38,352 bases of DNA from IMG/VR virus record IMGVR_UViG_3300047300_000245, positions 1-38,352 of that record, one strand, 5' to 3'. Position 1 is the first letter of the stretch; each line of letters starts with the position of its first letter. The DNA is from a virus. The translations under genes and the position numbers were made by a program. The notes under the pieces were generated by a model, which saw nothing but the letters and a program-made list of their open reading frames with translations, did not search any database and had not been told where the DNA came from. Shown in pieces: positions 1 to 38,352 of this stretch.

Positions 1-61
1 TTACCGCACCCCTCTCCCCCATATGCATAAATTCATCAATTTGTCAAGCGTTTTAGATAAA
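1..61. other. Left-edge gene-free segment, C-rich tract
   Basis: No gene is seen in 1-198. Positions 4-20 are strikingly C-rich on the + strand (14 of 17 are C or G), unlike the AT-rich surroundings. A lone TTGACA on the - strand (42-47) has no good -10. It may be part of a genome end, packaging site or the control region, but this cannot be decided from the sequence. Confidence 0.4.
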
Positions 62-75
62 TATTTCACAATGTG
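62..75. promoter_or_regulatory. Operator-like palindrome, copy 1
   Basis: The 14-bp sequence TATTTCACAATGTG occurs here and again at 138-151. It contains the near-perfect palindrome TCACAATGTGA, and a further AATGTGA half-site follows at once. Each copy lies upstream of a TATTGACA element (93-100 and 162-169), so the operator plus promoter unit looks duplicated. Its position suggests a binding site for a host or phage regulator of the early genes. The regulator is unknown. Confidence 0.5.
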
Positions 76-94
76 ATAATGTGAGTGTTGAGTA

Positions 95-123
95 TTGACA
101 ATCCAGCATACTTATGCTAGCTA
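95..123 (+). promoter_or_regulatory. Possible early promoter P1
   Basis: A perfect TTGACA (95-100) is followed after 17 nt by TAGCTA (118-123), a poor -10 match. It is supported mainly by the -35 and by its place in a duplicated unit with the palindrome at 62-75. It may be weak, activator-dependent or vestigial. Confidence 0.35.
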
Positions 124-137
124 CAAAATTGTATAAC

Positions 138-151
138 TATTTCACAATGTG
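138..151. promoter_or_regulatory. Operator-like palindrome, copy 2
   Basis: Second exact copy of TATTTCACAATGTG (see 62-75). It ends 12 nt before the -35 of promoter P2, a position compatible with either an activator or a repressor site. Confidence 0.5.
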
Positions 152-163
152 GAATAAAAACTA

Positions 164-192
164 TTGACATAGGCTTCGCAATTCGTTACATT
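164..192 (+). promoter_or_regulatory. Early promoter P2, sigma70-type
   Basis: TTGACA (164-169), a 17-nt spacer and TACATT (187-192, 4 of 6 matches). Transcription would begin near 199, leaving a short leader that holds the GAAGGAG ribosome binding site at 211-217. It is the best rightward promoter ahead of the early genes and probably drives the whole small-gene cluster. Confidence 0.6.
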
Positions 193-225
193 AGAACCAT
201 GGAAAACAACGAAGGAGTAGCAAAA

Positions 226-453
226 ATGGCTTATAACTTTGATAAGGAAATACTAGCAGGAGACTGGCTAATTCATGTAGACACTGAGAAGCAATATGGT
301 TCTTTTGAGAATCAAGAGACGGGAACTGGAGGCGGTTTATGGTTCGAAAATAACGAGCTTACTGACTATGACGGAGTGTGGGAACTGCCTAGCAAAGTTA
401 TAAAAGCTTTAGTTGTCTTAGGTTTTAATGTAGACTATGTAACGGAGGAATAA
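226..453 (+). CDS. Early small protein, unknown
   Basis: A 75-aa acidic protein, the first gene after the early promoters. The frame is open from an ATG at 199, but that codon sits at the predicted transcription start with no ribosome binding site. The ATG at 226 has GAAGGAG at 211-217 with 8-nt spacing, so 226 is preferred. The protein is rich in Trp and Gly with no recognised domain. A first-expressed phage gene of this size often acts on the host, but no function can be read from the sequence. Confidence 0.7.
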   Translation: MAYNFDKEILAGDWLIHVDTEKQYGSFENQETGTGGGLWFENNELTDYDGVWELPSKVIKALVVLGFNVDYVTEE

Positions 454-455
454 TC

Positions 456-677
456 ATGAATTTATCATATGAACAACGCATAGAACTATTGGATATTGTT
501 AAGGAGGAGTATAGCAAGCAATGGAAAACCATTCTAGAGATTGACGCAAAATTTAAGTGTAATGACACGTCTATGAGGAACGATAAGGAAAACTATTGGA
601 TTAAGAAGCAAGCAGAAGCATACGATAGAAAACAACTATTGGACGGTATTAAGACAGAATTAACACTATCATTATAA
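456..677 (+). CDS. Early small protein, unknown
   Basis: A 73-aa charged, probably helical protein with a mix of Lys and Glu. It starts 3 nt after the previous stop, with GGAGGAA just upstream of its ATG, so the two are likely co-translated. No domain recognised. Confidence 0.65.
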   Translation: MNLSYEQRIELLDIVKEEYSKQWKTILEIDAKFKCNDTSMRNDKENYWIKKQAEAYDRKQLLDGIKTELTLSL

Positions 678-688
678 ACTGGTTATAC

Positions 689-720
689 CTAGGGTTTTAC
701 CTAATAGACTAGAACCCTAG
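689..720. repeat. Inverted repeat, 8-bp arms
   Basis: CTAGGGTT (689-696) and AACCCTAG (713-720) are perfect inverted arms around a 16-nt loop, in the 78-nt gap between two early genes. No T-run follows, so it is not a convincing terminator. It could be an RNA hairpin or a protein-binding site. Confidence 0.4.
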
Positions 721-755
721 AGTATGAGACAGTTAACCTAACAAGTGAGGAAATT

Positions 756-908
756 ATGAACCAATTAAAAGATGCATTTAGACTATTAGATGAGTTACAA
801 TCATACTTAGATATGACGGACGTACCTAGCGAGGCATTAGATACGTTGTATGCTGATATCATGAAGGCAAAACAAGCAATTAATGAGGAATTACGCAATG
901 ACAATTAA
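756..908 (+). CDS. Small early protein, 50 aa
   Basis: A 50-aa open frame with a GAGGAAA ribosome binding site just before the ATG at 756. The protein is predicted helical and acidic (begins MNQLKDAFRL, ends NEELRNDN). Its last codons overlap the start of the GP88-like gene, a tight junction like those throughout this arm. No known domain. Confidence 0.6.
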   Translation: MNQLKDAFRLLDELQSYLDMTDVPSEALDTLYADIMKAKQAINEELRNDN

Positions 909-1545
909 ACTATCTAAAACCAGTAAACTAGACGGGATAATGTCTTGGAGTTTACAAGCTCTTGAGACTTGCCAAGGTTCAATCGGTAAGGACGGTCAAC
1001 TAGTGCCGGCTTGTGCAGGATGCTACGCGACAACTGGTAATTACAGGTTCGCTAACGTTAAGAAGCCGAGAGAGTTTAACAAAGAAGACTGGAAACGTCC
1101 GGAGTGGGTAACTGATATGGTTCAAGCTTTAGATTCTAGCAGGTATTTCCGTTGGTTCGATAGTGGGGACATGTATGATTTAAAACTAGCCGAGAAGATT
1201 TACCAAGTGATGAAGCTAACACCATGGGTTAAGCATTGGCTACCAACTAGAATGCATAAGTTTAAAAAGTATGATACAATCATAAACGCAATGCAATCAT
1301 TGGATAATGTAGTGGTTCGATTGTCTAGCGATAGCGTAACGGGTGAAACAATTAAGGGCTTGACAACATCCACGATTTTTAGTAATGTCTTACCTACTGG
1401 TGCATTTGAGTGTAAGGCATACGAGAATAACGGAAAGTGTAACGGATGCAGGGCTTGTTATTCTAAGGACGTGCAAGTAGTGGCATATAAAGCACATGGG
1501 GTTAAAATGGCAAAGGTAATTAAAATCTTATCAGTAAAAGGATAA
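898..1545 (+). CDS. Cysteine-rich GP88-type phage protein
   Basis: A 215-aa protein resembling the phage family named for mycobacteriophage gene product 88. It has an N-terminal block CAGCY (C39, C42) preceded by C25, and a C-terminal block CNGCRACY (C181, C184, C187) preceded by C172. Seven cysteines in two clusters suggest a metal or iron-sulphur site, but no biochemical role for this family is known to me. The frame is also open from an ATG at 883. The ATG at 898 is preferred because GAGGAA at 885-890 gives 7-nt spacing and because this start overlaps the preceding stop. It is the largest protein of the early cluster. Confidence 0.7.
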   Translation: MTIKLSKTSKLDGIMSWSLQALETCQGSIGKDGQLVPACAGCYATTGNYRFANVKKPREFNKEDWKRPEWVTDMVQALDSSRYFRWFDSGDMYDLKLAEKIYQVMKLTPWVKHWLPTRMHKFKKYDTIINAMQSLDNVVVRLSSDSVTGETIKGLTTSTIFSNVLPTGAFECKAYENNGKCNGCRACYSKDVQVVAYKAHGVKMAKVIKILSVKG

Positions 1546-1549
1546 TATT

Positions 1550-1792
1550 ATGGGACGATTATATACAATTCAACCGGACGATTTAGAACCAATAGAATTC
1601 ACGCACTTTGACTGTTGGGACGATGACGATACAATGGAAAGTATTATACAATCATGGGAGGCAAGTTTAGGAATTACATTACCTAATGATTCATGGGATA
1701 GTGTTATCATGCAATTATTACGTAAAGGATATGACGTATACGAGGGAGATAATTTTATAGAGATATTTGAAAGCACTGAGGAGGATGCATAA
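1550..1792 (+). CDS. Strongly acidic small protein, unknown
   Basis: An 80-aa protein with about 21 Asp/Glu against 3 Lys/Arg, including a DDDD run. Its ATG follows AAGGATA 4 nt after the previous gene. Strong negative charge in an early phage protein can indicate a DNA mimic that blocks a host DNA-binding enzyme; here that is inference from composition only. No domain recognised. Confidence 0.65.
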   Translation: MGRLYTIQPDDLEPIEFTHFDCWDDDDTMESIIQSWEASLGITLPNDSWDSVIMQLLRKGYDVYEGDNFIEIFESTEEDA

Positions 1793-2067
1793 TGTATGAA
1801 TACTATTTCGAAGGACGTAAACCTAGCAATGCTCAGGTATTAAAGAAGGTAAACGAAGCAATTAATCAAGGTCACAATACAATTGAGATATCATGGGGTG
1901 AGAATATGATATCGATCGAAAGGATGCATAATAAATTGTGGTATGGTTCAGGGTGGATTAAGAATATATCCGGCTCAGACTTAGCAACTAAAATTAATGA
2001 TGCTATAATGAACCAGTTAAAGAGACACGTTAATAATCATTTTGAATTTGTAAAGGTAGGGTTTTAA
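1792..2067 (+). CDS. Early small protein, unknown
   Basis: A 91-aa protein that starts in a TAATG overlap with the previous stop, with GAGGAGG upstream, so the two genes are translationally coupled. It is mixed alpha/beta in character, with Trp-containing turns and an aromatic N-terminus. No known domain. Confidence 0.65.
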   Translation: MYEYYFEGRKPSNAQVLKKVNEAINQGHNTIEISWGENMISIERMHNKLWYGSGWIKNISGSDLATKINDAIMNQLKRHVNNHFEFVKVGF

Positions 2068-2068
2068 T

Positions 2069-2275
2069 ATGGATAATATTGTAACGGTAACGCATAGGCA
2101 TCGTGGTTCAGGCGGAGTGTATACTATAACAGGCACTGACGCGGACGCAGTAAAACATAGAGCCATGTTAGAAAAAAGTAACATAGATTATATGCAAAGC
2201 CCAATGGTTAGCGACTTAGGATTTAACGAGCATGGAGTATATAAAATGGAGGTTAAATATTATGGCTTGGATTGA
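2069..2275 (+). CDS. Early small protein, unknown
   Basis: A 68-aa protein with a His-rich start (THRHRGSGG), beginning 1 nt after the previous stop. It appears to be a small beta-rich fold. Function unknown. Confidence 0.6.
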   Translation: MDNIVTVTHRHRGSGGVYTITGTDADAVKHRAMLEKSNIDYMQSPMVSDLGFNEHGVYKMEVKYYGLD

Positions 2276-2477
2276 AGACGATGAATGGTCACAGGATGCT
2301 AAACGCCAAGAGATTATGCAAAGTAAACGCGATACGATTGTCGATTACTACATGGTTAATATGCTTGATGAACCGGAGACTATTAGAGACGCATTAGATT
2401 ATTACTTTAGTATTGCACCTAATTCAGATATTAATAGTATATATAAAGATTTATTTGGTAATCTAGACAGGAGATAA
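2262..2477 (+). CDS. Early small protein, unknown
   Basis: A 71-aa acidic helical protein. An in-frame ATG at 2232 exists, but GGAGGT at 2248-2253 lies 8 nt before the ATG at 2262, which also gives a modest 14-nt overlap with the previous gene, so 2262 is chosen. No recognised domain. Confidence 0.65.
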   Translation: MAWIEDDEWSQDAKRQEIMQSKRDTIVDYYMVNMLDEPETIRDALDYYFSIAPNSDINSIYKDLFGNLDRR

Positions 2478-2478
2478 C

Positions 2479-2691
2479 ATGAGAGAAATTATTATGACAG
2501 GAGATGAGTTAGACGATGGCTCACTAACAGTTAACTTTGATTTACAGGATGATACAGGTATCTGTAATACAGGTGGTTATGTAATGGTAAGACAAGAAGA
2601 CGTAGCATTTGTAATCACTTGCTTTGATGGTCAGGGAAATATTGTTAATGAATATGTAATGGATTATAACGAAGCATTTAACGGAGAATAA
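2479..2691 (+). CDS. Acidic small protein, unknown
   Basis: A 70-aa protein with about 15 Asp/Glu and only 2 basic residues, one nucleotide after the preceding stop and preceded by AGGAGA. It is probably a compact beta-rich protein. Like the product of 1550-1792, its charge makes a nucleic-acid mimic conceivable, but this is unproven. Confidence 0.65.
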   Translation: MREIIMTGDELDDGSLTVNFDLQDDTGICNTGGYVMVRQEDVAFVITCFDGQGNIVNEYVMDYNEAFNGE

Positions 2692-2692
2692 T

Positions 2693-2845
2693 ATGTACGA
2701 CTTTGGAGAAGCACATCGAAAACAATTCTTGCATAGAGAAATGATCAGCAGAAAGCAGGAACGACAAGCACACTGGCTATTGCTTTTAACTAGTACCTAT
2801 GTTATCATACACGTTGGAGTATATTTATGGAGAGTAAGTTGTTAA
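2693..2845 (+). CDS. Small single-pass membrane protein
   Basis: A 50-aa open frame starting at 2693 after GGAGA. A basic, soluble N-terminal half (about residues 1-27) is followed by a hydrophobic segment (about residues 28-47, WLLLLTSTYVIIHVGVYLW), consistent with one transmembrane helix and the N-terminus in the cytoplasm. Its 3' end overlaps the next gene by 19 nt. Function unknown; early membrane proteins often alter the host envelope. Confidence 0.55.
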   Translation: MYDFGEAHRKQFLHREMISRKQERQAHWLLLLTSTYVIIHVGVYLWRVSC

Positions 2846-2982
2846 AGACTGAGATTGATTACGAGGAAAAGTATTGGAAGATTTTAGAAGAGTATGCAGA
2901 ATTCTTACAATACTTAGGAAAGAAAGCACCACTAACATTACAAGCATGGAACGTGCATAAAGGATACGAAAATGAGCTATGA
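2827..2982 (+). CDS. Small protein, 51 aa, unknown
   Basis: A 51-aa frame from the ATG at 2827, with GGAG at 2816-2819 (7-nt spacing). It is highly charged with an aromatic helix (begins MESKLLKTEI). It overlaps its neighbours by 19 nt upstream and 11 nt downstream, fitting the overlapping style of the cluster. No domain recognised. Confidence 0.55.
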   Translation: MESKLLKTEIDYEEKYWKILEEYAEFLQYLGKKAPLTLQAWNVHKGYENEL

Positions 2983-3397
2983 AGTTATCGCATATAATGA
3001 GAATCACGAAGCAAGTTTTATTCTAGGGCAATACAAAACATTAGATAAAGCTAACAAGGCAATTGATAGATACAATTCTAAACTAGATGATGACAATCCG
3101 TACATAGCATTTGAAGTGTATCAGGTATGGAGTAAGCAAGAGCTAGAGATGGCTAAAGAATTTGCTAGGGGTGTTGCATGTGGTGTTGTTGATGCAGGTA
3201 AAGTAGAATGGCTAGAAGATTACTGGCATGGTTATGGTCAACACAATGATATTAATATCTATCGCGATTATGACACTGGTAAAATTAAAGCAATGCTATA
3301 TAATATTCATGGCAGTAACTTAGATCCATGCAGTGGTAAAGACTTAGGTGAGATAGATTTATCCACTGGTAAAGACTTAGGAGAAATAAAGTTATGA
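2972..3397 (+). CDS. Early protein with C-terminal tandem repeat
   Basis: A 141-aa protein with AAGGA upstream of the ATG. It has an N-terminal alpha/beta region of about 100 residues. The C-terminus ends in two copies of an 11-residue unit containing GKDLGEI, encoded by tandem 33-nt units at 3332-3364 and 3365-3397. No known domain. Starts inside the previous gene and overlaps the next by ATGA. Confidence 0.65.
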   Translation: MSYEVIAYNENHEASFILGQYKTLDKANKAIDRYNSKLDDDNPYIAFEVYQVWSKQELEMAKEFARGVACGVVDAGKVEWLEDYWHGYGQHNDINIYRDYDTGKIKAMLYNIHGSNLDPCSGKDLGEIDLSTGKDLGEIKL

Positions 3398-3585
3398 GAA
3401 TCTACAAGATTTATGATGAAGATAACAACTTATATCGTGTAGTTAAAGACACTTACGAAAGAGATAAACTGATGGCATTGGATTCTAGATTTAGATGTGA
3501 TACAATAGTTATGCATAAAGTTTTTAACAAGAAAGCTGACGCATATACTTGGGCATACAACAAGGTAGGAGAATGTTTATTATGA
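3394..3585 (+). CDS. Early small protein, unknown
   Basis: A 63-aa protein starting in an ATGA overlap with the previous stop. It is basic and aromatic with a probable beta-strand start (MRIYKIYDED). Function unknown. Confidence 0.6.
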   Translation: MRIYKIYDEDNNLYRVVKDTYERDKLMALDSRFRCDTIVMHKVFNKKADAYTWAYNKVGECLL

Positions 3586-3821
3586 GATGCAGATGTTGTG
3601 ATAAAAAACTTAGCGACTTTGAAGCAACAAGAAAGTCAATTAAAACCGGTGAGTATTTAGACATGTGCAACAAGTGCTACAATACCATTAGTAATCAAGT
3701 ACTTAGCTACGAAAGATATGATTTATATGACGATGAAGACGAACAAGACACTAGAGAACAGATTGATTTGGACTATATTGGTGATACTTTTCAACATCCT
3801 ATGGTTGACAGTAATGATTAA
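3582..3821 (+). CDS. Small zinc-finger-like protein
   Basis: A 79-aa protein. The start at 3582 overlaps the previous stop (ATGA) and lies 10 nt after AGGAG at 3567-3571; the in-frame ATGs at 3549 and 3573 are less well placed. CRCC near the N-terminus and CNKC about 30 residues later form a Cys4 zinc-ribbon-like pair. The C-terminal half is very acidic (DDEDEQD). It may bind nucleic acid or a protein. It is the last gene before the replication block. Confidence 0.6.
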   Translation: MRCRCCDKKLSDFEATRKSIKTGEYLDMCNKCYNTISNQVLSYERYDLYDDEDEQDTREQIDLDYIGDTFQHPMVDSND

Positions 3822-3833
3822 ATGTGCTACCCT
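3805..3833 (+). promoter_or_regulatory. Possible promoter for replication block
   Basis: TTGACA (3805-3810), a 17-nt spacer ending in TGC, and TACCCT (3828-3833) resemble a -35 plus extended -10, although the -10 hexamer itself matches only 3 of 6. It overlaps the end of the preceding gene and is followed by a very AT-rich leader (3838-3890). Confidence 0.35.
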
Positions 3834-3898
3834 ATCTATTAAATAATTACTTAATATATAATTATAATTATTATTATATATAATAAAGAAAGAATACT

Positions 3899-4069
3899 AT
3901 GTTAGACTATGAAAGATATCAAGACGCAGAACAAGCTAACTATCACTTTACTTTGTCTGATTTAACAGACTTCATTGAGATATATGGATGGGATCAAGTG
4001 GTCTCTGATTTAAAAGAATACTATAACAAGAGGTTATACTATGCACAAAACAACAAGCAAGCTGATTAA
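3899..4069 (+). CDS. Small protein ahead of primase, 56 aa
   Basis: A 56-aa open frame starting at 3899 behind AAAGAAAG, after an AT-rich 77-nt gap. It is acidic and aromatic, with a helix around DLTDFIEIYGW. It overlaps the primase-helicase start by 29 nt, suggesting translational coupling. No known domain. Confidence 0.55.
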   Translation: MLDYERYQDAEQANYHFTLSDLTDFIEIYGWDQVVSDLKEYYNKRLYYAQNNKQAD

Positions 4070-5660
4070 AACACATGAACCATGTCCTGATTGTGGGTCT
4101 AGTGATGCATTAGCATACTATGATGATGGTCACACATATTGTTTTAGCTGTTCTAAGGTCACATTTAACAACGAGGTAGGCTCAGGTATTACCTCACATA
4201 AAATAACTCAACCAAGAGGCTCTATGAAAGAATTAGAAGCATTAAATAGTATGGAATCTGTAGCAGTTGTAGAACGTGGTATCACAAAACAAACTATGCA
4301 CTACTATGGTGCAGGTTCTGATGGTAATAAGTACTACTTTCCGTACGCTGATAAGGATAACAAAACAGTAGCATGTAAGACACGTGGTGTTGAAGAGAAA
4401 ACATTTGGTGTTATCGGTGACTGGAAGGATGCACAATTATTTGGACAGAACCTATTCAGTGCAGGTGGTAGAGCTATTACAATTACAGAAGGTGAGTTCG
4501 ATGCACTAGCTGTATTTCAGATGACTGGTTCTAAGTATCCTGCTGTGTCTATCCGTAACGGTGCACACTCAGCACTTAAGGATTGTCGCAATGCATACGA
4601 ATACTTAAACTCTTTTGATAAGATTGTATTGTGCTTCGATGCTGATGAGCAAGGACAACAAGCAACGAATCAAGTAGCTGAGTTGTTCGGTAGTAAGGTA
4701 TGTATCTTCAAGCATAAGCCGGACATGAAGGATGCATGTGATTATCTAAGCAAAGGTAAGAGCAAGGAGTTTATCGATGCATGGTATAGTGCTGAGAAGT
4801 TTGTACCTGATGGTATCATTGCAGGTTCTAGTTTATGGGAAGAAGTTAATGCACCAGTTGAGAAGGCAGAAGTACTGTATCCGTACAATGGAATCAATGA
4901 TCTAACATACGGTATCCGTAAGGCAGAATTAGTAACAGTAACAGCAGGTTCAGGACTAGGTAAGTCTCAGTTCTTACGTGAGATTGTATGGCAGATTCTT
5001 AACAAGAGTAATGATAATATTGGACTAATGTTCTTAGAGGAATCAGTTAAGAAAACTGCTAAGTCACTGATGAGTTTAGCTGTCAACAAGACACTACACT
5101 TACCTGATTGTGAGACTAACGAAGAGGAGTTACGCGATGCATTTGATAAAACAATGGGTACTGACAGGCTTTATTTGTTTGATCATTTCGGTAGTACTTC
5201 TATCGATAACATTATTAATCGAGTTCGTTACATGGCTAAGGGTTTAGATTGTAAGTATGTATTCGTTGACCACGTATCGATCATCGTATCAGCACAGGAA
5301 TCAGGCGATGAACGTAAAGCAATTGATGAGATTATGACTAAGCTTCGTATGTTGGTACAAGAGACTGGCATTAGTTTGTTTGTTGTTTCACATCTGAAAC
5401 GTCCAAGTGATAAAGGACATGAAGAAGGTGCAGCGACTTCACTAGCACAGCTACGTGGTTCAGGTTCAATTGCACAGCTAAGTGATATCGTTATTGGATT
5501 AGAACGTAACGGACAACATGAAGATAGTATCGAACGTAACACTACTCATGTTCGTGTATTAAAGAATAGATTCAGTGGACTGACTGGTAAAGCTTGTCGC
5601 CTACTGTACAATCGCGAGACCGGACGTATGACTGAGAGAGAGGAAGAACCTACACTATGA
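4041..5660 (+). CDS. DNA primase-helicase, T7 gp4-like
   Basis: A 539-aa bifunctional replisome enzyme that unwinds the fork and makes primers. The N-terminal zinc-binding domain has C15/C18 and C34/C37. The TOPRIM primase core has TEGEFDAL (E150) and FDADEQG (D200, D202). The C-terminal RecA-type ring helicase has the Walker A GSGLGKS (303-309) and a Walker B-like FVD-H (D410), followed by the SHLKRP and QLRGSG segments typical of the gp4/DnaB family. Length is close to T7 gp4 (566 aa). The start has AGAGG with about 8-nt spacing. Confidence 0.95.
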   Translation: MHKTTSKLIKTHEPCPDCGSSDALAYYDDGHTYCFSCSKVTFNNEVGSGITSHKITQPRGSMKELEALNSMESVAVVERGITKQTMHYYGAGSDGNKYYFPYADKDNKTVACKTRGVEEKTFGVIGDWKDAQLFGQNLFSAGGRAITITEGEFDALAVFQMTGSKYPAVSIRNGAHSALKDCRNAYEYLNSFDKIVLCFDADEQGQQATNQVAELFGSKVCIFKHKPDMKDACDYLSKGKSKEFIDAWYSAEKFVPDGIIAGSSLWEEVNAPVEKAEVLYPYNGINDLTYGIRKAELVTVTAGSGLGKSQFLREIVWQILNKSNDNIGLMFLEESVKKTAKSLMSLAVNKTLHLPDCETNEEELRDAFDKTMGTDRLYLFDHFGSTSIDNIINRVRYMAKGLDCKYVFVDHVSIIVSAQESGDERKAIDEIMTKLRMLVQETGISLFVVSHLKRPSDKGHEEGAATSLAQLRGSGSIAQLSDIVIGLERNGQHEDSIERNTTHVRVLKNRFSGLTGKACRLLYNRETGRMTEREEEPTL

Positions 5661-5863
5661 AGTATGTAATTTTATTTTTGTTCTCATTCTTTGGTGGCTT
5701 TGCTTACGGTTCGTTAGCTAACTATGTAGATAACATTGATCACTGCACTAGTTACAAAGGATGGACAGGATACAGAGCAATCAGTGATGGGTTTGAACGT
5801 AGATGTTTTTGGTTAGAGAATAGATTTCCTTACAGAGTTAGACAAGGAGTAGAAAGATTATGA
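5657..5863 (+). CDS. Small membrane or exported protein
   Basis: A 68-aa protein starting in an ATGA overlap with the helicase stop. A hydrophobic N-terminal segment (residues 3-20, rich in Phe/Leu/Gly) is either a signal peptide or an anchor. The rest holds two cysteines and several basic residues and may lie in the periplasm. Function unknown. Confidence 0.6.
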   Translation: MKYVILFLFSFFGGFAYGSLANYVDNIDHCTSYKGWTGYRAISDGFERRCFWLENRFPYRVRQGVERL

Positions 5864-6024
5864 AGCATAGACCTTGCGGTAATGGTAAAGGCGATACACC
5901 AAGACCAATAAAAGATAGAGAGAAGTTTGATAGTAATTGGGATGCAATCTTTAAGAAGAAAGGTAAAGATGAAGTGGACAGGAACAACACTGTGCCTAAT
6001 AGGGATAGCACTAACAAGTCTTAA
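5860..6024 (+). CDS. Conserved small phage protein, 54 aa
   Basis: A 54-aa very basic frame in an ATGA overlap with the previous gene. It has the pattern KGDTPRP...KFDSNWDAIF, which I recognise from small proteins of unknown function in many podoviruses and siphoviruses. Its place between helicase and polymerase suggests a replication accessory, but this is inference. Confidence 0.6.
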   Translation: MKHRPCGNGKGDTPRPIKDREKFDSNWDAIFKKKGKDEVDRNNTVPNRDSTNKS

Positions 6025-6166
6025 TATCTTTCCATTGAATCTGTGGTTCGGGTTCATTGGTTCAGGATTGTGGGCACTGGCAGGATTAAAGAGTAAAGAC
6101 TGGGCTTTATTTATTGTTGAGTTTGTTGCTGTATTAATGTATTTTTATGGTATAATATTGGTATGA
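5969..6166 (+). CDS. Small polytopic membrane protein
   Basis: A 65-aa hydrophobic protein with two to three predicted membrane helices (about residues 5-22, 24-37 and 43-63). The frame opens at an ATG at 5927, but the ATG at 5969 follows AAAGG and removes a charged leader that would be unlikely in a membrane protein, so 5969 is preferred. It overlaps the polymerase start (ATGA). The short loop with LKSKDWALF resembles small PnuC-like or other phage membrane proteins. Function unknown. Confidence 0.6.
   Translation: MKWTGTTLCLIGIALTSLNIFPLNLWFGFIGSGLWALAGLKSKDWALFIVEFVAVLMYFYGIILV
6148..6156 (+). promoter_or_regulatory. Possible extended -10 before polymerase
   Basis: TGG followed by a perfect TATAAT (6151-6156), just upstream of the polymerase ATG and inside the preceding gene. 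There is no good -35 at 17 nt. The same TGGTATAAT core occurs at 8163 and, on the other strand, at 23193. A transcript from here would be nearly leaderless for the polymerase gene. Confidence 0.3.
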
Positions 6167-7812
6167 AGATAATACTTGACATTGAAACTAATAAAGCACA
6201 CGACCATATTTGGTTAGTTGTAACTAGAGAAGTTGAAACGGATGAGGTTAAAGTATGGACGGAAGTAAGCAAGTTACAAAGCTATTTGGACAGTTGCGAT
6301 TTGATTATCATGCACAACGGAATAAGCTTCGATCAACCTGTACTAGAGAGGAACTGGAAAGTTACGATGAGCAAGAACCAAGTGTTCGATACGCTCGTGT
6401 TAAGTCGCCTGTTAGATCCAAGTCTAGAGGGAGGACATAGTTTAGAAGCATGGGGTGGTAGATTAGGTTTTCCTAAAGGAGACTTCGATGACTGGGATGG
6501 TGGTCTTACAGATGAGATGATTACTTACTGTGTCCAAGATACCTTAGTTACAAAGAAGCTGTATGAATACTTAATCAATCAATTTAATAAGCAGGGATTT
6601 GATAAAAGGAGTTTAGATCTTGAGTTTAATGTACAATATATTATCCACAAACAAACTGAAAATGGTTTTAAACTGGATGAAAGAAAAGCTATTGAGCTTC
6701 AAGCAGAGCTTACTAGTAAACTGGTTAATATTGAAGCTTCACTACAGAGTATATTCCCAACGAAAACAACTGAAAGATATTCAGAAAAGACAGGAAAGAA
6801 ACTCACAGATAAAGTCGAAGTATTCAACCCCGGAAGTAGAAAGCAAATCGGTGAAAGGCTCATCGAAAAAGGGTGGAAGCCGAAAGTCTTCACAGACAAA
6901 GGACAACCAAAAGTTGACGAAACAACCCTCGAAGGAGTCGACATCCCCGAAGCGAAAGCAATCGCGGAATACTTGATGTTGCAGAAACGAATTGCTCAAA
7001 TCAGTTCGTGGTTAAAAGAGATGAAGGAAGATGGACGTGTTCATGGTAGAGTTATTACTAACGGTGCAGTGACAGGACGTATGACACATATGAATCCTAA
7101 CATGGCACAAGTACCTAACTCTAGTGCAGTATATGGACATGAGTGTAGAGATCTATGGACAGTAGAGAAAGGATATAAGTTAGTAGGTATTGATGCTTCT
7201 GGATTGGAGTTAAGAATGCTTGCTCACTATATGGAAGATGATGCATACACAAACGAAGTTGTATTGGGCGACATACATACGACCAATCAGAAAGCAGCGG
7301 GATTGCAAGAACGAAATCAAGCGAAGACTTTTATATATGCCTTTCTCTATGGGGCGGGTGCTGAAAAAATCGGGAAAATTGTGGGTGGTTCAAAACAAGA
7401 AGGACAGAAACTTATCGATACGTTTCTTAAGAACACCCCTAGTCTCGAAGCATTACGAAAGAAAGTGTCTAACACACTTCGCAAGGAAGCAACACTTCCG
7501 GGTCTTGATGGAAGGAGGTTACAGGTTAGGTCAGAACACTCGGCACTCAACACGTTATTACAGGGTGCAGGTGCAATTGTTATGAAGCAAGCTTTAGTTA
7601 TCTTGAATGATAAACTTAGCAAGCTAGGAGTAGATTATAAATTCGTAGCCAACGTTCATGACGAATGGCAGATCGAAGTAGAAGAAGGTTATGAAGACCT
7701 CGTAGGAAAACTAGGTGTCAAGTCAATTGAGGATGCAGGCAAGAAACTAAATATGCGGTGTCCTTTGACTGGCGAATACAGAACAGGTAATACATGGAAG
7801 GAAACACATTAA
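6163..7812 (+). CDS. DNA polymerase, T7/Pol I (family A) type
   Basis: A 549-aa replicative polymerase. The proofreading domain has DIET (D6, E8), HNGISFDQP (51-59) and YCVQD (D126). Polymerase motif A is GIDASGLELR (D344), the O helix is RNQAKTFIYAFLYG (R384, K388, Y392) and motif C is VHDEW (D500, E501). Y392 aligns with T7 Tyr526, the residue linked to dideoxynucleotide use. It is shorter than T7 gp5 (704 aa), so the thumb or thioredoxin-binding region is probably reduced. Two internal stretches (about 6755-6990 and 7255-7590) use codons unlike the rest. It starts in ATGA overlap with the membrane protein gene. Confidence 0.95.
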   Translation: MKIILDIETNKAHDHIWLVVTREVETDEVKVWTEVSKLQSYLDSCDLIIMHNGISFDQPVLERNWKVTMSKNQVFDTLVLSRLLDPSLEGGHSLEAWGGRLGFPKGDFDDWDGGLTDEMITYCVQDTLVTKKLYEYLINQFNKQGFDKRSLDLEFNVQYIIHKQTENGFKLDERKAIELQAELTSKLVNIEASLQSIFPTKTTERYSEKTGKKLTDKVEVFNPGSRKQIGERLIEKGWKPKVFTDKGQPKVDETTLEGVDIPEAKAIAEYLMLQKRIAQISSWLKEMKEDGRVHGRVITNGAVTGRMTHMNPNMAQVPNSSAVYGHECRDLWTVEKGYKLVGIDASGLELRMLAHYMEDDAYTNEVVLGDIHTTNQKAAGLQERNQAKTFIYAFLYGAGAEKIGKIVGGSKQEGQKLIDTFLKNTPSLEALRKKVSNTLRKEATLPGLDGRRLQVRSEHSALNTLLQGAGAIVMKQALVILNDKLSKLGVDYKFVANVHDEWQIEVEEGYEDLVGKLGVKSIEDAGKKLNMRCPLTGEYRTGNTWKETH

Positions 7813-7991
7813 TGAATGAGAAGGTAAAACAAAGTATCTTAGAGATGCTACGGATGGGTGAAGACCCTGAAGAGTTAGCTGAATCTTTAAGAGAGTCACT
7901 AAACTATCTGCACTTGCTTAAGAGTTATGTGCCTAACCACGACATGGCAGATTTCTACCGTGCATATAAAGATGCGGACTTTCGACCATGA
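7812..7991 (+). CDS. Small acidic helical protein
   Basis: A 59-aa protein. The frame is open from 7794, but the ATG at 7812 forms a TAATG overlap with the polymerase stop and has AAGGAA 8 nt upstream, so it is chosen. It has two probable helices, rich in Glu and Leu. No domain recognised. Confidence 0.6.
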   Translation: MNEKVKQSILEMLRMGEDPEELAESLRESLNYLHLLKSYVPNHDMADFYRAYKDADFRP

Positions 7992-8158
7992 TTATACCTG
8001 ATGATACACAACCTTTAGTAACGTTAGGTATAGATGTTAATGATAAGTTAGTTGTTCTTTCTTATCTAGAATTAGAAGCACTTGTTGAGTTATTACACGA
8101 TGCACTTGAAGTTATAACAACGCAAGATTTTATTGAAAACAATACCACATTACAGTAA
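7988..8158 (+). CDS. Small protein, 56 aa, unknown
   Basis: A 56-aa acidic frame in ATGA overlap with the preceding gene. It is Leu-rich with a likely helix in its middle (YLELEALVELLHDAL). Its last codons form the left arm of the inverted repeat at the ssDNA-binding protein promoter. Function unknown. Confidence 0.5.
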   Translation: MIIPDDTQPLVTLGIDVNDKLVVLSYLELEALVELLHDALEVITTQDFIENNTTLQ

Positions 8159-8168
8159 TCTGTGGTAT
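8142..8168. promoter_or_regulatory. Inverted repeat at SSB promoter
   Basis: ATACCACA (8142-8149) and TGTGGTAT (8161-8168) are perfect inverted arms, and the centre holds a second palindrome ATTAC-A-GTAAT (8149-8159). The right arm overlaps the extended -10, which is the geometry of an operator. Confidence 0.5.
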
Positions 8169-8171
8169 AAT
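8163..8171 (+). promoter_or_regulatory. Extended -10 promoter for SSB gene
   Basis: TGG plus a consensus TATAAT (8166-8171), with transcription expected near 8178. There is no recognisable -35 at the right distance. AGGAG at 8191-8195 then serves the ATG at 8203. This is the largest intergenic gap inside the replication block, so separate control of the abundant SSB is plausible. Confidence 0.5.
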
Positions 8172-8202
8172 ATATGTGTAATTATTTTATAGGAGTAATA
8201 CA

Positions 8203-8619
8203 ATGGATGTAACAAAACCAATTCCAGTTAAAGTTGATTTGTTTTGGGCTTTCTTAAACGAACCTAATCAGATGAGTGAGAAGTATCAAGTTGATCTATG
8301 CAACTTATCTAAGGAAGCTGTTAAGAAACTTATGGATGTGGGTATTGAAGTTAAGAATGATGAACGTAAACCTGATCAAGGCTTCTACGTTACAGCTAAA
8401 AGCAAGATGTATCCTATCCTAGCTGTTGATCCTGATGGACGTAAGATTGATGTTAAGGTAGCTAACGGTTCAAAAGGTGTAGCGTTTATTAAACCGTACG
8501 AGTACTCTTTCAAAGGTAAGAAAGCCATGGGCGTAGGTGTTAGTAAGATTGTTATCCAAGAGCTAATCGCCTACGAGAAAGATGATACCTCGGTAGAAGA
8601 TTTGAACGAAGCAGTCTAA
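8203..8619 (+). CDS. ssDNA-binding protein, T7 gp2.5-like
   Basis: A 138-aa protein with the layout of phage gp2.5-type ssDNA-binding proteins: a beta-barrel body with SKMYPILAVDPDG and the VANGSKGVAFIKPY segment, then an acidic C-terminal tail (EKDDTSVEDLNEAV). The tail lacks the terminal Phe seen in T7. It coats single strands and coordinates polymerase and helicase. It has its own promoter and good AGGAG site, and its stop overlaps the exonuclease start (TAATG). Confidence 0.8.
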   Translation: MDVTKPIPVKVDLFWAFLNEPNQMSEKYQVDLCNLSKEAVKKLMDVGIEVKNDERKPDQGFYVTAKSKMYPILAVDPDGRKIDVKVANGSKGVAFIKPYEYSFKGKKAMGVGVSKIVIQELIAYEKDDTSVEDLNEAV

Positions 8620-9302
8620 TGCAAATTGCATTGATTGATGGTGACATATTAGTTTATCGCATTGGCTTTGCTTCAGAAGATGAACCAGAGTCAATCGCGA
8701 TGGCTAGATGTTGTGAGTTCATTGAAGATATTATTTTATTTAACGGATTCGATGAGTATCAAGGGTTCTTAACAGGTGGCGGTAACTACCGTAAAGACAT
8801 AGCTAAGACAGCACCATACAAAGGAAATAGAAAAGCACCTAAGCCAAAGCATTACGATTTACTTCGTGAGTATATGACTACAGCATGGGGCTTTACTATG
8901 ATTGAAGGACAAGAAGCTGATGACGCAATAGGTATTGCAGCGTATGCTTTAGATCCTGAAGAGTACTGTATCTGTACGATTGATAAAGACTTAGATATGA
9001 TTCGCGGTAAGCATTACAACTTTGTTAAGGACTTCTTTTACAATGTGTCTGAAGAAGAATGTATCTTTAACTTTTATAAACAAATTCTTACTGGAGATAG
9101 AGTTGACAATATCATCGGTCTCAAGGGAATTGGAGACGTTAAAGCGAAAAGGATTCTTGAAAAATGCAAAGACGAAAAGGAAATGTATCTTGCTGTACTC
9201 GAAGCTTACGAGGGAAACGAGGAGCGAGTCTTGGAGAACGGTCAACTATTGTGGATAAGAAGACAAGCAAATCAGGTTTGGTTACCCCCAAGCTTATCTT
9301 GA
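8619..9302 (+). CDS. 5'-3' exonuclease, FEN family (T7 gp6-like)
   Basis: A 227-aa structure-specific nuclease that removes primers and degrades DNA 5'-3'. Metal-binding acids are visible as DGD (D7, D9), EADDA (E99, D101, D102), DKDLD (D122, D124) and GDRVDN (D160, D163). A helix-hairpin-helix-type motif GLKGIGDVKAKRIL lies at 167-180. It starts in TAATG overlap with the SSB gene. The last third (about 9110-9295) has codon use unlike its neighbours. Confidence 0.9.
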   Translation: MQIALIDGDILVYRIGFASEDEPESIAMARCCEFIEDIILFNGFDEYQGFLTGGGNYRKDIAKTAPYKGNRKAPKPKHYDLLREYMTTAWGFTMIEGQEADDAIGIAAYALDPEEYCICTIDKDLDMIRGKHYNFVKDFFYNVSEEECIFNFYKQILTGDRVDNIIGLKGIGDVKAKRILEKCKDEKEMYLAVLEAYEGNEERVLENGQLLWIRRQANQVWLPPSLS

Positions 9303-9592
9303 TTGAATGGCTTGACGCATTAGCACAAGGAGAATGGCACGAACCTAAGCGTGAGGATCTACATTGTAAGACAGTTGGATTCATTGTCTATGAAGATGAT
9401 GAACAGATTGAATTAGCAGGTACGATTACTCATGGTATGTGTAACAATAGTATTACTCTGCCTAAGAGAATGGTACTAAAGAGAAAGGAAATTAAACTTG
9501 AAACCACAATCAGCAAAGGCAAAAGGAAGAAACCTGCAGAAGTGGGTACGAGACAAGATACTAGCAACGTTCCCATCACTACAGCAGGGTGA
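9251..9592 (+). CDS. Conserved small phage protein, unknown
   Basis: About 113 aa if it starts at the GTG at 9251; a TTG at 9278 is an alternative and neither has an ideal ribosome binding site. The core IEWLDALAQGEW...VGFIVYEDDEQIELAGTIT...LPKRMVLKR matches a small protein common in phages, probably a beta-barrel. It overlaps the exonuclease end by 52 nt and the endonuclease start by 95 nt. The basic C-terminal tail beyond about residue 82 lies wholly in that overlap. Confidence 0.6.
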   Translation: MDKKTSKSGLVTPKLILIEWLDALAQGEWHEPKREDLHCKTVGFIVYEDDEQIELAGTITHGMCNNSITLPKRMVLKRKEIKLETTISKGKRKKPAEVGTRQDTSNVPITTAG

Positions 9593-9830
9593 TGTAAGAA
9601 GTACTAGTATGGGTGCAGGTGGTGAAGATGTACAGTTAAGTCCGGCTGCTAGAGAACTCTTTCCATTCCAAATAGAATGTAAGAACCTAGCTAAGATTGC
9701 TGTATATAACTACTACGAACAAGCTAAGGAGCACGGTTATCATCAACCAGTAGTGTTCATTAAGCAGAATCAAAGTAGACCACTTGCAATTGTAGATGCA
9801 GAATATTTCTTTAAGATGGTGAGTAAATGA
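9498..9830 (+). CDS. PDDEXK-type endonuclease
   Basis: A 110-aa protein starting at TTG with AAGGAA at 9485-9490 (7-nt spacing), a rare start that is well supported here. It has the conserved phage pattern KGRNLQKWVRDK, DVRSTSMGAGGEDV and FPFQIECKN. D44, E60 and K62 form a PDDEXK-like metal site. It may act as a Holliday-junction or debranching nuclease like T7 gp3, though this is inference. The frame overlaps the preceding gene by 95 nt. Confidence 0.75.
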   Translation: MKPQSAKAKGRNLQKWVRDKILATFPSLQQGDVRSTSMGAGGEDVQLSPAARELFPFQIECKNLAKIAVYNYYEQAKEHGYHQPVVFIKQNQSRPLAIVDAEYFFKMVSK

Positions 9831-10078
9831 GTTGCGGTAATCATTGTTATGAATCTAATATAAAAGAATTAGAGGAACAGCTATATGATCGTGAGTGTGA
9901 GATTGAAAACCTTGAAGTAGAAACAAGAATGATGAGAGCACGTATGGAACGGTTAGAAGTAGAGAACTTACAACTACAGAAACAAGTTGATGCGTTGCTC
10001 ATCGTTGCTGAAGCTAAAGAAAAGGAACGATTAAAAGTAATACAGGAAGTATGGCAGAACACAATTCAAAAGTCATAA
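9827..10078 (+). CDS. Coiled-coil small protein
   Basis: An 83-aa protein starting in ATGA overlap. A near-continuous charged heptad region (about residues 10-70) predicts a coiled coil. Two cysteines lie at the N-terminus. No domain recognised. Perhaps a replication accessory. Confidence 0.6.
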   Translation: MSCGNHCYESNIKELEEQLYDRECEIENLEVETRMMRARMERLEVENLQLQKQVDALLIVAEAKEKERLKVIQEVWQNTIQKS

Positions 10079-10161
10079 ACTTTAGAACGTTCTTGCTATA
10101 TAAACTAGCTAGATTACTAAGGAGGTTAAATGAAAATATTACTACTCGACATCGAGAGTAG
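10051..10161 (+). CDS. Possible tiny protein, 36 aa
   Basis: A 36-codon frame (begins MAEHNSKVIN) with AGGA 4 nt before its ATG, starting inside the coiled-coil gene and ending 32 nt into the next. It is basic and amphipathic. It would cover an otherwise empty 51-nt gap, but the length is close to chance. Confidence 0.25.
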   Translation: MAEHNSKVINFRTFLLYKLARLLRRLNENITTRHRE

Positions 10162-10864
10162 TCCTAACGTAGCACATGTGTGGGGTATTTGGCAACAGAA
10201 CGTAGGTTTAAACCAGTTAATGGAATCGTCCTATGTTCTATGTTGGGCAGCTAAGTGGCTAGGTGAAGATGAAGTTATGTTCGATTCTGTTCATGTGTCT
10301 AAACCTAAGAAGATGTTGCGGCGAATACATGAATTAATCTCCGCAGCTGATGCGGTGATTCACTACAACGGTACTAAGTTTGATATGCCTACGTTGAATA
10401 AAGAGTTCTTGTTACATGATATGAATCCTCCTGCTCCTTACAAGCAGATTGATTTGTTAAAGCAAGTACGTAGTCAGTTCAGATTCCCTAGCAATAAGCT
10501 TGATTATGTTGCTCAGAGATTAGGACTAGGTAGTAAGACTGCACACGAAGGGCATGAACTCTGGGTTAAGTGCATGGCTAATGATAAAGATGCATGGAAA
10601 CGGATGGAGGAATACAATGTACAAGATGTGGTGTTACTTGAGAAGTTATATAACAGATTGTTACCTTGGATTAAGAATCATCCTAATCGCAATCATCACT
10701 CTGATACAGCTGTGTGCCCTAGTTGTGGAGGGAATCATCTTCAAAAGAGAGGGACTGCTATTACAACTACATCATCGTATCAAAGGTATCAGTGTAAAGA
10801 TTGTGGATCGTGGAGTCAGGGGACTAAGCAGGTCAAGACATCAGTAGAGGTGAAAGCATTATGA
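10130..10864 (+). CDS. RNase H-like exonuclease with zinc ribbon
   Basis: A 244-aa protein with a DnaQ/YprB-type 3'-5' exonuclease fold: DIESSP (D7, E9), HYNGTKFDMP (D85) and YNVQD (D166). The C-terminus has a zinc ribbon, CPSC (C196, C199) and CKDC (C222, C225), likely for nucleic-acid binding. This pairing is common in aquatic podoviruses. It may trim or degrade DNA and so supply nucleotides. It starts behind a strong AAGGAGG. Confidence 0.8.
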   Translation: MKILLLDIESSPNVAHVWGIWQQNVGLNQLMESSYVLCWAAKWLGEDEVMFDSVHVSKPKKMLRRIHELISAADAVIHYNGTKFDMPTLNKEFLLHDMNPPAPYKQIDLLKQVRSQFRFPSNKLDYVAQRLGLGSKTAHEGHELWVKCMANDKDAWKRMEEYNVQDVVLLEKLYNRLLPWIKNHPNRNHHSDTAVCPSCGGNHLQKRGTAITTTSSYQRYQCKDCGSWSQGTKQVKTSVEVKAL

Positions 10865-11202
10865 CAGTAAAAGAAGGATATCGTAACTATAGTGATTGCC
10901 CAGTTGCTATGCCTGATCTAGGTAAACCTATAACACTTGAAGATTATTTTGCCGGTTTAAATAAAATTTATGAAAATACAGGGAAAACAGTTAAAGATCA
11001 ACAAGTTGCAGGTACTCATTATCAACGAGCAATACAGCCTTGGGACATTATATCTGAATGGGAGCTTGACTTTTGGGAAGGTAATGTGTTAAAATATTTG
11101 TTACGTTGGAAACATAAAGACGGTGTTCAAGACTTGAAGAAAGCTAAACACTATTTAGAATATTTAATTGAAAGGAATGAGAATGAAAGCACAAAAGATT
11201 AA
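10861..11202 (+). CDS. DUF3310 protein
   Basis: A 113-aa protein. The C-terminal 65 residues match the phage DUF3310 domain: HYQRAIQPWDII, DFWEGNVLKYLLRW and DLKKAKHYLEYLIER. It is often annotated as nucleotide kinase-related, without direct proof known to me. It starts in ATGA overlap and sits next to the reductase region, compatible with nucleotide metabolism. Confidence 0.8.
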   Translation: MTVKEGYRNYSDCPVAMPDLGKPITLEDYFAGLNKIYENTGKTVKDQQVAGTHYQRAIQPWDIISEWELDFWEGNVLKYLLRWKHKDGVQDLKKAKHYLEYLIERNENESTKD

Positions 11203-11512
11203 CTTTAATAAATTCTTTCCGGATGATAATGCATTCGTTACATTGACAGGTGTGTTTAATCCTACAGCAAAGGACATCTTTGATGATGAGTTTGACTTGG
11301 ACTTAACTATCCAGTCAGCTACAGGTAGATTCGTTAACTTGTATTCATGGTGTGGTAAAGAGAACGACACACTTAAGCAATTGAAAGCAATCAACGAAGC
11401 TACAGCTAAAGCTATTAAGTTCTATGAAGATGTGATTGCTGCTAAGAAAGAAAAGAAAGCTAAAGCAAAACCAATTGTAGTAGAAAAGCGTGTTACTAAG
11501 CAACGTAAGTAA
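11183..11512 (+). CDS. Small protein, basic tail, unknown
   Basis: A 109-aa protein. In-frame ATGs occur at 11168, 11177 and 11183; AAAGGA at 11171-11176 best fits 11183 (6-nt spacing). It has an acidic alpha/beta body and a Lys-rich C-terminal tail (KKEKKAKAK) suited to nucleic-acid or protein contacts. Function unknown. Confidence 0.6.
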   Translation: MKAQKINFNKFFPDDNAFVTLTGVFNPTAKDIFDDEFDLDLTIQSATGRFVNLYSWCGKENDTLKQLKAINEATAKAIKFYEDVIAAKKEKKAKAKPIVVEKRVTKQRK

Positions 11513-11517
11513 ATACG

Positions 11518-11700
11518 ATGACGTTGACGCTATTAGAATTACAAGAGAGGCTGAAACGTTTAGATGAGCTATCTCTTCTGGAGTTACTAAACATAACTTC
11601 AGAGGAGATAGTCGAGATGTTTATAGACCGTATTGAAGATAACTTTGATCAACTGGTAGATGAAGTTGATTATGATGGAGAAGACGAAAACGATGAGTAG
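11518..11700 (+). CDS. Small acidic helical protein
   Basis: A 60-aa protein with about 22 Asp/Glu against 4 basic residues and Leu-rich helices (LSLLELLNITSEEIVEMF). Its end overlaps the reductase start. Small acidic proteins of this look often sit next to phage nucleotide genes. Function unknown. Confidence 0.6.
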   Translation: MTLTLLELQERLKRLDELSLLELLNITSEEIVEMFIDRIEDNFDQLVDEVDYDGEDENDE

Positions 11701-13600
11701 ATATGAATTAACACCCTACAATACGTTCATTGCTAAATCTAGGTACAGTCGTTACTTAGATGATCAAGGCAGACGTGAGCACTGGAATGAAACAGTAGCA
11801 CGTTACTTTGATTTCATGACAAAGAACCTTAAAGAAAAGAATAACTATACCTTAACACCTGAGCTACGTGCAGAGCTAGAAGATGCAGTAGTACACTTAG
11901 ATGTAGTACCTAGTATGAGAGCTATTATGACTGCAGGTGCAGCATTAGAGCGTCAGAACGTGGCTGCATTCAATTGTTCATATCTTCCTATCGATGACCC
12001 TAAAGCATTCGATGAAGCTATGTATATCTTGTTATGCGGTACTGGTGTAGGATTCTCAGTGGAGCAACAATATGTTAAGCAGTTACCTGAAGTACCGGAT
12101 AAGTTGTTTGATAGTGAGACTACTATTGTGGTTTCCGATAGTAAAGAAGGGTGGGCAAAGTCGCTTCGTCAACTACTCGCTCTTCTATACTCTGGCGAAG
12201 TTCCAAAGTTTGACCTCTCCAAAGTTCGTCCTGCGGGTGCAAGACTTAAGACGTTTGGAGGAAGAGCCTCCGGAGCTAAGCCTTTGGAAGACTTGTTCAG
12301 ATTTGTTATTAGTAAGTTCCGTGCCTCCACCGGTCGCAGGTTATCATCATTGGAGTGTCATGATATTCTGTGCAAAATCGGGGAAGTTGTTGTCGTGGGA
12401 GGGGTACGTAGATCTGCGATGATCTCATTGTCTGACTTGTCTGATGATAAAATGGCACATGCTAAAGCAGGATCATGGTGGGATGGACAAGGACAGAGAG
12501 CATTGGCTAACAACTCAGCAACATATACTGAGAAGCCAAGCATCGGTCAGTTCATGAGAGAGTGGACTAGTATTTATGAATCACATTCAGGTGAGAGAGG
12601 AATTTTTAATCGTGATGCATCACAGAAACAGGCTGCAAAGAATGGCAGACGAGACAGTACTTACGACTTTGGTACGAACCCTTGCTCTGAGATCATTCTT
12701 CGCCCTTATCAATTCTGTAATCTATCCTCTTGCATTGTTCGTAGTGATGATGATATGGCTAGTCTGGAACGTAAGATTAGGTTGGCTACGATTCTTGGAA
12801 CGTTTCAAGCAACACTAACTAACTTCCCTTACCTACGTAAGATTTGGCAAAAGAACACTGAAGAAGAAGCGTTGTTAGGTGTATCAATGACAGGTATCTT
12901 AGATAACTCTTTGTTGAATAACCCTGATGATATTGAATTACCTTTTAGATTGGAGAAGTTAAGAGATGTGGCTATCGGAACGAACAGAGAATTTGCTGCT
13001 GCTGTTGGTATTAATCAGTCTGTTGCTGTTACAGCTGTTAAACCTGAAGGTACAGTTTCTCAGCTATGCAGCACTGCAAGCGGTATCCATCCTCAGCATT
13101 CTAAGTTTTATATCAGACGTGTACGTGCAGATAACAAAGACCCGCTGACACAGTTCATGATTCAGTCAGGCTTCGTAGCTGAACCATGTGTGATGAAACC
13201 TGAGAGTACTACAGTGTTTTCATTCCCTGTGAAGGTAGCTGATGGAGCTTTGTTACGTGAAGAGTTGTCTGCTTTACAGCACTTGAAGTTATGGTTGTTG
13301 TTCCAACGTCATTACTGTGAACATAAACCTTCAGTAACTATCAGTGTTAAAGAAGATGAATGGATGGAAGTTGGAGCTTGGGTATGGGAACACTTTGATG
13401 AGTGTACAGGAGTATCATTCCTGCCTTATGATGGAGGTACTTATAGACAAGCACCGTATGAAGAGTGTGATGAAGAAGCTTATAATCGATTGAAGCTGTT
13501 ACAGCCTGAATCAATTGATTGGAGTAACTTTAAAGAGTATGATGATAACGTAGAAGGTGCTCAGATGTTATCTTGTACTGCAGGAGGATGTTCAATATGA
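11693..13600 (+). CDS. nrdJ: Class II ribonucleotide reductase (B12-type)
   Basis: About 635 aa, making deoxynucleotides from ribonucleotides. The active-site NPCSE has C331 as the presumed thiyl cysteine. C95 (FNCSY) and C342, 11 residues after C331, match the redox pair of the monomeric Lactobacillus enzyme, whose C408/C419 have the same spacing. The C-terminus ends CTAGGC (C628, C633), the C-x4-C shuttle of that class. No small-subunit gene is present, which fits an adenosylcobalamin-dependent enzyme. An upstream in-frame ATG at 11660 is possible; 11693 overlaps the previous stop. Codon use shifts at about 12120-12430. Confidence 0.85.
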   Translation: MSRYELTPYNTFIAKSRYSRYLDDQGRREHWNETVARYFDFMTKNLKEKNNYTLTPELRAELEDAVVHLDVVPSMRAIMTAGAALERQNVAAFNCSYLPIDDPKAFDEAMYILLCGTGVGFSVEQQYVKQLPEVPDKLFDSETTIVVSDSKEGWAKSLRQLLALLYSGEVPKFDLSKVRPAGARLKTFGGRASGAKPLEDLFRFVISKFRASTGRRLSSLECHDILCKIGEVVVVGGVRRSAMISLSDLSDDKMAHAKAGSWWDGQGQRALANNSATYTEKPSIGQFMREWTSIYESHSGERGIFNRDASQKQAAKNGRRDSTYDFGTNPCSEIILRPYQFCNLSSCIVRSDDDMASLERKIRLATILGTFQATLTNFPYLRKIWQKNTEEEALLGVSMTGILDNSLLNNPDDIELPFRLEKLRDVAIGTNREFAAAVGINQSVAVTAVKPEGTVSQLCSTASGIHPQHSKFYIRRVRADNKDPLTQFMIQSGFVAEPCVMKPESTTVFSFPVKVADGALLREELSALQHLKLWLLFQRHYCEHKPSVTISVKEDEWMEVGAWVWEHFDECTGVSFLPYDGGTYRQAPYEECDEEAYNRLKLLQPESIDWSNFKEYDDNVEGAQMLSCTAGGCSI

Positions 13601-13740
13601 GTATAGAACTTAGTGTAATACGAGGACTATCCTTTGGTATTGAATATCTTAATGGTGAAGACGCAGGAGATGATGACGTAGGAGTCTATGTTGTAATAGA
13701 CTTAGGCTTCCTACGATTATTGTTTACTACGTTTAAGTAA
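13597..13740 (+). CDS. Small protein after reductase, 47 aa
   Basis: A 47-aa frame starting in ATGA overlap with the reductase stop and preceded by a strong AGGAGG (13582-13587). It has an acidic middle (EDAGDDDVG) and a hydrophobic C-terminal half. It is the last + strand gene, and its end overlaps the convergent lysin-like gene by 8 nt. Confidence 0.55.
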   Translation: MSIELSVIRGLSFGIEYLNGEDAGDDDVGVYVVIDLGFLRLLFTTFK

Positions 13741-14161
13741 TCTGAATAACGACAGGACTAGTAGAGTTTTCTATTAGAGGCATTAAAGAACTCATAGCAA
13801 CTTTACTAGATCCTATCCAATCTGAATGTCCATCCCAAGTCATACCGACCAAGATACAGCCCTCAGTGTTTGAAGAGTTGTTGCCTGTGTGAATTCGTAC
13901 ACCCGTAAACCCATCAACATCCATGAGTTGAGGTAGCTTAGATTGAAATCTGTTGGAGAAGGTAATAGCAACATTATAAACTCCTCTAGGTATTGCTGTT
14001 TCATTCTGAACCTTCCATTGACTTACTGGTTGTCCGTCTACTTCTCTAAACTTATCTTCTAAAGTATAGCAAATAGGTGCTAAACTAAATCCACTGTCTT
14101 CATATAACTGACCTACTGTGAATGTTTCACCAAAGTGTATACGTTTTAGGAATAATTTCAT
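13733..14161 (-). CDS. DUF5675-like protein, candidate lysin
   Basis: A 142-aa protein matching the DUF5675 pattern: an N-terminal strand region, YTLEDKFR, IPRGVYNV, GVRIHTGN and TEGCILVG. The IH-GN...GC arrangement recalls the His and Cys of L,D-transpeptidase-type folds (H113 near C124 by count of this frame, approximate). It is the last gene of the late arm, directly after the holin-like gene, and no other peptidoglycan enzyme was recognised, so a lysis role is the best inference. Activity is not established. Confidence 0.65.
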   Translation of the reverse strand: MKLFLKRIHFGETFTVGQLYEDSGFSLAPICYTLEDKFREVDGQPVSQWKVQNETAIPRGVYNVAITFSNRFQSKLPQLMDVDGFTGVRIHTGNNSSNTEGCILVGMTWDGHSDWIGSSKVAMSSLMPLIENSTSPVVIQIT

Positions 14162-14532
14162 TTAGCTAAAGCCTTCTTAGTATAGAATAAAGTACGATCA
14201 CCAAATAAATAGAAGCCAATCACTGCTGCAAAGTTATCCACATCAGTAGATACTGTACCTAGAGTATGTGTATAAGACCATGTTAGAAGAGCTATAGCAG
14301 CCACTAGAGGACGTTGTAATCTAACTACAGCTTCTACCCACATATAAGTAGGATTAGTTCCTCCTGCGTTGTTTAAAGCAGTGAACCACTTAAGATCCAT
14401 TTCCTTCATAGAAACCCACTGCTCTACAGTAGCAGGTTTAAACTCATCAGGAGCTACGAATCTAGCTATTAATGATTTGCCTAGTTCAACTCCTAGCGGA
14501 GCAAAGGCAGCAAGTGCGGTAATTGGGTCTAT
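14158..14532 (-). CDS. Holin-like membrane protein, non-ATG start
   Basis: An ATG at 14409 gives only 83 aa, but protein-like sequence continues in frame upstream (DPITALAAFAPLGVELGKSL...) to the TAA of the 1122-aa gene at 14536-14538. No ATG, GTG or TTG lies in that extension. GAGGAG is followed by TAA, then ATC (14533-14535) and ATA (14530-14532), the latter 6 nt from the binding site. The full protein would be about 124 aa. It has hydrophobic segments near LVAAIALLTWSY and FAAVIGFYLFGDRTLFY, and the GFYLFGDRTLFY end resembles phage holins. It overlaps the lysin-like gene by 4 nt (ATGA). Confidence 0.6.
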   Translation of the reverse strand: MDPITALAAFAPLGVELGKSLIARFVAPDEFKPATVEQWVSMKEMDLKWFTALNNAGGTNPTYMWVEAVVRLQRPLVAAIALLTWSYTHTLGTVSTDVDNFAAVIGFYLFGDRTLFYTKKALAK

Positions 14533-14535
14533 GAT

Positions 14536-17500
14536 TTACTCCTCAGCAATATCAATTCCAGATTTCTTCTGAATCTTCTTACGTACCATCTCTCTAACAA
14601 ACTCAGGATCTTGACTCATCTCACCAGTCATAATCTTAGTAGCGATAGCACGTCCCTCTTTCATTTGTTTCTCAATCAAGTTCTTCTTAATTCCTTTAGG
14701 AATGTTCTCAAATCCCGGAGTATTAACTAAAGCATTTAGCTTCAATGTAATAAACTGACTTGATAGTTCTTGATAGCGAGATTGCTGTGCTGAATTAAGA
14801 TCAACTCCTTTGAGTGATTTGCTTGGCATTGTGTAATCAACACCTGCATCTGATACAGCTTTCTGTACAGCAGTTTGCTCAGCACTACGGATAGGCATAC
14901 CAGTGAATGCAGCAGCACCTTGCATCGGATTCTCTTGCACACCACCAAATAGATTGTATCTCTCAGGTAGTTGAGTACGTTGACCGGGAATACGATTAAG
15001 CACAGCTTCACCGAATGTATCAGTGATTCTTTGTGATTCGTCTGTTGCTTTAGCAAACTGAGCAACTGCACCGGGTACTGCTAGAGATGCAAAGCCTTTG
15101 ATGAATGCTGAGCCATGTCTCTCAGGATCATTGATAGCTTGTACAACACCTGCGATACCTTGCAAGAAAGTCTTGTTAGCTAAGTTATTAGCCATTGCTG
15201 TTGTTGTCTGTAATGCAATATCAGAGATACGTCTATCATTAGGATTCTTAGAGTAGTAATCCTGTACTGTCTTAATGTTATCAGCAATGAATCCAAGAGT
15301 AGTTGCTAATGGTTCAATACGACCATAAGGAATCCACTTATCACCAATCTTAATAGAATACTCAGGGATACCTGCAGCTTGCATTGCAGCACGTTTACCC
15401 GGATCTCTAGGATATGAACCAGTAATCTCATTATTACCTACATGCATAGCTAATGTAACCATACCTGCCATACCCATAGCTGCTCTAGCTAATCGTTGTT
15501 CTTTAGTTAAGTATGCTTCAACAATTGGCTTACCTGCTGCATCTTTAACTAGCTTACCACCACTACGTTTAAGACGTGTTGGAGTAGCACCCGGTAATAA
15601 TCCTAATGGAGTATAGCTGATACCGTCTTTAAGAATGTTTAAAGGTGTCTTAACAAAAGGAATAACAAGAGCAACACCGGGGTTATTAGATTTCAATCTC
15701 AATAGATCGTTACCTAGTTTACCTAAGTCTGCTTGGAAAGTATTTAACTTAGCATACTCTTTAGCAGCAGTAACAATTTCTTTTAGATCTTTCTGTCTAA
15801 CACCTTTGATGTTTGCGTTCAATAGATTCTCAGACCAGTTTAAGTCTTTTAAATCTACTTTCTTAAGTGCATTGAATACTTCTGATTCTTTACCTTTGAA
15901 TCTGCCTGAGTAAGCTAGTTTATAGAACTGATCATATAGTTCCATCTTACGGAAGTAAGTCTTAAAGAACTCATCGATACCAACTGATGGACGAGTACCG
16001 ATAGTACGTACTACATTACCTGCAATCTGCTCAGCCTTTGATGCGTTTGCTTGTCTACCGATAGCACCTTGTACATCACCTAAGTTATCTAGTGCTTGAC
16101 CAGACATAAATCCAGACTTACCAAAGAATAAAGCTTCCTTGAAAGAATCAGTTAAAGCAGACAATGAAGCACCTGCTCTACGGAACTGTAAGAATCTAGA
16201 TGAACCCGGAGTTAAAGTAAGAATAGTATTCTCAATACCATTCAATAACATCTTAACAGGAGGAGACATCGCGTTAACTACAGCTGTCTGAATACCTGAT
16301 GTATATACGTTAGTGATTAGTTCAGAGAACTTCTGACCAATTGTAGGTTCTTTTTGTAGATCTTTAGCAAGCTTAGCAATAGCTACAGTAGCATCAACTG
16401 AACCGTTAGCTGCTTCAGCTTTAATCTTAGATACAGAATCAATGAGATTCATTACATCGTCTTCACCAACTCCTTTACCTCTACCTGATTCAAGCAACTT
16501 CATTAGGTTACGTAGGCTACCAAACATTTCAACTGTAGACTTATCACCTAATAATCTACCTGCTTGTGAACGGTTGCCTAGAACCTGAGCAGTTACGTTT
16601 AAGAACTGGTTAGCAGAGTCTCTAATAAGCATCTGTGCTTCACGCTCAGGAACACCGCTAGAGATCATATCACGATAGAATGTATCTAGATTCGTGAAAG
16701 AATCCATCTGTTGTTGTAACCAAGGAAGCACTGCTTGTTGATATTTCTGAGGAATAATCTCACCAATATTTCTACCTAGATATGCATCAATTGCGGCAGA
16801 TACTGGAGGAGCTGGTGCAGTATCAGGAACTCTTAGGTTATTAATGTCATCTACTTTTGTCTGTAATAGACGGATAGAATCAGCATTACGTTCTACGTTC
16901 CATTGACGAAGTGCTTGTAAGTTCTTAGCATAGAACTGATTACCTTCATCTAATACACCTTGAATCTTGAATAGAGGAATCTTACCAAACTCATAAGGAG
17001 TGGTATACTCTTTGATTGAATCAATGAACGGTGTGAAGTCACCTGTTTGAACAGCTTTGTTTAATTCTTCTTGAGCTGCTTTACGTGCAACTGAATCAAC
17101 TTGATCCATTGCATCAAAGATAGGTTTAAATTCACCTGCAGAATCTGTTTGCTTAATAGCTGTAGCATTAGGAACATCTTGCTCAATATCACCAGCAATC
17201 TTTGCTTTGTTCTCTGGAGCATACTGATCCATTGTCTTAGCAGCAGTCTCAGCATCAGTTACATCAATACCTGTCTTAGCTTTGATATGAGCAGCAATCT
17301 CTTGTTCAGTTTTAGCACCTGCTTTGATAGCATCATCAGCTAACTCAGCAGCTACTTTACGACCAAATCTACCACCAATAACACCCAATAAACCACCAAG
17401 CACAGCACCACCGCCTGCACCAATAGCTGTAGATGTTAGTCTAGAGAAGTCTTCTTCAGGATTATAGATAGGTTGTAATGCTCCACCTACAGCACCGCCA

Positions 17501-17904
17501 ATAGCACCGGCTGCAGCAACACCTTTAGCACCTTTGAATAATACAGAACCGGGAATTAAAGTAGATGGGTTTACTAATCCACCTGCAATAGTACCTAAGA
17601 CACCTGATACAGGATTCTCAGATTCCATCTGTCTACGTAGAGATTCCTCAGCAGTATCTAGTTGACCACCTAATAACTGGTAAGCACCTTTAACTTCTGA
17701 TCCTACTTCTTGCTTAGCAGATTGTACAAACGTTTCAAAAGGAGTAGCATTTGTTTTGTTTAAATACTGAATGATATCCTTGTTAGAGTAGCCAGCTTCT
17801 AAAGCACCTTGAATGTTAAAACCTGATTCATTTGCTAAATAACCTGCAATCTCTTCGTCTGTATAACCTGCTTTCTTTGCACCTAGTACATCGAATCCAG
17901 CCAT
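14536..17904 (-). CDS. Large ejection protein (T7 gp16-like position)
   Basis: A 1122-aa protein. The N-terminus has two copies of a motif like FDVLGAKKAGYTDEEIAGYL (about residues 4-48), seen in podovirus internal core proteins. Gly/Ala-rich hydrophobic stretches follow (about 100-185), which could insert into the membrane, then a long helical body. I see no lytic transglycosylase motif. By order (adaptor, nozzle, then four proteins ending with the largest) it corresponds to T7 gp16, which helps DNA cross the host envelope. That role is inferred from position and size. Confidence 0.75.
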   Translation of the reverse strand: MAGFDVLGAKKAGYTDEEIAGYLANESGFNIQGALEAGYSNKDIIQYLNKTNATPFETFVQSAKQEVGSEVKGAYQLLGGQLDTAEESLRRQMESENPVSGVLGTIAGGLVNPSTLIPGSVLFKGAKGVAAAGAIGGAVGGALQPIYNPEEDFSRLTSTAIGAGGGAVLGGLLGVIGGRFGRKVAAELADDAIKAGAKTEQEIAAHIKAKTGIDVTDAETAAKTMDQYAPENKAKIAGDIEQDVPNATAIKQTDSAGEFKPIFDAMDQVDSVARKAAQEELNKAVQTGDFTPFIDSIKEYTTPYEFGKIPLFKIQGVLDEGNQFYAKNLQALRQWNVERNADSIRLLQTKVDDINNLRVPDTAPAPPVSAAIDAYLGRNIGEIIPQKYQQAVLPWLQQQMDSFTNLDTFYRDMISSGVPEREAQMLIRDSANQFLNVTAQVLGNRSQAGRLLGDKSTVEMFGSLRNLMKLLESGRGKGVGEDDVMNLIDSVSKIKAEAANGSVDATVAIAKLAKDLQKEPTIGQKFSELITNVYTSGIQTAVVNAMSPPVKMLLNGIENTILTLTPGSSRFLQFRRAGASLSALTDSFKEALFFGKSGFMSGQALDNLGDVQGAIGRQANASKAEQIAGNVVRTIGTRPSVGIDEFFKTYFRKMELYDQFYKLAYSGRFKGKESEVFNALKKVDLKDLNWSENLLNANIKGVRQKDLKEIVTAAKEYAKLNTFQADLGKLGNDLLRLKSNNPGVALVIPFVKTPLNILKDGISYTPLGLLPGATPTRLKRSGGKLVKDAAGKPIVEAYLTKEQRLARAAMGMAGMVTLAMHVGNNEITGSYPRDPGKRAAMQAAGIPEYSIKIGDKWIPYGRIEPLATTLGFIADNIKTVQDYYSKNPNDRRISDIALQTTTAMANNLANKTFLQGIAGVVQAINDPERHGSAFIKGFASLAVPGAVAQFAKATDESQRITDTFGEAVLNRIPGQRTQLPERYNLFGGVQENPMQGAAAFTGMPIRSAEQTAVQKAVSDAGVDYTMPSKSLKGVDLNSAQQSRYQELSSQFITLKLNALVNTPGFENIPKGIKKNLIEKQMKEGRAIATKIMTGEMSQDPEFVREMVRKKIQKKSGIDIAEE

Positions 17905-17905
17905 G

Positions 17906-18919
17906 TTATAGTCCTAATTGTTGTGCTAATACAGCTTTCTGTTGTTCGTTCAATAAACTTACATTGACGTTAGGCATTGCTCTTTGAATAGCATAGTCAC
18001 GTTCTTGTGTAGGTGTAGGAGGAACTACTGGTTTAGGAATTACTGGAACACCTGACCAAGTTGTTTGTTGAGCAGGAGCTGCAGCAGGAGGTTGATTAGC
18101 TTGTCCACCACCTGTGGCAAAAGAACTCAATGAAGGTTTCTCTTTACCATCTCCTTCTTTAGTAGTTGGTTTAGAACCACCAAAGTCCAAGAACTTCTTA
18201 GCAACTTCAGGATCAACTTCTTTAAACTCAATAGCACCTGTTTTCTTGTTGATTGTTTGAACACCGATTGGAGCACCTGCAGCGTTATTAATAACTTTCC
18301 AATCAAACTTGCCTGATTCAATACGATCTTTAACTTCGTTAGTTTGAGCATTGAGACGAGCAATCTCAGCCTTAGTCTTAGCAATATCAAGACCACGAGT
18401 TTCATCAATACGTGTCTTAAGGTTAGCAAGACGCATAGCTTCTGCTTCATTACCATCTCTAAGTGCTTGTTCAATCTTAGCAGGAATAAGTTCAGGAGAC
18501 TTCTCATACAACTGAGCTTCTTTAAGTTGTAGTTCAGTAGAAGTTGTTCTAGCTTTCTGTGCTTCTTGAGCAGCCATTAAAGCTTGTTGACCTAACTCAG
18601 GATCTTGTGAGTATGCTTTCTGTAGAGCAGTAAAGAACTGTTCTGGATTAGCAGCAGGATCAATCTGAGAAGCTACTTGATTATAGATACCTTGAATCTT
18701 AGATACTTTATTTAATAAAGGATCATTGATATCAAAGAATCCTTTGTCTTGTGCTAAGTTAGCAAGACCACCACCAAGCATACCACCTAAACGTGCAGCA
18801 AATTGTTGTTGTGGATTAGTGATTGCAGCAAAAGCTTTCTCACGATCAGCAAGAATCTGACGCTGTACTACAGCAGGATCAGATGTAAGATTTAATTGTT
18901 GTGATGCTGGGATACCCAT
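17906..18919 (-). CDS. Probable internal virion protein
   Basis: A 337-aa protein with long charged helices (about residues 100-210) and a low-complexity Pro/Ala/Gln-rich C-terminal third (about 245-310). It lies between the two other ejection-type genes with 1-2 nt gaps, the position of T7 gp15. No enzymatic motif seen. The role is inferred from order. Confidence 0.6.
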   Translation of the reverse strand: MGIPASQQLNLTSDPAVVQRQILADREKAFAAITNPQQQFAARLGGMLGGGLANLAQDKGFFDINDPLLNKVSKIQGIYNQVASQIDPAANPEQFFTALQKAYSQDPELGQQALMAAQEAQKARTTSTELQLKEAQLYEKSPELIPAKIEQALRDGNEAEAMRLANLKTRIDETRGLDIAKTKAEIARLNAQTNEVKDRIESGKFDWKVINNAAGAPIGVQTINKKTGAIEFKEVDPEVAKKFLDFGGSKPTTKEGDGKEKPSLSSFATGGGQANQPPAAAPAQQTTWSGVPVIPKPVVPPTPTQERDYAIQRAMPNVNVSLLNEQQKAVLAQQLGL

Positions 18920-18921
18920 AA

Positions 18922-19968
18922 TTAATAGCTCCTATTTACGCTAGAAGGTAAACTACTTAGACCTGTATTACCACCAAACCAACTAGATATACCAGAGAAT
19001 GGATTAGACATGCTAGAGAAAGGACTCTTCATACCGCCTGTACCAGTAGCTGCACCAATAGCACTAGATAAGAACTGAGCATTGATTGCATTAGCTTGTT
19101 GTACACCTTGGTAAGCTGTATTAGCAGCGTTTTGGAATCCTTGGTTGTAGATCTGTGCACCTGCCTGTTGACCCGGCATAGATGCTTGACCTAACTGCAT
19201 ACCTAATTGATATGGTTGTTGAGCCATTGTTTCAACACTAGAAGATAATCCTAGTTGTGTTTGTAATGGACTATAAGCACCTACTTGACCTTGTACTTGA
19301 GAACCTAATAAACCAGCACCAGTACCAAACAATCCTGCACCATACATAGTACGTTGTTGACCTGCTTGTTCTGCGTTAGCAGCTAGTGCAGCATCTTGTT
19401 GAGCAAGTGCATTGTAGTAAGCAGCCATCTCAGGATTAGTCGCTTGTAAACCAGTAGATGTACCGCCAGTAGCTAAACCACCACGACCTGATTGGAATAA
19501 TCTATTACGAATACCTGCTAGTTGTTGCTCTCTTCCACCAGCTAGTAAACCTTGTTGAGCTGTCATATAATCTTGAGCAGCTTGTTCAGGAGACTTAGCT
19601 AAGTATTGTTGACCAAGATTAAATAGACCAGTAGCAGCAGTTCCTAATGGAGCATACTGAGCACCCGTCTGTTCTGCTTGAGTCATTCCTTGACCGAACT
19701 GACCAAACAATCGTTCTTGTAGAGCAGCTAACTCAGGAGCAGGAGTATAACCAGCACTAGACACATAAGGCATTCCAGTCTCTGGATCAATCTCTCTTGT
19801 GAATTGTGAGCTACCAAACCTAGTAGTCATTCCTACTGGTCTGAATGTAGCAGCGGCTGCCGCATCTTGTGCAGCCTGACGTTGTTGTTCTGCTGCAGCA
19901 TTAGCGGCTTTTCTTGTTGAACTAGCTCCTGTTAAAGGATCTAAGATTGAACTAACAATACCACCCAT
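18922..19968 (-). CDS. Probable internal virion protein (gp14-like position)
   Basis: A 348-aa protein rich in Ala, Gln and Gly. The start MGGIVSSILDPLTGAS is followed by an Ala/Gln helix and Gly-rich segments (around 215-240), a composition common in podovirus ejection proteins that go into the host membrane. It overlaps the preceding gene by one base. Confidence 0.6.
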   Translation of the reverse strand: MGGIVSSILDPLTGASSTRKAANAAAEQQRQAAQDAAAAATFRPVGMTTRFGSSQFTREIDPETGMPYVSSAGYTPAPELAALQERLFGQFGQGMTQAEQTGAQYAPLGTAATGLFNLGQQYLAKSPEQAAQDYMTAQQGLLAGGREQQLAGIRNRLFQSGRGGLATGGTSTGLQATNPEMAAYYNALAQQDAALAANAEQAGQQRTMYGAGLFGTGAGLLGSQVQGQVGAYSPLQTQLGLSSSVETMAQQPYQLGMQLGQASMPGQQAGAQIYNQGFQNAANTAYQGVQQANAINAQFLSSAIGAATGTGGMKSPFSSMSNPFSGISSWFGGNTGLSSLPSSVNRSY

Positions 19969-20255
19969 TATAAACTCCTTGTGTAGACTAAGCCTACTTT
20001 ACCATTGTTTAAATTCATTTTATCAATTACACTCCAACCTGTTACTTCACCGAACTTAGCTAGTTTATGATTATCCTCTTCTACTAAAGCTACTAAGGGC
20101 ACATCTACTAAGTATTGTAATAAGTTTAAATCTTCTAAGTATCTTGCTTTAACAAACGGTGTCCAGTTACGAACATCTGTATGAAACCACAACATATCTG
20201 CATAACTTTCTAGATACATTGTATAGTCAGTACGATTAACTACAGGTACTTTCAT
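19968..20255 (-). CDS. Small virion-type protein (gp13-like position)
   Basis: 95 aa from the ATG at 20255, which forms a TAATG overlap with the collar-fibre stop; an ATG at 20276 would add 7 residues. The pattern NWTPFVKARYLEDL...VPLVALVEEDNHKLAKFGEVTGW suggests an acetyltransferase-like fold, as in the T7 gp13 position. The virion role is inferred from its place between tail and ejection genes. Confidence 0.55.
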   Translation of the reverse strand: MKVPVVNRTDYTMYLESYADMLWFHTDVRNWTPFVKARYLEDLNLLQYLVDVPLVALVEEDNHKLAKFGEVTGWSVIDKMNLNNGKVGLVYTRSL

Positions 20256-20926
20256 TAAGATTTCATAATGTAGCAAAGAGCATAGTACGGTGGAAGATTC
20301 TTATTAGTTCCACTTTCACCAGTAGATGCGTTAGTTGTAGCTACAGTAATACCTGTTGTTGATGTAGATGTATTTAAATAACCAGCATTGCTGTCTGAGT
20401 ATTGGTGTGAAGAAATACTTCCAGCATCTTTATCACGAATGTATTGGTGACTATGACCGGGGTCTGTTACAACTGAAGTTGCAGTATGTGTATGCGATAC
20501 AACAACAGCATCTGCAGAACCTCCAGTAGCACCTACAGCATATGTTGAACCAGCACCTACAACAAATTTATCTCTTAAATCAGGAGTACCGCTAGAACCA
20601 TTACATAATAACCAACCACTTGGAATACTTGCTGCAGACCCTGACCACAACATAATCATACCGGTTACAAATGTTTGTAAACTATTTACAGCATTAGTAC
20701 AAAAAGCTGTAGTAGCTACTTGTGTTGTATTAGAACCAGCTGTAGCTGTAGGAGCTGTAGGAGTTCCTGTAAAAGCTGGACTAGCAATATCAGCTTTAGA
20801 ACTAATAGCACCCGCTAATGCATTAAACTCGTTATCTAATTCTGTACCCTTAACAATCTTGTTAGAGTCACCTGTAGGTAGTGTATCTTTAGTGGCAAAG
20901 TTCGTTGCCTTAACGTAATTACTCAT
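20255..20926 (-). CDS. Fibre protein with tail-collar domain
   Basis: A 223-aa protein. The N-terminal region (about 1-80) has fibre-type repeats. A phage tail-collar domain lies near residues 88-123: GMIMLWSG, IPSGWLLCNG and TPDLRDKFVVGAG. The remainder has HTHTA and GHSH clusters that in related fibres bind metal along a trimer axis. The terminal NLPPYYALCYIMK is typical of the family. It probably takes part in host adsorption. Confidence 0.8.
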   Translation of the reverse strand: MSNYVKATNFATKDTLPTGDSNKIVKGTELDNEFNALAGAISSKADIASPAFTGTPTAPTATAGSNTTQVATTAFCTNAVNSLQTFVTGMIMLWSGSAASIPSGWLLCNGSSGTPDLRDKFVVGAGSTYAVGATGGSADAVVVSHTHTATSVVTDPGHSHQYIRDKDAGSISSHQYSDSNAGYLNTSTSTTGITVATTNASTGESGTNKNLPPYYALCYIMKS

Positions 20927-22521
20927 AGTGTTTTACCTTGTTTAAGGAAGAAATCTATCTTCTGGATTGAAAGAGGAGTACCATCAATGTCTGATTCAAA
21001 ACCAATTTGTACTACTGTACCTGATCCTGATGCAGGAATGTTAGCTGTATCAAGAGCAATACCGTTAGTGTAAGTAGCAATACCATATTCAGCTGAACCA
21101 TACTCATATACTTCTACACGTTGTAATGTAATACCGCGAGAGAAATAGTTACGAGTATAATCATAACCCCATTTAACAGCAATAGGTTGATTAGAGCCTC
21201 CGATAGCTACTACGTTAATCTTCTTAAGAATCTTAATTTGAGTAGCATTATCAAAGTCAAAGTAGTTAGTAAAGTAAGACATACGATATGTAACACCGTT
21301 GTCTTCATAAGTATCATACTTACCGATATAACCCGGCTTACCTATTAATAGTTCTCTGTCTTGCGTAACACAGAATGCTGTAGGTTTAATATTCTTCCAG
21401 ATTGTTGTTCTTGCTGCACCGTTCTCTAATGCACCTCTTGTATCAAAACAATAAGTAAATCCTGTAGAAGGTAATGCTAATAGATAGAAAGCATCAGTAG
21501 GATAATATGTTGCTTTGATGTACTTTAATGTTTCAGAAGCTACGTTAGATAATAACTCATCTCGTACGTTCTTAGACACATCTCTAAACGGTACAGACTT
21601 CTCTTGAATTACACGTTGTAAAGATTGTACACCAATGGCTGACAAGAACATTAAGTCAGTACCAATAGATGCCACAGAATCTCTAGCAATACATCCAATA
21701 CCTGTAATCAAATCTGCTAAAGTTAATGTAGACGGATCTTGAGGATTTGAATAAATAACAATATGCTTCTCACAAAAGATAATCAAGAATCCATTATGAG
21801 CAGCTAAGGCTACGATAGGATCATTATTAGGTACAACTTCAGAAATATTTAAGTAACCTGAAGTACCTGTCTGCCATTCAGCAGGGTTTAATAAGTCACT
21901 AAAGTATACTGTTTGTTTATCACCACTAATATCAGCTACCCAAGTACGACCAAAAGCTGTTAATACTGTGTTAGGAATAAAGTCACTTACTGAATATCCT
22001 ACAGGTAAGTGTGTAGCAATATCACCTAATCTTTGTAAACCATATCCACCTGTATGAGCATGAGCAGTAGCACCTAGTTTATGGTACACTAATGGTGCAT
22101 GTCCTTCTTGTACTAGGATAGCATGCCCTGATGGGGTAGCTCCTGTATCATAAGGCATACCACTGATCTGCCAGTTATCATCAGTAATAGTATAAGCTAA
22201 GTTAGCTGTATCTGTACCGTTACGTACAACTAGCTCTGTAAGCGTTGTAGAGCCGCTATAAAGCTTGTTATTAGCAGCAGATAGGATAGTATTACCATCG
22301 TCTTTAACAAGCTCATAGATAGCTTTAAAGCTTCCTGTAGAGGCTGCTGAACTATTTACTGGAATCCATCCTTTACGTGCACCAATACGACCGTATTTAT
22401 CAATAACACAGTTGTTAGCTTCCAAGGCAAAACCACTAGATAGCTGAATAGAACTATCTTGTGTATTAAGACCAAAGAAGCCCGGTGCTGCAATAGTACC
22501 AGTTAATAACTGTTCAGCCAT
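20923..22521 (-). CDS. Tail nozzle / tail tubular protein B-like
   Basis: 532 aa from the ATG at 22521, which overlaps the adaptor stop (TGATG). An in-frame ATG at 22536 would add 5 residues. The protein is beta-rich with repeated short blade-like segments (GFALEANNCVIDKYGRIGAR, HNGFLIIFCEKHIVIYSN), consistent with a propeller-containing nozzle such as T7 gp12 or P22 gp10. It follows the adaptor as in other podoviruses. Confidence 0.75.
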   Translation of the reverse strand: MAEQLLTGTIAAPGFFGLNTQDSSIQLSSGFALEANNCVIDKYGRIGARKGWIPVNSSAASTGSFKAIYELVKDDGNTILSAANNKLYSGSTTLTELVVRNGTDTANLAYTITDDNWQISGMPYDTGATPSGHAILVQEGHAPLVYHKLGATAHAHTGGYGLQRLGDIATHLPVGYSVSDFIPNTVLTAFGRTWVADISGDKQTVYFSDLLNPAEWQTGTSGYLNISEVVPNNDPIVALAAHNGFLIIFCEKHIVIYSNPQDPSTLTLADLITGIGCIARDSVASIGTDLMFLSAIGVQSLQRVIQEKSVPFRDVSKNVRDELLSNVASETLKYIKATYYPTDAFYLLALPSTGFTYCFDTRGALENGAARTTIWKNIKPTAFCVTQDRELLIGKPGYIGKYDTYEDNGVTYRMSYFTNYFDFDNATQIKILKKINVVAIGGSNQPIAVKWGYDYTRNYFSRGITLQRVEVYEYGSAEYGIATYTNGIALDTANIPASGSGTVVQIGFESDIDGTPLSIQKIDFFLKQGKTL

Positions 22522-23168
22522 CAGCTTGCCATCCATTCAGATTCTTCATTATATCTGCTTGATTCAATAGCAATAGCATCTGCTAAAGACTGTTGATAGA
22601 ATGCATACATTTCACCTGACATAATACCACCGTCTTCACCACGTTCAGCTAAAGCTCTAGCAGTAGCATTGAAGATAACTGGTTCGTGCGGTACTAAAAG
22701 AATATCAGCATCAGCAGATAATGGAAGTTGAGGCTTAGTAATATTAAATCTTAGATTATAAGCACCATCAGGAATAGGGTATAAATCTACCTGAGTATCT
22801 CCGTTAGCATCAGTACCGTTAAAGTTATAATAACGAGGAGAACCTTTCTCAGCACTCGTCATTAAGAATAAACGATTCATTTCATTAACTGTTTGATACT
22901 TTAGAAAGTAATCAGAAGTATCATTAATAACATCGATAACTCTAAATCTTTGACCTGATCCTACTAATACATAGTTAAAGATATCAGAAGTAGTTGTAGC
23001 TGATAATGTATCTGATAATGCATTCCAGTTATAAGCATCTTCAACTAATCTCTTAGCATCATTAACAAACTCACCGATCATCTTAGAATAAGCGTTGTCA
23101 TTCACTGATGAAACCTCAGTTTCTCTCAGTCTTCTAAGTACGCTATTGACAAGTTGTACGTAGTTCAT
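22521..23168 (-). CDS. Head-tail adaptor (tail tubular A-like)
   Basis: A 215-aa protein with the usual opening (NYVQLVNSVLRRLRETEV), an FVNDAKRLVEDAYNWNAL helix, PRYYNF, LYPIPDGAYNLRF and a C-terminal helical region. These match the T7 gp11/P22 gp4 adaptor family that sits below the portal. It has its own promoter at 23193-23221 and AAGGA before the ATG. Confidence 0.85.
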   Translation of the reverse strand: MNYVQLVNSVLRRLRETEVSSVNDNAYSKMIGEFVNDAKRLVEDAYNWNALSDTLSATTTSDIFNYVLVGSGQRFRVIDVINDTSDYFLKYQTVNEMNRLFLMTSAEKGSPRYYNFNGTDANGDTQVDLYPIPDGAYNLRFNITKPQLPLSADADILLVPHEPVIFNATARALAERGEDGGIMSGEMYAFYQQSLADAIAIESSRYNEESEWMAS

Positions 23169-23192
23169 TATAATCCTTTTATTTATTCATAT

Positions 23193-23221
23193 ATTATACC
23201 ATAACTTTTTATAAAAGTCAA
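23193..23221 (-). promoter_or_regulatory. Late promoter for tail/ejection operon
   Basis: On the - strand: TTGACT (23216-23221), a 17-nt spacer ending TGG, then TATAAT (23193-23198). This is a near-consensus extended -10 sigma70 promoter in the 61-nt gap before the adaptor gene, with the start near 23186. It probably drives adaptor through lysis genes. Confidence 0.75.
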
Positions 23222-23229
23222 GTATTATT

Positions 23230-23508
23230 TTACCATTTTACTTTATCAGCCCAATATGCCGCACTCATTTTACCTTTAGCTATGTTTTTAGCATGCCTAG
23301 CTTCAAAGCTTTTCTTACGTGCTTTCTCTGATTCTGTCTTAGGATTAGATCCTGCACCTTTAACACCTTGCTGACCAAAGCGAATAGTCTTAACTTGATC
23401 ACCTTCTTTAGCTACTACCACATGCGACTTAGTAGGATGGCTTGGGGTTGCTTTAGGTTTATTATATCCTGAAACACCGGCACGTTCTAGTCTAGAATCT
23501 TTTTTCAT
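23230..23508 (-). CDS. Conserved small basic protein
   Basis: A 92-aa Lys-rich protein with a pattern I recognise from phage and metagenome proteins of unknown function (GYNKPKATPSHPTKSHVVV, IRFGQQGVKG, FEARHAKNIAKGKMSAAYW; probably the DUF6321 type). Starts in ATGA overlap with the next basic protein gene. It could be packaged or bind nucleic acid, but this is not shown. Confidence 0.65.
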   Translation of the reverse strand: MKKDSRLERAGVSGYNKPKATPSHPTKSHVVVAKEGDQVKTIRFGQQGVKGAGSNPKTESEKARKKSFEARHAKNIAKGKMSAAYWADKVKW

Positions 23509-23666
23509 TTCTTTTTCTTTGGCTTCATTTTAGCTTCTGACATAGCAATAGCGATAGCTTGCTGACGACTCTTAACTACTTTACCGCCTTTACCTGAATG
23601 AAGAGTTCCGGTCTTGAACTCGTGCATTACTTTACCTACTTTAGCCTGTTGCTTCTTAGTTGCCAT
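23505..23666 (-). CDS. Small basic protein, DUF6496-like
   Basis: A 53-aa open frame. The conserved pattern GKVMHEFKTGTLHSG...GKVVKSRQQAIAIAMSEA matches the DUF6496 family as I recall it. It ends in PKKKKK. It is paired with another Lys-rich gene by ATGA overlap. Function unknown. Confidence 0.65.
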   Translation of the reverse strand: MATKKQQAKVGKVMHEFKTGTLHSGKGGKVVKSRQQAIAIAMSEAKMKPKKKK

Positions 23667-23668
23667 AA

Positions 23669-24013
23669 TTATGATCCATTCTGATAAGATGTGTTTTGAT
23701 GAATTTCTACAGTGAAAATAACTGAGAATGTTGAACCTGCTGCTGGTGTTACTGTTAAGTAATCTCCTTCATCCATTACCATCCGTCCGTCAGAGAACTG
23801 TAAAAACTCTCCTGCACCTAGAGATTTAGCACCTACAATAGTTACAGTAGATCCATAACTAACATCATGCCAACCTGCTGATACAGAGTTAGTTGATCCG
23901 CCGCCATTAGCAATAAATAATAATGTAGCAATAGCTTTGCAACCTTTAGGAACAGTATAAACTGTATTGGCTGTACCTGCTGTCAGGTTCTTACCAACTG
24001 TAAGTTCTCTCAC
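23669..24013 (-). CDS. Small virion-type beta protein, GTG start
   Basis: A 114-aa beta-rich protein starting at GTG inside the previous stop (TAGTG), with GGAG 6 nt upstream. Alternating strands and Gly/Ser turns (TVPKGCKAIATLLFIANGGGS) resemble phage head or fibre decoration proteins such as the product of 29353-29679. The exact role is unknown. Confidence 0.55.
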   Translation of the reverse strand: MRELTVGKNLTAGTANTVYTVPKGCKAIATLLFIANGGGSTNSVSAGWHDVSYGSTVTIVGAKSLGAGEFLQFSDGRMVMDEGDYLTVTPAAGSTFSVIFTVEIHQNTSYQNGS

Positions 24014-24225
24014 TATTTACTCCAATGACTTGTTATAAAGGTTATTAAACCACCAACACCTGATGCAATTACCATGCCCATCCAGAAACCACCCTTAGAT
24101 TTGTTGGCTAATTCAAGAAGTTCTTCCATTCCAGATTCTAGCTTATCAATCTTTTTCTCCATAGCTTCTACCTGAGCTACAAGCTTACCGTACTTATATA
24201 GGTCTACTCCGTTCTCTGTAGTCAT
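24013..24225 (-). CDS. XhlA-like coiled-coil membrane protein
   Basis: A 70-aa protein: a coiled coil (about residues 15-43, VEAMEKKIDKLESGMEELLE) followed by one transmembrane helix (about 47-66). This is the layout of XhlA/hemolysin-type phage proteins that accompany holins. It may assist lysis or anchor something to the membrane. It lies away from the main lysis pair at 13.7-14.5 kb. Confidence 0.55.
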   Translation of the reverse strand: MTTENGVDLYKYGKLVAQVEAMEKKIDKLESGMEELLELANKSKGGFWMGMVIASGVGGLITFITSHWSK

Positions 24226-24227
24226 GC

Positions 24228-24386
24228 TTATTCATCCGATGGTAATGGTGTGTTGCCTTCTTCTACCCACTTTAGGTATGCTTGGTAATCTGTGTTGGCT
24301 GGGTCAAATGGGATGAAGGCATTGTCTACTAATCTTTTAACAGAAGAAGGTTCTTTTGTTGGGCTAATTTTTATTAATTTATACAT
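24228..24386 (-). CDS. Small fibre-partner protein A1
   Basis: A 52-aa protein. Its C-terminal half FIPFDPANTDYQAYLKWVEEGNTPLP closely matches the 55-aa product of 25441-25608, and each directly follows a related fibre-tip gene. Small genes in this position often encode fibre assembly chaperones, so that role is inferred. Confidence 0.6.
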   Translation of the reverse strand: MYKLIKISPTKEPSSVKRLVDNAFIPFDPANTDYQAYLKWVEEGNTPLPSDE

Positions 24387-24388
24387 AA

Positions 24389-25444
24389 TTAAAGCTCCGC
24401 ATTAGCAGAAAAATTATAATAGTGAAGTGTATTTGTTTGCGCAGCTCCAGACTGACCAATAAAGGCAACATTTTGTGTAGCTGCTGCTACACCATAAGAA
24501 CCACCAGCTCCGTTTGGGTATCCACTTTGAGTAATTTTCTCAATAGTTGGTATTGCTCGTTTTACTACTCTAAACCTTAATGGATTTATATATCTCCAAC
24601 TTGAATAATAATTACCAGCTTCAGGTATTTCTCCACTTTCAACTACTTCGTAGTACCTCTCACATAGCTGCAATTCCATTCCATAAGGTCTGTAATCAAA
24701 GCTAGTAGCAGTAGAGCCTTTTTCTAGTTGAACTCCTGTGATGTAGAAGGTAGCTCCGTTTGTGCCGACTACTGATGTTGCTCCTGTTGCTGAACGATAA
24801 TCGGCAGCAGCCCATGAACCAGCAGTTCCATTATAAGAAGAACCAGTACCCATATTAAAATAAAGTTCAATGGCATTTCCATTTGTTGTATTCCATGAAC
24901 CTGCTGTTGCACCGCTAATTACTATTGATTTTTGTTCCCATGTATTAGCAGCTGAAATTGTATAACTAAAAGGAAATGAATAAGACGAAGTTCCACTTTT
25001 TACAGAACCACCAAATGTACCAGTTAGGCTTGAACGAACCCAAAACGATAAAACAACTGATGATGCAGATGATGTTCCCCAAGAAAAATCAGCAGAGCTA
25101 TATCCTTCTATTTTTTGACGAATAGAAATCACATCAGTAGATGCAACTGAATAAGCTCCAGTTGAAGTAATTCCAAGATAATTGGAGAAGCCATTAGGCG
25201 GTGTTACTGAACCAGCATTTTGTTGGACTGTAAATCTTGATGCACCTGAATTATTTTGTACATCCCATCTATCTAGTGTGTAAACACCACTTGTTCCATT
25301 AACACTAGCACCAGCATTTCTCTGGTCAATCATCATTGCACCATTGATGATGCGGTTCTTAAAGCCAAAGCCACTAGCACCAGTAGCTTGAGAAGTACCG
25401 TCAGCAAAGACTAAACCAGTTGTTCCATTAATTGCTACACTCAT
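24389..25444 (-). CDS. Fibre-tip protein 1
   Basis: A 351-aa beta-rich protein. Conserved elements are FKNRIINGAMMIDQRNAGAS (about 28-48) and ITGVQLEKGSTATSFDYRPY (about 232-252), shared with the product of 25605-26555. The middle and last 90 residues differ, as in receptor-binding tips. It starts in ATGA overlap with the small partner gene 25441-25608. Confidence 0.7.
   Translation of the reverse strand: MSVAINGTTGLVFADGTSQATGASGFGFKNRIINGAMMIDQRNAGASVNGTSGVYTLDRWDVQNNSGASRFTVQQNAGSVTPPNGFSNYLGITSTGAYSVASTDVISIRQKIEGYSSADFSWGTSSASSVVLSFWVRSSLTGTFGGSVKSGTSSYSFPFSYTISAANTWEQKSIVISGATAGSWNTTNGNAIELYFNMGTGSSYNGTAGSWAAADYRSATGATSVVGTNGATFYITGVQLEKGSTATSFDYRPYGMELQLCERYYEVVESGEIPEAGNYYSSWRYINPLRFRVVKRAIPTIEKITQSGYPNGAGGSYGVAAATQNVAFIGQSGAAQTNTLHYYNFSANAEL
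24696..24739. repeat. 44-bp exact repeat, copy 1
   Basis: A 44-bp block identical to 25957-26000, in the same orientation and in the same frame. It encodes the conserved VQLEKGSTATSFD segment of the two fibre-tip genes. The genes are otherwise divergent, so the repeat may mark recent exchange or duplication. Confidence 0.8.
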
Positions 25445-25608
25445 TGTTGCTCCTCTGCTGGTAAAGGTTCATTACCTTCACTTAACCATTTAAGATATGC
25501 TTGATAGTCTGTGTTGTCTGGATTAAAGGGGATACAAAGACCATCATTCCTCTGAACTGATGCAGGAGTTCCCATAAACCCATTTACTAATTTATATGTA
25601 ATCATCAT
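25441..25608 (-). CDS. Small fibre-partner protein A2
   Basis: A 55-aa protein related to 24228-24386 through IPFNPDNTDYQAYLKWLSEGNEPLP. It starts in ATGA overlap with fibre-tip gene 2; the second ATG at 25605 is an alternative. It is likely a chaperone or accessory for the fibre encoded upstream. Confidence 0.6.
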   Translation of the reverse strand: MMITYKLVNGFMGTPASVQRNDGLCIPFNPDNTDYQAYLKWLSEGNEPLPAEEQQ

Positions 25609-26555
25609 AGCTCCGCACTAAAATCAACATAACTACCTGTACCATCTATAAGAGCAATAGCATGACCTTGTGTCATTCCAGTAGTACCGATCTGTGTATA
25701 AACACCTTTTGTACCAAAGGCTACAGTACCAGTAGCTGATACACCATAGTTTGTATTATTTCCTTGAAGTAAAAAACTACCATTAGAACTATAGGAAACT
25801 GAAGGAGCTGTTCTTTTTTCTACTTGAAAACCAAGGAATCCTCTAAACACAGTAGCTTGTGTAGCCATGCCTGAGCAGAATACATTATTACCAGTATTGG
25901 AAATCTTCTCATAGTATCTTTGACACAAAGCTAATTCAGTACCATAAGGGCGATAGTCAAAGCTAGTAGCAGTAGAGCCTTTTTCTAGTTGAACTCCTGT
26001 TATACGAATAGTTTTGCTTGCAGCACTACCAAATTGCATATCCAGCAAAACACCGTTTGAAGCTCCTGCTGGTAGAGTGAATGTTTTACTAAAGTAAGTA
26101 TATTGTCCGCCAGTCAAAGTTATAGACTGACCAGTCAAATATGTTGCACCACTTCCCCAGTTATCTGAACTACCTGAAGCTGGAGTTGCAAGATACACCG
26201 TTCCTGTAGCCGAACCAACGGTATCTATATAAACATAGCCTGATAATGTCACTGTTTGTGAAGCCAAATCTTGACAATTTAATGCTTCAATCCGTTGTGC
26301 AAATGAAACAAGTGTTACACCAGTTCCGCAAACAAGTTGAGCAGCATAACCAAATCCAGATAGTGATGCTGCCACTCTTTGTATAGTGCCAGTTCCACCA
26401 GCAATAGATGGATACCAACGGTCTAAAGTATAAGCACCACTAATTGAAACACTAGCACCAGCATTCCTTTGGTCAATAACCATGTTGCCATTGATGATCC
26501 TATTCTTAAACTGTCCTTGGTTTGCTGATTGAGCAATACCTTGAGCTTTACTCAT
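25605..26555 (-). CDS. Fibre-tip protein 2
   Basis: A 316-aa beta-rich paralogue of the 24389-25444 product. It shares FKNRIINGNMVIDQRNAGAS (about 16-36) and ITGVQLEKGSTATSFDYRPY, plus the 44-bp identical DNA block. The centre and C-terminal 100 residues are unrelated in sequence. It is probably a receptor-binding tip or alternative fibre. It starts in TAATG overlap. Confidence 0.7.
   Translation of the reverse strand: MSKAQGIAQSANQGQFKNRIINGNMVIDQRNAGASVSISGAYTLDRWYPSIAGGTGTIQRVAASLSGFGYAAQLVCGTGVTLVSFAQRIEALNCQDLASQTVTLSGYVYIDTVGSATGTVYLATPASGSSDNWGSGATYLTGQSITLTGGQYTYFSKTFTLPAGASNGVLLDMQFGSAASKTIRITGVQLEKGSTATSFDYRPYGTELALCQRYYEKISNTGNNVFCSGMATQATVFRGFLGFQVEKRTAPSVSYSSNGSFLLQGNNTNYGVSATGTVAFGTKGVYTQIGTTGMTQGHAIALIDGTGSYVDFSAEL
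25957..26000. repeat. 44-bp exact repeat, copy 2
   Basis: Second copy of the block at 24696-24739, about 1.26 kb away in direct orientation. Recombination between copies would delete or fuse the fibre-tip genes. Confidence 0.8.
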
Positions 26556-26722
26556 TATTGAACTCCATCTAATTGTTCTTGTGTTGGTCTAGGCAATGTA
26601 GGGTGTTCCCACTTAGCAATGTAGTCGCCTTTACCGTCTGAGTCATTCTGTAAAGTGATGACAGTCATAAAGTCATTAGGCTGTAACTCTGGATACAAAG
26701 TAATAATTTTATTGTATAGCAT
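26555..26722 (-). CDS. Small fibre-partner protein B
   Basis: A 55-aa protein (begins MLYNKIITLY, ends PTLPRPTQEQLDGVQ). The final pattern resembles XkdW-type small phage tail proteins. It starts in a one-base overlap with the fibre gene upstream and ends in TAATG overlap with fibre-tip gene 2. It is unlike partner proteins A1 and A2. Confidence 0.55.
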   Translation of the reverse strand: MLYNKIITLYPELQPNDFMTVITLQNDSDGKGDYIAKWEHPTLPRPTQEQLDGVQ

Positions 26723-27264
26723 TATGCTGCCCTCACTAAGAAGCCTTGAAAGTGTGTTCCGCCTTTATTAATACTTGGGCTTGCTCCATTAGAGTAAGCA
26801 TATAGCTCAATATAATCAGTTGAACCATTAAAATACATAAGATTGCTAAATGCTAAGTGTGTTCCATTTGTACTGCTACTAAAGTTTACATATACTTCTG
26901 GTGACATTCCGCTACCATTTTTATATAACTGTGCATACATATCAGAAGCACTACCAAGAACATAACAAACAACATTAATTTGATAATATCCAGCAGTTGT
27001 TGGTAAAAACTTTGAATTTGTTGTATCAAAATAATTTGAAGTATCAAATTCTTCTGCATTAAATGTTACTTTTGTCCAAGTATTTTGTGATATTGTTTGA
27101 TTTGCAGATTTATAAGCACTAAAAACTGGACTTGTTGTTGGTAGCTGTGATGTTAAAGCAACAGTACCAGTCTGTGCAGGTAAAGTTAAAGTATAGTTAC
27201 TAGCTGTTGTTGGTTCTTGTAGAGTAACTGAACCACCGCTAGAAGAATTTAATTTAACTGCCAT
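26722..27264 (-). CDS. Fibre-tip protein 3, C1q-like end
   Basis: A 180-aa protein. A short N-terminal repeat region (about 1-45, VTLQEPTTASNYTLTLP) is followed by a jelly-roll-like region of about 130 residues (FSAYKSANQTISQNTWTKV, YYQINVVCYV) similar to C1q/TNF-type trimer heads in phage fibres. It is probably a receptor-binding module. Confidence 0.65.
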   Translation of the reverse strand: MAVKLNSSSGGSVTLQEPTTASNYTLTLPAQTGTVALTSQLPTTSPVFSAYKSANQTISQNTWTKVTFNAEEFDTSNYFDTTNSKFLPTTAGYYQINVVCYVLGSASDMYAQLYKNGSGMSPEVYVNFSSSTNGTHLAFSNLMYFNGSTDYIELYAYSNGASPSINKGGTHFQGFLVRAA

Positions 27265-27265
27265 A

Positions 27266-27538
27266 TTATTCTCCCTTTGGATATTTAGCTTTTACTGCAT
27301 TACAAGCATCAATATAAGCCTGTATCTGTGCTTGGTCACCTTTAACAACACCGTCTAAGTAGTCTCTAAAGTCTGGGTATTCTGTTGCTCTTTGTTGTTT
27401 GTATTCGTTAGCTTGAACTAATGCTTCTGCTTGAGCTTTGTCGTATGAAACTACATTGCCATTAACATCGTAGGCAACATCACCACGAATAGTAACAATG
27501 GATTGATTAAGTTGATAAATAGCATCATGTAACTTCAT
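27266..27538 (-). CDS. Small fibre-partner protein C, XkdW-like
   Basis: A 90-aa protein. The C-terminal part YPDFRDYLDGVVKGDQAQI...ACNAVKAKYPKGE is the pattern of XkdW-type phage proteins. It starts in ATGA overlap with fibre gene 4. It is likely an assembly or accessory protein. Confidence 0.6.
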   Translation of the reverse strand: MKLHDAIYQLNQSIVTIRGDVAYDVNGNVVSYDKAQAEALVQANEYKQQRATEYPDFRDYLDGVVKGDQAQIQAYIDACNAVKAKYPKGE

Positions 27539-28032
27539 GCTGCAATCTCCATAAGAATAATAGACCCAACAGTTCCAGACTCAAAAGCTCTAATGCTTTG
27601 TCCGCTACCACTTCGCATATATGTAGAATATGTTGTAGAAGATGTTGTTGAAGGGGAATCTAAATAACTTAATGCAACTTGAAAAGAATAAGGATTATTC
27701 ACATTGCCATACCATTGCAACATTCCATAAGATGAGTGACCTAGATTAGTAGACCCTCTATAAATTGTATGCCAACTTTGCTGATATGTTGTTGTGTCTA
27801 GTGCTGTGTAAGAAGCAACAATTAATATTTTACTTGAAGAACTTGATGGTGTTATTGATGCAGATAAACCTGTTGTTACAAAAGATGTAGAAGTAGTTGC
27901 TGTTTGAGTTGAATAAGTAGAATTAACAACCTGAATAACACTCCCACTAGGAGCATTAGCATCAGGCAATACCCCAGTTAAAGGTTGAGTTCCTAAGTTG
28001 ATACCATTTGTACCGCTAATTGTAAAAGCCAT
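27535..28032 (-). CDS. Fibre-tip protein 4
   Basis: A 165-aa beta-rich, Ser/Thr-rich protein. It has an N-terminal NGINLGTQPLTGVLPDANAPSG region and a central SSSSSKILIVASYTALDTT jelly-roll-like strand pattern common in phage fibre ends. It starts one base into the previous stop. Confidence 0.6.
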   Translation of the reverse strand: MAFTISGTNGINLGTQPLTGVLPDANAPSGSVIQVVNSTYSTQTATTSTSFVTTGLSASITPSSSSSKILIVASYTALDTTTYQQSWHTIYRGSTNLGHSSYGMLQWYGNVNNPYSFQVALSYLDSPSTTSSTTYSTYMRSGSGQSIRAFESGTVGSIILMEIAA

Positions 28033-28475
28033 TATACAATCACCCAGTTAGAGCCTGTTGGGACTGTCACAGTCACACCAGAGTTAATAGTAATAGTTCC
28101 TGCTGACATTGCATTACATCCATTAGTAATGGTGTGGTCAGCAGTGACTGTCTGTCCGTTCTCAAAGAATGGTCGACCTGTAATAGTCAATGGAGCAGTC
28201 ATTGTGTCACCAGTTTTAGCCACAGCATTGGCTGTACTAAATGTTCCATAAGCGACAATCACTACTTCATCATTCAATGCACAAGGACTATTTAAGACAA
28301 CAGAAGTACCATTAGAAGCAGTATAGTCTGTTGCTACTAACTTAACACCATTGATATAGACATCCAAGAACCCTACTGTGTAACCAGCAGAGAATGTTGT
28401 TTGTCCAGCAATAGCAATTACTTCATAAGTAGTTCTTGTTGCTGATACTATGGGTTCATTACCGATATAGCTCAT
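28032..28475 (-). CDS. Fibre structural protein, MSYxG type
   Basis: A 147-aa protein. The start MSYIGNEPIV is echoed by the neighbour MSYLGTKPQT, a common fibre N-terminus that may dock to a shared partner. The region GYTVGFLDVYINGVKLVATDY is a recurrent phage fibre module. The C-terminus is beta-helical in character. ATGA overlap with the S74 gene. Confidence 0.65.
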   Translation of the reverse strand: MSYIGNEPIVSATRTTYEVIAIAGQTTFSAGYTVGFLDVYINGVKLVATDYTASNGTSVVLNSPCALNDEVVIVAYGTFSTANAVAKTGDTMTAPLTITGRPFFENGQTVTADHTITNGCNAMSAGTITINSGVTVTVPTGSNWVIV

Positions 28476-29353
28476 TTAGACTCCAATGCTGTTAGTCTTG
28501 CTTCTAATGAAGTAATGATGGCTTGTTGTTCTTGGATTGCAGCAGTTAGTGTAGCTACTAGGAATGATGTATCAATACCTTGGTAAACAGGGTTTCCATC
28601 AGCATCTACTGCATCTTTTTCACCAGTAACACAGTCAGGAACTACTGCTTGTAGTTCGTGAGCAATAAAGCCTTGTGATGCTTCACCTGTTGATTTCCAT
28701 GTATAAGTAACAGGTTTTAAAGCTGATACTGTAGCCAAAGCACCTGTCATTGGTGCAATGTTTTCTTTTAGGCGATAGTCTGAAGATGTTGCATAAGTTG
28801 TTGAAGAAGCATTGATTAAAATTTCACCAACACCGCCGCCTGATGAATTGAAGAAAGCACAAGCAGAACCTGTCGTTGATGATGACCTAAAAGCTATTGA
28901 ATATTTTGATGCAGTTGCTGGTATGTGCATACAAGCAGTTCCAGTTGTGCTTGTAGTATTTAGCAACAAGTTACCAGAGCTATCTATTCTCATTCTCTCT
29001 GTGTTGTTAGTTCGAAGTGACATTACATTACTACCACCAGCATTAATAACACTTACTTCAGAACCACCACCGTTTACAAGCCATAAAGCTGCTTCATAAG
29101 CACTTGTTACCTGTGCTTTAACATTGACTGCTCCAGTTCTTTTAACTTCTAAATCAGCAGCAGGTGTACTAGTACCAATACCAACATTACCAGAGCTATC
29201 CCAAGTAGGTGCTCCAGTAGATAGTTTAGCAGGTGTTACAGCACTTGCAGCAATATCAGCAGTACCTACAGCACCATCAGCAATACTTTCTGTAGTGACA
29301 ATACCTGATGCTAACTGAGTAGCTGTTTGTGGTTTAGTTCCTAGATAGCTCAT
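28472..29353 (-). CDS. Fibre protein with S74 self-cleaving chaperone
   Basis: A 293-aa protein. The N-terminal shaft (1-130) has SSGNVGIGTSTP and SSGNLLLNTTS repeats. The C-terminal peptidase S74-type intramolecular chaperone begins near SSDYRLKENI (S191, K196 as the likely dyad) and runs to a final coiled coil (IITSLEARLTALESK). Such domains trimerise the shaft and then cut themselves off. So the mature fibre would end near residue 190. Confidence 0.8.
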   Translation of the reverse strand: MSYLGTKPQTATQLASGIVTTESIADGAVGTADIAASAVTPAKLSTGAPTWDSSGNVGIGTSTPAADLEVKRTGAVNVKAQVTSAYEAALWLVNGGGSEVSVINAGGSNVMSLRTNNTERMRIDSSGNLLLNTTSTTGTACMHIPATASKYSIAFRSSSTTGSACAFFNSSGGGVGEILINASSTTYATSSDYRLKENIAPMTGALATVSALKPVTYTWKSTGEASQGFIAHELQAVVPDCVTGEKDAVDADGNPVYQGIDTSFLVATLTAAIQEQQAIITSLEARLTALESK

Positions 29354-29679
29354 TAGCTAATCTCCAAAACACTCACAATAACATCTAAAGAAGTAGCAGC
29401 ACTAGACTGCACTTGAATAACATCACTAGCTTCTACTACTACTTTCTGGTCACCACCGATAGGAACTAACGAACCACCAACAGGTACAGTAGCATTCTTT
29501 ACTAAGTATACTGTTGTAGCACCGCTAGTTAAAGTTACTGAAGCAGTTACTGAAGAAGTAGTTGTATTAGCTACAGTCATTCCAATAACAGTTGTTTGTG
29601 CACCTGTAGCACCTGTCAGCACAGTAGTAGCAGTAGCTCCTACATTAGCTGTAATATAGTTTTTAAATGTATTTGCCAT
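29353..29679 (-). CDS. Small beta-rich virion-type protein
   Basis: A 108-aa Thr/Val/Ala-rich protein with regular strands (ANTFKNYITANVGATATTVL). It resembles small structural proteins of aquatic podoviruses found near fibre genes. It ends in TAATG overlap with the S74 fibre gene. Confidence 0.55.
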   Translation of the reverse strand: MANTFKNYITANVGATATTVLTGATGAQTTVIGMTVANTTTSSVTASVTLTSGATTVYLVKNATVPVGGSLVPIGGDQKVVVEASDVIQVQSSAATSLDVIVSVLEIS

Positions 29680-29682
29680 GTT

Positions 29683-30663
29683 TTATCCTAATGCGATTGC
29701 TAAAGCCACTGCAGTACCTGCTGGGTCAGCACTGATTGTAGCCCAAGAAGTGTTAGTACCGTCTGTTGTTAAATATTTACCTGCATTACCTGTTTGACTA
29801 GGTGTATAACTAGCAGCTAATGTTGCTGAGTTGGCTGCAGCAGTAGCAGAGTTAGCAGCATTGGTTGCACTAGTGGCTGCATTGCTTGCTGATGTAGAAG
29901 CTGCTGATGCACTGTTACTAGCATTCGTAGCACTAGTAGATGCAGCACTTGCTGAGTTACTTGCACTTGTTGCAGAACTTGCTGCATTTGTTGCTGATGT
30001 ACTTGCAGAACTTGCTGATCCGGCTGCAGCAGTAGCTGAAGATGCAGCATTAGTAGCTTGAGTAGTTGCTATTCCTGCTTGTGTTGTAGCAGTCGTTGCA
30101 CTAGTAGATGCAATCGATGCACTGCTTGCCGCGTTAGTTGCAGAAGTAGACGCACTGGATGCAGAACTAGCTGCAGCAGTCTCTGAAGCACTCGCTGCCG
30201 ATGCTGAGGAAGCAGCAGCAGTAGCAGAATTGCTTGCGTTGGTTGCTGAAGTATTCGCGGCAGTCGCTGAATTAGCGGCATTAGTCGCACTAGTAGAAGC
30301 ACTAGAAGCTGAAGAACTAGCAGCAGAAGCAGATGAAGCTGCATTAGTAGCAGATGTACTAGCAGACGAAGCTGAACTAGCAGCGTTGGTAGCCGAAGTA
30401 GAAGCAGCACTCGCAGAGGAACTTGCAGCACTAGCCGCAGTTTCAGCATTTGTTTCAGCAGTTTCAGCATTTGTCTCCGCAGTCTCAGCGTTAGTCTTTG
30501 CAGTTTCTGCAGCTACCTTAGCAGCTACAGCCGCAACTCTTGCAGCCTCTGCAGCATCAGCGTCAGCTTGAACTTCTACAGCAAGTGTTCTAATTAAGGA
30601 AGCTTCACTAGCTGCGTCAGCTACAGCATCACCTGCTCCACCTGATCCTCTATAGATTGCCAT
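29683..30663 (-). CDS. Ala/Ser-rich fibre shaft protein
   Basis: A 326-aa protein. Residues about 35-285 are repeats of the type SASSASTSATNAAS, made of Ala, Ser, Thr and Asn, consistent with a trimeric helical shaft. The C-terminus has TGNAGKYLTTDGTNTSWATI, a module seen at fibre ends. This low-complexity DNA also opens long spurious frames on the other strand. It starts right after the small gene at 30664 behind GAGGAAG. Confidence 0.7.
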   Translation of the reverse strand: MAIYRGSGGAGDAVADAASEASLIRTLAVEVQADADAAEAARVAAVAAKVAAETAKTNAETAETNAETAETNAETAASAASSSASAASTSATNAASSASSASTSATNAASSASAASSSASSASTSATNAANSATAANTSATNASNSATAAASSASAASASETAAASSASSASTSATNAASSASIASTSATTATTQAGIATTQATNAASSATAAAGSASSASTSATNAASSATSASNSASAASTSATNASNSASAASTSASNAATSATNAANSATAAANSATLAASYTPSQTGNAGKYLTTDGTNTSWATISADPAGTAVALAIALG

Positions 30664-30813
30664 TTAAACTTCCTCTGTTTGCTTAGTTTTCTTAGATTGT
30701 TTTATTTCTTCTTTTACTTCTGTGTATTCAGGATGTTCACGCATTGTTTTAATATCTTGTGCTGATGTGAACTCGAATACATTTCCGGTAGCATTGTCTT
30801 TGAACTTAGCCAT
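30664..30813 (-). CDS. Small protein, 49 aa, after capsid
   Basis: A 49-aa charged frame (begins MAKFKDNATG) downstream of the capsid terminator hairpins, with AAGGAG upstream. Starts with a strand-like region typical of short phage proteins located next to capsid genes, and ends in a Lys/Glu-rich tail. Function unknown. Confidence 0.6.
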   Translation of the reverse strand: MAKFKDNATGNVFEFTSAQDIKTMREHPEYTEVKEEIKQSKKTKQTEEV

Positions 30814-30833
30814 TGAAACTCCTTGTCTTTATT

Positions 30834-30853
30834 AAAGACTCCGTAGAGCCCTT
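30834..30853 (-). terminator. Second UNCG hairpin after capsid gene
   Basis: On the - strand RNA, an 8-bp stem with G-U pairs (AAGGGCUC / GAGUCUUU) closes a UACG loop. The tail is UUUAAUAAAG, so the T-run is weak. It may be a back-up terminator or an RNA-stabilising end. Confidence 0.45.
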
Positions 30854-30879
30854 AAGAAAGACCCCTCCGAAGAGGGATC
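30854..30879 (-). terminator. Intrinsic terminator after major capsid
   Basis: On the - strand RNA, GAUCCCUC and GAGGGGUC pair over 8 bp around a UUCG tetraloop and run into UUUCUU. It lies 11 nt after the capsid stop. No promoter was seen before the next genes, so read-through is probably partial, lowering fibre-gene expression relative to capsid. Confidence 0.8.
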
Positions 30880-30889
30880 AACCTAGCTA

Positions 30890-31795
30890 TTAAGCTGGTA
30901 CTGCTAATGCTACAGCAGAACCGTCACGCAACTCTTTAACACCGAAGATTGTATCTGCAGTGAATAAGTTGCCCAACCACTCTTGCTTGTACTGAGTTTG
31001 TGTACGAACAGCTTGTTGCTCAGCAAGAACTGCGAAGTCCTTATGACCTAACAAGCAGATACGATCACCGTCAGTAGCTGCGTCAGCGTTGCTAGTTACG
31101 AATACTGGAATACCGTAAACGTTACCAACTTCACCGTTGCGGATTGTGTTTGCATTGCCAGCTTCACCAACAAAAGCTTGCTCAGTGAAACGAGAAATAC
31201 CCATCAATGTGTTACGTGTTGATGGAGGAACGATCAAGAAACGACCATCCATTGGTACATCGTTGTCATCCAAACGTTGGATAGAGCGGCGGATAGCTGC
31301 ATCAGTCAATGCACCAGCTGTACCAACATAAGCAGTTGTACCGTCAGCACCTGAGTAAGCACCAGTGTAAGCAGCTGTACCGTCACCACCGTTAACACCA
31401 CGACCTAATTGAAGAATCATTGAGTCAACTTTACGAGCCAATGCATAACCAGCGTCATCAGTGTAGAACTGACGCATAGAAGCAAGAGCTTGAGTTTCAA
31501 CGATGTCTTCGATCAAGATTGAGTATTCCCAGTGTTGATCGATGTTTACTACAACTTCAGTTGCTGTATCTGTGTTCAATGTAACTTGAGTAGATGCAGC
31601 TTTAGCGTTTGCTGAACCACGACCCGGTTTTGGAATGTGAACTGAGTCACCTTTTTTACCACGGAAGTTCAACTTCTTGATTAAGTTTGCAGCGATCAGA
31701 TTTGCTTTGTATGTTGCAACAACCTCGTCTGACCAAATCTCTGGGATAAATTTATCACCAGTTGTTTTTGTTTGATGGTTAGTACCTAAAGCCAT
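30890..31795 (-). CDS. Major capsid protein
   Basis: A 301-aa protein. The pattern is typical of HK97-fold capsid proteins of aquatic podoviruses: KFIPEIWSDEVVATYKANLIAANLIKKL, KGDSVHIPKPGRG, and EQAFVGEAGNANTIRNGEVGNVYGIPVFVTSN near residues 208-240. It follows the scaffold gene, has AGGAG 8 nt upstream, and precedes a strong terminator, consistent with a highly expressed gene. Confidence 0.85.
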   Translation of the reverse strand: MALGTNHQTKTTGDKFIPEIWSDEVVATYKANLIAANLIKKLNFRGKKGDSVHIPKPGRGSANAKAASTQVTLNTDTATEVVVNIDQHWEYSILIEDIVETQALASMRQFYTDDAGYALARKVDSMILQLGRGVNGGDGTAAYTGAYSGADGTTAYVGTAGALTDAAIRRSIQRLDDNDVPMDGRFLIVPPSTRNTLMGISRFTEQAFVGEAGNANTIRNGEVGNVYGIPVFVTSNADAATDGDRICLLGHKDFAVLAEQQAVRTQTQYKQEWLGNLFTADTIFGVKELRDGSAVALAVPA

Positions 31796-31820
31796 TTTTA
31801 AACTCCTAATTAATTAATGT

Positions 31821-32630
31821 TTATCGTACGCGACCTTCAGCATAAGCTTCCATGATATCATCTGCCATCATTTCATACCGTACTGGATCACGCATTTTCA
31901 AAGTGATAAGATCGACACGTTTATAAATAGGCTTAGAAGATTCACCTGAACCACCTTTAGGAACTGCAGCAGCTTTTAATGACTGACTACGCTTCTCTGA
32001 TTCGGCTTTCTTAAGGGTTTCATCAGCAGCTTTGATAGTCTCTGTTTTGATATTCTTAAGTGCTTTGTAAGTACTTAATAGCTCATCAGCAGCATCAAAG
32101 TCAAAGTTATAAGCTTTAGCAAATAACTCTGTACGGATACGAGAAGCTTTAACCCACTCAGCAAAATCATCAGAACTAGCAATTTGATTATAATCAGGGT
32201 GTGCCTTCTCTAATCGTAACTGTGCAGCCTGTTGGGCTATAGCAGCTTGCTGTTCTTTAATGCTTTGAATTGTAGGATTGTTCTCGATCTGTTGATTAGT
32301 AGCCTTTGCAGGGTCTTCAAACCAATCGATTTCTTGCGTCTTTGCCTGTGGCTGCGTGTCTTGCTTAGCATTGAGTTGCTGCTTAATCACTTCATCCAAC
32401 AATCTACGACTTTCACCTACCTCTTGTGCTTGTCTGCCAATTAGCTTTTCAGCTTCTTGATGCATCCTCGCTAGTTCTGCCGGTGTTTTACCTTTATACT
32501 TCGCAGGTAATTCATCTTCTGGGTCTGGAGTATTTACTGTATTATCAGGTTCTTCAGTACCAGCGTTTAGTTGTTGATTAAAGTTATCGAGATTTCCATC
32601 TTCTTGCAGGTCAATCATTTCAGCCATCAT
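31821..32630 (-). CDS. Scaffolding protein
   Basis: A 269-aa acidic, helical protein. The pattern PAKYKGKTPAELARMHQEAE...LIGRQAQEVGESRRLLDE is the usual mark of podovirus scaffolds. Gln/Ala-rich coiled-coil segments fill the middle. Start is one of ATG ATG (32630 or 32627) just after AGGAGG. It directly precedes the capsid gene. Confidence 0.8.
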   Translation of the reverse strand: MMAEMIDLQEDGNLDNFNQQLNAGTEEPDNTVNTPDPEDELPAKYKGKTPAELARMHQEAEKLIGRQAQEVGESRRLLDEVIKQQLNAKQDTQPQAKTQEIDWFEDPAKATNQQIENNPTIQSIKEQQAAIAQQAAQLRLEKAHPDYNQIASSDDFAEWVKASRIRTELFAKAYNFDFDAADELLSTYKALKNIKTETIKAADETLKKAESEKRSQSLKAAAVPKGGSGESSKPIYKRVDLITLKMRDPVRYEMMADDIMEAYAEGRVR

Positions 32631-32673
32631 GCCTCCTGTCGCTTAGCGATTTTAGGATTTTAAAAATAGTTCG

Positions 32674-32693
32674 AGGTGGACGTAAAGACACCT
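32674..32693 (-). other. Weak hairpin before scaffold gene
   Basis: On the - strand AGGTG and CACCT form a 5-bp stem with a 10-nt loop, and ATTTTT follows 7 nt later. It is too weak to call a terminator and could be a mild attenuator in the 71-nt gap ahead of the scaffold gene. The gap also holds the palindrome TCGCTTAGCGA (32639-32649). Confidence 0.25.
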
Positions 32694-32701
32694 TTGTGAA
32701 C

Positions 32702-32938
32702 TTACTCTGCGTTTCTTTTTCTTTCCAGTGCCAGCTTCTCAGCTCTCACGCGATTCCACCGGTCATAACTCGTTGGATGTAACCCACTAAATGGTTCTAA
32801 ATAGATCCCTGTGGGGGAAATAATGCGAGTCGCCATCTCGCCACACTCACTACACTGAACTTCTTTTGTGTTGGTATCAACGAAGTGTTCAGTTGTATGT
32901 GAATTCTCACATGTGAAATCATACATTCTACGAGGCAT
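32702..32938 (-). CDS. Small zinc-ribbon protein (FmdB-like)
   Basis: A 78-aa protein. The pattern YDFTCENSH...EVQCSECGEMATRIIS is a C-x3-H or Cys, then CxxC, zinc ribbon of the FmdB regulatory type. A basic C-terminal helix follows. Such proteins are frequent between portal and scaffold genes. Role unknown. Confidence 0.7.
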   Translation of the reverse strand: MPRRMYDFTCENSHTTEHFVDTNTKEVQCSECGEMATRIISPTGIYLEPFSGLHPTSYDRWNRVRAEKLALERKRNAE

Positions 32939-33180
32939 TATACTTCGCCTTCTTCTTGTAATCTTTCATATACTTCAGCACTAGCATCACGAAGATTCTT
33001 TAGCCAATTCATGATAGATACTTCTCCTTTCTTGAAGTGAAGCTGTTCTATCGTATTAACACCACTAAGATTGTCAGTGGCTGCTAACATTGTCTCTAGA
33101 TCCTCTATCAAATCCTTCCACCCTTGGGTAGCCATCATTGAGAATCTATCTTCATAATACTTTTGTATTTCTTTATTCAT
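32938..33180 (-). CDS. Conserved small protein after portal
   Basis: An 80-aa helical, acidic protein (YYEDRFSMMATQGWKDLIEDLETML). A similar gene commonly follows the portal in related phages, as I recall. It has AAGGAA before the ATG and the late promoter at 33224-33252 immediately upstream. Overlaps the zinc-ribbon gene by one base. Confidence 0.65.
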   Translation of the reverse strand: MNKEIQKYYEDRFSMMATQGWKDLIEDLETMLAATDNLSGVNTIEQLHFKKGEVSIMNWLKNLRDASAEVYERLQEEGEV

Positions 33181-33223
33181 CTTTTTCCTTGACTCGGAGA
33201 TGAGTTTATGTTATAATAGTAAT

Positions 33224-33252
33224 ATTATATCATACTTTTATTAATTTGTCAA
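33224..33252 (-). promoter_or_regulatory. Late promoter for head genes
   Basis: On the - strand: TTGACA (33247-33252), a 17-nt spacer, TATAAT (33224-33229), both perfect. The start is expected near 33217, in the 75-nt gap before the small gene at 33180. Spacer end and downstream bases AAAAGTATGA-TATAAT-ATTACT match the 38098-38126 promoter. It would boost scaffold and capsid expression. Confidence 0.85.
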
Positions 33253-33255
33253 GCA

Positions 33256-35217
33256 TTATTTGTTCTTTGTAGCCATTTGAATCATGGCAATCTTCTCATT
33301 AGATTGAATATCAGCTTCTGTTAAGGCTAATTCAGCTACCTTAGCTCTCTTAGCAAAGTCAGATTCATCACGAGCACCACGAGAGATTGCTCCTAGCATC
33401 TTAGCTTCTACTTCGACAGGGATGTATTGAGTTTCAACACCAACCTGTTGAGCTTCAGCTTGTGCCTTAGCAGCTTCTGCTTGAGTCTTGTTAAACTGTG
33501 CTTGAGCTGTAGCAACTTGTAGCTGTTTCATCTGTTCTGCAACAGGATCAGGCTGACTCATTTGTTGTAATGTAGCAACAATCTCATCTCTGTTTGACAA
33601 GCTTGATGATTTAATAATACCTTGTAACAATACAGGGGTAATTGGGCTGCTACCTAGAGTCTGCATCAAGCCAATCATCTGTTGTTGTTCATATTCACGA
33701 GCAACCATACCCATAGTTGATAGAGGGATAAAGTCTACATCTTTAACTGGATAACGCTCAGGATCAAACTGCATGAATCTCCAAGCTGCTTTCTTAATAA
33801 ATGGTACAAGGAAGTCTTCTTGGAAATGAATCAAGGTACGCTTGTTCTTTTTCATCAATCCTGATAGAGCCATTGATAAACCCGCACCAGAGGCTTCACC
33901 AGCAGCTACTTGACCCGGCATAGCAGTGCTATCAATCGTGCCTGTGGCTTGTAATAACATAGCTTGGAAAGCATTAGCAGTCTGTAGGTTACCCGGATCT
34001 GTAGCACCAAACTTAAATGGCATCATAATCTCAGCTGGATTACCGTTAACCATGAAATTTTTACCTGCTTTTACTTCATACTTAGCACCACGTGGTAGAC
34101 GAGTAGCGTCCATAGCCATCATAGGAGCTGTTGTAAGAGCTAAAGAGTCTAGATGAGCACGTACTTGTGCATCCATCGCCTTTTGCATGTTATAGCCCTT
34201 CTCAGCAGTACCTCTACCCCAGAATCTGCCGGGCATAGAGTCAGCTTGATAAGCTACAACAGGTCTATCATTCATCATATAAGGTGATTTCTCAGCCTTA
34301 AGTAGGTGTTGACCGTCTGCAATAACAACAATAGCCTCTACAAGGTCAGAATAGTCGTCCATTGCTGTGTCTTCAGGGAACAAATCGACTACTTCACCGT
34401 CATTTTCTTCTAACTTCTCAATGTATTCGCGAGGAACTAAGCCATAATAACGAATAACTGGGATCTTACCATCAATAAAGTTAGATTCTTCTTGTACTGG
34501 TTCTAAATCTGATGAGTTATATGAGGGTGCAATGTCACATTTACGATAAACACCGTCTTCAATACCCTTAATAATGGTGTGGAAAGACATGTATTCTTCG
34601 ATTGCAACACCTAAAGAGTCCTCAATGCTTCGTGCATTAGGTTCAATTAAGAAGTTACGTGGGTTTACAGGATTTAAACTAACTAAAAACTTCTTCTTTT
34701 CCTGTACACCGATAGCTGCTACATCAGTTCCGGGGATAGGTTGTGTTGCAGGAGACAAAACTTTCTTCTCTTCAACAACAATTTCACCAATACCTGTACC
34801 ATATAGCTCAGCTAGTAATACAATTTCATCTATAGCACGTTTAACTTTAGTTTGTTTAAAGTCTTCATGCATTTGATTCTTGATAAGTGCTACATCTGTA
34901 GGATCTTGGTCTGCTCTGTCGTCTTGAATGTCAAAGAATTCACCACGTCCAAACACTGCTTCACTGATCTCAGCTTGCTTAGATTCAATTGCTTGTTGCA
35001 AAGCTGGAGTAATGATACGTGATCTTTCTGAGTCACGCATTCTATCAGCAGAATCCCAAATACCTCGCCATAAGCGTTCGTATTCTTCCCATGTCTTAGT
35101 GTAGTTTACATCCCTATGGTTTCTCCACTGGTCTGTGTGATACGAAACAAACTCTACAATCTCTTTGTCAGATTCTGTTTCAGTATACATATCTACGTTT
35201 GTTGGATTTTCTGCCAT
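33256..35217 (-). CDS. Portal protein
   Basis: A 653-aa protein. The N-terminal region has WEEYERLWRGIWDS and PALQQAIESKQAEISEAVFGRGEFF. The core has LAELYGTGIGEIVVEE, NPVNPRNFLIEPNA and PGRFWGRGTAEKGYNMQKAMDAQVRAHLDSL. The C-terminal 90 residues form a long Ala/Gln-rich helix. This is the P22/podovirus-type dodecameric portal through which DNA enters and leaves. It lies downstream of terminase as expected. Confidence 0.85.
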   Translation of the reverse strand: MAENPTNVDMYTETESDKEIVEFVSYHTDQWRNHRDVNYTKTWEEYERLWRGIWDSADRMRDSERSRIITPALQQAIESKQAEISEAVFGRGEFFDIQDDRADQDPTDVALIKNQMHEDFKQTKVKRAIDEIVLLAELYGTGIGEIVVEEKKVLSPATQPIPGTDVAAIGVQEKKKFLVSLNPVNPRNFLIEPNARSIEDSLGVAIEEYMSFHTIIKGIEDGVYRKCDIAPSYNSSDLEPVQEESNFIDGKIPVIRYYGLVPREYIEKLEENDGEVVDLFPEDTAMDDYSDLVEAIVVIADGQHLLKAEKSPYMMNDRPVVAYQADSMPGRFWGRGTAEKGYNMQKAMDAQVRAHLDSLALTTAPMMAMDATRLPRGAKYEVKAGKNFMVNGNPAEIMMPFKFGATDPGNLQTANAFQAMLLQATGTIDSTAMPGQVAAGEASGAGLSMALSGLMKKNKRTLIHFQEDFLVPFIKKAAWRFMQFDPERYPVKDVDFIPLSTMGMVAREYEQQQMIGLMQTLGSSPITPVLLQGIIKSSSLSNRDEIVATLQQMSQPDPVAEQMKQLQVATAQAQFNKTQAEAAKAQAEAQQVGVETQYIPVEVEAKMLGAISRGARDESDFAKRAKVAELALTEADIQSNEKIAMIQMATKNK

Positions 35218-35219
35218 GT

Positions 35220-36371
35220 TTATAGTCCTTGAATAGAAGATTGAGTAGGATCAGTATAAGCTAATCCTTTAAGTAGATCGCCTTTAACTTCTTGGAATCT
35301 AGATGGGTTCATCTCACCCGGTATGTTTCCTTGTGCAATCATGCGTTGACGTGCTGTATTTTCTGCTCTTTGAGCTGCAGTCATTTCTGAACTATTCATT
35401 GCTAAGTTAGCCCAGCCTTCACCTTCAACGTTTGTATATTTTTTAAATGCAGAACGATAACCTTCTTCTGCTAATGCTTTTGATTCTAATACACCACGTA
35501 GAGCAGGATATGCACCAGCTTTAGAGATAAACTTTTCAGCCATATCTTTGCTACCTAGTGTTCTAGATAGAACTTGTAGTGCATCTTCTGTTGGATTATC
35601 TGCAAGAGCTTTAATAGCTAACTGAGCATTGGCTGCATTGAAACCAACTTTAGGATTATCAGTTAACATCTTCACTAAGTCGTTACCAACTTGTGGACTC
35701 ATTAAAGCTTTGTCTAGGAATTTCTTACCTGCTTGATAGTCAGGTTCTTCTGAGAGTCTAAGAGCAAAGTTCTCACCATATGTTAAGCCTTCTTTAGCTT
35801 GTACAAAGTGTTGTACTTCATGGAGAACTGTTTTCTTAAGACCATTATCTTTAACGTAAGGATGTGCTCTATTGATTGTTAGTACGTTAGCTACTGGATC
35901 AAAACCACCTGCAGAATTAGAATTAGGTTCATCCTTAAACTTTAGTTTTACATCAGCGATATCAGGATAAGCATTTTCTAATAAGTCAGCTTTAAAGATC
36001 TCTGAGAAACCTGCTTCTTTTACTTTATTAATATCACGTCCTGAACGTACTCTTACTGCATCATCAGGAATCTCATACATTGCTTTGTTAGCGTTTGTAT
36101 CAATCTCTACACCTTTAGATAACCAGTCAGTGCTTCTTTCAAACTGAGTCTGTCCTAGCTGCTCTAAGTCCATACGAGCCATTGCTAAGTCTGCAGCTGA
36201 AACTCCTTGAGGCATACCAGCTTTCTCAAGATTACTTAAACCACCTTCACCAATCATCATCTTTGGTGTTAGGTCAGGAAACATACCACCTTCTAAAGGA
36301 TTAGTTTGTTTCAATCCTTGGAGCATGTCCGTAGGATCAATACCGAAAATACCTTTAACAATTTTTAACAT
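35220..36371 (-). CDS. HExxH-motif protein, putative metallopeptidase
   Basis: A 383-aa protein between large terminase and portal. The HEVQH motif is at 184-188 in LHEVQHFVQAKEG, and a possible third metal ligand lies in VEGEGW (E316 or E318). This resembles the peptidase-like domain found in large polyvalent phage proteins (LPD23 type, from memory). The N-terminal 90 residues are not conserved to my eye. It may be a virion-associated enzyme or act on the host. No classical prohead protease is recognised elsewhere. AGGA before the ATG. Confidence 0.6.
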   Translation of the reverse strand: MLKIVKGIFGIDPTDMLQGLKQTNPLEGGMFPDLTPKMMIGEGGLSNLEKAGMPQGVSAADLAMARMDLEQLGQTQFERSTDWLSKGVEIDTNANKAMYEIPDDAVRVRSGRDINKVKEAGFSEIFKADLLENAYPDIADVKLKFKDEPNSNSAGGFDPVANVLTINRAHPYVKDNGLKKTVLHEVQHFVQAKEGLTYGENFALRLSEEPDYQAGKKFLDKALMSPQVGNDLVKMLTDNPKVGFNAANAQLAIKALADNPTEDALQVLSRTLGSKDMAEKFISKAGAYPALRGVLESKALAEEGYRSAFKKYTNVEGEGWANLAMNSSEMTAAQRAENTARQRMIAQGNIPGEMNPSRFQEVKGDLLKGLAYTDPTQSSIQGL

Positions 36372-37625
36372 TTAATATCCTGATATCCAATCTAAGGGTT
36401 CAAGGTCTTCACTATTATCATCTGCAAAGTATGTAGTGACTGCGAGTTGATCAACATATGACAAAGCATCGATTAAGTCATCCTGTACTTGAGGAGTAGG
36501 GAACATTAACAACTGATCTCTAAACTCATCCCAATCTTCATCTTGATTCAGAGTTATCTTACCGTGCTCGAATCGTCCTTGTAATGACCAGACAATACGT
36601 TCTGTTTTCTTTTTACCACCGTGTGTTAAGTCAGTTATATGTGCGTAGACATTGTTTGCTCGCATCATATCGCTAAGATAAGGCATCACAGCATTTCTAG
36701 AAGTTCCTCTTTCAATTCCAGTGCCTACTGGTTGGAACTCTTTAATGTTCTTTAAAGTACGTTGAGCTGTCTCTTTAACATCCCATCGTCCATGTTCAAT
36801 CTTCTTTATAAACCAGTTACCATCATCAGTAACCTTAACTACTGCAATAGCAGACTGGTCTAGCTTCTTCTGTCTTGCTTGTGAGTAGTTCTCATTTAAG
36901 AACCCTGAGAAGTCTAATCCAATATAATAAACACCACCATCAGGTTCTTCACCATACTTTAACCAACTCTCTTTAAAGATGTCAGTACCAGCATTATCAA
37001 AACTAGCTTCGTATTCCTGCTTAAAAGCAAAACTACTTAATGTCTTTTTAGCACCTTCAATCTCTTTAGGATCAATCAGTGGATTATCCTTAGTAGTGAA
37101 GTGCCAGCTTTTCCATTCTTCGTCCGTACCATTCAGACCTAGGTTATACATGTCGTAGAACCAGTTACGTCCTTTAGGTGTACCAATAAATAAAGCATTA
37201 CCTTTTTTATCAGACAAAGCAGCACGTAGTACTTTTTCCCAAGTGTCAGCTTTGATGTCAGCTACCTCGTCCAATACTACGAATGTTAAACTAACACCAC
37301 GTAATGTATCAGGACGGTCAGCACCTCGAACATAAATCTTAGCACCATTAATCAATGTAATATCCATGTTGTTAACATGACTACCACTGATTACATCTCT
37401 TCCAAGATCCATTAATAGATCCCAGATAATCTGTCTAGCTTGTCCTTGAGTAGGAGCTACATACATCACTGCAGAGCCGGGAGGACACTTTAAACCCTCA
37501 ACCAACAACGCTACTGCAGACAGTCTAGACTTACCACAACGTCTACCAGCAACAATTACTTTAAATCTAGTCTTATCGCTGTAGACTTCTTTTTGCCAAG
37601 GCAACAGTTCAAAATTAAGATTCAT
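36372..37625 (-). CDS. Terminase large subunit
   Basis: A 417-aa DNA-packaging motor with ATPase and nuclease halves. Walker A is AGRRCGKS (26-33), Walker B is VVLDE (116-120, with E120 catalytic), and the coupling motif is GTPKG (148-152). The RNase H-like nuclease starts at GLDFS (D238) and ends with QDDLIDALSY. Length is typical for short podovirus terminases. It overlaps the small subunit gene by 11 nt. Confidence 0.9.
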   Translation of the reverse strand: MNLNFELLPWQKEVYSDKTRFKVIVAGRRCGKSRLSAVALLVEGLKCPPGSAVMYVAPTQGQARQIIWDLLMDLGRDVISGSHVNNMDITLINGAKIYVRGADRPDTLRGVSLTFVVLDEVADIKADTWEKVLRAALSDKKGNALFIGTPKGRNWFYDMYNLGLNGTDEEWKSWHFTTKDNPLIDPKEIEGAKKTLSSFAFKQEYEASFDNAGTDIFKESWLKYGEEPDGGVYYIGLDFSGFLNENYSQARQKKLDQSAIAVVKVTDDGNWFIKKIEHGRWDVKETAQRTLKNIKEFQPVGTGIERGTSRNAVMPYLSDMMRANNVYAHITDLTHGGKKKTERIVWSLQGRFEHGKITLNQDEDWDEFRDQLLMFPTPQVQDDLIDALSYVDQLAVTTYFADDNSEDLEPLDWISGY

Positions 37626-37998
37626 CGTATTCTACATCCGTGAACTCAATGTTTGGAACAACTTCTGCTGCTTCTACTTTGGCATCACCAATTCCAGTGA
37701 TGTTAATGGTTACAGCATTTCGCTGACCTTTAGCATCTTTCTCGAATAGTGATGTTGGTAACACACGATCCATACACATCTTCAATGCAGCCATCTGACC
37801 ACTATGTGTATCATCCATAGCAATAGAGACAATCTTGTTGATTACCTTATCACCAGTTGTAGATAACAATCGTGCTTTTAATTCTTGGATTCTACCTGTA
37901 TCACCTTGTGGACGACCTACAGTTCCCGGTTTCTTCTTTGACTCAATCAAAGCTTTAGGTGGTCTTCCTCTGCGAGGCTTTACTACTGTTTCATCCAT
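37615..37998 (-). CDS. Terminase small subunit
   Basis: A 127-aa protein. An AT-hook-like PRRGRPPK and a second GRPQG motif near the N-terminus suggest DNA binding. The helical core LKARLLSTTGDKVINKIVSIAMDD and ALKMCMDRVLPTSLF match small terminase-type proteins of aquatic podoviruses. It directly precedes the large subunit, and would recognise packaging DNA. AAGGG before the ATG. Confidence 0.75.
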   Translation of the reverse strand: MDETVVKPRRGRPPKALIESKKKPGTVGRPQGDTGRIQELKARLLSTTGDKVINKIVSIAMDDTHSGQMAALKMCMDRVLPTSLFEKDAKGQRNAVTINITGIGDAKVEAAEVVPNIEFTDVEYDES

Positions 37999-38040
37999 TC
38001 TTTACCCTTATAGGAGAATATTATATAATTATATAAGTTC

Positions 38041-38079
38041 TTAAGTAGTTCATAGTTATTATCATTGTTATCTACTTAA
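38041..38079 (-). other. Hairpin in terminase leader
   Basis: TTAAGTAG (38041-38048) and CTACTTAA (38072-38079) are perfect inverted arms with a 23-nt loop in the approximately 90-nt leader of the terminase transcript. It could modulate translation or stability. No T-run follows. Confidence 0.35.
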
Positions 38080-38084
38080 AAACC

Positions 38085-38097
38085 ATTACTAAGTAAT
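38085..38097. promoter_or_regulatory. Palindrome over the late start site
   Basis: ATTACT-A-AGTAAT, a perfect 13-bp palindrome placed immediately after the -10 and over the expected start of the terminase promoter. This is a classical repressor-site position. The promoter at 33224 lacks the right half. Confidence 0.4.
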
Positions 38098-38126
38098 ATT
38101 ATAACATACTTTTAAACTTTTGTCAA
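38098..38126 (-). promoter_or_regulatory. Late promoter for terminase genes
   Basis: On the - strand: TTGACA (38121-38126), a 17-nt spacer, TATAAT (38098-38103), both perfect. It shares TAAAAGTATG before and ATTACT after the -10 with the promoter at 33224. The start is near 38091, about 90 nt before the small terminase ATG. Confidence 0.85.
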
Positions 38127-38270
38127 GTCTTTTGAAAAGAATATTTTTTCATATAGACAACAAGAATTATAATTATAGACAATAAGCATATCTCTTAGTT
38201 CCCTTGTGAGCATCTTGCGGGGTTTACTTATGAGCTTCTTAGCCTCTCCGCAAGTCCTTACAGTGCACAT
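38112..38270 (-). CDS. Small protein, 52 aa, first late ORF
   Basis: A 52-aa frame starting at 38270 with AGGAGC 4-5 nt upstream. It is basic with four cysteines (begins MCTVRTCGEA). The end of its frame overlaps the terminase promoter. An extended -10 at 38318-38326 could drive it. Unknown function. The length is short, so it is only moderately supported. Confidence 0.45.
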   Translation of the reverse strand: MCTVRTCGEAKKLISKPRKMLTRELRDMLIVYNYNSCCLYEKIFFSKDLTKV

Positions 38271-38317
38271 TTTAGCTCCTATATCTAGTGTCTTTATTTA
38301 TTATGACTACTACTAAT

Positions 38318-38326
38318 AGTATATCA
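38318..38326 (-). promoter_or_regulatory. Possible extended -10, right end
   Basis: On the - strand TGA-TATACT (5 of 6 matches) with a poor -35 (TTATAA). The start near 38311 would give a 41-nt leader to the small ORF at 38270. Confidence 0.35.
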
Positions 38327-38337
38327 TTGTAAGTCAT

Positions 38338-38349
38338 TGATTATAATCA
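38338..38349. repeat. Perfect 12-bp palindrome near end
   Basis: TGATTATAATCA near the right edge. In a circular view it lies between the leftward small ORF and the rightward early promoters, so it could be a regulator or origin-associated site. Nothing else is seen in 38271-38352 apart from the extended -10. Confidence 0.3.
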
Positions 38350-38352
38350 TTA

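Follow-up and report, generated by a model that had tools for sequence, protein, structure and literature searches.

A tail-fibre cassette with four fibre and partner gene pairs

The window analysed here is one virus record of 38,352 bases, and its tail-fibre cassette lies on the minus strand from 30,663 to 24,013. In order of transcription the cassette opens with a fibre stem of 326 aa, a 108-aa gene, an S74 fibre of 293 aa and a 147-aa fibre, continues with F165 and p90, C1q180 and XkdW55, F316 and pA55, and F351 and pA52, and closes with a small gene judged holin-like by eye (Table 1). An initial annotation had proposed four fibre-type genes between 24,228 and 28,032 on the minus strand, each with a short gene directly 3′ of it, and all eight open reading frames (ORFs) lie where it placed them. 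The cassette exceeds the extent given there by two further upstream fibre-type genes, the S74 fibre and F147. Throughout the run, adjacent genes share 1 or 4 nt or stand 1–2 nt apart, and the run therefore looks translationally coupled; the pA55 gene has a 4-nt overlap with the stop of F316 and another with the start of F351. F316 is made up of a carbohydrate-binding-like body followed by a variable tip. C1q180 sits at the edge of the C1q family, scoring 23.2 bits against the PF00386 cut-off of 23.7 with the profile covered from 2 to 127 of 127.

Table 1. Features of the tail-fibre cassette, listed in the order of transcription.
Feature	Position in window	Strand	Evidence
rpt326, Ala/Ser/Thr-rich fibre stem	29683..30663	−	phrog_3279 tail fiber E 6e-15
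S74 fibre, C-terminal S74 self-chaperone, without small partner	28472..29353	−	PF13884 E 1.3e-13
F147, fibre-type, without small partner	28032..28475	−	phrog_34255/5342 C-terminal matches
F165, fibre-type, 165 aa, C-terminus -LMEIAA	27535..28032	−	phrog_6942 tail fiber E 1.4e-7
p90 partner, 90 aa, N-domain and C-domain	27266..27538	−	phrog_9114/2687
C1q180, C1q-like fibre-type, 180 aa, C-terminus -LVRAA	26722..27264	−	PF00386 E 8.4e-5
XkdW55 partner, 55 aa, single-domain XkdW	26555..26722	−	PF09636 E 4.7e-9
F316, fibre-type, 316 aa, C-terminus -SAEL	25605..26555	−	phrog_4492 tail fiber E 1.7e-41
Conserved DNA hinge of F316 (ITGVQLEKGSTATSFDYRPYG..LC.RYY)	25909..26003	−	Repeat D1, 14-mer sharing
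Variable tip of F316, conserved -EL at end	25608..25908	−	14-mer comparison, mirror-tree parse
pA55 partner, 55 aa	25441..25608	−	phrog_20370 E 1.4e-9, alignment with pA52
F351, fibre-type, 351 aa, C-terminus -NAEL	24389..25444	−	phrog_4492 E 2.6e-53, AF2 model
Conserved DNA hinge of F351	24648..24742	−	Repeat D1
Variable tip of F351, residues 265-351, conserved -EL at end	24392..24652	−	14-mer comparison, AF2 model
pA52 partner, 52 aa, three strands and one helix	24228..24386	−	AF2 model; phrog_20370 E 2.6e-12
Small gene ending cassette in many relatives, holin-like by eye	24013..24225	−	TM stretch by eye only

The partners fall into three families

Two of the partners, pA52 and pA55, are 58% identical and both belong to phrog_20370/34019, and the fibres in front of them are 40% identical over residues 15–332 (F316 versus F351), confirming the earlier view that two related partners go with two related fibres. 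The remaining two had been called XkdW-like. For the 55-aa partner at 26555 this is correct: it scored 36.3 bits against PF09636, above the gathering score of 24.6, and is a member of the XkdW family. Its family profile also matched PBSX XkdW (2hg7, E 2.8e-4), and XkdW55 itself weakly matched the N-terminal part of the tail fiber assembly family phrog_8746 (E 0.0023). The p90 partner instead belongs to phrog_9114 and phrog_2687; its N-domain is 51% identical to the N-terminal half of the tail assembly chaperone of phage Melnitz (tblastn), and its C-domain carries the pattern 'EYP..DYLDG..KGDQAQ....KAKYPK'. Because Pfam and PHROGs place only XkdW55 in XkdW, and a Pfam profile search with PF09636 matched none of the three other window partners, the XkdW label is right for one partner only.

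We considered whether pA, XkdW and p90 form one superfamily and rejected this on hhalign comparisons between their profiles, which gave probabilities of 5.1, 0.6 and 0.2%. A profile search found no match of any window partner to Caudo_TAP, the lambda-Mu Tfa family (PF02413), or to Phage_tail_APC (PF16778). The latter was sub-threshold in relatives of pA and, at 33.2 bits, above its gathering score in the partner 3′ of the HMO-2011 C1q gene. Neither a DUF4376 domain of the type found in Alteromonas phage V22 gp27 nor a matching N-domain was found in the window partners, and V22 gp27 itself (195 aa, with DUF4376) had no match to the pA, XkdW or p90 profiles; the idea that one of the three is its N-domain was dropped on this ground. 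When genome contigs were searched with the pA profile, nine loci were returned, eight with a pA-like gene and one with a transposase-like protein.

Fusion proteins in other phages place these small domains in context. In Melnitz, the N-half of p90 is followed by Phage_tail_APC (PF16778, E 2.3e-14, 53.4 bits) in a gene annotated as tail assembly chaperone, which lies 3′ of a fibre ending in -MEIAV. Despite the lack of profile similarity noted above, gp61 of HTVC115P joins XkdW (E 1.2e-13) and the p90 C-domain (E 6.4e-12) in one chain. In gp42 of the Pseudomonas putida phage Luutsna-3, encoded directly 3′ of a 681-aa fibre ending in -DAEL, pA is followed by a C-half with matches (E 1.5e-4 to 5e-4) to PHROGs labelled 'tail fiber assembly', and gp51 of cyanophage S-2L, annotated as tail fiber assembly-like, has pA at its N-terminus. 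The same N-domains are thus fused elsewhere to helical or assembly C-domains, so the window partners of 52 and 55 aa represent stand-alone N-domains, and p90 has both domains. On sequence grounds, these fusions support a link between the partners and tail-fibre assembly factors. The initial annotation had read the partners as chaperones or accessories, a reading that is strengthened by the fusions.

Predicted structures of a fibre and its partner

The AF2 model of pA52 consists of three strands and one helix (pLDDT 86.7). Foldseek found no significant fold match for it in the PDB (best E 0.48), and chemokine-like matches (Z 4.1 or less) were judged to reflect a common arrangement. The model of F351 (pLDDT 82.8) comprises a confident jelly roll at about residues 40–245, a hinge helix at 254–262 and a tip at 265–351, which is beta-rich and of lower confidence than the jelly roll. 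The top PDB match of the body was CBM4-2 (4bj0, E 8.8e-6, TM by target 0.75), and the closest viral models to F351 were fibres of cyanophages and other phages. The modelled body has a CBM4-like jelly-roll fold, which by itself is no proof of sugar binding.

Each partner family follows one class of fibre

Five IMG/VR scans supplied the relatives: one used the tail gene that lies 3′ of the cassette, chosen as a neutral anchor, and the others used pA, XkdW, p90 and F351. ORFs were listed mechanically and the sets thinned to 90% identity before counting. These relatives come from contigs of uncultured viruses and, having been retrieved with window proteins, are not a random sample; the set that was counted had also served to train the family models. 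In 181 of 184 non-redundant cases, the gene immediately 5′ of pA encoded an F351/F316-family fibre. The gene directly 5′ of XkdW was a C1q-type fibre for 65 of 66 non-redundant partners among the matches listed, the XkdW family being larger than the set used. Behind F165-class fibres, the p90 family comes next. Counted by fibre, 219 of the 224 distinct F-type (-EL) fibres had pA within 330 nt in any frame, leaving few -EL fibres with no recognisable pA. At the neutral-anchor loci, pA accompanied 15 of 17 F-type fibres and XkdW accompanied 7 of 8 C1q fibres. Among 16 phage records chosen by their fibre alone, 12 had pA next to it by profile, S-SBP1 and IME-SM1 had a diverged pA-like ORF after the fibre by eye, and S-N03 and Kolga had no pA there. 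The pairing of fibre and partner is far above chance.

Fibres ending in an S74 domain, such as the one that serves as a control inside the same cassette, had a pA, XkdW or p90 partner in none of 37 cases, as expected if they bring a chaperone of their own. C-terminal F147 fibres had no partner in any of the five scans. The gene 3′ of the partner was highly varied and the gene 5′ of the partner was nearly always of one fibre class, indicating that the partner belongs to the preceding fibre. A position directly 3′ of the fibre gene is a mark of the chaperone class, and all window partners occupy it.

The N-domain of the partner predicts the fibre end

The N-domain of pA occurred with a fibre ending in -EL in 184 of 185 cases, that of XkdW with one ending in -R[AGS]A in 90 of 94 among the matches listed, and that of p90 with one ending in -E[IV]x in all 45. 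Where other N-domains are joined to the p90 C-domain, the fibre ended in -E[IV]x in only 15 of 67 cases (Fisher 1.3e-18 versus the p90 N-domain). These other N-domains form clusters, each of which, judged by eye, mostly accompanies a single type of fibre end: a 'HYKD..N.L' cluster is found with -ELR, for instance, and one resembling XkdW with -LYGIS. Judged by these counts, the N-domain of a partner is predictive of the last residues of its fibre. Because the fibre end also marks the C-terminal domain family, this matching holds for classes rather than for a direct reading of the last residues.

The end is strongly constrained in the F-type fibres, which finish in Glu-Leu in 221 of 224 cases despite the hypervariable tip before it. 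We considered whether -EL is a mere effect of the partner's ribosome-binding site. A GGAG-like site often lies inside the last codons of the fibre, and GAG is favoured as the Glu codon after NCG; some of the conservation thus also serves that site. GAA is nevertheless used in 49 cases (22%) and all six Leu codons occur, and the explanation was rejected as sufficient, the end being kept at the protein level.

A stronger version of the rule is possible, although we incline slightly against it: the N-domain might directly recognise the last residues of the fibre (-EL, -R[AGS]A and -E[IV]x, plus -ELR and -LYGIS as judged by eye) as a client tag, swapped tips still being folded by one constant chaperone of about 50 residues, with C-domains optional and shared. 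If so, several different tips could coexist in one small genome.

The tip varies and the partner is kept

Between F-class fibres of different loci, the share of common 14-mers was 0.047 in the hinge (QLEKGSTATSFDYRPYG..RYY), 0.00009 in the tip, where 1% of pairs shared any versus 0.5% in the control, and 0.015 in the fibre end together with the pA gene. The tip of the -EL class, about 90 residues long, is unrelated between phages, and even loci with an identical 45-nt hinge carry unrelated tips. The tip thus sits between two conserved DNA stretches, where recombination could exchange it, the partner staying in place. In the C1q/XkdW and F165/p90 classes too, the partner gene was more conserved than the fibre end.

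A mirror-tree comparison of partner and tip in the -EL class gave no convincing co-divergence. The first pass, on the last 70 fibre residues, yielded r 0.21; with a cleaner, motif-based parse the Mantel r fell to 0.06, with 46 of 1000 permutations as high, and the comparison was not used as support. Given a conserved partner with no clear co-divergence, the partner seems generic for its fibre class, and the -EL-class partner is most likely not matched to tip specificity. The initial suggestion that each tip brings its own chaperone survives in that fibre and partner travel as units; the family of the partner, however, follows the C-terminal class of the fibre and not the tip.

The hinges of the two paralogues in the window are 81% identical in DNA (F316 versus F351, repeat D1), and over about 40 nt (24703–24742 versus 25964–26003) they are nearly identical, while the fibre proteins are only about 40% identical. 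This fits gene conversion or a strong constraint at the DNA level. Codon choice in the hinge is also unusually uniform, with GGC for Gly.

Pair content and order change among relatives

The initial annotation had suggested a modular cassette, and had named one fixed structure in every relative, with no turnover, as the finding that would speak against it. Relatives with the same tail protein had from none to four recognised pairs, in varying order; because pairs come, go and change order, no such fixity was found. Loci L053 and L056 carry C1q with XkdW, F with pA and F165 with p90; L051 carries C1q with XkdW, F with pA and again C1q with XkdW; and L025 and L049 have a long stem and a single F with pA. 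The stem, 326 aa in the window, reaches about 1,100 aa in relatives, where some long stems at least end in a C-terminal S74 domain of their own.

A probable set of minimal fibre-assembly chaperones

Several known systems resemble these pairs. The short Pam3 fibre gp24 has a distal TNF-like domain, and its chaperone, gp25, is encoded downstream; the variable N-domain of gp25 grips distal gp24 and its helical C-domain mediates trimerisation (PMC9608196). Gp25 has both domains in 162 aa, whereas the pA and XkdW partners of the window appear to be N-domain only, at 52–55 aa. In Alteromonas phages V22 (gp26/gp27) and A5 (gp8/gp9), a fibre and its directly downstream chaperone are swapped as a host-recognition module, and modules of this type are exchanged among unrelated phages (PMC7289586, PMC10579305). 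For each of these phages a single fibre-chaperone pair is described, whereas the window has four. XkdW55 is a true PF09636 member 3′ of a fibre-type gene, as a counterpart of PBSX XkdW, but it corresponds only to the N-terminal part of that protein, which has 110 residues in 2hg7. Point mutations in XkdW alter plaque form in Bacillus phages (PMC8190038). Finally, C1q, carbohydrate-binding, tail-fibre and XkdW genes are among the hypervariable genes of marine metaviromic islands, and in the parts of that account consulted neither fibre/partner pairing nor a matching rule was found (PMC3909814).

Taken together, we think it probable that the locus is a cassette of interchangeable tip modules in which each partner acts as a minimal fibre-assembly chaperone, matched to its fibre class by an N-domain of about 50 residues. 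The partner would be translated directly after its fibre, its start overlapping or abutting the fibre stop. As the fibre folds and trimerises, the N-domain could bind the conserved strand at the C-terminus of every subunit and hold the distal ends while three subunits fold and align, as Pam3 gp25 does on gp24 (PMC9608196). Afterwards the partner may leave or briefly cap the tip, as proposed for Alteromonas phages (PMC10579305). The C-domain, found in p90 and not in the 52- and 55-aa forms, would be an optional element for oligomerisation. Tips of the -EL class could be exchanged between the conserved hinge and the constant partner gene with no new chaperone needed.

Alternatively, the partners might remain part of the virion, capping its fibres distally or serving as adhesins, and join in receptor binding, like gp38 of T2 and S16 or Tfa of Mu, which have the same gene position; some fibre chaperones do remain attached (PMC7289586, PMC10579305). 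A conserved partner beside an unconserved tip in the -EL class is, however, the opposite of the pattern expected from an adhesin that carries specificity, and Pam3 gp25 is absent from virions (PMC9608196), which makes this role unlikely. Usable virion proteomics of relatives were not found in the literature. Considerably less probable is a function as adaptors that would connect the individually encoded tips with the shared stem rpt326. Since each tip has its own gene and the N-termini are short and varied, some attachment device is called for, and partner and tip are co-inherited; yet pA also follows long fibres that would need no adaptor, such as that of Luutsna-3, and the match is to the fibre C-terminus and not to its N-terminus. 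Least likely of all, the small ORFs could be unrelated accessory genes (lysis, regulation) kept by operon structure, since they adjoin a holin-like gene in many relatives and most are annotated as hypothetical, but the freely varying 3′ neighbours beside a nearly invariant 5′ fibre class, the strict matching of N-domain and fibre end and the fusions to assembly domains all argue against it.

As minimal assembly chaperones, the partners would provide a simple rule for finding tips and pairing them with assembly factors in uncultured freshwater and marine phages, where the partner genes are mostly called hypothetical. The arrangement suggests why recombinant tips may fail if expressed alone, and it distinguishes a constant part, the partner, from an exchanged part, the tip flanked by two conserved DNA arms. 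Chaperones that are encoded downstream of a fibre and exchanged along with it are already known, as is the combination of a variable N-domain with a helical C-domain (PMC7289586, PMC10579305, PMC9608196). A limited search of the open-access literature returned no description of the rule linking N-domain and fibre end, of single-domain partners of 52–55 aa or of a constant partner beside an exchanged tip. Such a search gives weak evidence of novelty, and the single-domain partners, the matching rule and the four-pair cassette are apparently new here.

Other elements near the tip modules

Endonuclease-like ORFs of the HNH and GIY-YIG types lie between tip modules in 61 of 389 loci (69 proteins, 50 of which adjoin a tip or partner), among them L009:1353–1871, L011:1886–2404, L132, L220, L019 and L025. 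In L009 and L011 the HNH ORF starts with a copy of the fibre leader, and in L132 and L220 it ends with a copy of the C-terminal part of the partner. These ORFs may move or convert tip modules.

L051 and L056 lie on one contig (IMGVR_UViG_3300027734_000108, 49,405 b) with two anchor tail genes and two different cassettes, which is either two phages concatenated during assembly or a genuine double locus. An ORF of the window at 13733–14161, starting MKLFLKRIHFGETFTVGQLYE, has a by-eye look-alike at L066:8845–9270, within the tail/lysis region of L066, which suggests that this ORF moves between places in these genomes. A small ORF of the type 'LTVEQVNLILAALGQ..' occupies the partner position after an -EL-type fibre (L265:4546–5625) and also occurs before the g70 gene in L023:8339–8500; it is possibly a fourth partner family.

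What the first reader, a model, noticed from the sequence alone, without database searches (positions are those of the whole stretch)
35220..36371. HExxH protein between terminase and portal
HEVQH (residues 184-188) in a LHE-QHFVQ-EG context looks like a zinc metallopeptidase site. The position, inside the packaging module, is not the usual place of a lysis enzyme. It may be a virion-borne or maturation protease, or an effector delivered to the host.
Basis: partly seen in the sequence, partly recalled or inferred. Interest (0 to 1): 0.55.

Follow-up and report, generated by a model that had tools for sequence, protein, structure and literature searches.

The report
Swappable phage cargo gene: metal-dependent protease
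Between two packaging genes, a family of uncultured phages keeps a slot for exchangeable proteins, many of which end in the same short tag; in this phage the slot holds a predicted zinc protease that is probably carried in the virus particle and injected into the bacterium.

Summary
ORF 35220-36371(-), 383 aa, lies between TerL and an SU10-like portal. HEVQH (184-188) is kept in 43 of 43 distinct homologues from scans not selected on it. A conserved Glu (E318, GE..A) lies in a later helix, as in zincins of phage polyvalent proteins (hhalign 99.6%; AlphaFold pLDDT 83.7).

The gene sits in an exchangeable slot: relatives have it empty or filled by a methyltransferase, GNAT-like, ART-like, Cys-rich, HNH-like or other gene. 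Unrelated slot proteins share a short C-terminal tail (core roughly [YF]xDP[FM]..[ST]I): 26 of 28 last slot ORFs at unseen junctions against 0 of 278 background ORFs, most of the 28 from families already known. In both pairs compared, an extra domain was inserted before the tail.

Zincin-free relatives have the same capsid-protein starts; of 15 records without a slot zincin none has one elsewhere. This argues against a maturation protease. Best reading: a single-module virion cargo, injected as a protease effector. Packaging, cleavage and target are inferred.

The parts
35220..36371 (-). slot gene: 383-aa zincin protein between TerL and portal
36267..36371 (-). N-terminal segment, residues 1-35 (MLKIVKGIFGIDP...), low confidence in the model; a short [GK][LI]F[GRP] motif recurs in other enzyme-bearing slot families
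   Evidence: pLDDT <50 for residues 1-35; motif counts (pattern chosen after seeing the sequences)
35259..36266 (-). folded body, residues 36-371, zincin fold with a helical insert
35871..35948 (-). three-stranded sheet, residues 142-167
   Evidence: DSSP of model
35808..35822 (-). HEVQH, residues 184-188, in helix 178-194
35409..35423 (-). GEGWA, residues 317-321; E318 is the candidate third zinc ligand, in helix 316-327
   Evidence: invariant in A2; aligned with GEVEA/GEVQA of polyvalent zincins
35223..35258 (-). C-terminal tail, residues 372-383 (YTDPTQSSIQGL), shared with unrelated slot proteins
   Evidence: pLDDT <50 for 375-383
35226..35231 (-). CAAGGA inside the tail, likely ribosome-binding site of the portal gene (may explain the terminal Gly, not the DP..SI core)
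   Evidence: read from sequence
36372..37625 (-). terminase large subunit, upstream border of the slot
   Evidence: PF03237 8.3e-16, phrog_2 4.7e-47
33256..35217 (-). portal protein, downstream border of the slot
   Evidence: SU10_portal 2.5e-17, phrog_1216 3.7e-46
30890..31795 (-). major capsid protein, used as control for the maturation-protease reading
   Evidence: phrog_267 6.2e-53

Best explanation
The gene is the current occupant of an exchangeable cargo slot between TerL and portal. It is a single-module relative of the zincins found inside large phage polyvalent proteins. Proposed mechanism: (1) the protein is made late, with the packaging genes (inferred from gene order); (2) its flexible ends, chiefly the shared C-terminal tail and perhaps the N-terminal segment, dock it onto a head component (portal, scaffold or capsid) so that it is packaged (inferred); (3) it is ejected with the DNA (inferred); (4) in the cell the zincin, with Zn held by H184, H188 and E318 and with E185 as base, cleaves a host or defence protein and/or frees domains fused to it (inferred). 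Shown by computation: zincin family and predicted fold, slot, swapping, shared tail, tail kept at the C-terminus when domains are added, dispensability of the zincin. Not shown: packaging, ejection, proteolysis, target.
For: Zincin: invariant HExxH and GE..A; AlphaFold model pLDDT 83.7, pTM 0.78 with three strands, HExxH helix and a later Glu helix; hhalign to polyvalent zincins 99.6%, E 3.2e-24; 7 of the 12 Foldseek viral hits at E<=0.001 are named large polyvalent protein (E 3e-8 to 8e-6); zincins IrrE 3dte Z 5.2 and lethal factor 4xm6 Z 4.8 among the top VIA rows (weak). Slot: 134 distinct junctions, 36 empty; the portal tree needs 27 changes of slot state (least possible 12, shuffled mean 62.3); four empty/filled pairs with 89-99% identical DNA on both sides of the slot. 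Tail: 12 of 21 pairs among seven tail-bearing families have z 3.9-31.5 against shuffles; tail-less bodies of families 0, 1, 2, 7 and 8 show no blastp match better than E 0.01 to each other; third codon positions vary; 26 of 28 last slot ORFs at unseen junctions against 0 of 278 background ORFs; domains inserted between body and tail in L111 and L125. Cargo logic: modules of the zincin, the GNAT/ART N-terminal part and L306 recur in polyvalent proteins, a class whose authors infer packaging and injection (PMC5512222, passages).
Against: No virion proteomics and no experiment. The last residues of the tail overlap the portal Shine-Dalgarno, so part of the tail may be a cis-acting constraint. The tail follows position: inner ORFs lack it (7 Cys-rich; 0 of 8 inner ORFs). 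It is not universal: 6 of 12 last Cys-rich ORFs in the first set, the HNH-like ORFs, families 3, 5, 9 and 11, and L299 lack it, and the methyltransferase tail is weak (E 0.15 for G001; L265 E 0.017). Nine of 21 family pairs have z of 2.5 or less or fell outside the 25 printed pairs. The N-terminal motif was chosen after looking; Cys-rich and 82-85 aa families lack it. Twelve of 15 first-set families have no module in the polyvalent set. Pfam thresholds for DUF6782 and MPTase-PolyVal are missed. No PDB Foldseek match has E<0.001. Zinc geometry was not measured.
Confidence: 0.56

Rival explanations
1. Non-virion late counter-defence. The slot proteins are made with TerL and portal and protect them from host systems that sense portal or terminase; the tail binds the portal in the infected cell and the enzyme disarms the sensor there.
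For: Position exactly between TerL and portal; the tail is only on the ORF next to the portal gene. SpbK is activated by a phage portal protein (PMC11984713, passages). The authors of PMC9503650 (passages) offer this for ARTs near packaging genes. Avs sensing of terminase and portal is recalled, from no call.
Against: Related modules occur in polyvalent proteins whose inferred mode is injection. A G(L)FG.DP start is shared with a putative ejection-protein family (post hoc).
Confidence: 0.23
2. The tail is a by-product. DNA at the portal border is kept for translation coupling or as a recombination joint, and whichever ORF enters is fused to it; the zincin acts as an ordinary moron protein.
For: Terminal residues overlap AGGA before the portal ATG; only the last ORF of a slot carries the tail.
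Against: Empty slots have no tail yet keep the portal gene. Codons of the DP[FM] core differ in third positions across families. Several tail types follow the same core.
Confidence: 0.16
3. Capsid or prohead maturation protease, or other essential assembly protease.
For: Location in the packaging module; predicted peptidase.
Against: Same capsid-protein starts with or without the zincin; 15 of 24 records have no zincin, although some are fragments; slot content differs at near-identical portals.
Confidence: 0.03
4. A zincin fold acting by binding rather than cleavage, for example ArdC-like anti-restriction. This can overlap with the cargo reading.
For: ArdC (6sna) is rank 8 by Foldseek (E 1.5, not significant); PMC5512222 section 8 says ArdC carries a C-terminal MPTase and is transferred full length.
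Against: Catalytic residues invariant in 35 rows; the ArdC match is weak.
Confidence: 0.12

Closest known systems
Zincin-like MPTase domain of phage polyvalent proteins (Iyer et al. 2017, PMC5512222)
   Same: HExxH helix, Glu in a second helix, three-stranded sheet, variable insert between the two helices, profile homology
   Different: Here a stand-alone 383-aa protein in an exchangeable slot with shared ends, not one domain of a protein of about 1000-4000 aa; Pfam thresholds for PF18818 and PF20573 are missed
MuF-effector head proteins (described in PMC5512222 and PMC9503650 passages)
   Same: Variable enzymatic domains joined to a constant element and encoded among packaging genes
   Different: No MuF family match; the constant parts are short, low-confidence ends; the slot lies before the portal gene (MuF after the portal is recalled, from no call)
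T4 internal proteins and P1 DarB with N-terminal capsid targeting sequence (PMC9024508 passages)
   Same: Short terminal sequence that sends cargo into heads; DarB's first 30 residues suffice for a reporter
   Different: Here the strongest shared element is C-terminal and its function is untested
IrrE/PprI, M90 and lethal-factor-type zincins
   Same: Zincin fold; VIA rows IrrE 3dte Z 5.2, LF 4xm6 Z 4.8; M90 hit E 1.3e-5, just below its cut-off, for the relative L245
   Different: Z near the noise level, 97-115 residues aligned; different insert and ends

Membership tests
Polyvalent-protein zincin (MPTase) domain | HExxH in the first C-terminal helix | tested here: met
   residues 184-188 in helix 178-194; invariant
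Polyvalent-protein zincin (MPTase) domain | conserved Glu in a second C-terminal helix | tested here: met
   E318 in helix 316-327; invariant; aligned with polyvalent GE..A
Polyvalent-protein zincin (MPTase) domain | three-stranded sheet with preceding helix | tested here: met
   E142-146, E155-158, E163-167 after helices 129-134 and 136-140
Polyvalent-protein zincin (MPTase) domain | sequence homology to domains inside polyvalent proteins | tested here: met
   hhalign 99.6%, E 3.2e-24; blastp 1e-14 for member L150
Polyvalent-protein zincin (MPTase) domain | Zn bound by the two His and the Glu | not testable with these tools
   no coordinates released; no metal assay
Polyvalent protein (whole-protein class) | 2-15 domains in one polypeptide | tested here: not met
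   window protein shows one folded body and no second family match; fusions occur in relatives such as L095 and L111
Pfam MPTase-PolyVal PF18818 / DUF6782 PF20573 | curated gathering score | tested here: not met
   12.6 of 27.5 and 15.7 of 27 bits
LPD23 | match to an LPD23 model | not tested
   no such model was returned by the Pfam scans; no separate LPD23 profile at hand
Prohead maturation protease | present in phages that share the capsid protein | tested here: not met
MuF-effector proteins | MuF domain | tested here: not met
   no MuF family at E<=1 for the window protein in Pfam or PHROGs
Capsid-targeted internal protein | terminal sequence sufficient for packaging | not testable with these tools
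   shared tail shown, function unknown
IrrE/PprI family | fold similarity over the catalytic domain | tested here: inconclusive
   VIA Z 5.2, 97 residues, rmsd 3.5

The most novel reading that the evidence does not exclude
A widespread uncultured podovirus-like group runs a plug-in cargo system: one slot between TerL and portal accepts unrelated enzymes, and a short C-terminal tail, with an N-terminal [GK][LI]F[GRP] element also seen on putative ejection proteins, is the address label that loads whatever sits there into the virion for injection. The polyvalent proteins of other phages would be the same kind of modules strung together.
Probability: 0.4. Interest if true: 0.82.

Novelty: new variant of a known kind. 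Interest (0 to 1): 0.62.

Why it matters
If the tail is a loading signal, it gives a simple sequence handle to predict injected effectors in uncultured phages, including proteins with no recognisable domain, and a small peptide that could be tested for directing reporters into phage heads. It turns the question of which phage proteins enter the host with the DNA into a directly testable one: look for tail-bearing slot proteins in virions. The zincin itself is a predicted protease whose target may be a host defence or regulatory protein.

Tried and rejected
Capsid maturation protease: rejected. Lysis enzyme: no cell-wall hydrolase family for this protein in Pfam or PHROGs at E<=1. The first AlphaFold run with 5 sequences gave pLDDT 57 and was set aside. 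Foldseek against PDB gave no E below 0.001, and most VIA rows are generic helical bundles on residues 199-315. Sequence searches of PDB gave nothing convincing. A search of 50,697 phage records gave no homologue of the window protein at E 0.01 and one weak hit for L093. N-terminal motif as a formal test: the pattern was set after seeing sequences; it hits 48 of 55 zincins, all of the few methyltransferase, GNAT-like and ART-like ORFs, but only 6 of 28 new last ORFs and 28 of 480 distinct other N-termini (16 of these are TerL, 2 are slot ORFs of the full records), so it is a lead only. ART-like (L041) is by eye from a recalled motif: Pfam and PHROGs gave no ART match. GNAT is below the Pfam threshold (E 0.0024). 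HNH-like is mostly by eye (Pfam HNH E 0.68 for L032). I first took families 2 and 8 for homologous by eye; tail-less profiles give only probability 16.9, E 0.0015, so this is left open. Literature searches listed no paper on this slot or tail; they are word searches in an open-licence library, and one search showed 12 of 38 papers.

Rows dropped: identical junctions (187 to 134; 108 to 54); loci lacking TerL or portal; the tree used loci up to L164 with portal of at least 300 aa (112 rows with the window). L142 has a 1084-base slot without an ORF of at least 60 aa. One search printed 25 of 78 family pairs. Five of the ten last ORFs labelled NEW are 47-48 aa C-terminal pieces of the Cys-rich type, so the new tail-bearing bodies are two kinds, L266/L309 and L306/L311 (L306 and L311 match each other at E 8.6e-9); L299 is new without tail.

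Full report
OBSERVATION. The ORF at 35220-36371 (-) is real, 383 aa, and lies between TerL (36372-37625, PF03237, phrog_2) and a portal protein (33256-35217, SU10_portal, phrog_1216). HEVQH is at 184-188. It is the only HExxH among 54 window ORFs of at least 80 aa; shuffled copies of this protein show it with frequency 0.0015. The window is one 38,352-base virus record. Its portal, capsid protein and DNA polymerase match isolates only distantly (all best places below 60% identity).

FAMILY. The protein has no homologue in 50,697 phage records at E 0.01. In IMG/VR it has many. In the first clustering 43 of 43 distinct homologues, from scans not selected on HExxH, keep HExxH. In the 35 rows of A2 H184, E185, Q187, H188, Q191, E194, G199, G317, E318 and A321 are invariant. 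The GE..A motif with E318 lies about 130 residues after HExxH. Pfam gives only weak DUF6782 (E 0.009) and MPTase-PolyVal (0.14) hits, below their cut-offs; 23 of 35 members hit DUF6782 at E up to 1, best 3.6e-5.

HOMOLOGY TO POLYVALENT PROTEINS. Alignment-based scans reached proteins of about 1000-4000 aa with the same domain inside. Profile against profile, the slot zincins and ten such domains match with probability 99.6 and E 3.2e-24, HExQH on HExQH and GE on GE. Spacing between HExxH and GE varies widely in the polyvalent set, as the 2017 polyvalent paper describes for this domain (variable inserts between the two helices; section 8 read).

STRUCTURE. With 43 sequences AlphaFold2 gives pLDDT 83.7 and pTM 0.78. 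Strands 142-146, 155-158 and 163-167 follow helices 129-134 and 136-140; HExxH lies in helix 178-194; helices fill 202-313; E318 lies in helix 316-327. This fits the published description of the domain. The only segments of three or more residues under pLDDT 50 are 1-35 and 375-383. Foldseek's viral library gives 12 matches at E<=0.001, 7 of them named large polyvalent protein; the top one (2.3e-9) is named crystallin beta/gamma motif-containing. PDB matches are weak: IrrE Z 5.2, PprI 4.9, lethal factor 4.8, among generic helical bundles. Zinc distances could not be measured.

THE SLOT. The scans gave 187 loci with both genes, 134 after removing identical junctions. In 36 of 134 the slot is empty (gap under 60 bases). 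In the others the ORFs are zincins (55), Cys-rich proteins (19), an 82-85 aa family (15), HNH-like nucleases (3), methyltransferases (2), GNAT-like (2), an ART-like protein (1) and other small families; the zincin count is inflated by zincin-based scans. In the 112-row portal tree, restricted to loci up to L164 and the window (zincin 36, empty 36), the slot state needs 27 changes (least possible 12, shuffled mean 62.3), and the zincin label 7, at least 4 of them forced by supported branches. Four near-isogenic pairs show the exchange directly: L043 and L047, L067 and L055, L018 and L020, L039 and L041 have 89-99% identical DNA on both sides, with a whole ORF (GNAT-like, GNAT-like, 121 aa, ART-like) present or absent between TerL stop and portal start. 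Of 24 records scanned with the zincin profile, 10 match; one of these (G017) matches only by the last 40 profile positions, in its slot protein; the other 14 have no match. Records can be fragments.

THE TAIL. Last slot ORFs of different families end alike: YTDPTQSSIQGL (window), YADPFKNSIKSSIEEL (Cys-rich), FADPFATSIDDTTKED (82 aa), YIDPFGNTISDTVR (GNAT-like), YRDPFADTTR (ART-like), ANPFEMAVPQSTIPGI (144 aa). Against shuffled tails, 12 of the 21 pairs among the seven families with such ends (0, 1, 2, 4, 7, 8, 10) have z 3.9-31.5; two more have 2.5 and 2.0, and seven fell outside the 25 of 78 pairs printed. With the last 28 residues removed, families 0, 1, 2, 7 and 8 have no blastp match to each other better than E 0.01 (2 and 8: 0.015); 7 and 10 share a 39-residue N-terminal module, and 4 matches the methyltransferase fused to some zincins (46% identity). 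A profile of the tails, searched in 608 ORF ends of seven records plus the window, has five hits above its threshold, all slot ORFs; it misses the slot ORFs of G001 (E 0.15) and G018, and G012's slot is empty (the model was built from such ORFs). The fairer test came afterwards: in 54 unseen junctions 28 had an occupied slot; 26 of 28 last ORFs match at E 0.01 or better (misses L265 at 0.017 and L299 at 1.7), 0 of 8 inner ORFs and 0 of 278 background ORFs (E-values are for sets of 36 and 278 sequences). Most of the 28 belong to known families; the new tail-bearing bodies are L266/L309 and L306/L311.

TAIL AS PROTEIN, NOT DNA. Codons of the DP[FM] core differ in third positions, empty slots lack it, and where a methyltransferase (L125) or an unknown domain of about 100 aa (L111) has been added to a zincin, the insertion lies between body and tail, so the tail stays last. 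The final Gly-containing residues overlap a Shine-Dalgarno for the portal gene, so those residues alone may be explained by translation. Inner Cys-rich ORFs lack the tail when a zincin follows (7 loci); as last ORF the Cys-rich protein has it in 6 of 12 cases in the first set and 12 of 12 in the new set. This position rule is compatible with docking to the portal made next, but also with a cis constraint; it is the main reason the confidence is moderate.

N-TERMINUS. Enzyme-bearing slot families begin with a short element of the type [GK][LI]F[GRP] (48 of 55 zincins by the pattern; methyltransferase, GNAT-like, ART-like with a GTG start, L306, L311), while Cys-rich and 82-85 aa families do not. 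A similar G[LI][FL]G.DP start occurs on proteins that, where position was seen (L251, L257), lie next to the large internal virion protein: 8 distinct N-termini among 4407 ORFs carry the pattern in the first 40 residues, 3 zincins and 5 of this putative ejection-protein family. The window's own protein at that place lacks it. The pattern was chosen after looking.

MECHANISM. The capsid protein has the same short starts in 17 zincin-bearing and 35 zincin-free loci, and the zincin is absent from relatives, so it is not a maturation protease. Single slot modules recur inside polyvalent proteins: zincin, the GNAT/ART N-terminal module (59-70% identity) and the L306 body (35%); the other 12 first-set families have no hit there (the L166-L186 and L231-L248 sets were fetched with the first two modules, so only the L306 match is independent). 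Polyvalent phage proteins are inferred by their authors to be packaged and injected (PMC5512222, passages). A precedent for a terminal packaging signal is P1 DarB, whose first 30 residues suffice (PMC9024508, passages). I favour a virion-packaged, injected zincin effector at about 0.56, with late counter-defence for portal and TerL as the main rival at 0.23, in line with a proposal in PMC9503650 and with SpbK sensing a portal (PMC11984713) (passages).

NOVELTY. The domain is known; the single-module, end-tagged, exchangeable slot was not among the papers listed by the searches made (open-licence library, word search). I rate it a new variant of a known kind.

Noticed in passing
window 23230-23508 (-): A 92-aa protein ending KMSAAYWADKVKW resembles slot family 3 (L050, L063, L066, L075, L079), which in those records sits between TerL and portal; here it lies in the tail region.
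   Followed up: no
L166-L186: Polyvalent proteins of about 1000-2000 aa with repeated linkers of the type R(A/N)xGSPEEGE between modules and a common C-terminus GGMIERQxxDNRRYM; the linkers could be cleavage sites for their own zincins.
   Followed up: partly
L032 365-889, L062 5291-5965, L085 1758-2231: HNH-endonuclease-like ORFs occupy the same slot without the tail; they may be mobile elements using the site.
   Followed up: no
L142 slot, 1084 bases: Slot without any ORF of at least 60 aa, possibly a broken occupant or a sequencing error.
   Followed up: no
L306 94-708: A second, different HExxH protein (204 aa, VLHEMTH) precedes the tail-bearing ORF in the same slot; weak SprT-like hit, E 0.088.
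   Followed up: no
L251 5962-6936, L253 7240-8343, L256 14469-15494, L257 17241-17855, L260 8932-10191: Proteins, at least in L251 and L257 next to the large internal virion protein, start with G(L)(F/L)G..DP like the window-clade zincin N-terminus.
   Followed up: partly
window 11660-13600 (+): Ribonucleotide reductase-like protein, 646 aa, with patchy Pfam matches including a B12-dependent insertion domain.
   Followed up: no
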